Shown here in pieces: positions 1 to 64,000 of a stretch of 64,000 bases of DNA (position 1 is its first letter; the number at the start of each line of letters is the position of its first letter). The DNA lies in NCBI GenBank assembly GCA_913063165.1, contig CAJXZL010000001.1, positions 62,001 to 126,000 of the forward strand, in the 5' to 3' direction. This DNA is from an uncultured Saccharospirillaceae bacterium. Its GTDB lineage: Bacteria > Pseudomonadota > Gammaproteobacteria > Pseudomonadales > Natronospirillaceae. A model generated the notes under the pieces. The model was not told the DNA's origin. It saw nothing but the letters and a program-made list of their open reading frames with translations, and ran no database searches. Made by a program: the position numbers and the translations under genes.

Positions 1-573
1 TCACAAAAGTATGTTGGATTCACGTTGCACCTTGGTGACCCAATCGTGCTGGTAGGTCTATTTATCGGCGGCGTCATTCCTTTCCTCATTGCATCCATCA
101 CGATGACTGCTGTTGGCGATGCGGCGTTTGCAATGATCAATGAAATTCGACGACAGTTCCGGGAAATTCCCGGTTTGCTCGCTGGCACCGCAGAGCCTGA
201 CACTGCACGTTGTGTCGACATAGCCACCACCGCTGCATTGAAAAAAATGATCCTACCGGGTGTTATTGCCGTTTCAGCCCCAGCACTGGTTGGATTTATT
301 TTAGGACCTGAGGCATTGGGTGGCATGCTGGGTGGCGCATTACTGTCATGCGTTCTGATGGCACTGATGATGGCTAACGCTGGTGGTGCTTGGGATAACG
401 CCAAGAAGTATGTTGAAAAAGGCAATTTGGGTGGCAAGGGTTCAGATGTCCATACCGCAACAGTGGTTGGCGATACTGTCGGCGACCCGTTCAAAGACAC
501 TTCTGGCCCTTCGATGAACATTTTGATTAACGTGATGGCGATCGTTAGCTTGGTTATTGCGCCCATCCTGTAA
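1..573 (+). CDS. hppA: Membrane-bound proton-translocating pyrophosphatase, C-terminal part (5' end outside window)
   Basis: The frame is open from base 1, so this is the last 190 residues of a protein that normally has about 660-700. It hydrolyses pyrophosphate in the cytoplasm and pumps H+ (or Na+) across the inner membrane. The conserved acidic segment [16 protein letters not shown], which helps coordinate Mg-pyrophosphate, lies near the C-terminus and is preceded by [15 protein letters not shown]. Several hydrophobic helices surround these motifs, and the protein ends in a final membrane helix ([18 protein letters not shown]). The residue pair that separates K+-dependent from K+-independent enzymes lies upstream of the window, so the subtype cannot be called. 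A strong stem-loop follows the stop codon. Confidence 0.96.
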
Positions 574-597
574 ATCAACACCCTATCATTGAGATAT

Positions 598-625
598 AAA
601 AAAAGAGCCGACCGGCTCTTTTTTT
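598..625. terminator. Bidirectional rho-independent terminator between hppA and the DUF2333 gene
   Basis: Perfect 12-bp inverted repeat (AAAAAAAGAGCC and GGCTCTTTTTTT) with a 4-base loop. The A and T tracts give it a U-run on either strand. It sits between two convergent genes and can serve both. Confidence 0.93.
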
Positions 626-654
626 GGTTTTTCAGTCAGCGATTGCTGCCTGGT

Positions 655-1689
655 TTAACCCTTTTCTAACAACTGGCGCATGTCGTTAATTGCGGCATTG
701 GCACGGCTAATATAGTTGGCCATGACCAACGAGTGATTTGCCATCAATCCGAAGCCAGTACCGTTGAGAATAATGGGAGACCACACGGCCAACTGGGTTT
801 CATCCAACTCGCGGATGATCTGTTGTAGACTCGCAGTGGCGTTCTTTTTCTCAAGTACACCCGCAAAGTCAACTTCGACGGCTTTCAGGAAGTGCGATAG
901 CGCCCAAGCGGTGCCACGGGCTTCATAGAATACATCGTCAATATGCATCCAAGGTGTACGGATTTTTTCTTGGTTGGCTTGGCCAGTTGACTGGGTGGCG
1001 CCTGCATCACCTGCCAAGTTGGTATTGACCCGAACCTGTCCGACACTGGCACTTAACTGCTGACTCAACGAACCGAGTCGCGTTTCAACATCCGACAACC
1101 AGGCATTCAAATTGTCAGCCCGGGCATAAAATTGGGCACGCGGTTGCAATGGATCAGACAAACGATCGCCGTATTGGGCTAAAAATCCTAACGCATCACG
1201 GTATTCAGATTCAGAGGCTGGGAACATCCAACTGCTATTATCGAAATGAAACTTGGGCTCTGCACTGGCCAAATCTTCATCTTCTGTTGACTGAGACTGT
1301 GAGCGTGAGAAATCTTTCCGCATGGCACGGGCTAAATCCCGCACTTGAATCAGAACACCCATTTCCCAACTGGCAATATTATCCAACCAGACACCAGGCG
1401 GCATCATGTCGTTAGTGATAAAACCACCCTGTTTGTCGAGCATCGTGCTGGCCACTTGATGCAAGGTCATCACCGTGGTGTAGCCAACCACCACATCACG
1501 CCCCGCAGCTTGTGCGGTCACCGCGGCAGTATCCGTAACATCAAAGGCAGCAGGTTCCGAAGACCAATACCATCCCAACAACCCCAAGGCCAATAGCAGC
1601 ACCACGACAATGACGCCAACAGGTCGCTTTAGGCTACCCAAGCTGCTCCGCAGCCAGGTCATTACAGTTGAAAATTGCCACTTAGCCAT
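655..1689 (-). CDS. DUF2333 family membrane-anchored protein
   Basis: 344 residues. A short basic N-terminus is followed by one transmembrane helix at about residues 24-43 (VGVIVVVLLLALGLLGWYW). The rest, about 300 residues, is predicted to be periplasmic. The block PPGVWLDNIASWEMGVLIQVRDLAR and the following FSRSQSQSTEDEDLA stretch match my recollection of the DUF2333 family, which is found in gammaproteobacteria and has no established function. It stands alone, convergent with hppA, and ends in front of their shared terminator. The ATG start lies directly before the basic/hydrophobic anchor. No enzymatic motif is visible. Confidence 0.82.
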   Translation of the reverse strand: MAKWQFSTVMTWLRSSLGSLKRPVGVIVVVLLLALGLLGWYWSSEPAAFDVTDTAAVTAQAAGRDVVVGYTTVMTLHQVASTMLDKQGGFITNDMMPPGVWLDNIASWEMGVLIQVRDLARAMRKDFSRSQSQSTEDEDLASAEPKFHFDNSSWMFPASESEYRDALGFLAQYGDRLSDPLQPRAQFYARADNLNAWLSDVETRLGSLSQQLSASVGQVRVNTNLAGDAGATQSTGQANQEKIRTPWMHIDDVFYEARGTAWALSHFLKAVEVDFAGVLEKKNATASLQQIIRELDETQLAVWSPIILNGTGFGLMANHSLVMANYISRANAAINDMRQLLEKG

Positions 1690-2017
1690 GTTGATACTCC
1701 TTGTTGGTTGTCGCGATAGTACTGTATATGGGGCTCAGAATCGCTTTTGCAACGCCATACCTACGCGCCTTGCTCATTATGGACAGTATGCCCTAAACTT
1801 GCCAAAAGATTTCAAATCAACCCTACGTCGCGGGCTAAATCAAGACCCGCCGCGCGGTGCAACATCACCGCCCCGGCATTGATGACGAATATCTCTGAGG
1901 GAAATCTCCAAATGGCTATCTAAACCCCATGACATTAGGTAGCTTACAGCGCTCGTGTATTCGCAACAAAACAGTGCGATAACCTAAAGACACAGACTGA
2001 AAACAGGAATAACCACC
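1690..2017. other. Divergent intergenic region, 328 bp, no gene seen
   Basis: Lies between the divergent starts of the DUF2333 gene and the YdeI-family gene, so it should hold a promoter for each. I see no convincing -35/-10 pair, no RNA gene and no strong repeat. Short open frames here lack a ribosome binding site and protein-like composition. Confidence 0.5.
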
Positions 2018-2626
2018 ATGACATCTCACGCGCCTTCTGCCATGAACCCAAAAGTAGACGGTTTCTTAAGTCGTGCCAAACGGTGGCAACCCGAGCTAGA
2101 AAAACTTCGGCTGATCTGTTTGGATTGTGGGCTAATTGAAGAACTAAAATGGGGCAAACCCTGCTACGTACATCAAGGTAGCAACTTAATTATTCTGCAA
2201 GGTTTTAAAGATTTCTGTGCACTGCTATTCACGGCAGGTGCCTTGCTGGATGACCCAGACAACGTCTTGAAATTACCAGGTGAGAATACACAAGCCGCGC
2301 GGCGCATGACCTTTACTGATGTAACCGATATAAAAGACCTCGAACAAGTCATTAAACGCTACATTCAAAATGCCAAAGCGGTAAAGGAGTCTGGAAAAAA
2401 AGTCGCCTTTAAAAAGCCCAAGGAATTTTCGGTACCAGCGGAATTGCAAAGCCACTTTGATCAGATGCCAGAAGTGAAAATGGCATTTTATGCCCTGACC
2501 CCTGGCCGACAACGTGCCTATCTCATGCATTTTAGCGGAGCAAAGCAATCTAAGACTCGAACGGCGCGCATTGAAAAATGTACGCCACAAATTCTAGACG
2601 GCCAGGGTCTGAACGACGTTTACTGA
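2018..2626 (+). CDS. YdeI/OmdA-family protein (DUF1801 plus OmdA domain)
   Basis: 202 residues, cytoplasmic, no signal peptide or membrane helix. The N-terminal half (about 20-130) looks like a DUF1801/YdhG fold: EELKWGKPCY followed by LIILQGFKDFCALLF, the pattern of a small ligand-binding alpha/beta domain. The C-terminal segment GRQRAYLMHFSGAKQSKTRTARIEKC is the family's hallmark basic region. Members have been linked to polymyxin or bacteriocin resistance in some enterics and to iron chaperone-like folds, but the biochemical role is not settled. The gene is monocistronic, with its own upstream gap and a 155-bp gap downstream. Confidence 0.85.
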   Translation: MTSHAPSAMNPKVDGFLSRAKRWQPELEKLRLICLDCGLIEELKWGKPCYVHQGSNLIILQGFKDFCALLFTAGALLDDPDNVLKLPGENTQAARRMTFTDVTDIKDLEQVIKRYIQNAKAVKESGKKVAFKKPKEFSVPAELQSHFDQMPEVKMAFYALTPGRQRAYLMHFSGAKQSKTRTARIEKCTPQILDGQGLNDVY

Positions 2627-2781
2627 TGACAGCTCAAGGTTCCCTGCTTAGCAAATAAACTCATTTAAAGAAGTTAGCGTCAAAATTGTCCAGATTTGAT
2701 AGTTTTTATCGACACCTTTACTGAGTTGCTCTACATTAGGGCATTAGAATTTCTCGTCTTCTTCATTCATAGGATAGCGGC

Positions 2782-3225
2782 ATGACAAAAATTTTGGTGA
2801 TCAATGGGCCCAATCTCAATGTACTAGGCCAAAGAGAACCGGCCACCTATGGTTACGAGACCTTAACGGACATCGAGCAGCATTTATCGACCATAGCGTC
2901 AGAACTGGACACCCAGATTGATTTCTTTCAGTCGAATGCCGAACACCTGATCATTGAGCGCCTACACCAGTTATTTAGTGACCCTGTGGATGCCGTCATT
3001 ATCAACCCAGCTGCCTTTACCCATACCAGCGTCGCCATTCGTGATGCTATTTTGGCGGTAAATGTGCCTTTTTATGAAGTTCACCTGTCTAACCTCCACA
3101 AACGTGAAGAATTTAGACACCACTCATTCTTTTCAGATATTGCGTTGGCCGTCATTTGTGGCATGGGTTCGGCGGGATATGAATATGCATTACAAGACGC
3201 CGTAAAGCGTTTTAAGCATCAATAA
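2782..3225 (+). CDS. aroQ: Type II 3-dehydroquinate dehydratase
   Basis: 147 residues, the usual length. Catalyses dehydration of 3-dehydroquinate to 3-dehydroshikimate in the shikimate pathway. The N-terminal signature INGPNLNVLGQREPATYG contains the catalytic tyrosine (Y23) on the flexible lid. The segment INPAAFTHTSVAIRDAI and the later EVHLSNLHKREEFRHHS carry the substrate-binding asparagine and catalytic histidine. The common family form of the middle motif is NPGAYTHTS; here G-A-Y reads A-A-F, a conservative variation. It leads the aroQ-accB-accC cluster, an order seen in many proteobacteria, with 35 bp to accB. Confidence 0.97.
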   Translation: MTKILVINGPNLNVLGQREPATYGYETLTDIEQHLSTIASELDTQIDFFQSNAEHLIIERLHQLFSDPVDAVIINPAAFTHTSVAIRDAILAVNVPFYEVHLSNLHKREEFRHHSFFSDIALAVICGMGSAGYEYALQDAVKRFKHQ

Positions 3226-3260
3226 TACTTTGACACTAATTACAGATTAGGAATGCACAC

Positions 3261-3707
3261 ATGGATATCCGTAAAGTTAAAAAATTAATCGAACTGTTGG
3301 AATCATCTGGCATTGACGAAATTGAAATTGCTGAAGGTGAAGAGTCTATCCGCATTAGTCGACACGCTAAGGCCATGGCCGCACCAGCACCTCTTGCTGC
3401 CCACTATGCACCTGCTGCCGCACCTGCAGCTGCGGCTCCTGTAGCTGCTGCACCCGTCGCCGAAATTCCAGCTGGCCACACGGTGCGATCACCGATGGTA
3501 GGCACCTTCTATGCGGGTCCGTCACCCAGTTCACCGAATTTTGTGGCCATTGGTCAGCAGGTCAAAAAAGGTGATGTCATTTGCATTATCGAAGCCATGA
3601 AAATGATGAACCAAATCGAAGCCGACAAGAGCGGCACCATTGAAGCGATTTTGGTAAACAACGGCGAGCCAGTCGAATACGACCAACCGTTGGTGACGAT
3701 AGCCTGA
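3261..3707 (+). CDS. accB: Biotin carboxyl carrier protein of acetyl-CoA carboxylase
   Basis: 148 residues. Carries the biotin that shuttles a carboxyl group between AccC and the carboxyltransferase AccAD in the first step of fatty acid synthesis. A short N-terminal domain (1-35) is followed by an Ala/Pro-rich flexible linker (about 38-72) and the C-terminal biotinyl domain (about 73-148). The biotinylated lysine is K114 in [10 protein letters not shown], and the thumb region is present (AGPSPSSPN). The gene lies 10 bp ahead of accC, so the two are almost certainly cotranscribed. Levels may be autoregulated as in E. coli, but no operator can be pointed to here. Confidence 0.98.
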
Positions 3708-3717
3708 GGATTGGATC

Positions 3718-5067
3718 ATGTTGGAGAAAGTCTTAATTGCAAACCGCGGTGAAATTGCCTTGCGCATTTTACGCGCCTGCAAAGAACAGGGTATTAAAAC
3801 GGTGGCGGTACATTCCGTTGAAGACCGCCATTTAAAGCATGTTAAATTGGCCGACGAATCTGTCTGTATCGGCCCGAATCCATCAGTTGATAGCTATCTG
3901 AATGTACCAGCCATTATCGCTGCTGCTGAAGTGACCAATGCAACGGCCATACATCCAGGTTATGGATTTTTGGCTGAAAACGCAGATTTCTGTGAACAGG
4001 TTGAGAAGAGTGGTTTCGTGTTTATCGGACCTCGCGCTGACACCATCCGTCTAATGGGTGATAAAGTCTCTGCCATTGAGGCCATGAAAAAGGCCGGCGT
4101 TCCCACGGTTCCAGGATCAGGTGGTGCGCTAGACGATAACGAAAAGCGCAACCTAGACATCGCTGAACGCATCGGCTATCCCGTCATCATCAAGGCTGCT
4201 GCAGGCGGTGGTGGCCGTGGTATGCGTGTGGTGCATCGCGACAACCAATTGATTAGCTCAATCCGCTTGACCAAGTCAGAAGCCGCTGCTGCATTTGGCG
4301 ATGGCACGGTCTATATGGAAAAGTTTTTACAAAATCCACGCCACGTCGAAGTCCAAGTCCTGGCTGACGGCAAAGGCCACGCCATTCACCTTGGCGATCG
4401 TGATTGTTCTTTACAACGTAGACACCAAAAAGTGATGGAAGAGGCCCCTGCACCTGGCCTTGATGCCAATGCCCGTGAAAATGTATTGAATGCTTGCGTG
4501 AAAGCCTGCCAAGCCATTAAGTACCGGGGTGCCGGTACCTTTGAATTTCTCTATGAAGCCGGCCACTATTACTTTATTGAAATGAACACCCGTGTTCAGG
4601 TAGAGCATCCCGTTACCGAGATGATTACCGGCGTTGATATCATACGAGAGCAATTGCATATTGCTTCGGAAAAAGAATGGACCATGCGCCAAGAAGATAT
4701 TGTATTTAGAGGCCACTCCTTTGAATGCCGTATCAATGCCGAGGATCCCATCACCTTTATCCCAAGCCCTGGCACCATTAATGCGTTTCATGTACCTGGT
4801 GGCCTAGGTGTGCGCTGGGATTCGCATCTCTATAATGGCTATCGCATCCCCCCTTATTACGATTCAATGATCGGCAAATTGATCACCTGGGGCGAAACGC
4901 GTGAAACAGCACTCGAGCGTATGAAGGTCGCGTTAGACGAACTCATCATCGACGGGATTCGTCATAATACGCCGCTACATAAGACACTGGTGCGAGACAC
5001 CGGCTTTATAGCTGGTGGTGTCAATATCCATTATCTTGAGAAAAAGCTAGAAAAGAACACACACTGA
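3718..5067 (+). CDS. accC: Acetyl-CoA carboxylase, biotin carboxylase subunit
   Basis: 449 residues, full length. ATP-dependently carboxylates the biotin on AccB using bicarbonate. The N-terminal Rossmann-like domain begins [19 protein letters not shown]. The ATP-grasp domain has the glycine-rich lid [14 protein letters not shown] and the catalytic block [14 protein letters not shown], which contains the metal-binding Glu/Asn and the catalytic Arg. The C-terminal biotin-carboxylase domain includes [10 protein letters not shown]. The start ATG at 3718 has a GAGGA ribosome binding site overlapping the accB stop. It is the last gene of the aroQ-accBC unit; a stem-loop follows. Confidence 0.98.
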
Positions 5068-5085
5068 TCTCAACTCGGTGTTATC

Positions 5086-5118
5086 AAGGGGTACGCTGCG
5101 GCGTACCCTTTGTCGTTT
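5086..5118 (+). terminator. Probable terminator after accC
   Basis: Stem GGGTACGC/GCGTACCC with loop TGCG, extended by a G-U and two A-T pairs (5086-5111). The following bases TGTCGTTTTG form only a weak T-tract, so this may be a leaky terminator. Confidence 0.6.
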
Positions 5119-5202
5119 TGCATGTCACACACATGCATTCTGCTGCAGAGCGTGAAATAATACGCGCCAATAGTCCACCCACTTCCAATTGCGGTACTTC
5201 CC

Positions 5203-6099
5203 ATGCCTTGGCTACAACTCCGTTTCGAAACCACACCAGCATTAGTCGAATCCCTTGAAGATCTGTTGCTAGAATCTGGTTGCAGCTCTGTCACATTACG
5301 AGATGGCCAAGACAATCCGGTATATGAACCCGAACGCGGCACCACGCCGTTGTGGCAAAGTACCGTTGTTATCGCACTCTATGATGACAACATTGAAGAA
5401 CACACCATCATTGACCATGTAAAGGCTCACTTGGTTATCGCAGATGACCAGACCTTTCCTGCCTATCGCAGTGAGTTGCTGGAAGACAAAGATTGGGTAC
5501 GCGCTTGGATGGAGCACTTTCATCCCATTCAGTTCGGTAAGCGACTATGGGTATGCCCCAGTTGGGCAGATGTACCGGATCCGCAAGCGGTTAACCTCAT
5601 GTTGGACCCCGGTTTGGCATTTGGTACCGGCACACATCCTACAACGGCACTCTGTTTGGAATGGCTTGATGGTTTGGAATTAGATGGCAAAACCATCATC
5701 GATTATGGTTGCGGCTCAGGTATTTTGGGTATCGCCGGACTGCTGTTAGGTGCCGACACCATGATTGGCGTCGACAACGATCCACAGGCACTCACCGCAA
5801 CCCAAGAGAATGCTTTGCGTAACAATGTCGATGCTTCACGGTACCATGTATTCTTGCCCGAGGCATTTGGCAACCAGACAGCCGAGGTGGTCGTTGCTAA
5901 CATTTTGGCCGGCCCACTGGTTGAATTAGCCCCAAAAATTGCTGGTTGTCTCAAACCAGGTGGAAAACTTGCTATGGCGGGACTTTTTCCAAGGCACATG
6001 GATGAAATCATGCTAGCCTATTCACCATGGATTCAATTTCAACCGCATGCAGAAAAAGACGGTTGGGTAAGATTAAATGGCGTCCGACGCGCAAGTTAA
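5203..6099 (+). CDS. prmA: Ribosomal protein L11 methyltransferase
   Basis: 298 residues. Uses S-adenosylmethionine to trimethylate several amino groups of ribosomal protein L11. The N-terminal L11-recognition domain (about 1-95, starting PWLQLRFETTP) is followed by a class I methyltransferase fold. The segment DPGLAFGTGTHPTTALCL and SAM motif I DYGCGSGILGIAG (from D167) are diagnostic, and NILAGPLVELAP corresponds to the NPP-like motif IV. ATG 5203 is the family-typical start. It is followed 44 bp later by the DUF3426 gene, and accC-prmA adjacency is common in gammaproteobacteria. Confidence 0.97.
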   Translation: MPWLQLRFETTPALVESLEDLLLESGCSSVTLRDGQDNPVYEPERGTTPLWQSTVVIALYDDNIEEHTIIDHVKAHLVIADDQTFPAYRSELLEDKDWVRAWMEHFHPIQFGKRLWVCPSWADVPDPQAVNLMLDPGLAFGTGTHPTTALCLEWLDGLELDGKTIIDYGCGSGILGIAGLLLGADTMIGVDNDPQALTATQENALRNNVDASRYHVFLPEAFGNQTAEVVVANILAGPLVELAPKIAGCLKPGGKLAMAGLFPRHMDEIMLAYSPWIQFQPHAEKDGWVRLNGVRRAS

Positions 6100-6143
6100 T
6101 GCGAATCGCACGACTTTGTTTTCATTGAAACACTGGAAAAAAG

Positions 6144-7358
6144 ATGTCTGATTCATTCGTCACACAATGTCCACACTGTAATACGACCTTTCGTGTCACC
6201 CCCCAGCACTTAAGTGCTGCAGGCGGCTCAGTGCGGTGTGGCGCATGCCTCAAGATATTCAGCGCGAAAGACCATTTGCTGCAACGGGCCAAACCGAACG
6301 CTACCACTGGATCCCCTAAGGCTACTGATACACCAGCGACGCCCAAACCTGAACAAACCACCTTTATCGAACCTGAGGAGGATGAAGCTGCTGACGCCTC
6401 GCATTTTTCGGCTAAATCCGATGACGACGAGTTGATGTTTGAAGACGATCCTTTATTTGACGACTTTGGTGATCTCGAAGACCTCAACGAGGAACCAAAC
6501 GCTCCGGCTGCCGCAGAAGCACCCGAGTACGAGGATGACGAGGAATACAACTTTGGTGAGTTGTCAGACGAAATTGAAACCGTACGTCCCGATTTGAGAG
6601 CACAACAAGCCCATTCAGGCCAAGCGCCTGAAGAACACTTGGTCGACACACAATGGGATGCGCTTGACGACAGTCTGTTCAAACAGGCCGAACGACCCCA
6701 ATTGAATACCGAGAATACGCCAGAGCGCGAGCAATTTTCAGCGGACAGACTAAGCGTATTTACCAATGATCCAGATGCACTGGACTTTAATGCACAAGAG
6801 ACACCCGCCAGGGGATCTTCTGGCCGTAAAAACGACATGGTCGACCACATCAATGCCGATCCTTTGGAATTGCATTTCGACAACCGCGGTGGGAAACGCT
6901 GGTTGTGGGGCTTAGGCGTAGTGGTATTAATGCTGGTGGCACTTGCACAAGTGGCCTGGTTTGGCATTGACCAGTTTGGTCGTAGCCCTGTCTTTCGCCC
7001 TTGGTATGAAACCCTCTGTGAATCTGCGGGCTGCACATTGCCTAACATGGTAGATGTGGGCCAATTCAGAACCGGTAATCTGATTTTGAGAAAGGATCTA
7101 CGTCGACCCGGCAACTTGATTGTGGATGCCATCCTGATCAACCAAGCACCTTTCGATCAGCCGTTCCCACATATCATTTTGGAATTCAAAAATATCAATG
7201 GCGTGTTAATTGCTGATGGTAGCTTTAGCCCTGAACAATACCTCAGCGGTGAGATGACTGGCGCCATAGACATGCCATCAAAGACACCTGTCCACATTTC
7301 TTTTTCTGTGGTCAGTCCAGGTAATGATGCTGTGAATTACAGCTTACGTTATCAATAA
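6144..7358 (+). CDS. Zinc-ribbon and DUF3426 domain inner-membrane protein
   Basis: 404 residues. The N-terminal MJ0042-type zinc ribbon has four cysteines, C9, C12, C32 and C35 (CPHC...CGAC). A long, strongly acidic and probably disordered stretch runs from about residue 70 to 160 (many D/E runs). One transmembrane helix lies near 252-274 (WLWGLGVVVLMLVALAQVAWF), followed by a DUF3426 domain predicted to be outside the membrane. The same architecture is usually found between prmA and dusB-fis in Pseudomonas-like genomes. Function is unknown; a cytoplasmic metal ribbon joined to a periplasmic domain suggests a sensing or scaffold role, which is inference only. An antisense frame of 339 codons here is a shadow. 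Confidence 0.9.
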   Translation: MSDSFVTQCPHCNTTFRVTPQHLSAAGGSVRCGACLKIFSAKDHLLQRAKPNATTGSPKATDTPATPKPEQTTFIEPEEDEAADASHFSAKSDDDELMFEDDPLFDDFGDLEDLNEEPNAPAAAEAPEYEDDEEYNFGELSDEIETVRPDLRAQQAHSGQAPEEHLVDTQWDALDDSLFKQAERPQLNTENTPEREQFSADRLSVFTNDPDALDFNAQETPARGSSGRKNDMVDHINADPLELHFDNRGGKRWLWGLGVVVLMLVALAQVAWFGIDQFGRSPVFRPWYETLCESAGCTLPNMVDVGQFRTGNLILRKDLRRPGNLIVDAILINQAPFDQPFPHIILEFKNINGVLIADGSFSPEQYLSGEMTGAIDMPSKTPVHISFSVVSPGNDAVNYSLRYQ

Positions 7359-7420
7359 GTAGGTTTTTTTGTCTGAAGGTACCATTTGCCCTTTCGCTGT
7401 TGGACCTAGATCAGTATCAT

Positions 7421-7449
7421 AGCCCGCCATTCAAAACGGGTTATTTTTT
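7421..7449 (+). terminator. Possible terminator after the DUF3426 gene
   Basis: A 6-bp stem (AGCCCG with CGGGTT, one G-U pair) and a 10-base loop are followed by ATTTTTTG. The stem is short, but the T-run and position before dusB fit a terminator. Confidence 0.5.
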
Positions 7450-7513
7450 GATCAAATAAAGATCAGCTCCCGCCCGTTACCATGCATCGCCATTGTGAGA
7501 ATCGACCGTCACT

Positions 7514-8503
7514 GTGTTTAACATCGGCCAATTTTACATCGACAATCCATTATTTTTAGCACCCATGGCGGGCGTCACAGACCTGCCCTTTCGCAAGCTG
7601 TGCCTATCCTTAGGTGCAGGGGTGGCAGTCGGTGAAATGGTGTCCAGTGATATTGATCTCTACGCTAGCCGCAAAAGCCGACTCAGGCTCATTCACGACC
7701 ACGAAATCGAACCCAGAATTATCCAAATAGCAGGCTCCTGCCCTGATAACATGGCAGAAGCTGCACGCAAGAATGTTGAACAGGGCGCTCAAATTATTGA
7801 CATCAATATGGGTTGTCCTGCCAAAAAGGTATTGAAAAAAGCCGCAGGCTCAGCACTGATGCAGGACGAGGGATTGGTCGCCGACATTCTCCGCGCCACG
7901 GTAAATGCTGTTTCCGTACCAGTAACGCTAAAAATACGCACGGGTTGGGCTAGAGATCAGCGCAACGCAGTGGCCATTGCGCGTATTGCTGAAGCAGAAG
8001 GTATTCAGATGCTGAGCGTTCATGGTCGAACCCGTGAAGACCGCTTTATGGGACAAGCGGAATACGACACCATTGCTGCCGTACAGTCCGCTGTTTCCAT
8101 ACCTGTTATAGCCAATGGTGATATCGACTCTGGTCCGAAAGCTGCAGAAGTGCTGAAGGCGACGGGCGCTCAGGGCCTGATGATCGGACGTGCCGCCCAG
8201 GGAAATCCATGGATTTTTAGAGAAATCAGCAGTTATCTTGCCACTGGACAGGCGGTACCACCGCCTGCTTTGTCAGAAATCAGTACGGTAATGCTCGGGC
8301 ACTTGCGTGCCTTACATGCCTTTTACGGTCCTGTGCAGGGTGTCCGTATCGCCCGGAAACACATCGCCTGGTACGTTAAATCCCGTATGACCACGACCCA
8401 ATTTTTACCTGAATTTTTCGCCATCGATGATCCTGATGGCCAAATTAGTCACCTCTCTCGTTATTTACAATCAATGGAATATGTACAGGAAGCCAACGCA
8501 TGA
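7514..8503 (+). CDS. dusB: tRNA-dihydrouridine synthase B
   Basis: 329 residues. FMN- and NADPH-dependent reduction of specific uridines in the tRNA D-loop. The TIM barrel begins LAPMAGVTDLPFR. The catalytic cysteine is C101 in INMGCPAKKV, and SVHGRTREDRFMGQAEYD and NGDIDSG are FMN/substrate-binding segments. The start is GTG (7514) in front of FNIGQFYIDN, the family-typical beginning. The stop codon overlaps the fis ATG (ATGA), the translational coupling expected for the dusB-fis operon, whose promoter in E. coli responds to growth rate. Confidence 0.96.
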   Translation: MFNIGQFYIDNPLFLAPMAGVTDLPFRKLCLSLGAGVAVGEMVSSDIDLYASRKSRLRLIHDHEIEPRIIQIAGSCPDNMAEAARKNVEQGAQIIDINMGCPAKKVLKKAAGSALMQDEGLVADILRATVNAVSVPVTLKIRTGWARDQRNAVAIARIAEAEGIQMLSVHGRTREDRFMGQAEYDTIAAVQSAVSIPVIANGDIDSGPKAAEVLKATGAQGLMIGRAAQGNPWIFREISSYLATGQAVPPPALSEISTVMLGHLRALHAFYGPVQGVRIARKHIAWYVKSRMTTTQFLPEFFAIDDPDGQISHLSRYLQSMEYVQEANA

Positions 8504-8784
8504 AATTGAACACCCTTGATGGGCAAAACACCGCTTTAGAATCGAAGCCCGTCGACAGTGCGCCACTGAAACACAGCGTAGAACGTGCTATGGATATTTA
8601 TTTCACCAACCTTGATGGTCAAGATGTCACCAACGTCTATCAAATGGTGTTAAACGAAGTAGAAGCACCCCTGCTACAGTCGGTCATGCTATACACCCGC
8701 AACAACCAAACAAAAGCCTCTGAAGTGCTCGGTTTGAACCGAGGTACCTTACGTAAAAAGCTCAAGCAATACGACTTACTATAA
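8500..8784 (+). CDS. fis: Nucleoid-associated DNA-binding protein Fis
   Basis: 94 residues (E. coli Fis has 98). Homodimeric DNA-bending protein that activates rRNA promoters and shapes the nucleoid in fast growth. The C-terminal helix-turn-helix reads [22 protein letters not shown]. The N-terminal part before the dimerisation helices has diverged from the enterobacterial protein, as is usual outside that family. Overlaps dusB by 4 bp. purH follows 31 bp later, possibly on the same transcript. Confidence 0.97.
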
Positions 8785-8815
8785 CCTCCTCACTCCGGAT
8801 AAAGAGACGTCAACC

Positions 8816-10402
8816 ATGCCATCTGCCCAACACCCGATTCGCCGTGCCCTGTTAAGTGTGTCAGATAAAACAGGTATTTTAGAACTCGCTCAAGCCTTGG
8901 TCGCTGAAAATGTCACCCTTTTATCCACTGGCGGCACCTTTAAGTTGTTGACCGATAATGGCATACCCGCCACAGAAGTGGCTGACTACACCGGATTCCC
9001 CGAGATGATGGATGGTCGTGTAAAAACCCTGCATCCAAAAATACATGGGGGCATTTTGGCCAGACGAGGCATGGATGACGCTGTCATGGCTGACGCCAAT
9101 ATCGAGGCAATCGACTTGGTAGTCGTCAACCTTTATCCCTTTAAAGCTACCGTAGAAAGGCCAGATTGCGATCTGGCCACCGCGATCGAGAACATTGACA
9201 TTGGCGGACCTACCATGGTGCGCTCCGCTGCTAAGAATCATGCTTGGGTGTCCATTGTCGTCAACCCAGATGACTACGGCCTGATCAAATCAGCGGTAGC
9301 CCAGGGTGGCACTACGCACAAGCAACGCTTTCGCTTGGCATTAAGCGCCTTTGAACACACCGCGGCCTATGATGGCATGATCGCAAATTACTTGGGTACG
9401 ATTGACCAAGACCGCGACGAACTGTCTACCGATGACCGTGGGCGTTTCCCCCATACATTTAACAGCCAGTTCCTATTATCGGAACAGCTACGTTACGGCG
9501 AAAACCCACACCAGTCAGCGGCGTTTTATGTCGATACCCAAAATGCCGAAGCATCCGTTGCAACGGCAAAACAAATACAGGGCAAATCGCTGTCTTATAA
9601 CAATGTTGCAGACACGGATGCCGCTTTAGAAACGGTCAAAAGCTTCGAACAACCTGCCTGTGTCATTGTGAAGCATGCCAACCCCTGTGGCGTTGCCGTT
9701 AGCGAAGATATTTTAGGCGCATATTTGTCTGCCTATAAGACTGACCCGACCTCGGCATTTGGTGGCATCATTGCATTCAACCGCCCATTGACCCTTGAGG
9801 TAGCGAACGCCATCCTCGAGCGACAGTTTGTTGAAGTCATTATTGCGCCAGAAATTGCGGACGACGCCGCAGCAGCATTGTCTGTGAAGCCTAACGTACG
9901 TGTGCTTGCCTGTGGCTATGGCGCCGCCAATAAAACCAACTGGGACTATAAAAAGGTCACGGGTGGATTGTTGGTCCAAGACCGAGACAACGGCATTATC
10001 GGGGCAGATGATCTTAAAATTGTCACCCAGATACAGCCCACAGCCGAGCAAATAAACGACCTACTCTTTGCTTGGAAAGTCTGTAAGTTTGTTAAATCAA
10101 ACGCCATCGTTTTTGCCAAAGCCAATGCCACGATCGGTATCGGTGCAGGCCAAATGAGTCGCGTTTATAGCACCAAGATTGCGGGTATAAAGGCTGCCGA
10201 TGAAAAGCTGGTGGTAGCCGGGTCCGTGATGGCGTCAGACGCCTTCTTTCCATTCCGCGATGGACTAGACCAAGCGGCTGAGGCTGGCATTAAAGCCGTC
10301 ATTCAGCCTGGTGGTTCAATGCGTGATGCAGAAGTCATTCAGGCCGCCGACGCACATGGCATTGCCATGGTATTCACTGGAATGCGCCACTTTAGACACT
10401 AA
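8816..10402 (+). CDS. purH: Bifunctional AICAR formyltransferase/IMP cyclohydrolase
   Basis: 528 residues. Performs the last two steps of de novo IMP synthesis: formyl transfer to AICAR, then ring closure. The N-terminal MGS-like cyclohydrolase domain (about 1-150) contains [23 protein letters not shown] and [14 protein letters not shown]. The C-terminal transformylase domain contains [14 protein letters not shown], the catalytic [11 protein letters not shown] and [12 protein letters not shown], and ends with [12 protein letters not shown]. purD follows 17 bp downstream, the common purHD operon. I see no convincing PurR operator upstream. Confidence 0.98.
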
Positions 10403-10419
10403 GTGCTAGGAGAACCCCA

Positions 10420-11715
10420 ATGAAAATGAATGTCATGATCATCGGCTCAGGTGGCCGCGAACATGCCCTAGCATGGAAGATGGCACAGTCATCCGACGTC
10501 CTGCATGTGTATGTTGCACCGGGCAATGCCGGCACCGAACTTGAAGCGGGTGTCAGCAACTTACCCATCGACGTGTTGGATTTCAAAGCGCTCGAATTGG
10601 CTGCTAGAACCCATAATATTGGATTGACACTGGTGGGCCCTGAAGTCCCACTCGTCGCTGGTATTGTCGATTATTTCGAGGCCCATGGGTTGCCTATTTT
10701 CGGGCCAAGCAAGGGCGCCGCCCAACTCGAAGGATCAAAAGCTTTCAGCAAAGATTTTTTGGCACGGCACAAAATCCCCACCGCTTTCTATTCGGTGTTC
10801 ACACAGGTACCAGACGCCGTCAGCTATATTAGAGAAAAGGGTGTTCCGATTGTCATAAAGGCTGACGGACTGGCAGCAGGAAAAGGTGTCTTTATCGCCC
10901 ATACAGAAGCTGAGGCCTTTGCTGCTGTCGAAAGTATTCTGTCTGGCAACCGTTTTGGTGATGCCGGTGCCCGAGTTGTGGTTGAAGAATTTTTGGTTGG
11001 CGAAGAAGCTAGCTTTATCGTCATGGTGGACGGTGATCATGTGCTGCCCATGGCGACATCGCAAGACCACAAAGCGCGCAATAACGGTGACACCGGTCCG
11101 AATACCGGTGGCATGGGCGCATATAGCCCCGCACCTATTGTTGATGACGCCATGCATCAAACCATCATGGACAGGGTTATCTACCCAACAGTGCGCGGTA
11201 TGAAAGCCGAAGGGAATGAATTTAAAGGTTTCCTCTACGCAGGCATTATGGTCAGCCCAGAGGGCACACCCAATGTATTAGAGTTTAATGTGCGTTTTGG
11301 CGATCCAGAAACACAGCCCATTATGATGCGTTTGAAATCTGACTTTTTGACCCTATGTTTGGCTGGCGTCAATAGGCAGCTAGATAAGGTCAGCGCGACC
11401 TGGGCACCGGAAGTTGCCATGGGCGTGGTCATGGCAGCGCCAGGATATCCAGACACCAGTGTAACAGGTGAACGGATCAGTCATATACCTGCTGCTGCCC
11501 CTGACTATAAAACCTTTCATGCGGGTACGAAATTCCAAGGCGACGACATAATATCTAACGGAGGCCGCGTATTGTGTGTTGTCGGATTAGGCGCCACAGC
11601 AAGCGAAGCCAGTGCCCTTGCCTATCGCCAGCTGGCTAAGATTGATTGGCCAACGGCGTACTACCGCACCGACATTGGTTACCGCGCCATCGCACGGGAA
11701 CAACAGGTCGACTGA
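10420..11715 (+). CDS. purD: Phosphoribosylamine-glycine ligase
   Basis: 431 residues. ATP-dependent joining of phosphoribosylamine and glycine, step two of purine synthesis. It opens with MIIGSGGREHALAWK. The ATP-grasp core includes VIKADGLAAGKGVFIA, FLVGEEASFIVMVDG, QDHKARNNGDTGPNTGGMG and LEFNVRFGDPETQ, which carry the nucleotide- and metal-binding residues. An AGGAG ribosome binding site precedes the ATG. Second gene of purHD; the next gene begins 115 bp later. Confidence 0.98.
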   Translation: MKMNVMIIGSGGREHALAWKMAQSSDVLHVYVAPGNAGTELEAGVSNLPIDVLDFKALELAARTHNIGLTLVGPEVPLVAGIVDYFEAHGLPIFGPSKGAAQLEGSKAFSKDFLARHKIPTAFYSVFTQVPDAVSYIREKGVPIVIKADGLAAGKGVFIAHTEAEAFAAVESILSGNRFGDAGARVVVEEFLVGEEASFIVMVDGDHVLPMATSQDHKARNNGDTGPNTGGMGAYSPAPIVDDAMHQTIMDRVIYPTVRGMKAEGNEFKGFLYAGIMVSPEGTPNVLEFNVRFGDPETQPIMMRLKSDFLTLCLAGVNRQLDKVSATWAPEVAMGVVMAAPGYPDTSVTGERISHIPAAAPDYKTFHAGTKFQGDDIISNGGRVLCVVGLGATASEASALAYRQLAKIDWPTAYYRTDIGYRAIAREQQVD

Positions 11716-11830
11716 CCCTGTAGATCTTCGCAATGGACACTGAGCGGGGTTCAGTATGGTCAATCCTTGAATGAAGCTGCTACACTGGCGACATTGATGC
11801 CTACTGAACCCTTACCATGAGAAGACGCCT

Positions 11831-14218
11831 TTGCACCTAGGTCAACGCACAGCCAATGCCACCGATTCACCACCTAAAACCCCGGCACAATCGCGTGGCT
11901 CAGCTCTGATTGCAGAATGGCTTATTTTTTGCTTAAAGCGCGCACGACTGTGCATAGCACTTGTCCTCGTCTGCGGAGCAACCTTAGCGCCATCGTCACT
12001 ATTTGCATTCACTTTGCCCCAGTATTTTGACAACACCAATGCAAAAATAACTGCTCAAGTGGATTTTCTTCGACCCTCCCAATTAGGCATTGACCCAAAA
12101 GACATTGCCTCGCTATATCAAAACCAATTTACGCCGCAGCAACGACAATTAATCCTGACCGGTTTTAACGAACCGGAGCTCTGGTTACGCGTCAAACTCA
12201 TTAATTACCTAGGAAAAGCAATTCCTGCAGTGATGGTGTTTGACACTGAATCAGATGCAAAGATTCAGCAATTCGACATCACCGGTACACGGCTCAACCA
12301 CGTGGGCGGCCCCTTACCATTCACCCTGACGGACAACCCAAACGCACTCATGGGTTTTCCGCTAACCATTGGCCCTGGCGCGGTGACGCTCTTTTTTAAG
12401 ATTGACAGCAAAGAGCCTGTCCATATGGAGATGTCGTTGCATAGCCCGGCATCTTATAACCAATTGTCCTATAAAAACCTTATTTTGGACCTACTGCAAT
12501 TACTGCCACTTTTGGTCATGAGTCTGGTGGTATTGGCATTGGGCATGTCGAGTCGCGACGGCAGCAGTCTGCTCATTTCTGGCATCATTTTGAGTGTTGC
12601 CATCAACAGAATGGCACAAGCGGGCCTCATTTCACCGCTGGTTTACCTTCCCTATATCGATCTCACCTTTCGCAATACAGCCAACTTGGTAACGACCATC
12701 TTTTTAATACTGTTGGTCAATGAAGTATTACCAGCCGTCACAAAAAACCATAAGCGCATTCGCGTCACGGCTGCTATATCGGTGTCATTGTTGGTGTTGT
12801 ATGGGATTTCCAGTCATTCGCTGCAATCGACTGGGCAATTGTTACTGTTCACCTTGGTAGTCAATAGCCTTTTTGCCGCCCGCCTATTGTTGTCGGGTAA
12901 GGCAGGCACAGGATGGATACGCTTTGGAATGGGTGGTTTGGTATTTTATAACCTGAGTACTTTAATGATGTTGCTTGGGGTGATTGATAACCTAGACTAC
13001 CTACATTTTTATGCCAAGTTAGTTCAAGATCTGGGGCTACTAGGTATGTCGCTTCATTCTGTAACCCGCATTATCCATCAACAGAATAACCAAGACGACA
13101 GCAATCTAAGCCACATATTGCAGATCATTTTGACTAAGGTTCACAAGGACATACAGATGCCTGCCAATGGCGTTCTGGAAATGTCGAAACTCTTAGTAGA
13201 AACAAACCTTTCTGTGAAACAGCATGAGCTTCTCAATACCATTCGCCTGTCTGGCGCAGAACTGGTGCAAAAATCCCACGAGATTGATGCCGTTAATCGG
13301 TTATATGGTAAGCAGGCCATGGGTGAACCTGAACCCGTCATGCTGTCAGAGTTCCTGCAAGATATCGTGAAAAGCTCCTACCAAGATGCTGCACTCAAGG
13401 GCGTGGAATTGATGGTTGAGATTCGGCCCAATGTGCCAAAAAAGACCCTGATACACAAAGACATGTTGAACTTGGTTCTGTCATCTCTGATTAGAAACGC
13501 CATTCAATATACCTTTGTCGGCGACATTGTGTTGACAGCATCACTGGATAACGCCGGCCACGTGCGCTTTCGCGTGACAGATTCTGGTGTCGGAATGTCA
13601 CCAGACAAAATGCGAACCCTTTTCCAGTTTAAAGAACGGCAATTGGGCAGCGCTTCAATTACCCTGCCACTGTGCAGTCAAATTATTGCGGCATTGGGTG
13701 GCAGACTGGGGGTGAGTAGCCAGACAAACGATGGCACATCATTCTGGTTTTCTCTCGATTTACCACAAATTGAAATAAGTGAAAAACAGACATCAAAAGG
13801 CACGCACATGGATCACAATGTAAAGATCCTAATTGCCGATGAAAACAAGAACAACCGGCGTGTGGTTCGCCACTTGGCTGAAAGTTTCGGCATCAGTGTC
13901 GACACCTGTGCTTCTGGTTCGGAAGCCATGGCGCTGCTACAGACCAAAGCCCAACTGGATCAACATTATGATTTTGTTCTTATCGACCAGAATTTGACAA
14001 ACATGTCAGCCACTCAGGTAGCGCATCGCATACATGAAAGCAGTACGCTCAGGTCGAGCTTGAAGATCATTTTAATGCATGCGCAATTTATTTCACCTGA
14101 CAACAGCGACCATTTGGATTTGGGCTTTGACGGCTTGTTACAAAAGCCAATCTCGTCTCAAAACCTGTATAATACGTTCAACGCTTTTATGCCTCAGATT
14201 GATCTGGATAAATCATGA
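11831..14218 (+). CDS. LadS-like hybrid sensor protein (7TMR-DISM, degenerate histidine kinase, receiver)
   Basis: 795 residues. Order: signal-like N-terminus (to about 60); extracytoplasmic 7TMR-DISMED2-like domain (about 65-200); seven membrane helices (about 215-400); kinase region (about 425-650); C-terminal receiver (about 665-790). The H-box reads H438-K-D-I-Q-M-P444. Aligned on the proline, the normal histidine position is K439 and H438 is displaced by one. The N-box is good (N556 in LIRNAIQYT) and G1 is DSGVGM, but G2 reads GSASITLPL instead of GTGLGL. The receiver keeps D719 and K772; its conserved Thr/Ser position appears to be His. The start is uncertain: TTG 11831 is the first plausible codon, and no in-frame ATG lies upstream before a stop. 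It overlaps coq7 by 4 bp. Likely a sensor that may work by interaction rather than autophosphorylation (inference). Confidence 0.82.
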   Translation: MHLGQRTANATDSPPKTPAQSRGSALIAEWLIFCLKRARLCIALVLVCGATLAPSSLFAFTLPQYFDNTNAKITAQVDFLRPSQLGIDPKDIASLYQNQFTPQQRQLILTGFNEPELWLRVKLINYLGKAIPAVMVFDTESDAKIQQFDITGTRLNHVGGPLPFTLTDNPNALMGFPLTIGPGAVTLFFKIDSKEPVHMEMSLHSPASYNQLSYKNLILDLLQLLPLLVMSLVVLALGMSSRDGSSLLISGIILSVAINRMAQAGLISPLVYLPYIDLTFRNTANLVTTIFLILLVNEVLPAVTKNHKRIRVTAAISVSLLVLYGISSHSLQSTGQLLLFTLVVNSLFAARLLLSGKAGTGWIRFGMGGLVFYNLSTLMMLLGVIDNLDYLHFYAKLVQDLGLLGMSLHSVTRIIHQQNNQDDSNLSHILQIILTKVHKDIQMPANGVLEMSKLLVETNLSVKQHELLNTIRLSGAELVQKSHEIDAVNRLYGKQAMGEPEPVMLSEFLQDIVKSSYQDAALKGVELMVEIRPNVPKKTLIHKDMLNLVLSSLIRNAIQYTFVGDIVLTASLDNAGHVRFRVTDSGVGMSPDKMRTLFQFKERQLGSASITLPLCSQIIAALGGRLGVSSQTNDGTSFWFSLDLPQIEISEKQTSKGTHMDHNVKILIADENKNNRRVVRHLAESFGISVDTCASGSEAMALLQTKAQLDQHYDFVLIDQNLTNMSATQVAHRIHESSTLRSSLKIILMHAQFISPDNSDHLDLGFDGLLQKPISSQNLYNTFNAFMPQIDLDKS

Positions 14219-14859
14219 AATCCCATAAACCTATATTGTCAGATGTGATCGTGGCCCATTTTGATCGGGCACTAAAAACTCTGCTACCTCACCCACAGGA
14301 CAACTTAGCGGCTGTCCCTGGATCTCAGACACCTGAGTCAGATTTAACCGATCAACAACGTCAACATGTAGCCGGCCTGATGCGCATAAACCACACGGGT
14401 GAAGTCTGCGCTCAAGGCTTGTACCAAGGCCAAGCACTTACTGCATCCCTTACCCATGTGTATCAGAGCATGGAAACTGCCGCCGATGAGGAAATCGCCC
14501 ACCTCATGTGGTGTGACACCCGCCTAAAACAACTTGAAGCACGGCCTAGCCTGATGAATCCACTGTGGTATGCGATGTCCTATAGCATGGGGGCACTCGC
14601 AGGCTTAACTGGCGACCAATACAGTCTGGGTTTTGTGGCTGCCACAGAAGAAAAAGTCTGTGAACATTTGGAACGCCACCTTGAGGACCTTCCCGAAGGG
14701 GACCATAAGACCCGGCTAATTTTACAACAAATGCTCGAAGATGAAGCGCGTCACGCAACCCAAGCAATCGCCGCAGGTGGCAAAGCACTGCCCGAACCGA
14801 TAAAAGCCTTAATGGCGCAGGTGGCCCGTGTGATGACCACCATTAGCTATCGGCTATAG
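14215..14859 (+). CDS. coq7: 2-octaprenyl-3-methyl-6-methoxy-1,4-benzoquinol hydroxylase (Coq7 type)
   Basis: 214 residues. Membrane-associated di-iron monooxygenase that hydroxylates demethoxyubiquinol, a late step in ubiquinone synthesis. Iron ligands are visible in HTGEVCAQ, the ADEEIAHLMWC helix, EEKVCEHLERH and EDEARHATQA (ExxH repeats). This carboxylate-bridged enzyme replaces the flavoprotein UbiF of E. coli in many gammaproteobacteria. Its ATG overlaps the stop of the upstream sensor gene (ATGA), implying translational coupling. The NRDE gene follows 9 bp later. Confidence 0.96.
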   Translation: MKSHKPILSDVIVAHFDRALKTLLPHPQDNLAAVPGSQTPESDLTDQQRQHVAGLMRINHTGEVCAQGLYQGQALTASLTHVYQSMETAADEEIAHLMWCDTRLKQLEARPSLMNPLWYAMSYSMGALAGLTGDQYSLGFVAATEEKVCEHLERHLEDLPEGDHKTRLILQQMLEDEARHATQAIAAGGKALPEPIKALMAQVARVMTTISYRL

Positions 14860-14868
14860 GTACCAGCC

Positions 14869-15642
14869 ATGTGCTTAATTTCAGTGGCTTGGCAAATGCA
14901 TGCAAACATTCCATTGGCCATAGCGGCCAATAGGGATGAATTTAGCGCCCGAGCAAGCCTGCCCCTCCATCGTTGGCAAGACAGCCACATTATGGCAGGT
15001 AAAGATCAGGTTGCTGGCGGCACGTGGATGGGTTTCCATCCCAATGGTCGGTTTGCCATGTTAACCAACATTCGACACCCAGATTACTTTAAGCCCAATA
15101 TCCATTCCCGTGGCGCACTTATTACCGATTTTTTATCCCATCCAGGCACAACACAGGACTGGCTTTATGTACTCCAGCAAGATTACGAGCGCTTTTCGGG
15201 GTTTAATTTAATGCTCGGTGACGCGACACAGCTACAGCATTTTAATAGTGCCACGGGTCGTTTGACGGCTTTACCTGCGGGCATATATGGGCTCAGCAAT
15301 GCCGACCTAGATGATCCTTGGCCAAAGGTCGTGCTGGCAAAGCGTCAGCTACAGAATTGGTTAGCGCGTCCAGAGTTTGATAGGTTGATTGGATTGCATC
15401 AGGATACTCAGATTGCAGCAGATGCATTGTTACCGGACACCGGTATTCCACTCAAAAATGAACGGGCCTTGTCGCCCCAGAAAATTCTATTGCCAGATTA
15501 CGCAACGCAGGTCCACACCGCAGCCATGGTTAACGCCCAAGGTGATCTGGTCATCCGGGAACAAAACGCCCACACATCAGCATGCCACGACATTACCAAG
15601 CGCGGCTTCTGGCCAGCCGTTGTTCACGGTGCCACTGGGTAG
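14869..15642 (+). CDS. NRDE (TANGO2-like) family protein
   Basis: 257 residues. Begins MCLISVAW with the near-invariant Cys2 and has the family motif N21-R-D-E24, followed by GGTWMGFHPNGRFAMLTNIR. The family (Pfam NRDE) includes human TANGO2. Its biochemical role is debated, and an Ntn-hydrolase-like fold with Cys2 as nucleophile has been suggested. No signal peptide or membrane helix. It lies 9 bp after coq7. Its last 50 bp overlap the 3' end of the convergent nitrilase gene, so no terminator can sit between them. Confidence 0.9.
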   Translation: MCLISVAWQMHANIPLAIAANRDEFSARASLPLHRWQDSHIMAGKDQVAGGTWMGFHPNGRFAMLTNIRHPDYFKPNIHSRGALITDFLSHPGTTQDWLYVLQQDYERFSGFNLMLGDATQLQHFNSATGRLTALPAGIYGLSNADLDDPWPKVVLAKRQLQNWLARPEFDRLIGLHQDTQIAADALLPDTGIPLKNERALSPQKILLPDYATQVHTAAMVNAQGDLVIREQNAHTSACHDITKRGFWPAVVHGATG

Positions 15643-16426
15643 GAATAGCTTGCCGCATACGGTGACTATGGGACATATCAATAGACGCCAACCCTACATC
15701 CGGTTCAATTCCTGATTCGTGTAATACCTTACCCCAAGGATCCACAACCATACTGTGACCCCAGGTTTCACGGTTATTCCAATGAACACCGCCTTGATTG
15801 GCAGCTGCAATAAAATAGCCGTTCTCAATGGCACGACAACGGATCAGTGTTTCCCAATGGGCGGCACCGGTCGCATGGGTAAATGCCGACGGAATGACCA
15901 ACAGAGACACACCCAATTTCCGATAAGCCAAAAACATTTCTGGAAAGCGCAAGTCATAGCACACCGCTACCCCAATCCTGCCAAATACCGTATCAATAAC
16001 ACAGAGACCCCGTCCCGGCGCATAACTCGCAGACTCTTGGTATTGTCCTTGGCGGTCTGCAACCTGTGCGTCAAATAGATGGATTTTGTGATATCGAGAC
16101 GTCACGCGCCCTTCGGGGCTTATGATCAGGGTGGCGGTAGCCGGTCGTGGATCGTTACCTGTCAACAAGGGCAAGGTCCCTGCACATAGCCAGATTCGGT
16201 GCTGCAACGCCATCTGACACAGTTGGGTCACGATGGGTCCATCTAAGGTATCACCCTCAGCTGCAGCCAAACTGGCATATTCACGAGAGCCGAAGGCAGC
16301 AAAATTTTCTGGCAGCACCACAAAATGTGCACCTGCAGAAGCCGCAGAGGCAATGGCTGTGCGAACATGAGCGAGATTATCCGCTACTTTATTGGTGCTG
16401 GTCATCTGCACCACAGCAATTTGCAT
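15593..16426 (-). CDS. Carbon-nitrogen hydrolase, Nit1/YbeM-like (probable deaminated glutathione amidase)
   Basis: 277 residues. The Glu-Lys-Cys nitrilase triad is visible in VLPENFAAF (Glu), YHKIHLFD (Lys) and VAVCYDLRFPEMF (Cys). SAFTHATGAAHWETLIRCRAIEN and the downstream NRETWGHSMVVDPWG are typical of the Nit1 branch, which hydrolyses deaminated glutathione; the exact substrate is inferred from family resemblance. I chose ATG 16426 (MQIAVVQM); in-frame GTG codons at 16432 and 16438 are alternatives, and an AAGGA sequence lies at a better distance for 16432. Last gene of the mreB-to-yhdP minus-strand block. Its 3' end overlaps the NRDE gene by 50 bp. Confidence 0.92.
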   Translation of the reverse strand: MQIAVVQMTSTNKVADNLAHVRTAIASAASAGAHFVVLPENFAAFGSREYASLAAAEGDTLDGPIVTQLCQMALQHRIWLCAGTLPLLTGNDPRPATATLIISPEGRVTSRYHKIHLFDAQVADRQGQYQESASYAPGRGLCVIDTVFGRIGVAVCYDLRFPEMFLAYRKLGVSLLVIPSAFTHATGAAHWETLIRCRAIENGYFIAAANQGGVHWNNRETWGHSMVVDPWGKVLHESGIEPDVGLASIDMSHSHRMRQAIPTQWHREQRLARSRAW

Positions 16427-16444
16427 CGTCACAAGCACAGTCCT

Positions 16445-19400
16445 TTATTGGGTTTTGGGCGCGGTCAATGCATTATCAAACGCACGCAATAACTTGAATT
16501 GGGGCGCATCTGCAGAGCCAGTTATCTCATATTTCACCGAGGTAAACTTGGACAGTTCATTATTGAGTAGCCGCTCAGTGACAAACACGGCAAGCGCAAC
16601 TTGGGGCGCAAAACCTGCAACTAACGCGGCCAATGGAATGGCATTGGTCAAGGGTAGAGTGAAGATCATTTCAAAATCCATCAGATCTTTATTGAAATCA
16701 TAATCACCACCCAATTGCACTTTGGCGGCAGAACCATCCAACACAATGGGCTTTGATAAAATCATGCGCTCATTCTTAAAGGACAATGTGCCAGACACAG
16801 AGTCAAATCCTATGCCATCAGACACAACGTCATTAAAATCGAAGGCCAGTCGGCGCATTAGCATGGCTGGGTTTAAAATACTCAACAATTTTAGGCTTTC
16901 ATATTCCTGACCAACATTTAGGATGGCTCCATTAACAAAGGACAAGTTGATATCGCCAGCCAACGTCTTGGCATCATAGCCCAAAGGCGACCCTGGCCAG
17001 GACATTGCGGTCTTAATACGGCCAGATTGCGTTCTCACGTCGCTGGTTTGTTTCCAGGCGGCCAACACGTCCCCAAGATTGCCTATTCTGGCGTCCGCGG
17101 TTAACTGGGTCTTTGAGCCATTAGGGCCATAGGTCCACAGCACCTCGCCTGTGGCGGCAATACCCGTGATCGCGCCTTGTATTTTGGTGATTTTAACCCC
17201 GGCTGGAATCGGCAAGACCGTAGCGCTCCATTCGCCCAAGTCCTTTCCATCCAGTGTCACCCGTTTCACCTGCACAATCGCATTGGGCATGGATCTCGGG
17301 TCATAGTCACTAAGCGGATCAGACACAGCTGGTGATGCGTCATCTTTAGGCGCTGATTGTAATGTGACGAAATCGATATCGACGACCATGGTGGCATCTT
17401 TATCATGGCCCCACCCAAAGCTGCCTTGGATTTCATTGGCTTTGTAGGACGCAATCCAACCATCTCCGGACCGAGAACCGAGTATTTCAGCGCGATTCCA
17501 ACTTTCATTAAAGAAAATAAACTCACTGGCATTCAGGGTCACTTCTTGTATGAGGGAATCGAATCTGGGACCACCGCTCGGGGCAAGGGGTATGTAATCT
17601 TCATAGAGGGCTACCCATTCTTCAATCTGCAACTGCCAAGCATCACCATCGATGGAATCAATGGCCATATCCATGTATACACCCGGTTCCTTAGGAAGTG
17701 ACACTTTCAGACCTGTGGTCAAAATACCGCGATCAATGATGCCGTCTTGTAAGGCAAAAGCTGCCGAGAATTGATGGTCTAATAACGCGCTAACGTAGGT
17801 ATTATTGGCAGCGTCAATGTCAACATGGATCGCCAATGGCCATTCCTCTTCAGCCGTTTTATTCAATGGATAGGGATAAGGAAGCACGACGCCGACCAAT
17901 TCCGATGTGACATCGATGGCCACGCTATCATCATGCACGAGCAGTTCGCCTTGGTAGGAAGCCACTTGATCAATGCTGCGCAATAAAGCATCGTCTAACC
18001 ACAGGCCCAGATCACTTAAATTGGCGGCACCAGTTAACGATATCCGGGTATCGGCTAGGTCCTCACCCTCGCTTTTGATCGCAATCTGGGTCGGGTGCCC
18101 GAAAAACTGTGCGCTTAAGTTTTCTGCAACGGCGCCGGTCTTTTCATTCCACTGAAATCCGCCATTGATTGCTGATAGCGCCATCTCATACTCAGGCAAT
18201 ATCAAGGTTGTATTGGTAATCGTTGCGTTAACGCTGGCAACGGGTGCGCTACCATTTACAGGCACTGCCAAACTGACCTGCGCTGATACTGCACCATCTG
18301 GAATAATCCATTGATCAAATGGGTCACCGATAAAATTACGAATGGGGCTGCCCGTCAAATAGGCCAAGGCCTCAGTACTGGTGCCCGTGACATTAAATGC
18401 CACATTAATGTCAGCATCTGGCACCAAATCCACATCAACCCTACCATCAAGCAGCTGAAATCCCTGATGCTTAGCCTGAGCAACATCGATTCGCATGTGG
18501 CCATTTTCAAGCGTCAAATGGGCGTTGACGTCTGTGATATCAGCCCAATCTGGTAAAAAACTGAGACTGCCACGGTCAATATCTACATCCAGCAGTACCG
18601 ATGACGCCATAGGGGTGGTTTTTACCGTGGGCAGCGATAGCGTCAAATTACCTCGTGTCACCTCTGCCGTACTCACGCTATCGAGTATCCATTCACGGCT
18701 TTCCAAATTCATCGATAGTGGCAAAAACGTCGACAGTCGGTCTTGGTCAGATCGATCAAATTCTAAATGGAACTCAAACCGAGGCTCTCGAACGGCCCAA
18801 TCGCCGGGTTGTGGTGACAACACGCTGAATGCCAACGAGATATTGTCCACGCCAGAGATTTCAGTGTGTAGATTGTCGCTGGCCAAAAACAAACCACGCT
18901 CGGGCGACCACCGCCATGTAAGGCCACCAGAGGTGTTGCTCAGAAAGACTGGCGCGTCAAACACCTTGGGCAAATCGATCCAAGCATCGGACGGGGCAAT
19001 TTTTAGATAACCGCCAGCGAGTGTCATATCCACGAAACCGTCAATGCCTTTAAGGCCGGGGACGCCGCGCCACGGATTGATTTCGGCGTCTTCAAAGCGA
19101 CCCTGGATCAACAACTGGTCAATAGGGTCGGCGGCTGGTGTCCATAGGATACGGGAGTTGAGTAGCTTTCCGCTCGGTTCCAATCCCTTCAATACGCGAT
19201 TATCAGTCATCACTTCGCCCAGTGCAGATAGCAATCCAACGTCCACTTTATCGGATAAGAGCTCCACACTGTCTGGGCTGTAATACAACTGGTGCAGGCT
19301 GTGCTGCCATTGTTCACCCTTGTACTGGAACGATACATTGTCTAACCAAGCAAAGGTTTCATCTGCTGCGATAGTGGCAGTTAATTCGGTATGGATGTTC

Positions 19401-20293
19401 TGAACAGCGACCTGTCGTTTGTCTCGCGTTACCGCGATTTCTGGGATATCTAACCGGCTACGTACCTCAACGACGGTGCCAGCATCTAACGTCAGCCAGG
19501 CCTCAAGATCGGTGCTCAGCCGCGACAAACCGATATTGCCTGGCAAAAACCCCGTCCAAGCACTCCAGTCAAAGTATTCTTGTCTTAAATAGATGCGTCC
19601 CGCTGGAGCCGATAGCCATTGGTCAAGTTCAGCGACCAGCCCAATATTGGCCGACTGTTGTCCGGAAAATATCCATCCGTCGAGAGACAGTTTTTTGGTA
19701 TCAAACACACTTTCTAACCAAGCGTGTTCGATTTGGACGATTAGGGGTTCGGTGTCATCAACCGCTAAAATCACCGCTAAATTGCTCAACGCGATATGGT
19801 CTTGAATCAGCAACGGCTGCAGCCGTTCAAACGCTGTCTTGACAGAAACCCCGTCATTATTGAGCACGTTATTATCGGCAGACTTCACCACCCAATCCGA
19901 CAATGACCAACCACCGTCGGTTGACACCTTGGTGACGATTACCCGTATGTCTGAGAAGGTAATATTCGAGGCGACAAAACGGCCCTGAATAAAAGAGGAC
20001 AGCAGCGCGGGCACGACTTCTATGCCCCCTATTTCGAATTCCTGCCCGATGCGGACTTGTTTGATAATGACTTTGGGGCCGAACCCTTCCCAGGCACCAG
20101 TCAAATTACCTATGTCAACTTCAACGCCCAAGATGTCCGACACCTGATCTTGCACCAGAACGCGATAATCACTGACAAGAGTAACCATTTGACGACCAAC
20201 GATAATATAGACGGACAACAAGATAATCAGCATCGCCAACATACGCACTGCGCTGTTGATCAATCCTGATTTCAGTCTTTTGCCCTTAGTCAC
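16445..20293 (-). CDS. yhdP: YhdP family AsmA-like envelope protein
   Basis: 1282 residues, typical length. A basic N-terminus and one inner-membrane helix at about 15-35 (VRMLAMLIILLSVYIIVG) are followed by a huge beta-rich periplasmic region. In E. coli YhdP is an AsmA-like protein that, with TamB and YdbH, moves phospholipids from inner to outer membrane. The N-terminal VEVDIGNLTGAWEGFGPKV block and the C-terminal region with GGDYDFNKDLMDFEMIFTLP are family features. GTG 20293 has an AGGGG ribosome binding site 8 bp upstream. It sits directly after rng and ends just before the nitrilase gene, the usual order. Confidence 0.94.
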   Translation of the reverse strand: MTKGKRLKSGLINSAVRMLAMLIILLSVYIIVGRQMVTLVSDYRVLVQDQVSDILGVEVDIGNLTGAWEGFGPKVIIKQVRIGQEFEIGGIEVVPALLSSFIQGRFVASNITFSDIRVIVTKVSTDGGWSLSDWVVKSADNNVLNNDGVSVKTAFERLQPLLIQDHIALSNLAVILAVDDTEPLIVQIEHAWLESVFDTKKLSLDGWIFSGQQSANIGLVAELDQWLSAPAGRIYLRQEYFDWSAWTGFLPGNIGLSRLSTDLEAWLTLDAGTVVEVRSRLDIPEIAVTRDKRQVAVQNIHTELTATIAADETFAWLDNVSFQYKGEQWQHSLHQLYYSPDSVELLSDKVDVGLLSALGEVMTDNRVLKGLEPSGKLLNSRILWTPAADPIDQLLIQGRFEDAEINPWRGVPGLKGIDGFVDMTLAGGYLKIAPSDAWIDLPKVFDAPVFLSNTSGGLTWRWSPERGLFLASDNLHTEISGVDNISLAFSVLSPQPGDWAVREPRFEFHLEFDRSDQDRLSTFLPLSMNLESREWILDSVSTAEVTRGNLTLSLPTVKTTPMASSVLLDVDIDRGSLSFLPDWADITDVNAHLTLENGHMRIDVAQAKHQGFQLLDGRVDVDLVPDADINVAFNVTGTSTEALAYLTGSPIRNFIGDPFDQWIIPDGAVSAQVSLAVPVNGSAPVASVNATITNTTLILPEYEMALSAINGGFQWNEKTGAVAENLSAQFFGHPTQIAIKSEGEDLADTRISLTGAANLSDLGLWLDDALLRSIDQVASYQGELLVHDDSVAIDVTSELVGVVLPYPYPLNKTAEEEWPLAIHVDIDAANNTYVSALLDHQFSAAFALQDGIIDRGILTTGLKVSLPKEPGVYMDMAIDSIDGDAWQLQIEEWVALYEDYIPLAPSGGPRFDSLIQEVTLNASEFIFFNESWNRAEILGSRSGDGWIASYKANEIQGSFGWGHDKDATMVVDIDFVTLQSAPKDDASPAVSDPLSDYDPRSMPNAIVQVKRVTLDGKDLGEWSATVLPIPAGVKITKIQGAITGIAATGEVLWTYGPNGSKTQLTADARIGNLGDVLAAWKQTSDVRTQSGRIKTAMSWPGSPLGYDAKTLAGDINLSFVNGAILNVGQEYESLKLLSILNPAMLMRRLAFDFNDVVSDGIGFDSVSGTLSFKNERMILSKPIVLDGSAAKVQLGGDYDFNKDLMDFEMIFTLPLTNAIPLAALVAGFAPQVALAVFVTERLLNNELSKFTSVKYEITGSADAPQFKLLRAFDNALTAPKTQ

Positions 20294-20390
20294 GTCATGC
20301 CCCTTCGTCTCATTTTTTGCCTACAATGCTGATGCAATGTCAGTTAATTCTGGTTCGCCTTCCGACTACGAGGGAAGGTGCTAGACTGGG

Positions 20391-21881
20391 TTACTGCAAG
20401 ATAACATCATATTGTTCTTGGTTATAAATCGGCTCTACACGGAACTGCACTGGCTTTTTGATGAAAGCCTCCAAGTCGGCAACCGAGGCAGATTCTTCAT
20501 CCAACAGCCTATCGATGACAGCCTGCGAGGCCAAAACCAAATAGCTATTAGAGCTGTAGGCACGTTCTTCTCGCAAGATTTCTCTAAAAATTTCATAGCA
20601 CACCGTTTGTGGAGTCTTCAAACGGCCTCTTGCCTGACAACATGGACAGGGTTCGGTCAGCATCTGCTCCAAACTCTCTCGTGTGCGTTTGCGGGTCATT
20701 TCGACCAAACCAAGTTCAGAGACACTGGTCATCTTGGATTTCGCATGATCTCGTTCTAGCAGCTTTTCGAGCATCCGGTGAACCTGACGCTGGTGCTCAG
20801 TATCTTCCATGTCAATAAAGTCGATAATGATAATGCCGCCAAGATTGCGGAGCCGCAATTGACGCGCAATCGCTGTGACGGCTTCTAAATTGGTTTTGAA
20901 AATGGTTTCTTCTAAATTGCGCTTACCTACAAAGGCGCCTGTGTTGACATCGATGGTGGTCATAGCCTCGGTTTGATCCATTATCAGGTAGCCACCGGAC
21001 TTGAGTTCAACTTTGCGGGATAAGGCTTTTTGTATTTCATCTTCAACATTAAACAGCTCAAAAATAGGCCGTTCTCCTGGATAGTATTCCAACACGTTCT
21101 CTACTTCAGGCGTGTATTTTTGGACGAAATCCAAGGTACTTTGATAGACCTCTTTTGAATCGATGCGGATCTTATCAATTTCAGGGCGAATAAAGTCTCG
21201 GGTCACACGAAAATGTAAGGGAAGGTCTTCATAAATAATTTGAATGTCCGTCGCTTTTTTCATCCGTTCATCTAATACGCGCCACAGCCTACGCAGGTAA
21301 TCCATGTCCTTTTCAATTTCTGGCGCCCCTGCCGCTTCTGCTGCAGTACGCACAATAAACCCACCATTGGTTATACCCACCGCGGCTTTACCCTCTTCAA
21401 TCAGGGTTTTTAATCGGCTGCGCTCGGTTTCCGTTTCAATGCGTTGTGATACCCCTACATGGTCGGAATCTGGCATAAACACCAAATAACGCGACGGAAC
21501 AGACAGATGGGTAGTCAGCCGCGCACCCTTGGACCCGATGGGATCTTTAATGGCTTGCACTGCGATCAACTGGCCTTCGCGCACCAATTGACTGATCGGT
21601 TGCTCGCTGCGATCGGCAACCTGTTCTTGCGTCGCGTCAGACAACACCAATTTGGTAGACCCAATATCCGACGCATGGATAAAGGCCGCACGTTCTAGAC
21701 CGATATCAACAAATGCTGCCTGCATGCCGGGCAGTACCCTTACCACCTTGCCGTAGTAGATATTACCCACAATGCCGCGGCCTTCGGTACGCTCTAAATA
21801 TACCTCTTGAACCATGCCATTTTCGATCACGGCGACGCGGGATTCCATCGGCGTCATATTGATCAAGATTTCAGAATTCAT
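20391..21881 (-). CDS. rng: Ribonuclease G
   Basis: 496 residues. Endoribonuclease of the RNase E/G family that matures the 5' end of 16S rRNA and degrades mRNAs. The N-terminal S1 domain (about 35-125) includes GNIYYGKVVRVLPGMQAAFVDIG. The DNase I-like catalytic part has MTTIDVNTGAFVG and IIIIDFIDMED, which hold the Mg-binding aspartates. The Zn-link CPCCQARG near residue 410 supports dimerisation. It lacks the long C-terminal scaffold of RNase E, and its neighbours maf and yhdP also point to RNase G. Two bases separate it from maf. Confidence 0.97.
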   Translation of the reverse strand: MNSEILINMTPMESRVAVIENGMVQEVYLERTEGRGIVGNIYYGKVVRVLPGMQAAFVDIGLERAAFIHASDIGSTKLVLSDATQEQVADRSEQPISQLVREGQLIAVQAIKDPIGSKGARLTTHLSVPSRYLVFMPDSDHVGVSQRIETETERSRLKTLIEEGKAAVGITNGGFIVRTAAEAAGAPEIEKDMDYLRRLWRVLDERMKKATDIQIIYEDLPLHFRVTRDFIRPEIDKIRIDSKEVYQSTLDFVQKYTPEVENVLEYYPGERPIFELFNVEDEIQKALSRKVELKSGGYLIMDQTEAMTTIDVNTGAFVGKRNLEETIFKTNLEAVTAIARQLRLRNLGGIIIIDFIDMEDTEHQRQVHRMLEKLLERDHAKSKMTSVSELGLVEMTRKRTRESLEQMLTEPCPCCQARGRLKTPQTVCYEIFREILREERAYSSNSYLVLASQAVIDRLLDEESASVADLEAFIKKPVQFRVEPIYNQEQYDVILQ

Positions 21882-21883
21882 TA

Positions 21884-22480
21884 CTACTCCTTTACCGAAT
21901 GGGGTTGCCAGATACCGATATTACACTGTTGTAGTAGGGGTACGACAACATCGACAGGCAGGCCTACCACGCCCGTGTAGCTACCCCGAATGGCACGAAT
22001 AAGTGCAGCACCATAGCCCTGAATGGCATAGCCACCCGCTTTTCCAAGCGGCTCACCAGTCCGCCAGTAGGCGGCGGCCGTGTCGCGGCTAAATGGCGTC
22101 ATTGTAACATGCGTCACACTCATGTCAGTCCGTACCTGGTCACCCTGCAGTATAGCCACACCGGTGACAACACGATGTTCTGTTCCTGACAATTGCATCA
22201 ACATTTCTATGGCATGATCTTGGTCGGTTGGTTTACCAAATAACACATGGTGCTGCGACACCACGACAGTGTCTGAAGCCAAAATCCAACGGGTCGGGTG
22301 CAACTGTTGGGCAGCCAGCGCTTTTTCGTGACTCAAGCGTATCACCAATGTTTCAACCGACTCACCCGGCATGGCAGTTTCATCGATATCCGTAGGACAG
22401 GTGACAAAGGGCACCCCAATTTGGGTAAGGATCTCTGCACGTCGGGGTGACGCTGATGCCAATATAAGCGGGCCGGACAT
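21884..22480 (-). CDS. maf: Maf-like nucleoside triphosphate pyrophosphatase (YhdE type)
   Basis: 198 residues from ATG 22480, which has AGGAAA upstream; an in-frame extension to 22540 adds 20 residues without family support. Maf proteins hydrolyse non-canonical or dTTP/UTP nucleotides to monophosphates. The N-terminal SASPRR phosphate-binding motif (about residues 9-14) and the catalytic D70 in ASDTVVV are present, as is KAGGYAIQGYGA. Location between mreD and rng matches E. coli yhdE, the dTTP/UTP pyrophosphatase branch; the substrate is inferred from that. Confidence 0.94.
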   Translation of the reverse strand: MSGPLILASASPRRAEILTQIGVPFVTCPTDIDETAMPGESVETLVIRLSHEKALAAQQLHPTRWILASDTVVVSQHHVLFGKPTDQDHAIEMLMQLSGTEHRVVTGVAILQGDQVRTDMSVTHVTMTPFSRDTAAAYWRTGEPLGKAGGYAIQGYGAALIRAIRGSYTGVVGLPVDVVVPLLQQCNIGIWQPHSVKE

Positions 22481-22550
22481 TGGGTATATTTCCTTTCGAA
22501 TAGATTCACGGGCAGCCACTGCTACTCGCTGGATAAGCACCGTTGTCGCC

Positions 22551-23042
22551 CTAGTGTTTCAATCCGTGCTGCAAGGACATCAGTAATAATGCCACTACCG
22601 TCCATAACAGACCGCTAGACAACGCGGGGATTAAATAACTATAGCCACCACTGACCACACTGAACAAGCCTTGTAACCAGTGCACAGCGGTCAGGTGAAT
22701 GCCGACAGTGAGAAATACGATAACGGACTGATAACTAAAGGGATATTTGGACAGGCGGTGTTGCATGACAAGGGCCACATAGGCAATGGCGGCGACAGTA
22801 AAAGCCTGCATCCCCAAAAACGTGCCATCCATAACATCCAATAACAAGCCACACATCCACGCAGCAGAAATCCCAAACCGGTCTGGTTTGAAGGCTGCCC
22901 AGTAAAAAGCCACCATGGCAATCCATTCTGGACGGAATTCAGCCGTGCCGTCTGGAAATGGCACGATGGTCAAGATGCATGCGAAAAAGATGGACGCCAG
23001 AATCAGGCTGTAATCCTGCATGCGACTGGTGGGCCTACTCAT
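22551..23042 (-). CDS. mreD: Rod shape-determining protein MreD
   Basis: 163 residues, mostly membrane helices (five or six hydrophobic segments, for example YSLILASIFFACILTIVPF and VIVFLTVGIHLTAVHWL). MreD is an inner-membrane partner of MreC and RodA/PBP2 in the elongasome. FRPEWIAMVAFYWA and GLLLDVMDGTFLGMQA are typical family patches. Its start overlaps the mreC stop by 8 bp, so translation is probably coupled. maf follows on the same strand after 70 bp. Confidence 0.95.
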   Translation of the reverse strand: MSRPTSRMQDYSLILASIFFACILTIVPFPDGTAEFRPEWIAMVAFYWAAFKPDRFGISAAWMCGLLLDVMDGTFLGMQAFTVAAIAYVALVMQHRLSKYPFSYQSVIVFLTVGIHLTAVHWLQGLFSVVSGGYSYLIPALSSGLLWTVVALLLMSLQHGLKH

Positions 23043-23880
23043 TGGTCACCGCCATTGAACCAGCGGCATTCATGACCAGCAGCAAGTGGCGGCTGCGATT
23101 GAGCGCTGCAAGCGGCTTTATCACCACCTTGGCGAAGTGTTCACCAGGATCGTGTTCAATACGTATGACCTCGGCCACAGGATAACCCTGGGGGAATTTA
23201 CCACCCAATCCTGACGTGACCAGCATATCCCCTACTTCAATATCGGCGGTGTCCGGTACAAACATCAATTCCATTTCAACCAGAGAACCGTTGCCAACAG
23301 CAATCGCGCGCACACCATTGCGGTTAACCTCCACGGGAACGGCATGGTTGGCATCCACGATAAGAATGCCCCGACTGGTCACCGAGTCGATATGGATGAT
23401 CTGGCCCATTAAGCCATTGGCATCGAGCAGGGGCATCCCCACTTTCACACCATCCGCTTGGCCTTTGTTAATAATAATTTGGTGGGTAAATGCATCGCTA
23501 TCTAGACCAATCAACTCGACACCCAAAAGCTGCTCATCAACACGCGCAGAGGCACTCACCAATTTTCGAAATCGTCGATTTTCTGCTTCGAGCACGTTTA
23601 ACTGCTGCGTCTTGCGCTGCAGCACCAACAACTGGGCCCTAAGCGAATCATTTTCACGTTGCAAAGTGGTCCTGGGGGTAAATAGTCCTCCCACACTTCC
23701 GCTCACCCAACCGGGCAAATTAATGCTCCAGATAACGGGTGTCGTTGCATAGGTAAGCACTTGTCGTACCAGACTCATCTGCGGGAACCGCATGTCGGCC
23801 ACAATGAACGCGACCGATAGAAATGCCGCAAGCGCTAGGCGATAACCATATCCAGGCGCTTGGGAAAAAATGGTATTCAT
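23035..23880 (-). CDS. mreC: Rod shape-determining protein MreC
   Basis: 281 residues. One N-terminal membrane helix (about 12-30), then a coiled coil at about residues 72-112 (repeated leucines in LQRENDSLRAQLLVLQRKTQ), then periplasmic beta-barrel domains (LLGVELIGLDSDAFTHQIII onward). MreC links cytoplasmic MreB to periplasmic cell-wall synthases. It lies 59 bp after mreB and overlaps mreD by 8 bp (ATGAGTAG). Confidence 0.96.
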   Translation of the reverse strand: MNTIFSQAPGYGYRLALAAFLSVAFIVADMRFPQMSLVRQVLTYATTPVIWSINLPGWVSGSVGGLFTPRTTLQRENDSLRAQLLVLQRKTQQLNVLEAENRRFRKLVSASARVDEQLLGVELIGLDSDAFTHQIIINKGQADGVKVGMPLLDANGLMGQIIHIDSVTSRGILIVDANHAVPVEVNRNGVRAIAVGNGSLVEMELMFVPDTADIEVGDMLVTSGLGGKFPQGYPVAEVIRIEHDPGEHFAKVVIKPLAALNRSRHLLLVMNAAGSMAVTNE

Positions 23881-23939
23881 AAGATCAGAACGACCCCATT
23901 GACATCAACAGCGGTAGCAGATCCATCATAAAGCCCTTT

Positions 23940-25403
<1,464 letters not shown>

Positions 25404-25691
25404 ATGAGCTTAGAACGCTCAGAAGTGGAAGGCATCGCTCAATTAGCGAGACTCAAAATTGAGGCAGCGGACATCGATTCTTATGCTACCGGCCTCAACA
25501 ATATTCTAAATTTGGTAGACCAGATGCAAGCCGTGGACACCACTGGGGTAGAGCCCCTAGCGAACCCGCTTGACGCCGTACAACGGCTACGAGTCGACGA
25601 AGTGACCGAAGCGAATCAACGAGAACTATTTCAAACATTGGCACCGCAAGCGGAAGCTGGTTTGTATCTCGTACCTAAAGTGATTGAATAA
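25404..25691 (+). CDS. gatC: Asp-tRNA(Asn)/Glu-tRNA(Gln) amidotransferase subunit C
   Basis: 95 residues. Small subunit that wraps around GatA and GatB to stabilise the amidotransferase. Family hallmarks: the N-terminal [34 protein letters not shown], and the C-terminal [16 protein letters not shown]. Its presence implies that the organism makes Gln-tRNA or Asn-tRNA indirectly. A GGGAGA ribosome binding site precedes the ATG. gatA begins 22 bp after its stop. Confidence 0.97.
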
Positions 25692-25713
25692 CACCCAATT
25701 TAAGGATTCGACC

Positions 25714-27159
25714 ATGATCAACAAAACTCTGGCAGAACTGGCGTCAGGATTAGATTCCGGCGAGTTTTCTAGTGTTGAACTGACACAGGCCTATCTCGAC
25801 CGCATCCAGGCTGAAGACAGTAAATACAATGCATTTATCACGGTAACCGCTACAGAGGCATTGGCACAGGCAAAAGCAGCCGATGCACGTCGTTCAGCTG
25901 GCAAAGCCGGTCCACTTACGGGCATTCCGTTGGCGCATAAAGACATTTTTTGCACCGCTGGTGTCAAAACCAGTTGTGGCTCAAAAATGTTGGATAACTT
26001 TATTGCACCTTACGATGCAACGGTTACCCATAATCTGGCAGAAGCCGGCATGGTGTCTTTGGGGAAAACCAACCTCGACGAATTCGCTATGGGCTCGTCA
26101 ACTGAGTCTAGCTATTATGGCCCCTCCCATAATCCCTGGGATTTAACACGCGTACCTGGTGGCTCGTCTGGCGGTAGCGCGGTAGCGGTAGCAGCGCGTT
26201 TGGCACCAGCTGCAACCGGTACTGATACCGGTGGTTCTATTCGCCAACCTGCGTCATTTTGCGGCATCACCGGCATCAAACCCACCTATGGCCGCGTGTC
26301 GCGTTGGGGCATGATTGCCTATGGTTCGTCACTCGATCAGGGCGGCCCAATGACCCAAACCGCTTTGGATGCTGCCATGATGCTCAACGCAATGGCAGGT
26401 TTCGATGCAAAAGATTCAACCTCAGTAAACAAAGAAGTACCAGACTATACCCTGCGCCTCAATGAGCCACTAAAGGGACTTCGCATCGGCTTACCCAAGG
26501 AATACTTCGGTGCAGGTTTGAATCCTGATATTGCTGCCTGCATCCAATCGGCGGTGAAACAGTTTGAATCCATGGGGGCCACGGTAAAAGAAATCAGCCT
26601 ACCGCGTACTGACCTCGCGATTCCTGCCTATTACATCATTGCACCTGCCGAGGCATCGACCAACCTAAGCCGCTATGACGGCGTAAGATACGGTCATCGT
26701 TGTGACAGTCCTGTCGACCTATTTGACTTGTATACCCGCTCACGTGGGGAAGGATTCGGCGATGAAGTGAAGCGCCGCATCATGATTGGTACCTATGCCT
26801 TGAGCGCGGGTTACTATGACGCTTACTACCGCAAAGCACAGCAACTACGCCGTTTGATCAAAAACGATTTTGAAGCTGCCTTGCAGGAAGTCGATGTCAT
26901 CATGGGCCCCACCACCCCAGCACCTGCTTGGGTTGTAGGTGAAAAAGCCAAAGATCCGGTATCCGTGTATCTTGAAGACATCTATACCATTTCTGCCAAC
27001 TTGGCCGGCTTGCCAGGCATGAGCATCCCTTGCGGATTTGTTGACGGCATGCCTGTCGGCTTGCAAGTGATCGGTAACTATTTTGATGAGTCACTGTTAT
27101 TAAACATTGGCCATCAGTTTCAGCAGTCAACTGACTGGCATACAAAGTCAGCGGTATAG
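25714..27159 (+). CDS. gatA: Asp-tRNA(Asn)/Glu-tRNA(Gln) amidotransferase subunit A
   Basis: 481 residues from ATG 25714 (MINKTLAEL, with AAGG upstream); an earlier in-frame codon overlapping gatC is less likely. Amidase subunit that releases ammonia from glutamine for transfer to mischarged tRNA. The amidase triad Lys-cisSer-Ser is K76 (AHKDIF), S151 ([14 protein letters not shown]) and S175 ([14 protein letters not shown]). Middle gene of gatCAB, 11 bp before gatB. Confidence 0.98.
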
Positions 27160-27170
27160 GAGCCAACAAG

Positions 27171-28607
27171 ATGGAATGGGAAGTAGTCATCGGTCTTGAG
27201 GTCCACGTACAGTTGGCCACCAAGACAAAAATATTTTCAGGCGCAGCCACCAAGTTTGGCGCTGCACCCAATACACAAGCCTGCGCAATCGATCTGGGAA
27301 TGCCGGGCGTGTTACCCGTTTTTAACGGCGATGCGCTGCACAAGGCTGTGGCGTTTGGGCTTGCGATTGATGCCGAAATTGGCAAACGGTCCGTATTCGA
27401 CCGTAAAAACTATTTTTACCCCGATCTGCCAAAAGGCTATCAGATCACCCAAATGGACCACCCCATCGTTGGTATGGGCCATGTGGATATCAATTTGGAC
27501 GATGGCACAGTAAAACGCGTTAACGTGACACGCGCTCACTTGGAAGAAGATGCAGGTAAGTCACTGCATGAAGAATTTGAGGGCATGACAGGTGTTGACC
27601 TTAACCGCGCTGGAACGCCGCTATTAGAAGTCGTGTCAGAGCCGGAATTGAGCAACGCCAAAGAAGCAGTTGCCTATTTAAAGAAGATTCACAGCATCAT
27701 TACCTACTTAGAAATTTCTGACGGCAACATGGCAGAAGGCTCTATGCGGTGTGACGCCAACGTGTCTATTCGTCGACCAGGTGATCCAGTATTGGGTACG
27801 CGCTGCGAAATCAAAAACGTCAACTCCTTCAGATTCGTCGAGAAAGCCATTAACTATGAGATTCTTCGACATATCGAAATATTAGAAGATGGTGGCAAGA
27901 TCGTTCAAGAGACGCGTCTATATGATGCTGAAAAGGATGAAACTCGCAGCATGCGCTCAAAAGAAGTCGCGAACGATTACCGCTACTTCCCTGAGCCAGA
28001 TTTGCTACCTGTGATCATTGATCACGATTTCATCGAGCAAATTGCAGCCACCATGCCTGAATTGCCAGACGCGAAAAGCGCGCGTTTTATCACCCAATAT
28101 GGGCTTAGCGATTACGATGCCAACGTATTGGCAGCCAACAAAACGCTGGCACAGTATTTTGAAGACGTTGTGGCAACCAGCCAGGATGCCAAGCTTTCAT
28201 CGAACTGGGTCATGGGCGATTTGTCGGCATTGCTCAATAAAAACAACCTGGAGACTGCACAGAGCCCTATCTCTGCGCAGGACCTCGGCACACTCATCTT
28301 GCGCATCAAAGACAATACGATTTCTGGCCGTATGGCCAAGACAGTATTTGAAGGCATGTGGGATGGTGAAGGCGCACCGGACGACATCATTGCTGCAAAA
28401 GGCCTCAAGCAGGTTACCGACAACAGTGCGATTGAGAAGATCGTCGACGATGTTATTGCAGCTAACCCTGAACAGGTTGCGGAATATCGATCAGGCAAAG
28501 ACAAACTGTTTGGATTCTTTGTTGGTCAAGCAATGAAGTTGTCGCGTGGCCAGGCGAGTCCAGGCCAAGTCAACGACATTCTTAAACAGAAACTACAGGG
28601 CGAGTAA
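27171..28607 (+). CDS. gatB: Asp-tRNA(Asn)/Glu-tRNA(Gln) amidotransferase subunit B
   Basis: 478 residues. Kinase/transamidase subunit that activates the mischarged Glu- or Asp-tRNA and receives ammonia from GatA. N-terminal [21 protein letters not shown], then [30 protein letters not shown] and [18 protein letters not shown] are catalytic-domain signatures. The C-terminal YqeY-like tail domain (about 330-478) binds tRNA. A strong terminator follows. Confidence 0.98.
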
Positions 28608-28640
28608 TTCGTTTTTTGTTTCGGGCTTTACCATGCAACG

Positions 28641-28678
28641 ACAGGCCAATGCGGATAGCCCCCATTGGCCTGTTTTAT
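28641..28678 (+). terminator. Rho-independent terminator after gatCAB
   Basis: Perfect 11-bp stem ACAGGCCAATG/CATTGGCCTGT with an 11-base loop, followed by TTTATTATT. Ends the gatCAB transcript. Confidence 0.88.
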
Positions 28679-28836
28679 TATTAAGAGACTAAAAGCCTGT
28701 TTAATGTCACTCAATGCAGAATAAATTGAAGCAAAATGGTCTTTGTCGTCGCGTCTACAGGGAAAAGTGGTTGCGCTACCGACAAAATGTGACAGACTGA
28801 TTAGCTGTGACCGACACAATGGACTGAGGAATTACA

Positions 28837-31152
28837 ATGGCGGCCCGCACAGGCAAAAGTCTTGAATTTTGGAAGCAATTTCTATTATTCTCAGCGCCCT
28901 CCTTAACGGCACTGACTTTGATATTTGCTGTTTTTTTTGGCATTCAACGCTCGACGAACATTACCGCGTTACAACACAGTGACCAGATCAGTGTCGATTT
29001 TGCAAAAACCGTCCTCAACAACCATTTCGTTGGCACGGGAGAAGACCTACTGTTTCTAGCCGATATCAACGATTTTGAGCAGACCAGCAACGATAAGTGG
29101 TACCAATCACCCAATACCACCCACGATTTACTTGAGTTTTTAGCGTCAAAAAGCCGCTATAGCCACATCAGCATACTGAACAACATAGGCATCCCGCTCA
29201 TCCAAATTAACAATGAGGGTGGTGCCATTTCTGTGACCGCCAATCCCACCAATAATCTGGAAGAAGTTGAATACCTGTCGCTGCTGAAAAAGGGCGATAT
29301 CTACACCTCCCCCATGAGCCTGCGATCTGACATCAATGGCATCATGCTACCCAAGCAACCCACCATCAGTTTCGTCACGCCGCTGGTTGACAACAGTGGC
29401 GATATACGGGGCTTTTTAGAGATTGGGCTCAGGGTACAAAATCTCGTTAATGATTTCAGAAGAATGGGCAGTAGCGTAGGCAACCACCTATATTTGATTG
29501 ACGACAACGGTTTCTGGCTGATCCATCCAAATGTATCCAAAGAATTTGGATTTATCAGCACGTCCGGCGCCCGATTTTCCACGGAGTTTCCGGAAGAATG
29601 GACAAGCATGAACCAGTCTACCTCTGGACAAATGACTACTGATGAAGGGATATTCTCCTACACCACCTTAGCGCCGACCGAAATTGTAGCCCAATCAGTC
29701 AATCATTATTCATGGAAACTTTTGGCTTACACCACCCATGGCACCATTATTGGGGCCCTACAGAAGCTCGCAATCCAATTGCTCAATATCTATCTGGTGA
29801 TGGTGATCATCCTGATCATCATCTGTGTCAGGTTGGCTGTCGATCGCATGTCAAGAATATCGGTTAGGGCATCACTTAGCGAAAGCGAGCAGCTCAATCG
29901 GAGTGTGGTACAAACGTCCGCCAATGCGATTGTATCCATAGATCATCACGGCCTTGTTTTAAATTGCAATCCCTCTGCACTGGCGTTGTTTCAACGCACG
30001 GAAGGCGATGTATTGGGCTTTAAATTTGAACGGACGTTCATTTCTGCGGTGCAGCAAGAACGTTTTGTGGCATTCTTATCAACTGCTGATGAGTTACCGG
30101 TCGGCAGCCATTCTGAACCCGCCGACTTCGATGCCTTTGACATCCATGGCTACACCATCCCAGTTACCATTACCGTTTCGGTAGACCAATGGAAGGGTGA
30201 AAGACTGATTACGGCATTCATAACCGATAATCGGGAACGCATGCAATCGCTCGAATTACAGCGTCTGACCGAGGTGGTGTTTCGAGCGACCACCGAAGGT
30301 ATCACGGTTACCGATACCAACAATAATATTGAGGCTGTCAATCCAGCGTTTTCTACAATAACCGGTTATACCGAAGCAGAAGTGCTTAAGAAGAATCCTA
30401 GATTGTTACGGTCAGGACAACACGACAGCGCCTTCTATAAAGAGATGTGGGGCATATTACATAGCAAGGGCATTTGGAAAGGTGAGATATGGAACCGAAA
30501 GAAATCGGGTGAAATATACCCTGAAGAAATATCTCTTGCCTTGGTACGCAATGATGCAGGTAAGGTTTTGCATCACATCGCGATCTTCCACGACATCACA
30601 TCGCGAAAATCACAGGAACAGAAAATTTCTCATCAGGCACACTATGATCAGCTAACCGAGTTGCCAAATCGCTATGTGTTTATCGACCACCTTGATCGTG
30701 AGATTCAAAATTTCAAGCGCTATGGCGTCGGCTTTGCCCTGTTATTTATTGACTTAAATCGCTTCAAAGATATCAACGACAATTTTGGCCACCGCACAGG
30801 TGACATCGTGCTACAAGAAGCAGCTAACCGCCTAAAAGAATCCGTACGAGAAAGCGATATGGTGGCGCGTCTAGCAGGAGATGAATTCACGGTAGTGGTC
30901 CGATCTGTACACAACAACCAAGACTTGGTGCGGTTGATTGCCAAAGTGAAAGCCGGGTTGGATGGCCCACTGGTCGTGGGTGACCATGAGGTCAATCTAT
31001 CAGGTGCTATTGGTGGTGTTATTTATTCTCCAGATATGGGCGGTGCAGATGATCTATTAAACGCCGCAGATGAGGCGATGTACGAAACCAAAAAACATGA
31101 TGAGTTACATGGTATCACCCCACCTTCAGATGATGTCGCTGGCGACCAATAA
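28837..31152 (+). CDS. Membrane diguanylate cyclase: Cache-like sensor, two PAS domains, GGDEF
   Basis: 771 residues. The first membrane helix is at about 15-38 and a periplasmic dCache-like sensor spans about 40-300. A second helix at about 308-332 (LLNIYLVMVIILIIICVRL) leads to PAS 1 (about 350-460), PAS/PAC 2 (about 470-590) and GGDEF (about 600-765). The active-site loop is A680-GDEF684, a variant that usually remains active. The RxxD inhibitory c-di-GMP site is present (R671-E-S-D674), five residues before it. There is no EAL domain, so it should make cyclic-di-GMP from two GTP and be product-inhibited. The ligand is unknown. Monocistronic, with terminators on both sides. Confidence 0.93.
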   Translation: MAARTGKSLEFWKQFLLFSAPSLTALTLIFAVFFGIQRSTNITALQHSDQISVDFAKTVLNNHFVGTGEDLLFLADINDFEQTSNDKWYQSPNTTHDLLEFLASKSRYSHISILNNIGIPLIQINNEGGAISVTANPTNNLEEVEYLSLLKKGDIYTSPMSLRSDINGIMLPKQPTISFVTPLVDNSGDIRGFLEIGLRVQNLVNDFRRMGSSVGNHLYLIDDNGFWLIHPNVSKEFGFISTSGARFSTEFPEEWTSMNQSTSGQMTTDEGIFSYTTLAPTEIVAQSVNHYSWKLLAYTTHGTIIGALQKLAIQLLNIYLVMVIILIIICVRLAVDRMSRISVRASLSESEQLNRSVVQTSANAIVSIDHHGLVLNCNPSALALFQRTEGDVLGFKFERTFISAVQQERFVAFLSTADELPVGSHSEPADFDAFDIHGYTIPVTITVSVDQWKGERLITAFITDNRERMQSLELQRLTEVVFRATTEGITVTDTNNNIEAVNPAFSTITGYTEAEVLKKNPRLLRSGQHDSAFYKEMWGILHSKGIWKGEIWNRKKSGEIYPEEISLALVRNDAGKVLHHIAIFHDITSRKSQEQKISHQAHYDQLTELPNRYVFIDHLDREIQNFKRYGVGFALLFIDLNRFKDINDNFGHRTGDIVLQEAANRLKESVRESDMVARLAGDEFTVVVRSVHNNQDLVRLIAKVKAGLDGPLVVGDHEVNLSGAIGGVIYSPDMGGADDLLNAADEAMYETKKHDELHGITPPSDDVAGDQ

Positions 31153-31154
31153 AA

Positions 31155-31185
31155 GAACAGGGTACGGTCGCACCCTGTTCACTCG
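31155..31185. terminator. Stem-loop between the GGDEF gene and putA
   Basis: Perfect 9-bp stem GAACAGGGT/ACCCTGTTC with an 8-base loop, lying between convergent stop codons. Read on the minus strand it is followed by TTTTA, so it fits putA termination better. On the plus strand there is no T-run. Confidence 0.65.
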
Positions 31186-31187
31186 CA

Positions 31188-34100
31188 TCACTCTACCGAT
31201 GCAATAAGGGTAGCGTTACCGCCCGCTGCAGTGGTGTCAATGCACAGGTGCCGCTCAATCACGAACCGTTCCCACGCATTGGCATTGGTAATCACAGGTA
31301 AGATGGCCCGCTCTCGTTTTGCTAACGCCTCCTTTAACAACTTGATATAACTCTCACCCGCTTGCACTGCTACGGCATCAATGCCTTTAACCTGTGAAAA
31401 ACACCGACATTGGACAATCCCATCAATGGCAGCGACTGGCAGACCGTCTTTAATACTACTTGCCATGAGTTTGGTAGCGTTGGGAGATACCAAGACCACT
31501 TTATTGCCTTCAGACAAAGCGCGGTAGGCAAACGCGATCGCTTGGCGGTCAGTCACGCCGGTACAAACAATGATACCGCGCGGCACCACTGTCAGTCGGT
31601 TCAATTCACCCGTTGGTCCCGGCATGACGTGTGTGGGATCTTCATTATTGACTTCGAAGCCCGCGAGTTCACCCAGATGCTTTTTCAACAACCCAGCCCT
31701 ATCAGCGCCGACTGCCCAAGACTTCCCTTGTAGGGCATCAATTTCCGATTGCAGGATAGCTTGGGAATCTTGCACGTACTGCGATATAAACTGGGGAGTT
31801 TCATCGCTAAGATTTTCCATTTCTGCACTGTAGGCTGTGTGCCCATCTAAGGCCATCAGACGTTTCAAATAATGCGGGCCTCCCGCCTTTGGACCTGTGC
31901 CTGACATACCCTCACCACCAAATGGTTGGGTACCGACTACAGCACCAATTTGGTTGCGATTAACATAGATATTGCCAGCGTGTACGGCATTAATCACCCG
32001 GTCAACGCGGGTATCCACACGGGTATGCAGCCCAAATGTCAGTCCATAACCCTGTGCATTAATAGTACTGACGACATGATCCAACTCGTCAGCTTTAAAG
32101 GTGGCAATATGAAGCACTGGACCAAATATTTCTCGTTCGAGCGATTCAATACCCTTAACGCGGATGACAGTTGGTCCTACAAAAAGCCCCTCACTAGGAA
32201 CCGGCATACTCTTCAGTACCCGGCCCTCTGCAAAATGTCTATCAATATAGGATTGAATATTGGCGCGAGCGGCTTCGTCAATGACGGGACCCACATCGGT
32301 TTGCAGTAGACGCGGATTACCAATGGTCAACTCATCCATTGCGCCTAGTAGCATATGAATGATTTCTGCGGAAACATCTTCCTGTATGTACAGCATTCTC
32401 AGTGCAGAACATCGCTGACCAGCACTTTGAAATGACGAAGCGATCACATCACGAACGACCTGTTCTGGCAAAGCAGTCGAATCGACGATCATTGCATTGA
32501 GGCCACCGGTTTCAGCAATAAAGGGCGCACTAGACGATAGCGTAGAACTGATCACCCGGTTGATACGCTGTGCTGTTAAGGTTGACCCCGTAAAACAAAC
32601 ACCCGCAATACTTGGATGTTTCATAATCACTTCACCCACAGCAGCACCACTACCAGGCAACAGGTGCAGGGCCGATACAGGAATACCGGCTTCATGCATC
32701 AACTGTACAGCCCGGTAGGCAACTAAAGGCGTTTGATCGGCGGGCTTTGCAATCACGGTATTGCCAGCAGCAAGAGCAGCCAATATCTGTCCCGAAAAAA
32801 TGGCGAGTGGAAAGTTCCAGGGCGAGATGCAGGCCACGACGCCCACCCCAATAGACGCAGCGCTCTGGCCTTCGATTTCCTTGGCATAGTACCGTGCGAA
32901 ATCGACTGCCTCGCGAATCTCACCGACAGCGTCGGCCAGCGTTTTTCCTGCCTCTCTCATCAAGAGCGCCATAAATTCGGGGGCATGCTGCTCATACAAG
33001 TCGCCCACTTTACGCAGACAGTCAGCACGGTGTGCTGGGGTTTCTTTCCCCCACAGTCCGCCCGCACTCGCTGCTATTTGAATGGCCTGTTGAATGTCAT
33101 TTGGTTGCGCTGCTGATACGTGGCCTACCAGGTCCGTTCTATCGCTTGGGTTCATCATATCCAAGGTTTCATGTGTCATTGCGGATGCCACACCATCCAC
33201 CAAAGCCGACGCCTGCCATTTATGGCTATCAAATGCTGCAATATCTCTGTGCAAAGCACTTACCACGTCACTTCGGGTGATGTCCCAACCTTTTGAATTG
33301 ATACGTCCTGAACCATAGAGGTCTTTCGGTGCCGGAATGATAGCGCTTGATACATTGGCACCCATCATTATTACCCTGCCTATTGGGTCGGCGGCAATAA
33401 CAGCTGCCTTGATTTTAGGATCGACAATCTGATTCACAAACGAGCTGTTGGCACCATTTTCTAACAGCCGCCTAACCAAGTAGGCCAACAAGTCTTTATG
33501 TGCCCCAACTGGCGCGTAAATGCGGCAATGGACGGGTTGTTGTTCCAAAACCGCTTCATATAAAGACTCGCCCATTCCATGTAGCCGTTGGAATTCAAAT
33601 GAATCCAAGTCATCAGACAAATGCAATACGGCTGCTACTGAATGGGCATTGTGGGTAGCAAATTGTGGGTAAATACGGTCGCGCATGTCCATGAGCTTGC
33701 GCGCACAGGCGATGTAGGACACATCACTATTCACTTTACGGGTGAATACAGGATAGCCCTCTAGCCCTAAAACCTGTGCCTTTTTTATTTCAGCATCCCA
33801 ATACGCTCCTTTTACCAAGCGCACCATGATTTTCCGATCGAGTTTTTGTGCCAAACTGTAAAGCCAATCTAATACGAAGGGTGCTCGTGGGCAAAACGCT
33901 TGCACCACCACACCAAAACCGTCCCACCCTTCGAGTGCTGGGTGCCTTAACACGGCCTCTATCACATCAAGAGACAAGTCCAAACGGTCTGCTTCCTCAG
34001 CATCAATATTGAACCCTAAATTACCGGCCTTGGCCTGCAGAGCCAAACTGGTCGTTCGCGACACCAATACATCAAGGACCTGATCCGCTTTGGCATATTC

Positions 34101-34868
34101 ATAACGCGCATACAGTGCAGAGAGTTTCAATGAGATGCCGGGATTCTTGCGAATATCGGTAGAGGTTGAAATAGCGGTTAGCTGGGTAATCGCCGTCGCG
34201 TAAGCCGTCAGGTAACGCAATGCGTCACTGTCAGTTTTTGCGCCCTCACCTAGCATATCGTATGAATAGGTATAGCCTTTTTTCTCCATCTTCTTAGCCT
34301 TGGAAATGGCTTCGTCAATGTTGCGTCCCAACACAAACTGCCGACCAAGCTCTTTCATTGCTTGCGCCACAGCGGTTCTGACGACTGGCTCACCCAAACG
34401 TTTTACCATGCCGCGCACTGCTGTTGTCACACCCTTGTCAGATCCTGGCGCTATCACCTTGCCAGTAATCATAAGTGCCCAAGTCGCGGTATTGATCAAA
34501 GACGAAGGCGACTGCCCTAGGTGAGGTCCCCATTTCCCGGTGGCCACTTTGTCATGGATGAGTGCATCGATGGTGTCCTCATCGGGCACCCGCAATAAGG
34601 CCTCTGCCAAACACATCAGTGCCACACCCTCTTTAGTCGACAGACCATATTCTGCGAGGAATTTTTCCATCATCGTAGGAGCCGATTGTGAACGCACCTG
34701 CTCAACAAGATCAGCAGCACTCAGCGAAATGGCTTTACGGTCATCTTCAGACAAATTAGCGGTCGCGATGAGCGTCTGCAGGACGTCATATTCATTCGCA
34801 CAATAATGCGCGTTGAGTTGGGTTCTAATCGTTTGCAATGTGTCGGCAGTCTGCAAAGGCGTGTTCAT
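31188..34868 (-). CDS. putA: Bifunctional proline dehydrogenase / pyrroline-5-carboxylate dehydrogenase, type B
   Basis: 1226 residues. Oxidises proline to glutamate: an FAD proline dehydrogenase barrel (about 90-520, with MVRLVKGAYWDAEIK), then an NAD-dependent aldehyde dehydrogenase (about 550-1000). The latter has the general-base E786 (AETGG) and nucleophile C820 (SAGQRCSALR). A further ALDH-like C-terminal domain (about 1040-1226) lacks catalytic residues. There is no N-terminal ribbon-helix-helix, so by the published A/B/C scheme it is type B and cannot autoregulate by DNA binding. The motif near E786 reads AETGGLNAMI, with L where Q is common. The divergent Lrp-type gene is the likely regulator. 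Confidence 0.97.
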   Translation of the reverse strand: MNTPLQTADTLQTIRTQLNAHYCANEYDVLQTLIATANLSEDDRKAISLSAADLVEQVRSQSAPTMMEKFLAEYGLSTKEGVALMCLAEALLRVPDEDTIDALIHDKVATGKWGPHLGQSPSSLINTATWALMITGKVIAPGSDKGVTTAVRGMVKRLGEPVVRTAVAQAMKELGRQFVLGRNIDEAISKAKKMEKKGYTYSYDMLGEGAKTDSDALRYLTAYATAITQLTAISTSTDIRKNPGISLKLSALYARYEYAKADQVLDVLVSRTTSLALQAKAGNLGFNIDAEEADRLDLSLDVIEAVLRHPALEGWDGFGVVVQAFCPRAPFVLDWLYSLAQKLDRKIMVRLVKGAYWDAEIKKAQVLGLEGYPVFTRKVNSDVSYIACARKLMDMRDRIYPQFATHNAHSVAAVLHLSDDLDSFEFQRLHGMGESLYEAVLEQQPVHCRIYAPVGAHKDLLAYLVRRLLENGANSSFVNQIVDPKIKAAVIAADPIGRVIMMGANVSSAIIPAPKDLYGSGRINSKGWDITRSDVVSALHRDIAAFDSHKWQASALVDGVASAMTHETLDMMNPSDRTDLVGHVSAAQPNDIQQAIQIAASAGGLWGKETPAHRADCLRKVGDLYEQHAPEFMALLMREAGKTLADAVGEIREAVDFARYYAKEIEGQSAASIGVGVVACISPWNFPLAIFSGQILAALAAGNTVIAKPADQTPLVAYRAVQLMHEAGIPVSALHLLPGSGAAVGEVIMKHPSIAGVCFTGSTLTAQRINRVISSTLSSSAPFIAETGGLNAMIVDSTALPEQVVRDVIASSFQSAGQRCSALRMLYIQEDVSAEIIHMLLGAMDELTIGNPRLLQTDVGPVIDEAARANIQSYIDRHFAEGRVLKSMPVPSEGLFVGPTVIRVKGIESLEREIFGPVLHIATFKADELDHVVSTINAQGYGLTFGLHTRVDTRVDRVINAVHAGNIYVNRNQIGAVVGTQPFGGEGMSGTGPKAGGPHYLKRLMALDGHTAYSAEMENLSDETPQFISQYVQDSQAILQSEIDALQGKSWAVGADRAGLLKKHLGELAGFEVNNEDPTHVMPGPTGELNRLTVVPRGIIVCTGVTDRQAIAFAYRALSEGNKVVLVSPNATKLMASSIKDGLPVAAIDGIVQCRCFSQVKGIDAVAVQAGESYIKLLKEALAKRERAILPVITNANAWERFVIERHLCIDTTAAGGNATLIASVE

Positions 34869-35041
34869 GTTAGTTCCTTGGGTAATAGCGGGATATACAT
34901 CGCATTATACGTGGACACCCACAATCAAGTTCACCAAACTTGCCATAAATAGAGTCAATTCGATTAAAAAATGGCATCAAAACTTATCATTTTGGCTATT
35001 AGAGGTTAAAATATAGGAAAATTGGCTAACGCAGGCTTCTG
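34869..35041. promoter_or_regulatory. putA/putR divergent control region
   Basis: 173 bp, AT-rich, between divergent putA and the Lrp-family gene. Its position makes it the likely binding region for that regulator. No exact operator can be picked out by eye; short A/T runs (GATTAAAAAATGG, TTAAAATATAGG) lie towards the regulator gene. Confidence 0.5.
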
Positions 35042-35509
35042 ATGCATACTCTAGACAAAATTGACCACGCTATTTTGCGACAACTCCAAAATAATGCCCG
35101 TATGTCGGTGACCGAACTCGCTTCATTGGTTGGCCTCACCAAAACCCCTTGTCAAATTCGCATGAAGCGTTTAGAAACTGAGGGCTATATTCTGGGCTAT
35201 GTGACACTTTTGGATCCAAGTAAAATGGGACACAGCCACGTAGCCTTTGTTCAGGTCACTATGAATGACACGAGTAGCAAAGCCTTACAAGCCTTTAATA
35301 ATGCCGTTAAGAAGATACCCAGTGTGGAACAATGCCACATGATCGCCGGTGGCTTTGACTACCTACTAAAGGTCAGAACAACCGACATGGCTAGCTTTCG
35401 GGCAGTATTGGGCGAACAAATTTCGACACTGGCCAATGTCGTACAAACCAGTACCTTCGTGGCCATGGAAAACATCAAGGATCCTGTTTATAAGGTCTCT
35501 GCACCCTAA
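35042..35509 (+). CDS. Lrp/AsnC family regulator, probable proline-responsive PutR
   Basis: 155 residues. N-terminal winged helix-turn-helix (about 1-60: LDKIDHAILRQLQNNARMSVTELASLVGLTKTPCQIRMKRLE), with the GLTKTPC variant typical of PutR/BkdR-type members. The C-terminal RAM effector domain (about 65-150) includes VEQCHMIAGGFDYLLKVRTTDM. Divergent linkage to putA strongly suggests that it activates putA in response to proline, as PutR does in rhizobia, Agrobacterium and Vibrio. Function is inferred from family plus context. Confidence 0.88.
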   Translation: MHTLDKIDHAILRQLQNNARMSVTELASLVGLTKTPCQIRMKRLETEGYILGYVTLLDPSKMGHSHVAFVQVTMNDTSSKALQAFNNAVKKIPSVEQCHMIAGGFDYLLKVRTTDMASFRAVLGEQISTLANVVQTSTFVAMENIKDPVYKVSAP

Positions 35510-35543
35510 TTCAGCAACGGTTTCACCCATACAAGGATTTCAT

Positions 35544-35894
35544 GTGATTTATTATGTGATAAAAGTGTTACTGACCGCCTGCATCATTGTGGCGATCTCT
35601 GAAGTGTCGTCACGCAACAATACAGTCGCGGCGCTGTTGGCTTCCATCCCGATGGTATCGGTGTTGGCCATCATTTGGATCTACATCGAACGCGGGGACA
35701 TTGCCCAGATAAGCGCATTATCGACCGGTATTTTTTGGTTGGTGCTGCCATCATTGGCGTTTTTTATTGTATTGCCGCTGTGCTTAAAACAAGGTCTGTC
35801 ATTTACGGTCAGTTTATTGGTTGCCATGGGACTTACCGCACTCTGTTACGGTGCTATGCTATGGTTACTGAAACAATTCGGCATACAACTTTAA
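35544..35894 (+). CDS. DUF3147 family small membrane protein
   Basis: 116 residues with four predicted membrane helices (IKVLLTACIIVAISEV; ALLASIPMVSVLAIIWIYI; GIFWLVLPSLAFFIVLPLCL; VSLLVAMGLTALCYGAMLWLL). SEVSSRNNTVAALLASIP matches the DUF3147 family as I recall it; no function is known. GTG 35544 is chosen because AAGGA lies 6 bp upstream; the overlapping ATG at 35542 runs straight into a stop. The mscS-type gene follows after 27 bp. Confidence 0.78.
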   Translation: MIYYVIKVLLTACIIVAISEVSSRNNTVAALLASIPMVSVLAIIWIYIERGDIAQISALSTGIFWLVLPSLAFFIVLPLCLKQGLSFTVSLLVAMGLTALCYGAMLWLLKQFGIQL

Positions 35895-35921
35895 CGGCCA
35901 CGCTAGCTCGGAGTTATTTAC

Positions 35922-36785
35922 ATGGACGCCTTTTTGACACTGATCTCCAGTACAGCCCAACAATGGTGGAGCAAGCTGCCTGAAATTATTGCAGCCTTGA
36001 TCGTGCTGTGGGTAGCCCGTCAGTTGGGACGGTATTCCGCCCGAACACTCACCGCGATATTTCAAAGACGCGGCTCCCGTGAAATCCATGAGTCGTTCTT
36101 CAATATCATTACCACATCGGTGTTCCTCTTTTTGGGTAGCATTTTAGCCCTACAAATTCTGGGGTTGGACAAGCTGGCAGTCTCGTTACTCGCTGGTGGT
36201 GGTGTCACCGCGGTCGTATTGGGGTTTGCGTTTCGAGAAATTGGAGAAAACTTTTTAGCCGGTATCTTCTTGGCCTTTAGCCGCCCCTTTAAAGCTGGCG
36301 ATGCCATAAGGTCTGAGGAATTCGAAGGCAAGGTGACTGACATCGCCTTGCGATATACCCACTTGCGGACCGATGATGGGCGCGATGTTTATATTCCCAG
36401 CTCTCAATTGTTCAATAAGCCGGTCACCAATTTTACTAAGGACGGGTTAAGACAGGTCAGTTTTACCGTCGGAATCGATTACCGTGATGATGCTGCAGCG
36501 GCTTGCGCTGTATTGGAAGCCAGCATTCAAAAAGTCCCAGGCGTGTTGTCCACACCTGCTGCAGGGGCCTATATCCTTGCACTGGCTCCACAAACCGTTG
36601 ACCTTGAATGCTTTTATTGGATCGATGTGTTTGATAAGGCGCACAAGGGCCACCGTATTCGCACCCAGGTGCTCAATGGTTGCCGCGCAACACTGCTGGA
36701 TTATGGCTATACCGTTAGCGCAGACACCAGTACCAATGTGGTGGTGCAATCCCAATCTACGTCCCCAACACCACCCCTGTCCTAG
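35922..36785 (+). CDS. mscS: Small-conductance mechanosensitive channel, MscS family
   Basis: 287 residues, almost the size of E. coli MscS (286). Three N-terminal membrane helices, the third lining the pore: Gly/Ala-rich LAVSLLAGGGVTAVVLGFAF followed by REIGENFLAGIFLAFSRPFKAGD, the beginning of the beta domain. The cytoplasmic alpha/beta vestibule (about 180-280) completes it. Opens under hypoosmotic shock to release solutes. ATG with GGAG upstream. Probably cotranscribed with the DUF3147 gene. Confidence 0.93.
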   Translation: MDAFLTLISSTAQQWWSKLPEIIAALIVLWVARQLGRYSARTLTAIFQRRGSREIHESFFNIITTSVFLFLGSILALQILGLDKLAVSLLAGGGVTAVVLGFAFREIGENFLAGIFLAFSRPFKAGDAIRSEEFEGKVTDIALRYTHLRTDDGRDVYIPSSQLFNKPVTNFTKDGLRQVSFTVGIDYRDDAAAACAVLEASIQKVPGVLSTPAAGAYILALAPQTVDLECFYWIDVFDKAHKGHRIRTQVLNGCRATLLDYGYTVSADTSTNVVVQSQSTSPTPPLS

Positions 36786-36900
36786 CCCATATCTCTGGAT
36801 CACAGGCTGATCGGAAAGTTAGACAGACAGACAGGTTGTTTTGATGGGTGCTTAAAATCGCCTAATGGCCACCCAAGGGTTCAGCGGAAAAGCGAACCTT

Positions 36901-36909
36901 TGGTATACT
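36901..36909 (+). promoter_or_regulatory. Extended -10 element ahead of ribD
   Basis: TGGTATACT fits the extended -10 consensus (TGnTATAAT) at 5 of 6 hexamer positions. The -35 region is weak. Predicted transcription start near 36916, leaving a very short leader before ribD. Confidence 0.5.
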
Positions 36910-36921
36910 GCACCCAAATTG

Positions 36922-38100
36922 ATGAGCGATTCTGACACTATGACCCGTTTTGACACCACACATGAAGCATTTATGGCTGAAGCCATTGCCTTAGCAGAGC
37001 GCGGGCGCTTCACTACGGATCCCAATCCTCGGGTCGGATGTGTCATTGTGAAAGACGGTGTTATCGTTGGCCGTGGCTACCACAAATTCGCCGGGCAACC
37101 CCATGCAGAAGTTTATGCATTGGCTGAAGCGGGAGACCAAGCACAGGGCGCTACTGTCTATGTGACACTAGAACCGTGCAGCCATTTCGGCAGAACGCCT
37201 CCCTGTGCACAAGCACTGATTAACGCTAGGGTCGCTGAAGTGATCGTGGCCATGCAGGACCCGAATCCGTTAGTGGCAGGCACAGGCATTCAGGCGCTCG
37301 AAGCAGCAGGCATAAAAACACAGGTCGGCCTACTTTTGGCGCAAGCCCAAACATTGAATCTTGGCTTTATTACCCGTATGACCACCCAAAAACCTTGGGT
37401 GCGCTGCAAAATGGCGATGAGCCTCGATGGACGCACCGCGATGGCTTCTGGTGAAAGCCAGTGGATAACCGGTCCAGAAGCGCGCCGACGGGTTCACGAG
37501 ATGCGCGGAGAAAGTAGCGCGATTATTACCGGTGTTGACAGCATCTGCCATGACAATCCATCTCTGACCGTTCGACCCGATGAACAACAACGCCTCACTC
37601 TGCCGACATTAGGCGAGCGACAGCCATTACGGATCATCGTTGACAGCCAACTGAGGACCGCCGCCGACGCCAAAATTTTTAGTCAGGTCGGCACGACCGT
37701 CATCGTGACGGCTGTAGACTTGAACGACCCGGCTATACAACCCCAGCTGACCGCCCTACAGAGCAGTGCCACCATCATTTCGATGCCGAATCAGCAGGGC
37801 CAAGTAGATCTGACCCAACTCATTATCTGGTTGGGTGAAAAAGGCTGTAATGAGGTAATGATAGAATCTGGCGCCACCCTATCGGGTGCCTTCCTGACGC
37901 TGGGACTCATAGATCACATTGATCTGTTTATGGCACCTTCCCTGCTTGGCTCTCAGGCACGCAGCCTGTTTGATTTAAAACTAACTGACATGGCGCAGCA
38001 GGTACACCTTGATATTTTGGAAATCGCACCCATTGGTAAGGATTGGCATCTGCGCGTCCGTCCCCAACGGCCAGATTCACAGACAGTACAGAACGGTTAA
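36922..38100 (+). CDS. ribD: Bifunctional riboflavin deaminase/reductase
   Basis: 392 residues. Deaminates then reduces the pyrimidine intermediate in riboflavin synthesis. The N-terminal cytidine-deaminase-like domain has the zinc motif HAEVYAL...PCSHFGRTPPCAQAL. The C-terminal reductase domain (about 165-385) contains WVRCKMAMSLDGRTAMASGESQWITG and NEVMIESGATLSG. The start is uncertain: ATG 36922 and ATG 36940 (MTRFDTTHEAF) both fit, with weak ribosome binding sites. A longer frame from 36865 would begin upstream of the likely promoter. The usual upstream neighbour nrdR is missing. Confidence 0.95.
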   Translation: MSDSDTMTRFDTTHEAFMAEAIALAERGRFTTDPNPRVGCVIVKDGVIVGRGYHKFAGQPHAEVYALAEAGDQAQGATVYVTLEPCSHFGRTPPCAQALINARVAEVIVAMQDPNPLVAGTGIQALEAAGIKTQVGLLLAQAQTLNLGFITRMTTQKPWVRCKMAMSLDGRTAMASGESQWITGPEARRRVHEMRGESSAIITGVDSICHDNPSLTVRPDEQQRLTLPTLGERQPLRIIVDSQLRTAADAKIFSQVGTTVIVTAVDLNDPAIQPQLTALQSSATIISMPNQQGQVDLTQLIIWLGEKGCNEVMIESGATLSGAFLTLGLIDHIDLFMAPSLLGSQARSLFDLKLTDMAQQVHLDILEIAPIGKDWHLRVRPQRPDSQTVQNG

Positions 38101-38121
38101 GGCAACACCAGAGGATTAAGC

Positions 38122-38784
38122 ATGTTTACCGGTATCATAGAAGCACTCGGAACAGTCACTGCCATCACCCCAAAAAATGGGGATTACCAATTGCACATAC
38201 AGGCAGGAAAATTGGATATGTCCGAGGTGCAGTTAGGAGACAGCATTGCCGTCAATGGCGTGTGTTTGACCGTTATTCAAAAGTCGTCTGCTGGATTTCA
38301 AGCCGATGTGTCGAACGAAACTGTGCGACACACCGCTTTTAAACAGTTAAAAGCCGGCAGCCATGTGAACTTAGAGCGCGCCCTTACATTGGCCACCCGA
38401 TTGGGCGGCCATTTGGTATCTGGTCATGTGGATGGCTTGGGCACCATTCAGTCTCGACAGGATGAGTCACGGAGCATTCGTTTTCAGATTGCCGCCGACC
38501 CCAGTCTCGCCAAATACATTGCACATAAAGGCTCAATAACGGTTGATGGCACCAGCTTGACCGTGAATGCGGTTGATGGGGCGCTGTTTGATTTGAATAT
38601 TGTGCCGCACACCTTACAAGAAACCATCATGGCGACCTACCAGCCCGGCATGAAAGTAAATTTAGAAGTCGATTTGATTGCACGTTATTTGGAACGCCTC
38701 GTGCTTAGTCAAAACGAAGAAAAACCAGGTAGTCCGTCTGGCCTGGATTTGTCGAAGCTAGCCGAATACGGTTTTCTTCGCTAA
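38122..38784 (+). CDS. ribE: Riboflavin synthase, alpha subunit
   Basis: 220 residues. Dismutates two 6,7-dimethyl-8-ribityllumazine molecules to riboflavin. Two similar lumazine-binding barrels: repeat one starts MFTGIIEALGTVTAI and contains GVCLTVI; repeat two starts at about residue 98 with GGHLVSGHVDGLGTI and contains GTSLTVNAV. Also called ribC in some bacteria. 21 bp after ribD; ribBX follows 76 bp later. Confidence 0.97.
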   Translation: MFTGIIEALGTVTAITPKNGDYQLHIQAGKLDMSEVQLGDSIAVNGVCLTVIQKSSAGFQADVSNETVRHTAFKQLKAGSHVNLERALTLATRLGGHLVSGHVDGLGTIQSRQDESRSIRFQIAADPSLAKYIAHKGSITVDGTSLTVNAVDGALFDLNIVPHTLQETIMATYQPGMKVNLEVDLIARYLERLVLSQNEEKPGSPSGLDLSKLAEYGFLR

Positions 38785-38860
38785 ACGAGACATCAGCTGA
38801 AACCCGTTTCAGACACATTTGTACTGGGTGCGATATACCCAAAAACATGAGGAAGGGTCA

Positions 38861-39976
38861 ATGGACCTGAACAGCGTTAAAGAATTAGTTGAAGACATTC
38901 GTCTTGGAAAAATGGTCATCCTAATGGATGACGAAGACCGTGAGAATGAAGGTGACCTCGTGGTGGCAGCATCAATGATCACGCCAGAGCATATCAACTT
39001 CATGGCCAAAAATGCCCGCGGCCTCATTTGTTTGACCCTCACCCGCGAGCGCTGCGAATTTCTGCGCCTGCCCTTGATGGTGCATAACAACAACGCCCAG
39101 TTTGCGACCAACTTTACAGTGTCTATCGAAGCCGCAGAAGGGGTCACGACCGGCATCTCTGCAGCTGATCGAGCGATCACCGTACAGCGCGCTGTATCGA
39201 GCGCTTCACGACCTGAAGACATCGTCATGCCGGGTCACATATTCCCATTGATGGCACAGCCTGGTGGTGTTTTGAGTCGTGCAGGACATACCGAAGCAGG
39301 TTGCGACCTCGCCAGTATGGCAGGCCTCGAAGCCGCCTCTGTCATCGTAGAAATTATGAATGAAGACGGCACCATGGCACGTCGTCCCGATCTTGAGATA
39401 TTTGCTAAAGAACATGACATTAAAATCGGAACCATTGCTGACTTGATTCATTATCGCATGATGAATGAGAAGACCGTCGAGCGTAAAGATGTCCGCCACA
39501 TCAACACTGAATTTGGCACTTTTGATCTCTATACCTATGAAGACACCTTGCAAGGCCATTCACACCTCGCATTGACCATGGGCGAATGGAACAGCGACAC
39601 TGCGGTACCAGTGCGTGTGCAGCTGTGCGATCCCATTCGCGACATGCTTGCGGTAGCCCATGACGATAGTCCACACTGGAGTGTTAGAAAGGCCATGCAA
39701 ACCGTCTCCGAAGCAGGACAAGGCGTTGTCGTGTTGCTGGCAGACCCTGCATTGCACCAAAACTTGGCAGAACGCGTGACCGCTTTGTTTCATGAAAAGC
39801 CTGCACAACTGCCTCAGACGCCAGACGGCACGCATGTGTATTCAACTATTGGCACCGGATCACAGATTTTGCGCGACCTCGGCGTGTGTAATATGAGATT
39901 AATGAGTGCGCCAATGAAGTTTTCAGCACTTTCTGGTTTTGATTTGCACGTAGTCGAGTATATTGACTGTAAATAA
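38861..39976 (+). CDS. ribB: 3,4-dihydroxy-2-butanone 4-phosphate synthase with degenerate GTP cyclohydrolase II domain (RibBX type)
   Basis: 371 residues from ATG 38861 (AGGAAGG upstream); a longer frame from TTG 38819 lacks family support. The N-terminal domain (1-200) makes the four-carbon unit from ribulose 5-phosphate: MDDEDRENEGDLVVAA and HTEAGCDLA hold the Mg and catalytic residues. The C-terminal half (about 205-371) is shaped like GTP cyclohydrolase II but lacks the zinc cysteines (no CLTGD...CDCG). It is therefore the RibBX architecture described in Shewanella and Pseudomonas relatives, not a true RibBA. The separate intact ribA downstream supplies that activity. Confidence 0.93.
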   Translation: MDLNSVKELVEDIRLGKMVILMDDEDRENEGDLVVAASMITPEHINFMAKNARGLICLTLTRERCEFLRLPLMVHNNNAQFATNFTVSIEAAEGVTTGISAADRAITVQRAVSSASRPEDIVMPGHIFPLMAQPGGVLSRAGHTEAGCDLASMAGLEAASVIVEIMNEDGTMARRPDLEIFAKEHDIKIGTIADLIHYRMMNEKTVERKDVRHINTEFGTFDLYTYEDTLQGHSHLALTMGEWNSDTAVPVRVQLCDPIRDMLAVAHDDSPHWSVRKAMQTVSEAGQGVVVLLADPALHQNLAERVTALFHEKPAQLPQTPDGTHVYSTIGTGSQILRDLGVCNMRLMSAPMKFSALSGFDLHVVEYIDCK

Positions 39977-40006
39977 CCCTAATTTTCACTTTTAACGGAT
40001 CTTGTT

Positions 40007-40483
40007 ATGACAACTATTAAGACAATCGAAGGTAATTTCATCAATACCGACGCAAAAATCGCAATCGTTGTAGGCCGTTTCAACAGTTTTGTTGTTGAAA
40101 GTCTGCTTAGCGGCGCACTAGACACATTAAAAAGACAGGGCGTAAAGGATTCTGACATCACCATCATTCGTGTCCCAGGCGCATTTGAAATCCCGTTGGC
40201 GGTTAAAAAAGTCGCCGATCAGAAGCGTTATGATGCCATCATCGCTTTGGGCGCAGTGATTCGAGGCGGCACACCGCATTTCGAATATGTGGCAGGCGAA
40301 TGCGTGAAGGGTCTCGGCCAAATAGCACTGGAATATGGTGTACCAGTCGCCTTTGGCGTACTCACCGTCGATTCTATCGAGCAGGCTATTGAACGTTCTG
40401 GTACCAAGGCTGGTAACAAGGGCGGCGAAGCAGCACTGTCTGTACTTGAGATGGTTAGCATGATTCGCAATCTCGACGCGTAA
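40007..40483 (+). CDS. ribH: 6,7-dimethyl-8-ribityllumazine synthase
   Basis: 158 residues. Condenses the RibA/RibD product with the RibB product into lumazine. Signature segments: [60 protein letters not shown] (catalytic histidine) and [20 protein letters not shown]. 30 bp after ribBX. ribA follows 101 bp later, where nusB is found in many relatives. Confidence 0.97.
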
Positions 40484-40584
40484 ATGGCGACATGAGCAAT
40501 CGGTGAATGAACCCATTGCTCTGCTTTTCTCTATGTAAAGGTCACTGCGACCTGTCCCTGTGCGGATAACCTTGAGGTAATACT

Positions 40585-41169
40585 GTGACCGTTCGATTTG
40601 TTGCATCATCAAAACTTCCGACGCAATGGGGCACGTTCACCATGCATGGTTTTGAAGACGTCGAAAGTGGCAAAGAACATGTGGCATTAAGCTATGGTGA
40701 CATAGATCCAGAGCAACCTGTGTTAATGCGGATTCATTCGGAATGCTTAACGGGTGACGCCTTGTTCAGCTTGCGTTGTGACTGTGGATTTCAATTGGAA
40801 GCCGCTCTGAAACAGATCGTTGAAGCTGGTTCAGGTACATTACTGTATTTGCGCCAAGAAGGCCGTGGCATTGGTTTGTTGAATAAGATTCGCGCCTACC
40901 ACCTACAAGACGGTGGTGCCGATACGGTTGAGGCCAACGAACAACTGGGATTTGCAGCGGATCAGCGCAACTATGCCATGTGCAAAGACATGCTGTCTCA
41001 TCTGGGGGTAAAACAGGCCAAGCTGTTAACCAATAATCCCAGAAAAGTGGCCGCATTGGAGTCTTATGGTGTCCAAGTGGTTGCGCGTGTACCTTTGCAC
41101 GTCGGTGAAAATCGACACAATGCGGCGTATCTTAAAACCAAAGAAGGCAAATTGGGCCACATGAAATAG
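40585..41169 (+). CDS. ribA: GTP cyclohydrolase II
   Basis: 194 residues. Opens the GTP ring in the first committed step of riboflavin synthesis. The zinc cluster [20 protein letters not shown] is intact, followed by [18 protein letters not shown] and [17 protein letters not shown], which bind GTP and hold the catalytic Arg/Tyr. GTG start with TTGAGGTAA ribosome binding site. Last gene of the rib cluster, before a strong shared terminator. Confidence 0.97.
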
Positions 41170-41185
41170 CGCCTAATGCCACAAT

Positions 41186-41215
41186 AAAAAAAACCGGCTC
41201 ATGCCGGTTTTTTTT
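41186..41215. terminator. Bidirectional terminator between ribA and malate synthase
   Basis: Perfect 13-bp inverted repeat with loop TCAT: eight A plus CCGGC pairs with GCCGG plus eight T. Serves convergent ribA and glcB. Confidence 0.95.
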
Positions 41216-41233
41216 ATGCGCGTAAAATGTGCT

Positions 41234-43411
41234 TCACGCGAGGGCAAGCCCCTTGGCTTTCTTTCGATAGGCATGCAACAAGGGCTCAGTATAGCCATTA
41301 GGCTGGGTTGTACCCTCAAATACCAGCGCACAGGCTGCTGCAAATGCGGTGCTGTTATCAAAGTCTGACGCCATAGGGCGATAGTCAGGATCCTGGGCAT
41401 TTTGTCGGTCGACCACAGCCGCCATGCGGTGCATCGTCGCCATCACCTGTTCCCGACTACAGATACCATGTACAAGCCAATTGGCAACATGCTGGCTTGA
41501 TATACGCAAGGTTGCACGGTCTTCCATCAGTCCAATGTCTTGAATATCAGGCACCTTTGAACACCCAATACCCTGTTCGATCCAACGAGACACATAGCCC
41601 AACAACCCCTGAAGGTTATTGTCTAATTCAGATTGAATAACGTCGGCAGCCAACACCCGATCGGTAGCCATTACCGGTAGTGTCAGCAGATCGGTCAAAC
41701 TCGCCTGTTGACGGGCTTTCAAAGTCTCCTGACGGGCTCGCACATCGACCTGATGATAATGCAGGCTATGCAACACTGCACCTGTGGGCGATGGCACCCA
41801 AGCGGTAGATGCACCCGACTTAGGATGGCCAATCTTTTGTACCAGCATGTCAGCCATCTCATCGGGCATCGCCCACATGCCTTTACCTATCTGTGCTTTA
41901 CCGACAAAACCGGTTCTTAGTGCGATATCGACATTGCGGTCTTCGTAACTCGCAATCCATGCCGCTTGCTTCATTTCACCCTTAGGCACCATGGCGCCAG
42001 CGTGCATCGCAGTATGAATTTCGTCGCCAGTGCGGTCCAAAAAGCCGGTATTAATAAATACGACCCGGTCTTTTGCAGCCTGAATACAGGCCTTAAGGTT
42101 CACCGAGGTTCGGCGCTCTTCATCCATAATACCCATCTTGACTGTGTTACGAGGTAGCTTTAATACGTCCTCGACACGGTCGAACAGGGTATTGGCCAGC
42201 GCAACTTCAGCCGAGCCATGCATCTTGGGCTTAACGATGTAGATACTGCCTGTGCGCGAATTGCGAACAGGACCCTTTGATGAGAGGTCATGCAGCGCCG
42301 CAAAGGATGTCACCATGGCATCTAGCATACCCTCTGGCACCTCGTGACCATCAAACAGCACGGCATCTGTGGTCATTAGGTGGCCAACGTTACGAACAAA
42401 CATCAGACTGCGACCATGAAAGACCAATTCATTGCCCTGCACATCGGTGTAGCAACGGTCTGCTGCCAGCGATCGGGTCATGGCCTTTCCAGATTTCTCA
42501 AAGGTATCGGTCAAGGTCCCTGTCATGAGGCCAGTCCAATTCCGATAGACCTCAACTTTGTCCTCCGCATCAACCGCTACCACCGAATCTTCGCAATCCA
42601 TAATGGTCGACACTGCAGCCTCAACGACAATATCTTTTAACCCCGCGGCATCTGATTGTCCTATCGGACTCGTAGGGTCTATTTGCAATTCAATGTGCAG
42701 GCCATGATGCCGCAGCAACAAGGCGGTCGGTGTGCCTATGTCGCCTTGAAAACCAACGAAACACTCCGGTGCAGCCAAACCAGTTGTGTCACCGTTTGCA
42801 AGCGTCATGTGCAGGGTCTGGTCTAGGATGGCATAGGCCACAACATCAGTATGTGATCCAGACTGTAGCGGCACCGCCTGATTCAAGAAGGTACGACCAA
42901 ATGCAATGACGGCATCGCCTCGCTTCGGATTATAACCAGAGGCCAAGGGTGCCGTGTCACCGGTAAGCGCAATGGCATCGGTGCCATAGAGCGCGTCATA
43001 TAGACTGCCCCACCGCGCATTCGCTGCATTCAGTGCAAATCGGGCATTTTTAACCGGTACCACCAACTGAGGACCAGCAAGAAGTGCGACTTCGTCATCG
43101 GTATCTTGGGTATTGATCTCGAAATCAACACCTTCGTTTTCAAGGTAGCCAATATCCGATAAAAATTGCTGATAGGCAGCCGCATCCGCAATTGGACCGG
43201 GATGGGCTTGGTGCCACTTATCAATCTCTGCCTGCAGACTGTCGCGCTTTGCCAGCAATGCGTCGTTGACCGGCTTTAGTTCGCTTACAATCGCCTCAAA
43301 ACCTTTCCAAAAATCGACTGGGTGAATGCCCGTGCCAGGTGCGATTACTTCCGATACCAGCCCATACAAACTGTCTGCGATAGCCAGTTTACCCACATTA
43401 ATCCGCTTCAT
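41234..43411 (-). CDS. glcB: Malate synthase G
   Basis: 725 residues, typical for the G isoform. Condenses glyoxylate with acetyl-CoA to malate; used in the glyoxylate or glycolate route. [11 protein letters not shown] near the N-terminus, [42 protein letters not shown], the metal/glyoxylate-binding [14 protein letters not shown] and the C-terminal [18 protein letters not shown] are all family markers. No isocitrate lyase is present in the window. A LysR-type gene lies upstream on the same strand. Confidence 0.97.
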
Positions 43412-43505
43412 GGTATGTCCACTCCCGTTATGCTGCTACCCAGCTCAGTGGCAAGGCGATGATTAGGTCATAACGGGATTTTATGGGTCGATAGCGCATT
43501 CGGCA

Positions 43506-43524
43506 ACATAAACAGCATTTATGT
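43506..43524. promoter_or_regulatory. Inverted repeat upstream of glcB, candidate regulator site
   Basis: ACATAAA-N5-TTTATGT, a perfect 7-bp dyad about 95 bp upstream of the glcB start, where a LysR-type activator could bind. A second dyad, ATCATTTAAAATGAT, at 43539-43553 lies next to the regulator gene's stop. Assignment is by position and symmetry only. Confidence 0.4.
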
Positions 43525-43563
43525 AATGAATGTTTGTCATCATTTAAAATGATAATGCTAGGT

Positions 43564-44517
43564 TCAGAAGCTGGGCTCTGGCACGGTCGCGGCAACCTGA
43601 CTGACCATATCGCGCATCCACTTATGGGCAGGATCGTGATGCAGCAGGGGACTCCATACCATTTTTAACACCAGTGGCGGCATATCAAACGGCGGCGCCT
43701 TTACGACTAACCGGCCGCTGGTTTGGCTCACACGTGATGCCCTCGATGGAATGGTCACCACCAAATCATCAATCTCAGCCATTAACATGGCAGCCTGATA
43801 GTGGCGGGTAAACACCCGTATTTGACGCTTCTCTCCCATACTTGCCAGCACTTCATCGACAAAACCGAGGCGCTGCACGTCTGATGGGTCTACACCCACA
43901 CCCACGCCAAACCCGGTCTTACTCACCCATATGTGCTGGGAACCCATATAGCTGCGTAAATCAAATGCTTTGGCAATCGGGTTGTCACGACTCATCATGC
44001 AACAGAACCGATCCGACCAAACTGTTTTCTGGTGAAATGATTGCGGAATCGAGGTGAAACGGTTGATAACCATATCCACCTTCCCTTGCTCAACATCGCC
44101 AAAGCTCACATCACTGGGGGTCATGATGTCGAGTGTAATACCAGGCGCTTCTTCACGAATGCGTTTTAAAAGGGCAGGAATCAACGTAGATTCGGTGTAG
44201 TCACTGGCCATGATGCGAAATACCCGCTGGCTTTCAGCCGGTTCAAAGGTGCCGCCGGTAGCCAAGGCCTTCTCTAATTGCCGCAGCGCATCTCTCACCA
44301 AGGGCTCGAGTTCTTGGGCCCTGCCTGTCGGAGACATGCCTTCACTGGTTCGCACCAATAAAGGATCGTCAAGTAGGTCACGTAATCGACGCAAACCATT
44401 GCTCATCGCAGGCTGGCTAATGCCCAAGTGGTGGGCTGCCCGAGTGACACTTCGTTCGCGCAATAGCACTTCCAAATACACCAGTAAATTCATGTCGATC
44501 CGGTTGAGCTTTTTCAT
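43564..44517 (-). CDS. LysR family transcriptional regulator
   Basis: 317 residues from ATG 44517, which has CGGAGA upstream; a longer frame reaching 44640 runs through the neighbouring terminator and is unlikely. The N-terminal helix-turn-helix (about 1-65) reads DMNLLVYLEVLLRERSVTRAAHHLGISQPAMSNGLRRLRDLL. The C-terminal substrate-binding domain (about 95-305) begins FRIMASDYTESTLIPALL. The sequence resembles the NodD/SyrM-like, metal- or aromatic-sensing LysR branch. It sits 152 bp upstream of glcB on the same strand, so control of glcB is possible but unproven. Confidence 0.92.
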   Translation of the reverse strand: MKKLNRIDMNLLVYLEVLLRERSVTRAAHHLGISQPAMSNGLRRLRDLLDDPLLVRTSEGMSPTGRAQELEPLVRDALRQLEKALATGGTFEPAESQRVFRIMASDYTESTLIPALLKRIREEAPGITLDIMTPSDVSFGDVEQGKVDMVINRFTSIPQSFHQKTVWSDRFCCMMSRDNPIAKAFDLRSYMGSQHIWVSKTGFGVGVGVDPSDVQRLGFVDEVLASMGEKRQIRVFTRHYQAAMLMAEIDDLVVTIPSRASRVSQTSGRLVVKAPPFDMPPLVLKMVWSPLLHHDPAHKWMRDMVSQVAATVPEPSF

Positions 44518-44625
44518 CCACATTCTCCGATTGGTCCGTGGCGCCACCATTCGCCACATGAATGAAGTATACAACCAAAATAACCAATGGATATAGACAA
44601 GCACAAACACATCGTCTCGCAGACG

Positions 44626-44664
44626 AAAAAAAACCCGCACCTGGCGTCATACCAATGGCGGGTT
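44626..44664 (-). terminator. Terminator after the acylphosphatase gene
   Basis: On the minus strand AACCCGC pairs with GCGGGTT around a 19-base loop, then runs into eight T. Ends the acylphosphatase transcript before the LysR gene. Confidence 0.8.
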
Positions 44665-44703
44665 ATCAGCCTTCATAGCAATAATGTAGCCAGTTGGGAT
44701 GGC

Positions 44704-44973
44704 TTATAGCACCTCAAAACCGTAGAGGGTATTGACGGCGCTTCGCACTTTGCTGGTCACGTTAGCCACGTCTGAAAATTTGGGCCCGCGCTTAATCTCG
44801 GCAACCACCGCTTTTACACTTTTTTCTTCACCCTGCAGCAAGAATTCAACCGTGCCGTTGGCAAGATTTTTTGCATAGCCCAATACCTTGTGGGTCCCTG
44901 CATGCCGCTTAATAAAATAACGAAAACCCACACCCTGAACCTTACCTTCAACGATACCCTGTATTGTCAACAT
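44704..44973 (-). CDS. Acylphosphatase
   Basis: 89 residues, the standard size. Hydrolyses the carboxyl-phosphate bond of acyl phosphates. The active-site loop GKVQGVGFRYFIKRHA supplies the catalytic Arg, and YAKNLANGTVEFLLQGE supplies the catalytic Asn. ATG 44973 has GTGAGG 6 bp upstream. A much longer in-frame extension to 45417 is antisense to the next gene and has no family support. Confidence 0.94.
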   Translation of the reverse strand: MLTIQGIVEGKVQGVGFRYFIKRHAGTHKVLGYAKNLANGTVEFLLQGEEKSVKAVVAEIKRGPKFSDVANVTSKVRSAVNTLYGFEVL

Positions 44974-45190
44974 AACGCACCTCACCATCATAAATCTTAA
45001 CCTTGGTGGTTTGAAAAATACCCCCAAAAGCAATTTTCGGCAAGTCTCTAGTTTTGCTCTTTGTGGGTCAATCATTACAGGTAACCAAATCATAGGGCTG
45101 TCTGTCACAGAGTTTTGACAGCCAGAGCTGTTAGGCACAAAATGGTCACCAGCGAGATACCATTGAGTCAGTGTGTAGGGAATAGATACC

Positions 45191-45736
45191 ATGGATGATG
45201 ACGACCAGTTCACCGAAGAAGACCGCTTATGGCTAGCGAAGCAGGATGATGCTACCCGCGCCCACGTGCGAGAAGTACAGGAATGGCTCGATACCCATGT
45301 GCAGGACTTTCCAGAGGCCAAACGGGTAAAACTGTATGACTTCTTTGTGGATTGGGATCGGTTTAGCGGTGATTTTCGTCTAGCGATCGATGATGTGATA
45401 GTGGCCAGCAAAATCACCTTTGGTTTAGACGCCTCAGGAAAAGCCCGTTTCTATTACCCCATGTTTGGATCCGTATTAGGCGCACCGGCTAGCTTTGCAG
45501 CGATAAACCTAACCCCCAATACTGAAAAGGCCATTCTCAAAGGACTACAAGAAACCATTCCCCCGGTAATGGGTGCTGGTATCAATCGGGAGACCGGGCA
45601 ATCCATTAGTTATCACACACCGCCTAATGAACGCATCGACCCGCAACATTTGTTGCAGGCCATCAATCGGATAAACGACCAATACAGCATTGTGGTGACC
45701 TTGCCTTTGGGCTCAACAAACGCAACAGCTGTCTGA
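45191..45736 (+). CDS. Conserved-looking hypothetical protein
   Basis: 181 residues that I do not recognise. Acidic N-terminus (MDDDDQFTEEDRLWL) with a helical, heptad-like segment to about residue 60, then a mixed region: DDVIVASKITFGLDASGKARFYYPMFG and ETIPPVMGAGINRETGQSISYHTPP. No signal peptide, membrane helix or known catalytic motif. Base composition resembles the neighbours, and ATG has AGGGAAT upstream, so it is probably a real gene. It is followed 16 bp later by a GNAT acetyltransferase, suggesting cotranscription. Confidence 0.72.
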   Translation: MDDDDQFTEEDRLWLAKQDDATRAHVREVQEWLDTHVQDFPEAKRVKLYDFFVDWDRFSGDFRLAIDDVIVASKITFGLDASGKARFYYPMFGSVLGAPASFAAINLTPNTEKAILKGLQETIPPVMGAGINRETGQSISYHTPPNERIDPQHLLQAINRINDQYSIVVTLPLGSTNATAV

Positions 45737-45752
45737 TAGAGATCGCAACAGC

Positions 45753-46259
45753 ATGCAAGTATGCGCAACAGACCGTCTCCAACTGAGACACTTTAACGTT
45801 CAGGATGCACCCTTCATTGTGGCATTGCTCAATGACCCAGGGTTTATTCGTTATATCGCCGATAAACAAGTGCGCACAGAAGCCGATGCTATTGGTTATC
45901 TTGTTGAAGGGCCACTTGCCAGTTATCGGCGCAATGGATTTGGCCTCAATGCGGTCGTGCATTCAGCTTCCAACACCCTTATTGGTATGTGTGGCGTGAT
46001 TCTGCGGGATGGATTACCTAACCCTGATCTTGGCTATGCTTTTCTCTCGGAACATTGCAATCAGGGCTTCGCTACAGAAGCATGCATTGCCACCGTGAGC
46101 CTAGCTCAGGCACAATGGAAAATACCAACCCTTTTGGCGATAACGCTGCCTGAAAATACAGGGTCGGCCCGGGTATTACAGAAGCTGGGCTTCAGTCCTG
46201 CGGGGTCCATAACGCTCAACAAACAGACCAATAACCTATTTGAATTGACTGCGTCCTGA
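45753..46259 (+). CDS. GNAT family N-acetyltransferase (RimJ/RimL-like)
   Basis: 168 residues. The N-terminal TDRLQLRHFNVQDAPFIVALLNDPGFIRYI is the typical Acetyltransf_3 opening. The acetyl-CoA site is around LGYAFLSEHCNQGFATEACIATV (the Q/RxxGxG/A loop reads NQGFAT), and the C-terminal LAITLPENTGSARVLQKLGFSPAG is the conserved end. Substrate unknown: it could modify a protein N-terminus or a small molecule. Lies 16 bp after the hypothetical gene. Confidence 0.93.
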   Translation: MQVCATDRLQLRHFNVQDAPFIVALLNDPGFIRYIADKQVRTEADAIGYLVEGPLASYRRNGFGLNAVVHSASNTLIGMCGVILRDGLPNPDLGYAFLSEHCNQGFATEACIATVSLAQAQWKIPTLLAITLPENTGSARVLQKLGFSPAGSITLNKQTNNLFELTAS

Positions 46260-46300
46260 ACCAGTCACTCGGTTTACCTAACATAAGGAACACCTTCGCT

Positions 46301-47155
46301 ATGTCTGCAACTCCCTATGTTCCGCCTACTGTCTGGCGCTTTGACAGTAACAATGGTGGAAAATTCGCCAACATTAATCGCCCTACTGCCGGCGCTACTC
46401 ATGAAATGACCCTGCGCAAAGGCCAACATGACCTGCAATTATATTCCCTGGCCACACCTAATGGTCAAAAGGTCACTGTCATGCTGGAGGAGTTATTAGC
46501 GGCTGGGCACACGGGTGCAGAATACGATGCCTGGACCATCAATATCACTGAGGGTGAACAATTCGGCAGCGATTTTGTCGGAATCAATCCCAACAGCAAG
46601 ATCCCGGCATTGTTTGACCATGCCGCCGACATACGCCTGTTTGAATCCGGTTCGATTCTCTTTTATCTGGCAGAAAAGTTTGACGCCTTTCTTCCGACTG
46701 AGCCCGCGCAACGGGCAGAGACCATGAATTGGCTGTTTTGGCAAATGGGCAGTGCACCCTTTCTCGGCGGTGGATTTGGCCATTTTTACGCCTATGCCCC
46801 TGAGAAATTTCAATATCCGATTGACCGGTTTGCCATGGAAGTGAAACGCCAGTTGGATGTGTTGGACCAGCAATTGGCCAAAAACCGATATGTTGCAGGC
46901 GATAGTTATACCATCGCAGACATGGCTATATGGCCTTGGTATGGCGCACTCGCGCTGGGCAAACTCTATGATGCGGGCACGTTTTTAGATGTCGCTAGCT
47001 ATCAGCACGTCATCCGATGGGCACAGATGATCGCGTCTCGGCCAGCGGTTATTCGTGGTCTCATGGTTAACCGTGTGTGGGGTGATGAAGGACAACTTCA
47101 AGAACGCCACAGTGCCGCCGATATTGATGCGGTGCTACAGGGGCTCGACCAGTAA
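46301..47155 (+). CDS. yghU: Glutathione transferase-like disulfide-bond oxidoreductase YghU
   Basis: 284 residues. N-terminal extension YVPPTVWRFDSNNGGKFANINRPTAGATHE, which is characteristic of YghU/Ure2-like proteins. Then a thioredoxin-fold GST domain (about 45-130: LQLYSLATPNGQKVTVMLEEL, NPNSKIPAL) and an alpha-helical C-terminal domain. E. coli YghU binds two glutathiones and reduces disulfides. ATG with AAGGA upstream. Ends at a strong shared terminator. Confidence 0.95.
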   Translation: MSATPYVPPTVWRFDSNNGGKFANINRPTAGATHEMTLRKGQHDLQLYSLATPNGQKVTVMLEELLAAGHTGAEYDAWTINITEGEQFGSDFVGINPNSKIPALFDHAADIRLFESGSILFYLAEKFDAFLPTEPAQRAETMNWLFWQMGSAPFLGGGFGHFYAYAPEKFQYPIDRFAMEVKRQLDVLDQQLAKNRYVAGDSYTIADMAIWPWYGALALGKLYDAGTFLDVASYQHVIRWAQMIASRPAVIRGLMVNRVWGDEGQLQERHSAADIDAVLQGLDQ

Positions 47156-47189
47156 AGCCTTGGCAATCTCACCCTAAATAGACGCACAA

Positions 47190-47224
47190 AAAAAAGCCAA
47201 ACCTGAAAAAGGTTTGGCTTTTTT
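47190..47224. terminator. Bidirectional terminator between yghU and nrdJb
   Basis: Perfect 14-bp stem AAAAAAGCCAAACC/GGTTTGGCTTTTTT with a 7-base loop. Serves both convergent genes. Confidence 0.95.
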
Positions 47225-47250
47225 GCCTATTGCCTACAGTGATCAGCGCC

Positions 47251-47937
47251 TTAGCCGCACTTAGAATCGCCGCAGTTTAAACAGGTTGAACAACCGTCGA
47301 GAATCACAACCGCAGTGTTGTGACACTTGTTACATAACTTGGCGCCCGGCGGATAGTCACTGCTGCCTTGCTCTGCATTGGCGCTATTAAGTGACTCATA
47401 TTCTTTGCGCTTCTGGTCCATAATTTCACGCTGGTGGTCGCTCAGACCCTCTTCAACGATCATACCAATCATCTTCATGTGGCTTTCAATGGCATAGCCA
47501 ATTTCAGCGACCAATGATGGCATATAACGGCCACCTGGCTTGAAATAGCCTCCCTGCGGATCAAATACGGCTTTCATTTCATCGACCAAGAAGGTCGCAT
47601 CACCACCCTTTCTAAATACCGCAGAGATCACGCGCGTTAACGCAACAACCCACTGGAACTGCTCCATGTTCTTGGAGTTAATAAATACTTCAAACGGACG
47701 GCGCACTTCATGCTCAGTCCCTTCATTCAACACCATGTCATTCAGGGTGACATACAGCGCGTGCTCGCTCATGGGTGTTTTGATCTTATAGGTAGCACCC
47801 ATCAGCATTTCTGGACGCGATACCGACTCGTGCATCTGCTGAATGTGCTTATCGGCTTCAGCTTTGCTTTGTTTGCGTTTCTCTTCGATGTCCACGACTT
47901 CATAGGACACAATTTTATTTTCAATTTTCTTAGCCAT
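47251..47937 (-). CDS. nrdJb: Class II ribonucleotide reductase, C-terminal chain (NrdJb)
   Basis: 228 residues. Matches the smaller chain of the split cobalamin-dependent reductase known from Pseudomonas aeruginosa. SEHALYVTLNDMVLNEG and QWVVALTRVISAVFRKGGD are regions usually fused at the end of NrdJ. The C-terminal cysteine tail CNKCHNTAVVILDGCSTCLNCGDSKCG holds redox/zinc cysteines that shuttle electrons to the active site. 20 bp downstream of nrdJa, so cotranscribed. Confidence 0.93.
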   Translation of the reverse strand: MAKKIENKIVSYEVVDIEEKRKQSKAEADKHIQQMHESVSRPEMLMGATYKIKTPMSEHALYVTLNDMVLNEGTEHEVRRPFEVFINSKNMEQFQWVVALTRVISAVFRKGGDATFLVDEMKAVFDPQGGYFKPGGRYMPSLVAEIGYAIESHMKMIGMIVEEGLSDHQREIMDQKRKEYESLNSANAEQGSSDYPPGAKLCNKCHNTAVVILDGCSTCLNCGDSKCG

Positions 47938-47957
47938 GTTCTTAATCTCCTGCGTCC

Positions 47958-50108
47958 TTAAAGTTTTCCGTAATAGCCTTCTTTAAGCGCATCATACAAA
48001 TTCGCTGCGGAATGGGTTTCGCCATCATATTCAATTTCTTCGTTGCCTTTGGCTTCTACTACGGTGCCATCAGCCAAAGCAAATCGATAAATCGTATTCT
48101 CAAGGTCTTTCTCTTTTACCAACACACCTTGGAAGGCTTCTGGGTTAAATCGGAAGGTGGTACATCCTTTTAGACCCTGCTCGTAGGCATACATATAGAT
48201 GTCTTGGAAGTCTTCAAATGGATAGTCGCTCGGCACGTTGGCTGTTTTAGAAATGGATGAATCAATCCACTTCTGTGCCGCCGCTTGAATATCAACATGC
48301 TGGGCTGGGGTAACATCATCCGAAGTAATGAAACACTCAGGCAAGGCATTGTCAGCATCCTGACCGTGTGGCATTGCGTTCTGATTCACCAAGTGGCGGT
48401 AGGCCAACAACTCATAGGAGAAGACGTCGATCTTTTCTTTGGTCTTTTTGCCAGGGCGAATGAGGTTACGCGAATAGTGGTGTGCGAAACTTGGCTCGAT
48501 GCCGTTAGAGGCATTATTGGCCAAAGACAATGAAATGGTGCCCGTAGGTGCAATCGAACTGTGGTGGGTAAAGCGGCAACCGGTCTCAGCCAGTTGCGCA
48601 ACCAATTGCGGATACACTTCAGCAAATCGCTGCATGTAACGGCTATAGCGAGCATGCAAAATCTTACCCGCAATCTTGTCGCCAACCTTGTAACCGTCGG
48701 TTACCATTTCAGGTCGCTTACGCAACATTTCAGGCGTCACATCATATTCATTGACCAATGCAGGTGCCGCGCCTTTTTCTTTCGCCAGCTCAAGGCCCTG
48801 CTCCCAGCCAGCCAAAGCCAACTGCAACGTCACTTCTTCAGTAAACGCAACGGATTCAGGATCGCCGTACTTCATGCCCAATAGGGTAATGGTAGAACCT
48901 AGGCCCAAATAACCCATGCCATGACGGCGCTTGTTGAAAATTTCTTCACGCTGCTGCGGTAGCGGCAAGCCATTGATTTCAACCACGTTGTCGAGCATGC
49001 GGGTGAAAATACTGACCACTTTGCGGAATTTTTCCCAGTTAAAGTGTTCTTTACCGGAGAACGCCTGTTCAACAAAATTGGTGAGGTTCACTGAACCAAG
49101 CAAGCAAGAGCCAAACGGTGGCAAGGGTTGCTCGCCACAGGGGTTGGTGGCACGAATGGTCTCGCAGAACCAGTTGTTGTTCATCTCGTTGACTTTATCG
49201 ATCAAAATAAAACCGGGCTCAGCAAAGTCGTAGGTAGACGACATGATGAGGTTCCACAACTTACTGGCTTTGATTGTGCGGTAAACCCGGAACGCGACCT
49301 GGCCAATTTCGTTTTGGACATAGTTGTCCTTAACGTGCCAATCTTTCCAAATCACCTGATTCACATCGCTCAGATCCAATTGATCACGGCTCTGCTCTTT
49401 GTCACCCAAGGGGAAAACCAGTGGCCAATCAGCATCGTCTTTGACTGCCTTAATGAACTCATCAGTGATCAATAGCGACAAATTGAATTGACGCAGGCGA
49501 CCATCTTCGCGCTTGGCACGAATATATTCAGGTACATCAGGGTGAGAAATATCAAAAGTAGCCATCTGTGCGCCACGACGGCCACCGGCAGAAGACACGG
49601 TAAAACACATCTTGTCGTAGATTTCCATAAACGACAACGGACCCGAGGTATAGGAACCAGCGCCGTTCACGAAGGCATTACGGGGTCTGAGGGTCGAAAA
49701 TTCGTAACCGATACCGCAACCTGCCTTGAGGGTTAGGCCTGCTTCCTGAACCTTGGACAAAATATTGTCCATAGAATCGTGAATGGTATCGGAAACCGTG
49801 CAGTTGATGGTTGAGGTAGCAGGTTTGTGCTCTTTAGCACCCGCATTGGAGGTGATACGTCCGGCAGGAATGGCCCCATTTTCTAGCGCCCATAAAAACT
49901 CACCGTACCACTTCTTCTGCAATGCCTTATTGGATTCAACCTCAGACAACGCTTTGGCAACCCGTTTATAGGTTTCATGGATGTCATTGTCTATTGGCGT
50001 GCCTTTGGCATCCTTTAAACGGTATTTGCTGTCCCAAATATCAAGCGATGCTGCTTGCATTGGAATGGTTCCTGATTCGGTCGCTTTAGTCACCAATTTC
50101 TCTGACAT
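47958..50108 (-). CDS. nrdJa: Adenosylcobalamin-dependent ribonucleotide reductase, catalytic chain (NrdJa)
   Basis: 716 residues. Reduces ribonucleotides to deoxyribonucleotides with a B12-generated radical, independent of oxygen. The radical-barrel motifs STINCTVSDTIHDSMDNIL, GCGIGYEFSTLRPR and TNPCGEQPLPPFGSCLLGSVNL, and the loop FTHHSSIAPTGTISLSLAN, are visible. The C-terminus is truncated relative to fused NrdJ because its tail is the separate nrdJb. Expression is probably controlled by NrdR through the boxes at 50202-50248. Confidence 0.96.
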   Translation of the reverse strand: MSEKLVTKATESGTIPMQAASLDIWDSKYRLKDAKGTPIDNDIHETYKRVAKALSEVESNKALQKKWYGEFLWALENGAIPAGRITSNAGAKEHKPATSTINCTVSDTIHDSMDNILSKVQEAGLTLKAGCGIGYEFSTLRPRNAFVNGAGSYTSGPLSFMEIYDKMCFTVSSAGGRRGAQMATFDISHPDVPEYIRAKREDGRLRQFNLSLLITDEFIKAVKDDADWPLVFPLGDKEQSRDQLDLSDVNQVIWKDWHVKDNYVQNEIGQVAFRVYRTIKASKLWNLIMSSTYDFAEPGFILIDKVNEMNNNWFCETIRATNPCGEQPLPPFGSCLLGSVNLTNFVEQAFSGKEHFNWEKFRKVVSIFTRMLDNVVEINGLPLPQQREEIFNKRRHGMGYLGLGSTITLLGMKYGDPESVAFTEEVTLQLALAGWEQGLELAKEKGAAPALVNEYDVTPEMLRKRPEMVTDGYKVGDKIAGKILHARYSRYMQRFAEVYPQLVAQLAETGCRFTHHSSIAPTGTISLSLANNASNGIEPSFAHHYSRNLIRPGKKTKEKIDVFSYELLAYRHLVNQNAMPHGQDADNALPECFITSDDVTPAQHVDIQAAAQKWIDSSISKTANVPSDYPFEDFQDIYMYAYEQGLKGCTTFRFNPEAFQGVLVKEKDLENTIYRFALADGTVVEAKGNEEIEYDGETHSAANLYDALKEGYYGKL

Positions 50109-50201
50109 CTATCCATGCCTCTTCGTCATTTTTATTACGGTATTTATGAAAAATTATTACAAATACAAGCAGTTAGCGCTACATCCTAATAACAGGCTAA
50201 A

Positions 50202-50217
50202 ACACTACATGTAGTCG
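50202..50217. promoter_or_regulatory. NrdR box 2 (distal to the -10 towards nrdJa)
   Basis: ACACTACATGTAGTCG, a palindrome centred between 50209 and 50210. It closely matches the NrdR consensus ACACwAtATaTwGTGT in its left and central positions. Centre-to-centre distance to the other box is 31 bp, three helical turns, as expected for NrdR. Confidence 0.85.
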
Positions 50218-50224
50218 GACTTTC

Positions 50225-50230
50225 ATTATA
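50225..50230 (-). promoter_or_regulatory. -10 hexamer of the nrdJa promoter
   Basis: A perfect TATAAT on the minus strand, lying between the two NrdR boxes and about 120 bp upstream of nrdJa. The -35 region (about 50249-50254, TTAAAA) is weak and partly under box 1. Confidence 0.7.
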
Positions 50231-50232
50231 GA

Positions 50233-50248
50233 CCACTATATATAGTAA
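50233..50248. promoter_or_regulatory. NrdR box 1 (upstream of the -10)
   Basis: CCACTATATATAGTAA, containing the perfect dyad ACTATATATAGT centred between 50240 and 50241. Near-exact core of the NrdR consensus. Paired with the box at 50202-50217. Confidence 0.88.
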
Positions 50249-50482
50249 TTTTAAGTGTTTTTTTGTTCTCAGATGGGTTGATTTATGTGGAAGTCAGAGA
50301 CCGTGCGGGCGCGGGGCAAAAAAAAAGTTTTCGGGTGATTTATCCGCCTTTTAGCTGCTGCAAACAGCATTGGAAAATCATTAAGAAAAAACGGAAAATA
50401 GAGGGATGTTTTGCGGTTCTTGCAGACGCTTCAGTAGCCCAATCGACAGCCCTGAGAGTCTGTCGATTGAGCCTGACCATTA
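50249..50482. other. Intergenic sequence between the nrd promoter and rpe; dyad at its end
   Basis: No gene is recognised in these 234 bp. Apart from the -35 region, the only clear structure is a 10-bp inverted repeat CAATCGACAG/CTGTCGATTG with a 10-base loop at 50440-50469, just after the rpe stop. It has no T-run, so it is at most a weak terminator or an RNA-stabilising hairpin for rpe. I see no cobalamin riboswitch. Confidence 0.5.
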
Positions 50483-51154
50483 TCAGCCTTGTGCGCGGGC
50501 GATCTTGGCTTTCATTTCAGCAATCACGGTAGGGTAATCATCGGCATTAAAAATAGCGGAGCCAGCCACAAAGGTATCGACACCTGCAGCTGCAATGGCT
50601 TCAATGTTGTCGAGCTTAACGCCACCGTCAATTTGCAAACGAATAGGGCGGCCAGTCGCATCGATCATGGCGCGTACCGCTCGGATTTTATCCATAACTG
50701 ACGGAATAAATGATTGACCGCCAAAGCCTGGGTTGACCGACATAAGCAGTACCATGTCGACCTTATCCAAGACATACTCCAAATGGCTTAATGGCGTTGC
50801 TGGGTTCAACACAATGCCTGCTTGGCAACCAGCCTGTTTGATCAATTGGATGGTACGGTCAACGTGCTGACTCGCCTCTGGATGAAACGATATCATGGTC
50901 GCGCCCGCTTCGGCGAAGTCGCCAACGATGCGATCAACCGGACTGACCATGAGGTGGACATCAATAGGCGCCGTAATACCGTGGTTTCTCAGCGCTTGGC
51001 AGACCATGGGGCCGATGGTTAAATTAGGCACATAATGGTTATCCATGACATCAAAGTGCACCCATTCAGCACCCGCTGCTAATACGGCATTCACTTCATC
51101 ACCTAACCGGGCAAAGTCCGCTGACAAAATGGAAGGAGCGATAATAGGCTGCAT
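50483..51154 (-). CDS. rpe: Ribulose-phosphate 3-epimerase
   Basis: 223 residues. Interconverts ribulose 5-phosphate and xylulose 5-phosphate in the pentose phosphate pathway. TIM barrel with [36 protein letters not shown] (metal/catalytic His-Asp), [14 protein letters not shown] and [12 protein letters not shown], which carries the second catalytic Asp. The first motif has DNHYVPN where DGHFVPN is common. Monocistronic here; in other species it often precedes gph-trpE. Confidence 0.97.
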
Positions 51155-51363
51155 GGATATTTCCTCGATGAGTAAGATGGGGCGGTATTCTACTGTACGT
51201 CTTCACTATTTTTAAGGGTCAAAGCCAAATAGTTTTGGCGTTAACACAGCAGTGCCGTCAACATCGCCACACCCTACCCATGCATGTCGCGCTAGGCAGG
51301 GTTCGTTGTTTTCTGGCAGAATGCGGTAACTTTGATAAACGACGCATGGCTGACAAGGACTAT

Positions 51364-52929
51364 ATGACCACATCACCCCAGCAGTTTTTAACGATTGACC
51401 AAGGCACCCAAAGCATCCGCGCCATTGTATTTGATGCCTATGGGGAGATTGTCGATAAGGCCCAAATTAAGATTGAATCCTATTTTTCAGAAAAAGCGGG
51501 CTGGGCTGAGCAGCACCCTGACTATTTCTGGAAGCAATTGGGTGATGTCTGCCAGCTGTTATGGCGACAAGGCAAGGTGAGCGCTGACAACATTCACGCT
51601 ATCGCCGTGACCACACAACGCGGCACCATGATAAATCTTGATGCCCAAGGACAACCTTTGCGCCCTGCGGTGGTGTGGCTAGACCAACGCCTCTGCACGT
51701 CCTTCAAGCCCCTACCCTGGTATTGGAAAGTGGCCTTCCGTTTGATCGGGCAAACTGAGGCGATACATTATTTCCAGCAAAAGGCACCCGCCAATTGGAT
51801 CGCACAACACCAACCCGACATCTGGAACAAGACCGACAAATACCTCTTGCTGTCTGGCTATCTTACCTACAAGCTTACCGGCCACTACCGTGATTCTGCC
51901 GGTTCCGTGGTGGGCTATGTGCCCTTTAATTACCGCAAGCACCAGTGGGCCAACAGGTTTGACTGGAAATGGCATGTCGTACCGGTAAAAAAGTCACAAC
52001 TTCCTGATATCGTTCGCCCCGGTGACACCTTGGGCAATATCACGCCCGAAGCCGCTCTGCTCACTGGACTCACAGTGGGCATTCCCGTGATTGCCTCGGC
52101 CTCTGATAAGGCCTGCGAAGTATTGGGTTCTGGCGGCATTAACCCCAATACTGCCTGCGTCAGTTTTGGCACAACTGCTACTGTGAATTGCAATGTCGAT
52201 CACTACGTAGAACCCCTGTCGTTCATTCCACCATTCCCGTCGGCTATCCCAGGTTATTTCAATACCGAAGTGATGATTTTTCGTGGCTTTTGGATGGTTA
52301 ATTGGTTCAAAGAACATTTCGGCCTGCCCGAAGTGCAAGAAGCCGAATTACAGGATATGGAAGCCGAAACCCTTTTTAACAAGCTAATTTCTGCAGTGCC
52401 AGCAGGCAGTGATGGTCTGCTGTTGCAACCCTACTGGTCGCCTGGACTCAAGAACCTAGAAGCGCGGGGTGCCATGATTGGTTTTAGTGACCACCACACC
52501 CGCGCCCATTTCTACCGTGCCATGCTCGAGGGGTTGATCTACGCCCTGCGCGAAGGCACAGAACTGTTGTCTCGGCGGCTTAAAGTCGATATCACTCGGG
52601 TGGTTGTGTCGGGGGGTGGTTCACAATCCGATGAAGTGATGCAGATTACAGCGGATATTTTTAACATGACGATTGAGCGCCCCCACACCTATGAAACGTC
52701 TGGGTTAGGCGCGGCCATTCAGCTGGCGGTCTCTTTGGGCACCTATCCTGACTATCCGACAGCAGTACACCATATGTCGCGCACGGGGAAAGTTTTTCAC
52801 CCTATCGCAAAGAATGCCCAAGAATATGAGTGGATTTTCAAACAGCTTTATCGGCCGCTCTATAACCGCTTAAAACCCTTGTATCGGAAGTTGTTTTTGA
52901 AAGACTCGATTGGTGACACGCCGCGTTGA
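51364..52929 (+). CDS. FGGY family carbohydrate kinase
   Basis: 521 residues from ATG 51364 (AAGGA 5 bp upstream); earlier in-frame codons lack a ribosome binding site. Two actin-like ASKHA domains: FLTIDQGTQSIRAIVFD (phosphate 1), AVTTQRGTMINLD and VVWLDQR in the first; VSFGTTATVN and VVVSGGGSQSDEVMQITADIF (adenosine site) in the second. The substrate is unclear: FGGY members phosphorylate glycerol, xylulose, ribulose and related polyols. No sugar transporter or catabolic partner is adjacent, except the divergent rpe, which acts on pentulose 5-phosphates; a pentulose substrate would fit (inference). Confidence 0.9.
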   Translation: MTTSPQQFLTIDQGTQSIRAIVFDAYGEIVDKAQIKIESYFSEKAGWAEQHPDYFWKQLGDVCQLLWRQGKVSADNIHAIAVTTQRGTMINLDAQGQPLRPAVVWLDQRLCTSFKPLPWYWKVAFRLIGQTEAIHYFQQKAPANWIAQHQPDIWNKTDKYLLLSGYLTYKLTGHYRDSAGSVVGYVPFNYRKHQWANRFDWKWHVVPVKKSQLPDIVRPGDTLGNITPEAALLTGLTVGIPVIASASDKACEVLGSGGINPNTACVSFGTTATVNCNVDHYVEPLSFIPPFPSAIPGYFNTEVMIFRGFWMVNWFKEHFGLPEVQEAELQDMEAETLFNKLISAVPAGSDGLLLQPYWSPGLKNLEARGAMIGFSDHHTRAHFYRAMLEGLIYALREGTELLSRRLKVDITRVVVSGGGSQSDEVMQITADIFNMTIERPHTYETSGLGAAIQLAVSLGTYPDYPTAVHHMSRTGKVFHPIAKNAQEYEWIFKQLYRPLYNRLKPLYRKLFLKDSIGDTPR

Positions 52930-52935
52930 CGTATC

Positions 52936-52966
52936 GGGTTACGAAGGCTGCGTAACCCACCCTTTT
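52936..52966 (+). terminator. Possible terminator after the FGGY kinase gene
   Basis: 8-bp stem GGGTTACG/CGTAACCC with a 7-base loop, followed by ACCCTTTTC. The weak T-run lowers confidence. Confidence 0.55.
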
Positions 52967-53009
52967 CAGAGTACAATGGCGTCATTAACCCTAGCGAGCA
53001 TCACTCACT

Positions 53010-54113
53010 GTGTCTGATTCCGATCTAATACGACAACTTTTGCAGAACGACATCCCCCTGTTTGATACCCGAGCACCGATCGAATTTGCGTCTGGTGCCG
53101 TGCCATCAGCCGTGAATCTGCCACTCATGTCAGACGAAGAGCGGGCAAAGGTTGGCACCTGTTACAAACAGCAGGGCGTGGACGCAGCAATAAGGTTAGG
53201 GAACAAACTGGTATCCGGATCAGTGCGCGATAGGCGCATGGCAGAATGGATTGCCTTTGCAAAACAACATCCACAAGGCTATCTCTATTGCGCCCGCGGC
53301 GGATTGCGTTCGCACACGGTGCAACAGTGGTTGGCCGATGCCGGTTATCAATACCCCCTCGTGCCCGGTGGTTTCAAGGCGATACGTCGATATCTGATTG
53401 ATGCACTAGAAGCACAATCACGAGACCGCCACTTTGTCGTGCTCAGTGGTCGCACAGGCACAGGCAAGACCCGCATTTTGAATCAATTACCCAACAGTCT
53501 TGATCTGGAAGGGCGCGCTAACCACCGCGGCTCATCCTTTGGCCGCCATGTAACACCGCAACCGACCCAAATCACTTTTGAGCATGCGGTAACACTCGAT
53601 ATGCTAAAAAACCAATATCAACAGACAGTCGTCGAGGACGAAAGCCAAGTCATTGGCGCCCTGCACCTTCCAGACTGTCTCCATAATAAACTGCAATCAT
53701 CGGCCATCGTGGTGGTGGAACAATCGTTGGCGGTACGGGTGGAAAACGTCTTAGAGGACTATGTCACGGCACTGTCGGCTGAATATGTCGCCGATCGTGG
53801 ACCCGAACAAGGCTTCGCAGACTATAAAGCAGCGATGTTAGCGGCCATCGACCGCGTCAAAAAGCGTTTGGGGGGAGTGTTGTGGCAAGAGATACGCACA
53901 CAGCTATCAGATGCGTTAAACCTACATGAAAAAACTGGTGAGATTGCTGCCCATCGGGTGTGGATCGCCCAACTACTCAGCCATTATTATGACCGGATGT
54001 ATGATTATCAATTGTCGCGCAAGCAAGATCGGGTGTTGGGTGTGGTCAGCGGTCCCGCTGAATCGTTAGCGGCACAGGTCAGCGTTTGGGCGCCGCCTGT
54101 ACCCATGGACTAA
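53010..54113 (+). CDS. mnmH: tRNA 2-selenouridine synthase
   Basis: 367 residues. Replaces sulfur with selenium in 2-thiouridine at the tRNA wobble position, via geranylation. The N-terminal rhodanese domain (about 5-130) has the active cysteine C94 in YLYCARGGLRS. The C-terminal P-loop domain has GRTGTGKT (K153). LEGRANHRGSSFG is another family marker. GTG start. It needs selenophosphate from SelD, which is not in this window. Its TAA directly abuts the ffh stop on the other strand. Confidence 0.95.
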   Translation: MSDSDLIRQLLQNDIPLFDTRAPIEFASGAVPSAVNLPLMSDEERAKVGTCYKQQGVDAAIRLGNKLVSGSVRDRRMAEWIAFAKQHPQGYLYCARGGLRSHTVQQWLADAGYQYPLVPGGFKAIRRYLIDALEAQSRDRHFVVLSGRTGTGKTRILNQLPNSLDLEGRANHRGSSFGRHVTPQPTQITFEHAVTLDMLKNQYQQTVVEDESQVIGALHLPDCLHNKLQSSAIVVVEQSLAVRVENVLEDYVTALSAEYVADRGPEQGFADYKAAMLAAIDRVKKRLGGVLWQEIRTQLSDALNLHEKTGEIAAHRVWIAQLLSHYYDRMYDYQLSRKQDRVLGVVSGPAESLAAQVSVWAPPVPMD

Positions 54114-55520
54114 TTAACGCATACCTGGCGGCATACCACCTGGGAATCCGCCACCACCACCTGGTGGCATCATGCCTTTCATACCGCGCATCATTTTAGC
54201 CATACCACCTTTAGCACCGACTTTTTTCATCATCTTTTGCATCTGCTTGTGCTGTTTCAAAACGCGGTTTACGTCCTGAATTTGCGTGCCAGAGCCTGAC
54301 GCGATGCGGCGTTTGCGAGAACCATTGATCTTGTCTGGAAAAGCCCGCTCCAATATCGTCATGGAATCAATGATGATACCCATTTTGGCCATTTGGTTTT
54401 CTGCACCATTCATTTGACCGGGCATTCCTGCCATGCCGCCCATCTGACCCATACCAGGCATTTTATCCATCAAGCCAGACAAGCCACCGAGGCTGTTCAT
54501 TTGGGTTAATTGATCTCTAAAATCTTGCAGGTCAAAGCCCTTACCTTTCTTCAGCTTGGCTGCGAGCTTTTCAGCCTTGTCTTTATCAACCTTACGCTCC
54601 ACTTCTTCGATCAGCGACAGCATGTCGCCCATATCGAGAATGCGCGATGCAATACGGTCGGGGTGAAAGGCTTCTAGGGCATCGGTCTTTTCACCAACAC
54701 CTAAAAATTTGATCGGCTTACCCGTAATGTGTCGCACTGACAATGCAGCACCGCCACGGGCATCACCATCAGTTTTCGATAGGATCACACCAGTAAGCGG
54801 TAGTGTTTCGGAGAATGCCAAGGCAGTTTTGGCGGCATCCTGGCCGGTCATCGCATCGACCACAAATAGGGTTTCAACTGGGTTGACGGCAGCGTGTAAC
54901 TGTTTGATTTCAGCCATCATGGCTTCATCTACCGCCAATCGGCCAGCGGTATCGACAATCAATACATCAACATGCTGTTTTTTGGCTGCAGACAATGCGG
55001 CCAATACAATGGCTTCAGGCTTTTCATCCACTGTACTGGGGAAAACAACAGCGCCTACGTCATCACCCAATGTTTGCAGCTGCTTAATCGCTGCCGGGCG
55101 GTAGACGTCAGCAGACACCACCATGACTTTTTTGTTTTCTCGTTCCTTTAAGAACCGTGCCAATTTAGCCGTGGCGGTGGTTTTACCTGCACCCTGCAAA
55201 CCGGCCATCAAAATAACCGCTGGGGGTTGTGCGGATAGGTCTAGAGACTCATTGGCCTCGCCCATCACGTGTACTAATTCAGCATGTACGATTTTAATGA
55301 ACTGCTGCGCCGGATTCAGTGATTTATTAACCTCTGATCCCACCGCGCGTTCACGCACACGCTCAATAAAATCCTTCACTACCGATAGCGCCACATCGGC
55401 TTCTAGCAACGCCATGCGCACTTCACGCAAGGTCGATTTGATGTTGTCGTCAGTCAGTCGCGCCTGCCCTGTGATGGACTTAAGCGTTTGATTCAAGCGA
55501 TCGGTTAGATTCTTAAACAT
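54114..55520 (-). CDS. ffh: Signal recognition particle GTPase Ffh
   Basis: 468 residues from ATG 55520 (MFKNLTDRL); eight extra upstream codons are in frame but not family-like. With 4.5S RNA it delivers nascent membrane proteins to FtsY. N domain (1-90), G domain with GLQGAGKTT, DTAGRLAVDEAMM and SKTDGDARGGAAL, then the methionine-rich M domain (about 320-468) that binds signal sequences and RNA (SGSGTQIQDVNRVLKQ). Divergent from ypjD, as in E. coli. Confidence 0.98.
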   Translation of the reverse strand: MFKNLTDRLNQTLKSITGQARLTDDNIKSTLREVRMALLEADVALSVVKDFIERVRERAVGSEVNKSLNPAQQFIKIVHAELVHVMGEANESLDLSAQPPAVILMAGLQGAGKTTATAKLARFLKERENKKVMVVSADVYRPAAIKQLQTLGDDVGAVVFPSTVDEKPEAIVLAALSAAKKQHVDVLIVDTAGRLAVDEAMMAEIKQLHAAVNPVETLFVVDAMTGQDAAKTALAFSETLPLTGVILSKTDGDARGGAALSVRHITGKPIKFLGVGEKTDALEAFHPDRIASRILDMGDMLSLIEEVERKVDKDKAEKLAAKLKKGKGFDLQDFRDQLTQMNSLGGLSGLMDKMPGMGQMGGMAGMPGQMNGAENQMAKMGIIIDSMTILERAFPDKINGSRKRRIASGSGTQIQDVNRVLKQHKQMQKMMKKVGAKGGMAKMMRGMKGMMPPGGGGGFPGGMPPGMR

Positions 55521-55799
55521 GTGGCGGTCTATCCTAGTATTCAATATAGGCCGCAGATTATACGGATTATTTCACGCAAACTCACCCACTCTATCTATTA
55601 ATCGGCATGATTTGCGCGCATTTATTGGCATTCATCAAGTGCCCGTCGGGCTGGTGAGTCCCTGTGACAAACACCGATTGATATGGTTACCCGTGTCAAA
55701 GTGCCTAAACAGTCAAATCTGGTCTAAATCCTGTACAATTTCTGGGGTCAGTGTGCTAATTTATACGCTTGCGCTATTTACTCTTTCTTTCGAGGCAAC

Positions 55800-56582
55800 A
55801 TGATTTATTTGTGGGTTACCGTCGCCTGTTATGCGGCCACTATCGTCTTACAATTTCGACGACTGATGCATAAGTCGACCATCAGCAGATCAGCCGTGTT
55901 CTCTGTTGCTGCATTGGGTGTTATTTTTCACGCCATCACCCTATACCAAAGCATGGTATCGCCATTGGGTGTCGATTTTGGTTTTTATAAAATCTCGTCA
56001 ATGATTGCGCTGTTCTTTAGCATCCTTCTGGTCGGAAGCGCCTATAACAAGGCCACCGAAAACCTGCTGCTCGCCCTTTTGCCCGTGAGTGTGATTACAG
56101 TCATATTGGCCCATTATTTTTCGACCGACGTGCAACCAAAGCAATATGGCACCGGCATCCTATCCCACATTGTCTTATCGATTCTGGCCTACAGTGTAAT
56201 GACCATCAGCGCCACGCATGCCGTGTTAATTTTGCTGCAAGACCGGCGACTAAAATCACACAAGCCCCGTGGCATCGCGTGGGGTTTACCACCCCTGCAA
56301 ACCATGGAACGCCTATTGTGGGAAATGCTAGTTGTGGGCATGGTGTCATTGACACTGGCGATACTGACGGGATTTTTCTATATCGAAGATCTGTTTGCAC
56401 AGCATCTCTTTCAGAAAACCTTGCTCACCCTTTTGTCTTGGGTGACCTATGCGGTACTGCTCATTGGGCATGTCAAAAATGGCTGGCGCGGACGCACTGC
56501 TGCAAGTTGGACTCTGAGCGCCTTTGCCATTCTTATCATTGCCTTTATGGGCACAAAATTCATGTTTGAATTTGTATCCTGA
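55800..56582 (+). CDS. ypjD: Inner-membrane protein YpjD (CcsA/HemX-like cytochrome assembly fold)
   Basis: 260 residues with about eight hydrophobic helices. The region AITLYQSM through RGIAWGLPPLQTMERLLWEMLVVG resembles the CcsA/CcmC/HemX family. ffh-ypjD-corB linkage is conserved from E. coli. E. coli YpjD is not biochemically defined; a role in haem or cytochrome handling is only suggested by fold. An 83-bp gap separates it from the CorB-like gene. Confidence 0.88.
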   Translation: MIYLWVTVACYAATIVLQFRRLMHKSTISRSAVFSVAALGVIFHAITLYQSMVSPLGVDFGFYKISSMIALFFSILLVGSAYNKATENLLLALLPVSVITVILAHYFSTDVQPKQYGTGILSHIVLSILAYSVMTISATHAVLILLQDRRLKSHKPRGIAWGLPPLQTMERLLWEMLVVGMVSLTLAILTGFFYIEDLFAQHLFQKTLLTLLSWVTYAVLLIGHVKNGWRGRTAASWTLSAFAILIIAFMGTKFMFEFVS

Positions 56583-56664
56583 CCAAAACCAATAGGCGCG
56601 AACCTTGACAAGGTCCGCTTAACTCATTAAAAAAGCCTCTTGATTAAATAAAGGACCACCCTTT

Positions 56665-57948
56665 TTGAACGATATCTCAGTCAGTACTTTGTTTACTTTG
56701 CTCGCATTGATGATTTTATTATCTGCGTTTTTCTCTAGTTCTGAAACCGGTATGATGTCGCTCAACCGCTATCGCCTAAAGCACCTTGCAGATCAAGGGC
56801 ACAAAGGGGCTAAAAAAGCACGCGCCCTTTTGGCAAAGCCGGAACGTTTGATCAGTGCCATCCTAATCGGAAACAACCTGGTTAACATTGCAGCCGCATC
56901 CTTGACGACCATTTTGGCCATGCGCCTGTGGCCGCAAAACCAAGACATCGCCATTGCGATGGGCACGCTCATCCTCACCCTTGCGATCTTGTTGTTCTCT
57001 GAAATCACGCCCAAGACACTGGCACAGATGTATCCTGAAAAGGTTGCCTATCCAGCGGGTTATATTTTGCGCCCAATGATCGCGTTATTTTATCCAGCCA
57101 TTTGGTTAATCAACCATGTGGTCGATATGATTCTATGGTTACTACGCATCCGAAAACGCCATGGCCATGACGACGCACTCACCAAAGACGAACTGAAAAC
57201 ATTGGTGAATGAAAGCGCCCACCAACTGACCATCGAGCGACAAAACATGCTATTGGGCATTCTCGACCTCGAAAATGTGCGCGTGAATGACATCATGGTA
57301 CCGAGAAGCGAAGTCTTTGGTATCAACCTTGATGACGACCTAGACCAAATAGCCAACCAGCTAAAGAACACCGAATACTCAAGGCTGCCACTGTATAAAG
57401 GCGACCTCAACAAGGTGGTCGGTATGCTCCACATACGCGATGCTGCCTCTTTCTTGTTTGCCGACCAGCCTTCTAAGGTAATGCTCAGCAAAAAAGCCTC
57501 AGACCCCTATTTTGTGCCAGAAAACACCTCACTCTACCAACAGCTGTTCAACTTCCAACAGGAAAAGAACAACGTGGGTTTGGTGGTCGATGAATACGGC
57601 GACATCCAAGGTTTGATCACCCTAGCCGATATTTTGGAAGAAATTGTCGGTGAGTTCACGACCGACACCATGGGCAACAGCAAGGATATTCATCCACAGC
57701 GAGATGGCAGTTTTGTTATCGATGCCTCAGCCAACATCAGAGAAATCAACAAGGCACTCGACTGGGATCTGCCCACCGATGGTCCAAAAACGTTGAATGG
57801 CCTGATACTAGAACACCTCGAAGACATTCCAGATGCCAATACCGGTTTGAAATTGGGCAGTTATTTACTTGAGATTCTGCAAATAAAAGACAACCAGGTC
57901 ATAACGGTACACGTCCGTAGAACGATATCGGCGCGCATTGCGCTTTAA
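56665..57948 (+). CDS. corB: CNNM/CorB (YfjD)-type transporter with DUF21 and CBS domains
   Basis: 427 residues. N-terminal DUF21/CNNM membrane domain (about 1-185, including SAFFSSSETGMMSLNRYRLKHL with the conserved Ser/Glu motif). Then two CBS domains (about 200-330, VNDIMVPRSEVFGI and VGLVVDEYGDIQGLITLADILEEIVGE) and a C-terminal CorC_HlyC domain. CNNM proteins export Mg2+ or Co2+; the direction here is inferred from the family. TTG start with AAGGA 9 bp upstream. Confidence 0.93.
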   Translation: MNDISVSTLFTLLALMILLSAFFSSSETGMMSLNRYRLKHLADQGHKGAKKARALLAKPERLISAILIGNNLVNIAAASLTTILAMRLWPQNQDIAIAMGTLILTLAILLFSEITPKTLAQMYPEKVAYPAGYILRPMIALFYPAIWLINHVVDMILWLLRIRKRHGHDDALTKDELKTLVNESAHQLTIERQNMLLGILDLENVRVNDIMVPRSEVFGINLDDDLDQIANQLKNTEYSRLPLYKGDLNKVVGMLHIRDAASFLFADQPSKVMLSKKASDPYFVPENTSLYQQLFNFQQEKNNVGLVVDEYGDIQGLITLADILEEIVGEFTTDTMGNSKDIHPQRDGSFVIDASANIREINKALDWDLPTDGPKTLNGLILEHLEDIPDANTGLKLGSYLLEILQIKDNQVITVHVRRTISARIAL

Positions 57949-57982
57949 TGCTTGTCGCGCCACATCACATAGAGATAGCACC

Positions 57983-58741
57983 ATGTTAGCAACCGAAGCC
58001 TTAGCAAATATCCGAATCGTACTGATCCAGACGTTTCACCCTGGCAACATTGGCTCGGCGGCACGTGCCATGAAAACCATGGGGCTTACCAATTTGGTGC
58101 TGGTCAATCCAAGAGAATTCCCCCATGAAGACGCCACGGCAATGGCCGCTGGGGCTACCGACGTGCTCGATCAGGCACGGGTGGTAGGCAGTCTTCAAGA
58201 GGCCATTGTTGACTGCGCCCTGGTCATTGGCACCAGCGCCCGCGATCGCACCTTCAGTTTACCGCCCTTGTTACCTGAAGCCTGCGCCGAAAAATTGGTA
58301 CAGGAATCCAACCAAGGGCCAGTCGCGCTTATTTTCGGGCGTGAACGCATGGGGCTGCACAACGATGAAATACAACAGTGTCACTTTCAGGTAAACATTC
58401 CTGCCAACCCTGAATATCCAGTGTTGAATATCGCGTCAGCCATTCAGATATTGTGCTATGAAATGTACCGCAGTCTCGATCGTCAAGACGCCACTCATGT
58501 GGACGGCGTCGGTGATGATTATCCCTTGGTGGATGACCTAAACCAATTTTACACCCACCTAGAATCGACGTTGAATCACGTGGGATTTCTAAAGCCACAA
58601 CATCAGGGCCAAACCATGCCGCGCTTTCAACGTTTGTTTAGACGGGCGCGCTTGGAGAAAAAGGAACTGCAGTTATTGCGGGGCATGCTCAGCCGCATTG
58701 AAAAGATGCAGCCCGATGCGTCAGATTCGTCTAACCACTAA
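57983..58741 (+). CDS. trmJ: tRNA (cytidine/uridine-2'-O-)-methyltransferase TrmJ
   Basis: 252 residues from ATG 57983; a longer frame beginning inside corB is unlikely. SPOUT enzyme that methylates the 2'-OH at tRNA position 32. Motif 1 is IVLIQTFHPGNIGSAARAMKTMGL, motif 2 is VALIFGRERMGLHNDE, and motif 3 is NPEYPVLNIASAIQILCYE, which forms the trefoil SAM knot. C-terminal helical extension of about 80 residues. Its stop overlaps the convergent yciH stop by 4 bp. Confidence 0.96.
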   Translation: MLATEALANIRIVLIQTFHPGNIGSAARAMKTMGLTNLVLVNPREFPHEDATAMAAGATDVLDQARVVGSLQEAIVDCALVIGTSARDRTFSLPPLLPEACAEKLVQESNQGPVALIFGRERMGLHNDEIQQCHFQVNIPANPEYPVLNIASAIQILCYEMYRSLDRQDATHVDGVGDDYPLVDDLNQFYTHLESTLNHVGFLKPQHQGQTMPRFQRLFRRARLEKKELQLLRGMLSRIEKMQPDASDSSNH

Positions 58742-59139
58742 ACCTTGCCAGATACCACAGACTTGATCTGCATCCCGGCTAGAAAGGTCTGAATTTTAAG
58801 GCGCTGATCGCCTTGGATTTCAATCACAGCGCCTTTCACACTGCCACCTGTGCCACAGTGTTTCTTGAGTTGTTGCGCACAGGCTTCTAATGCCGCTTGG
58901 GTCATTGCCAACTCTTTAATGACCGTAACACCCTTGCCTTTGCGACCTTTGGTTTCTAACCCTACGACGACCCTACCGCTGCCCAATAGGGTCTCGGCAT
59001 CACTACAGACACAGGCATCAATTGGCGCTTCACAATCTGGACACATCCGGCCTTGATCGGTCGAGTAGACCAAACCACCCAAAGCCGACATGCCACCGCG
59101 TTTTGTGTTACCTGCCATAAAATAGTGCTGCTCCATCAT
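58738..59139 (-). CDS. yciH: SUI1/eIF1-like protein YciH
   Basis: 133 residues. N-terminal segment with four cysteines (CPDCEAPIDACVC), a possible metal site, then the SUI1 fold (about 65-130) with RKGKGVTVIKEL and KKHCGTGGSVKGAVIEIQGD. Bacterial YciH resembles eukaryotic initiation factor 1 and can influence start-codon fidelity in vitro and stress translation. Starts at 59136 or 59118 (MAGNTKRGG) are also possible; none has a strong ribosome binding site. Confidence 0.92.
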   Translation of the reverse strand: MMEQHYFMAGNTKRGGMSALGGLVYSTDQGRMCPDCEAPIDACVCSDAETLLGSGRVVVGLETKGRKGKGVTVIKELAMTQAALEACAQQLKKHCGTGGSVKGAVIEIQGDQRLKIQTFLAGMQIKSVVSGKV

Positions 59140-59155
59140 CCGTGTGACACGGCGG

Positions 59156-60046
59156 CTACTGTGCTATATCAGCCGGGTTAGTGACGACATCAACCATGCC
59201 CTTTGCCAACATGAGCGCCTTGCTAGGCTCCCAATAGGGCACATTAGTCTGCAAATAAAAACTCTGATACACAAACGCCGAATCAATGCCCAATGACTGC
59301 AACCAAGCCAAATCTTTATTGGTGTTCTGGATGACAAACCAAGACGATCGGGCATCGGGGAACAAGGCTTTGTAACTCTGGAACCCAATACGGGCAGATT
59401 CAGATACGGTGCGGGTATTACCTGCCGCCAATATCAATGTGCAGGGCGCCAAACAGACCCTATTGACGGTCACATCCAATCCGCGTTCCTGCACCATATA
59501 GGCCAATTCACGTGCTTCATACAGATGACCAGCAGACACTTCAATTTGCAGCTCTGTGATGTTGTTCTTGCGCACCAACTGGTTCACTTTTGCAGCGGTA
59601 CCAAAGTGCAATGCACCGGATAATACCAAGCGGCTGCCGTCTATTTGAATGTCAGCGACATAGCGGTCGATCTTAAAGCTCGTTTCATAGGTCCGTCTGA
59701 ATTCGTCTGTGGTTGGCAGCACATAATAAAACAGCAAAAAGGTTGAAAATACGGATACCAAGCCTGCCAAAATGACACCGCCATAATTCTGAATGCGGAA
59801 CCAATCAAACAGGCTGCCACGAATCATGCCTATCCACTGCCATGGAATCACCACACAAAAAATAAACAGTATCCATGCCAAGTAGAATCGCTGGCGAATC
59901 ACGGGATTATGGATAATAAACACCACCGTGGGTACGGCACCAACCACGAGGATATGTAAATTGATCGCTAAAAAATTAAAAACCGACATCTGTACTAAAG
60001 AATGATCGCCATTCCAATGGCGTCTAAAAAACCCGATGTCTTTCAC
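59156..60046 (-). CDS. Membrane protein with a ClpP/crotonase-like domain (COG3904-like)
   Basis: 296 residues. Three or four membrane helices in the first 120 residues (for example LHILVVGAVPTVVFIIH, LAWILFIFCVVIPWQW, VILAGLVSVFSTFLLFYYV) are followed by a soluble domain at about 150-290. This domain has a ClpP-like pattern: LQIEVSAGHLYEARELAYMVQERG, then C198-L-A-P-C202-TLILAAGNTR and ARIGFQSYKA. In recalled relatives this site reads C-x-S-A-C, with Ser as the putative nucleophile; here Ser is replaced (A200, P201). It may be catalytically inactive. GTG start overlaps the upstream acyltransferase stop (GTGA), implying coupled translation. Confidence 0.72.
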   Translation of the reverse strand: MKDIGFFRRHWNGDHSLVQMSVFNFLAINLHILVVGAVPTVVFIIHNPVIRQRFYLAWILFIFCVVIPWQWIGMIRGSLFDWFRIQNYGGVILAGLVSVFSTFLLFYYVLPTTDEFRRTYETSFKIDRYVADIQIDGSRLVLSGALHFGTAAKVNQLVRKNNITELQIEVSAGHLYEARELAYMVQERGLDVTVNRVCLAPCTLILAAGNTRTVSESARIGFQSYKALFPDARSSWFVIQNTNKDLAWLQSLGIDSAFVYQSFYLQTNVPYWEPSKALMLAKGMVDVVTNPADIAQ

Positions 60047-61185
60047 GTGTCGACCTCATTGTTCAATTTGTTCAGGACCGGATTGGCGTACATGATAAAT
60101 ACTTTTTCAGCGACCGCTTCAGGTAGCCCAGCAACACGTTCTCGCAAGATTTTTTTCGCCGCATCTCGCGTGGCTTGGTCATAGGTCGAAAGCAACGGAC
60201 CAACATCCCACTGCAATAACTCTGCGGCTGCGATATTGGAAGGAAACAAATAAAAATTCTGGTGGATCTGCCGATCAATCTGTTCGGCCACGGAGCGGGT
60301 CGAATCGGCATTCTTTATCGGGGTGCCAAAATGCACGTGTACGCCGCCTTTGAATCCTGTAATGCCCAACGAGATACTCTTGATGTCTTCTTTATCGACT
60401 TTCTCATATTTACCCTGGGTTTCGCGTTGATAAATCTCTTTGGCCTTTACCACGTCACAGGGGTCATATTCATAGGAAATGGCGACTGGCACCATATGCA
60501 AATCATTCAAATACGCCGTGAGGTCAACGTCTTTGTCTTTGTTCAAAGCCAACATGGAAATAATGGCAGGATTGGTAAAATCATTTCCATCCTTTGCGCG
60601 CCCCTCTTTTTGGGCAATCCAAATATGTTCCTGTTCTTGTTTCAGCGAAAAATGGATGTAGGCAGAAAGTTGTTTAGCAGCCGTCAGTTTTTCACGTTTA
60701 CTGGAGGCTGACCGATTAACGATAAATGATTTGTTTAGGCGCATCAGATCGGAGATCCAAGGCTGCGACAGTAGGTTGTCTCCAATCGCAATACGAATGG
60801 TTTCATATCCCAAACTATAGAGCGCCCAGTTGACGAATGCTGGGTCCAGTGCGATGTCACGGTGGTTGCTGATAAACAGACAGGGCTTGGTCATGTCATG
60901 GTCATTGAGACCCGTCACCCGAAAATCACTGGTGGTTTTATTGATAACGCGCTTCAAATAGGGTGCCACGGTATTCTGAAATTCAGCGACTGTTTTGATG
61001 CGTTTGCTCAAACGGCGCGAAGCAAAGCCAATCATTTTGCCCATAACCCACTTGATCCATGAAGGCCAAGACTTGAATCGAAATTCAATCAATGCCGTAA
61101 TCAAATCACTTGAACGTGCCAAGCGGCCAAGTACTTCTGGCACTTCATCATCATGGATTGGGCGAATATCGTCAAAATCTTGCAT
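60043..61185 (-). CDS. PlsC-like 1-acyl-glycerol-3-phosphate acyltransferase family protein
   Basis: 380 residues from ATG 61185 (GAAGG 7 bp upstream); a longer frame to 61254 has no support. The acyltransferase block is FISNHRDIALDPAFVNWALY. It uses the HRDI-x-LD variant (H108, D110, D114) rather than the canonical HxxxxD, as in a subgroup I recall from other bacteria. IWIAQKEGRAKDGND is the second family motif (EGxR-like). No clear N-terminal membrane anchor. Likely acylates a lysophospholipid or similar acceptor, which is uncertain. Overlaps the ClpP-like gene by 4 bp. Confidence 0.85.
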   Translation of the reverse strand: MQDFDDIRPIHDDEVPEVLGRLARSSDLITALIEFRFKSWPSWIKWVMGKMIGFASRRLSKRIKTVAEFQNTVAPYLKRVINKTTSDFRVTGLNDHDMTKPCLFISNHRDIALDPAFVNWALYSLGYETIRIAIGDNLLSQPWISDLMRLNKSFIVNRSASSKREKLTAAKQLSAYIHFSLKQEQEHIWIAQKEGRAKDGNDFTNPAIISMLALNKDKDVDLTAYLNDLHMVPVAISYEYDPCDVVKAKEIYQRETQGKYEKVDKEDIKSISLGITGFKGGVHVHFGTPIKNADSTRSVAEQIDRQIHQNFYLFPSNIAAAELLQWDVGPLLSTYDQATRDAAKKILRERVAGLPEAVAEKVFIMYANPVLNKLNNEVDT

Positions 61186-61360
61186 AGCTGAACCTTCAAA
61201 ATGGGGATGGGCATTCTGCCTAGAAAATACCGAATGCTCAACATTTACCTGCAATCAAGCCTACCCAGACAGTGTGTTTTTTTGAACACGCGCGGGCATG
61301 ACAGCAGCCAACAAACATGCAACACTTTAGTCCTGTTTGCGTTATTGAAATAATACCCCT

Positions 61361-62878
61361 ATGACCCAGTACTGGCAGCAATTTTTACAACAACGTTTTG
61401 CATACGGACTCTTGGCCGTTATCAGTGGTGCGCTATTCCCATTGGGCTTGGCACCACTGAGTTATTGGCCGCTGACCCTAGGCTCTATGCTGGCTATTGC
61501 TTGGCTGTCACGCACGACGACCCAAAGCAGCTTTTGGCTGGGCTGGTGGTATGGTCTGGGTGTATTTGGCGTAGGCGTTAGCTGGGTGAGCGCCAGCATG
61601 GCGGTGTCTGGCACACCTCCTGTACTGACCTTTTTGTTAACTGCGTTATTTTGCGCCGGGCTGGCGTTGTTATTCGGCCTACAGTTTTTGGCGTTGAATC
61701 GCCTACAGGCTAAGGGCGATATTACGGAAATTCTGTCATTTGCCGCACTCTGGGTTCTGTTTGAATGGCTAAGATCTTGGTTATTTACCGGGTTCCCATG
61801 GCTATATGCAGGTTACGCATTAACCGATACGTGGGCGGCAGCCTTTGCACCCCTGGTGGGTGTCTATGGCTTGTCAGCCTTAATGGCCGGACTGGCCAGC
61901 GCGTGGGCTTTGACCCTCTCCACCTGGAAACTCTCACACCGGCTCACCACCTTAGGCGCTAGCCTATTGTTCACCTTCAGCGCGGTGTTTTTACAACAAC
62001 TGCAATGGGTGACCCCTACGGGACAAACGTTGGACACGGTCATCATTCAGGGCAACGTGGATCAAAAGACCAAATGGGATTTCGATAAAATTCAATCCCA
62101 ATTCGACAGGTACCTTCGGCTCTCACAACCCCATACCGATGCGGCAGTGATTGTCTGGCCCGAGGCCGCCATTACTGCGGTGGCATCCCGAGCAAGCCGC
62201 TACCTCGATACCCTAGACACATTAGGCAAGAACACCAACACCAGCTTTATCACGGGCATCATCGACGACCCGGTGCGCGACGGTCGTCGCCATTATTATA
62301 ATGCGGCAATGGCGCTCGGAGTCGGAGACGGTGACTATTACAAAACACGTATGGTGCCTTTTGGCGAGTATGTGCCCTTTGCAGATTACATTCGTGGCCT
62401 GCTGGCGTTTTTTGACTTACCCCTGTCCACACTGGAACCGGGGTTGCGTGAAAGCGCACCGATACAAAGCCATGGACTGTCTTTGGGGTTATTGATTTGT
62501 TATGAAATCGCCTATCCAGCCATGATCCTTGCGCGGGCAAGCCAATCTGACGTTATTGTCACACTCAGCAATGATGCTTGGTTTGGCGTGACATTCGGAC
62601 CCTATCAGCACCTAGAGATGGCCCGCATGCGCGCTATGGAAGTCGGCAGACCCGTTATCCGCGCTACACAGGATGGCGTGAGCGCCTTTATCGACCACCA
62701 AGGCCAGGTGAACGCATTTGCACCCAAACACCAGCAAGCCAGCATCCGCCACACAGTGCAGCAGGTTACGGGCACCACGCCCTATAGTCGCGGGGGATAT
62801 TTATGGATCATGGGAGTATCAATCTTATTGATCATAGGGGTGTATTGGCGCCAAAGACAGCGCACTAACACCCGCTAA
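61361..62878 (+). CDS. lnt: Apolipoprotein N-acyltransferase
   Basis: 505 residues. Adds the third acyl chain to the N-terminal cysteine of lipoproteins in the inner membrane. Six or more N-terminal helices (about 15-210), then a periplasmic nitrilase domain with the Glu-Lys-Cys triad: E268 (VIVWPEAA), K328 (YYKTRMVPFGEYVPF) and C380 (LLICYEIAYP). One C-terminal helix at about 475-495. NDAWFG is also conserved. Followed after 8 bp by the convergent zinc-ribbon gene. Confidence 0.97.
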   Translation: MTQYWQQFLQQRFAYGLLAVISGALFPLGLAPLSYWPLTLGSMLAIAWLSRTTTQSSFWLGWWYGLGVFGVGVSWVSASMAVSGTPPVLTFLLTALFCAGLALLFGLQFLALNRLQAKGDITEILSFAALWVLFEWLRSWLFTGFPWLYAGYALTDTWAAAFAPLVGVYGLSALMAGLASAWALTLSTWKLSHRLTTLGASLLFTFSAVFLQQLQWVTPTGQTLDTVIIQGNVDQKTKWDFDKIQSQFDRYLRLSQPHTDAAVIVWPEAAITAVASRASRYLDTLDTLGKNTNTSFITGIIDDPVRDGRRHYYNAAMALGVGDGDYYKTRMVPFGEYVPFADYIRGLLAFFDLPLSTLEPGLRESAPIQSHGLSLGLLICYEIAYPAMILARASQSDVIVTLSNDAWFGVTFGPYQHLEMARMRAMEVGRPVIRATQDGVSAFIDHQGQVNAFAPKHQQASIRHTVQQVTGTTPYSRGGYLWIMGVSILLIIGVYWRQRQRTNTR

Positions 62879-62886
62879 CCAAGGCC

Positions 62887-63213
62887 TTAATGGACCTTGA
62901 GATCACTGTAGACGTATTCCGTACTTTCGCATTGGTTGCAGGGCTGAAGGGTTTGTGGCATATAGATTTCAAGTGGGCTGCCACAATTAGAGCACTCAAG
63001 GTGACCTGCGGGGGCCATTTCACCGACATGATAAATGGCTTCAGGTGACTGCAAACGGTACATCAAATCGATCCAATCAAGTTGTGCTTGGTCTGCCGCG
63101 TCATGGAGCGAATGCAACAATGCATATTCAACAGCATCTACATCAAGCTCTAAAAGCCCCGCCATACTGCGTCCGGCACGTCCAATCCAATCTTTATTAT
63201 TACGAGCAGCCAT
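62887..63213 (-). CDS. Zinc-ribbon protein, DUF1451/YbeL-like
   Basis: 108 residues from ATG 63213, which has GGAGG 6 bp upstream; a 10-residue longer frame is less likely. The N-terminal part is helical (WIGRAGRSMAGLLELDVDAVEYALLHSLHDAADQAQLDWIDL). The C-terminal ribbon has two pairs of cysteines, CSNCGSPLE and CNQCEST. Found between lnt and leuS in many Pseudomonas-like genomes. Function unknown. Confidence 0.88.
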   Translation of the reverse strand: MAARNNKDWIGRAGRSMAGLLELDVDAVEYALLHSLHDAADQAQLDWIDLMYRLQSPEAIYHVGEMAPAGHLECSNCGSPLEIYMPQTLQPCNQCESTEYVYSDLKVH

Positions 63214-63444
63214 ATCCACCTCCACGCTTGTCGCAATTAACATCCCTACATTAAATATAGTTGAGATTTGGATAATGCCTACTCTAAACCCAGAATTTTA
63301 CATTCCAACTGGCCTTGAATGCATTTTCAGAAGCCCCTAAGAGTCTGACAAATCTACCCTGTAAACCACGGCAGGATGCCAGTGAAATAATTTAAAACCG
63401 CGCCCGTGTAACGGTGTTAAACCCGTTCAACTAGGATAGAATAG

Positions 63445-64000
<556 letters not shown>

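Follow-up and report, generated by a model that had tools for sequence, protein, structure and literature searches.

The window, as the whole 64,000-nucleotide stretch of DNA analysed here is called, encodes a hybrid sensor that is the RetS orthologue of this bacterium, located at its conserved place beside purD and coq7. RetS is a textbook example of the control of one sensor kinase by another. The acceptor position of the window protein is occupied by lysine (Lys439) instead of histidine, and the protein is predicted to be a catalytically dead RetS that could act only by DHp contact with the GacS of the same genome (probability about 0.55).

The purD-linked sensor and its genomic place

The gene order in the window is dusB-fis-purH-purD-[RetS]-coq7 (Table 1). 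The start codon of the sensor is uncertain, because no in-frame ATG or GTG, but only TTG, is found upstream of the signal-like segment. DISMED2 and the HATPase domain score over their cut-offs, the 7TM region scores below its own, and the DHp fold is seen in an AF2 model. HisKA (PF00512) gave no Pfam match at E<=1 in the window sensor, whereas it was matched in all four same-family relatives scanned. A promoter and terminator scan around the gene gave signals not above those of shuffled sequences, an Rfam search of the 64-kb window gave no match, and a scan of genome contigs with the window sensor as query found no relative.

Table 1. Positions of the sensor gene, its domains and its neighbours in the window
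Feature	Positions	Strand	Basis or remark
dusB	7514..8503	+	NCBIfam TIGR00737 over cut-off
fis	8500..8784	+	NCBIfam NF001659 over cut-off
purH	8816..10402	+	NCBIfam TIGR00355 over cut-off
purD, upstream neighbour of retS	10420..11715	+	NCBIfam TIGR00877 over cut-off
RetS-type 7TMR-DISM hybrid sensor, 795 aa	11831..14218	+	TTG start, uncertain
7TMR-DISMED2, periplasmic, residues 76-204	12056..12442	+	Pfam PF07696 33.3 bits, cut-off 22
7TM region, residues 226-392	12506..13006	+	Pfam PF07695 23.4 bits, under cut-off 29
DHp region, residues 425-505	13103..13345	+	alignment A1; AF2 helices
H-box, altered: H438-K-D-I-Q-M-P444	13142..13162	+	codons CAC = H438, AAG = K439
HATPase, residues 544-645; G2 606-614	13460..13765	+	Pfam PF02518 60 bits
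Receiver, single, residues 666-782, REC1 equivalent	13826..14176	+	Pfam PF00072 53.5 bits
coq7, ATG overlapping sensor stop	14215..14859	+	NCBIfam NF033656 over cut-off

The initial annotation described the protein as LadS-like. This identity is suggested by the layout (DISMED2-7TM-kinase-single REC) and by the similar length of P. aeruginosa LadS, which has about 795 residues, but it is rejected by trees and by purD synteny, both of which give RetS. In a tree of 28 rows, 20 of them from the purD-linked set and with the window row omitted as a long branch, the linked families and Pseudomonas RetS stand on one side of a branch with 100/100 support in two alignments, while LadS and the unlinked LadS-like kinases of the same family stand on the other. 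A clade uniting the linked proteins of the same family (f1) with LadS was rejected in the whole-length alignment (p-AU 5e-80). The LadS label was given to four candidates on the strength of a full-length single-receiver match and, for the three whose position was listed, of the acceptor histidine at 427-429 from the first methionine (H428 in PMC4866733). The window sensor itself is sister to L009 of genome G002 (100/93), inside the linked family, in a larger tree of 96/97 rows that covers the short DHp-CA region only. Since the linked proteins do not form a single clade in that tree (96 rows), it is synteny and the longer alignments that carry the assignment as an orthologue.

In P. aeruginosa, purD is PA4855 and retS is PA4856 (PMC9901815), and the window sensor likewise lies directly downstream of purD. 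A purH-purD-linked protein of family f20 (L170) matches crystallised RetS (PDB 6dk8) with an E value of 1.4e-115, indicating that this family is Pseudomonas or a close relative. The receiver provides a further point of orientation: among the matches listed, REC1 is closer to the window receiver than REC2 in 71 of 71 linked proteins with two receivers, as it was in 30 of 30 in an earlier sample of matches listed. Hence, the second receiver of RetS is missing in the window sensor. By profile, the 109 linked proteins among the matches listed have one receiver in 37 cases, two in 71 and none in one. A Pfam search of the genome for 7TM regions had a GGDEF protein as its sole match and is no measure of the absence of LadS, because the window's own sensor was missed as well. 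The same genome encodes a 7TMR-DISM protein with a C-terminal GGDEF-type domain (GGEEF) and no kinase (L209:940-2790).

Twenty-two genomes of the same family were searched, and 19 of them contain a sensor match at E<=1e-30. When the more eroded sensor that G007 carries at the same locus is included, a purD-linked sensor is present in 20/22, and coq7 follows it in 19 of these 20 loci (it was not seen in L022). In the two remaining genomes, G001 and G004, the sensor was not matched at E<=1e-30 and coq7 was not matched either, possibly due to one deletion of both genes. The initial annotation considered the linkage to coq7 unexpected, which is not borne out: purD upstream and coq7 downstream flank 60 of the 109 linked RetS genes among the matches listed. 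Furthermore, out of 80 coq7 loci of named genomes (L049-L128), 20 have purD directly in front of coq7, at no more than 300 bp and with no kinase between the two. Several of the kinase-free loci are titled Halieaceae or Spongiibacteraceae. Judged from these arrangements, the coq7 neighbourhood is old, with RetS inside it.

The sensor stop does overlap the coq7 start, as initially noted (ATGA at 14215-14218). This overlap, the frequent purD-RetS-coq7 order and the absence of coq7 matches from both same-family genomes without a sensor match could reflect a functional coupling that links quinone supply to Gac signalling. Such a coupling is nevertheless highly improbable, as purD and coq7 are neighbours without a kinase in a quarter of the coq7 loci, Pseudomonas RetS adjoins purD without coq7 in the stretches examined, and a single deletion could take out both genes; a literature search of open-licence full texts found no paper tying bacterial RetS to coq7. 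The purD-RetS-coq7 locus is widespread in this order and could be used to locate RetS genes that similarity searches miss.

Catalytic residues of the sensor and its relatives

Alignment A1 contains the window sensor and 15 same-family homologues. K436 and P444 are invariant and stand eight positions apart, without gaps, in all 16 rows, and this constant spacing places Lys439 in the acceptor column. The window H-box reads K436-V-H438-K439-D-I-Q-M-P444, whereas the other rows follow the pattern K-[IL]-N-H-[DE]-[LMI]-R-[TGS]-P, so the claim that lysine occupies the acceptor position, with a histidine one residue before it, holds. An AF2 model of residues 420-795 (pLDDT 80.1, four-row alignment) had ShkA, GacS and RetS as its first Foldseek matches. 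The match ranges for RetS and GacS, given as end residues only, imply different registers, and Lys439 was therefore placed without recourse to structure. The H-box carries several changes, all in frame and with zero net indel, which rules out a sequencing error or a frameshift there; the change is real.

Other parts of the initial description were also confirmed. The N-box asparagine and G1 are intact (N556, D584, G586 and G588 are present), G2 is degenerate (GSASITLPL, residues 606-614), and the receiver retains D719 and K772, together with D670. Beyond that description, the H-box carries R442Q and T/G/S443M relative to the A1 relatives, the N-box aspartate is replaced by Arg555, the switch Thr/Ser of the receiver by His750, and the acidic pair DD by DE.

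A shift of the register by one residue, with His438 as the new acceptor of a still active kinase, is very unlikely. His438 adjoins the lost histidine, and the conservation of N556, D584, G586, G588 and D719 would suit an active enzyme, but no indel occurs between K436 and P444 in the 16 rows and the His438 column contains asparagine in the other 15. Furthermore, R442 and the residue preceding the proline have changed as well, the receiver switch threonine is lost, and G2 is degenerate here, with a weaker form of this degeneration across the family members that keep the acceptor histidine.

The frequency of acceptor loss was determined in two samples of linked proteins. They were taken from the top-scoring matches listed for 194 and for 390 genomes, with identical C-terminal ends merged before counting; the larger count omits loci of the window's own genome except the window gene. 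Because this sampling favours high scores, relatives with strong erosion are under-represented. Among the matches listed, histidine was found in 56 of 58 linked proteins of the smaller sample (the exceptions being one Lys, in the window, and one Thr) and in 39/39 unlinked kinases. In the larger sample, again among the matches listed, it was found in 105/109 linked proteins and 53/53 unlinked kinases, the four linked exceptions being Lys (window, L143), Thr (L202), Ser (L211) and Gln (L287). These counts reject the idea that homologues linked to coq7 typically lack the acceptor. Homologues next to coq7 with a normal H-box had been named initially as evidence that would speak against the proposal. 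Within the same family, each of the 19 other purD-linked homologues that were found has the acceptor histidine, which refutes a shared trait but leaves the change in the window as a real one. Nor do the H-box and G2 changes form one shared trait, because a weak G2 box is common to the whole family, including members that keep the histidine, and acceptor loss is not.

From the distribution of these sequences, the acceptor appears to have been lost about three times. The Thr and Ser proteins (L202:1964-4828 and L211:1378-4218) belong to one genus of family f30 and lie in a purD-sensor-coq7 locus; they are only 46% identical, indicating that an acceptor-less RetS has lasted there. L287:2022-4868 (-) is a purD-linked RetS with glutamine at the acceptor position (SQDLRTP) and a kept N-box and G1, representing a further independent loss. 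A different pattern of erosion is seen in L317:2432-4687 of G007, also in a purD-sensor-coq7 locus, in which the histidine is kept and the H-box proline and arginine as well as the N-box are lost; this protein was found outside the linked sample and is not among the 109. In open-licence full texts, no title or start of an abstract was found that names an acceptor-less RetS.

The full set of N556, D584, G586 and G588 occurs in only 28/109 linked proteins, compared with 43/53 unlinked kinases, among the matches listed. Loss of the ATP site is thus common in RetS, and the window sensor is unusual in having kept this site and lost the acceptor. The N-box and G1 are kept in three of four acceptor-less and 25 of 105 histidine-keeping proteins among the matches listed (Fisher p 0.051, with rows that are not independent), and on account of this p value and the non-independent rows the two features are not claimed to be associated.

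Selective constraint, possible decay and the predicted mode of action

Residues invariant in the 15 other same-family proteins are unevenly kept in the window sensor: 17/18 in the ATPase domain, 11/19 in DHp and 10/21 in the receiver (Fisher test of ATPase against the rest, p 0.0022). In leave-one-out controls, other family members lose at most three invariant residues per domain. Ratios of the end branches of the window and L009, computed from branch lengths over 12 common genomes, are 2.1 for purD, 1.9 for coq7, 1.5 for the sensor domain and 1.9 for 7TM, versus 4.5 for DHp, 3.3 for ATPase and 4.2 for the receiver; the DHp end branch measures 1.49 in the window and 0.33 in its sister, and that of purD 0.43 and 0.20. 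Since the ratios differ by domain, relaxation falls on the signalling part and not on the sensor.

The fast evolution of the cytoplasmic part also fits decay of the gene, the main rival of the contact-only reading, in which RetS function is being lost from a 2.55 Mb genome and the acceptor loss is a symptom of relaxed constraint. Its end branch in the larger DHp-CA tree (1.71 versus 0.26 in the sister), the acceleration of DHp, CA and REC beyond purD and coq7, the HisKA profile that matches no longer, TTG as the sole start codon, and the two family members (G001, G004) without sensor and coq7 matches are all in line with decay. It is, however, opposed by the open frame of 795 codons without a stop and by a third-position GC of 0.511, similar to that of the neighbours (0.493-0.526). 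The losses are concentrated rather than spread, with the ATPase invariants nearly complete, and the sensor and 7TM branch ratios are close to those of purD and coq7. Decay is a possible but doubtful explanation.

Three mechanisms are described for P. aeruginosa RetS in PMC5992135: phosphate is drained from GacS by D858 of REC2, the receiver of GacS is dephosphorylated by the transmitter phosphatase motif HExxT, and autophosphorylation of GacS is prevented by the RetS kinase core. According to the same source, this RetS cannot autophosphorylate and still inhibits GacS through its kinase core when both phosphate-removing mechanisms are disabled. In the RetS-GacS complex (PDB 7n0e), RetS replaces the DHp-DHp interface of GacS (PMC12148439). 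According to the discussion in PMC12148439, it is an open question why RetS employs three of them.

In the window sensor, the acceptor histidine, its H-box neighbours and the receiver switch threonine are lost, and KDIQM stands in place of HExxT. The protein would consequently have neither histidine autophosphorylation nor an HExxT-type transmitter phosphatase activity. Because its single receiver corresponds to REC1, the seat of the first mechanism, the REC2 drain, is missing from the window family, and H439K together with M443 removes the motif of the second. As the autophosphorylation and phosphatase motifs are lost and REC2 is absent, only direct contact is likely to remain, in which DHp-DHp pairing with GacS would block GacS autophosphorylation; this third mechanism has no known need for an acceptor histidine. 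Periplasmic DISMED2 would be the sensor that sets the contact state, perhaps together with bound nucleotide, and D719 is a putative residual phosphate sink. One point against the contact-only reading is that erosion has also reached the DHp helix, where contact would presumably be made.

The genome supplies candidate partners. It encodes a BarA/GacS-type kinase of 929 residues (L189) with a canonical H-box, although its match to the BarA model is under the curated cut-off (746.8 vs 890), as well as a GacA that passes its curated cut-off and a single CsrA. The initial annotation had proposed a protein that binds nucleotide without autophosphorylating and acts through a partner. The absence of conventional histidine autophosphorylation is supported by Lys439 at the acceptor column, nucleotide binding is plausible with the N-box/G1 site kept, and action via a partner is the most plausible mode; GacS/BarA, GacA and CsrA are all present in the genome. 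Beside csrA, short repeated ORFs with one recurring peptide (L190:3463-4016) probably result from translating a tandem tRNA array.

A more far-reaching interpretation, which can be put forward only tentatively, is a separation-of-function RetS, a nucleotide-binding pseudokinase whose sole output is the sensor-gated DHp-DHp capture of GacS. If true, lineages would keep the RetS-GacS clamp and drop each phosphate-handling step by different lesions, namely Lys, Thr/Ser or Gln at the acceptor and loss of the ATP site in most others. Naturally devoid of the acceptor histidine, the phosphatase threonine and REC2, the window RetS would separate contact from the other mechanisms with no need for engineered mutants.

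The window sensor resembles P. aeruginosa RetS (PA4856; PDB 6dk7/6dk8/7n0e) in its place after purD, the DISMED2-7TM-DHp-HATPase-REC1 layout, degenerate G-boxes of the HATPase domain and the shared side of a well supported branch. It differs in having Lys and Met where P. aeruginosa RetS has the His and Thr of HExxT, in lacking REC2 with D858, and in its better kept N-box and G1. P. aeruginosa LadS, on the other side of the 100/100 branch, has an active acceptor: it autophosphorylates on H428 and relays phosphate through D718 to H2 of GacS (PMC4866733), whereas the window sensor has Lys439. The f30 proteins and L287 share with it the linkage to purD, the missing acceptor histidine and a mostly kept N-box and G1, but they carry Thr/Ser or Gln, possess two receivers and derive from independent losses. 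A dead kinase proposed to work via a live partner also recalls ChrS of Corynebacterium glutamicum, a dead histidine kinase that heterodimerises with a live one (PMC9491836); ChrS, however, belongs to an unrelated family and arose by a frameshift in the CA domain during laboratory evolution.

Elsewhere in the window, positions 16448-20293 (-) encode a YhdP-family protein, whose TIGR02099 match of 508.1 bits lies below the curated cut-off of 519.15.
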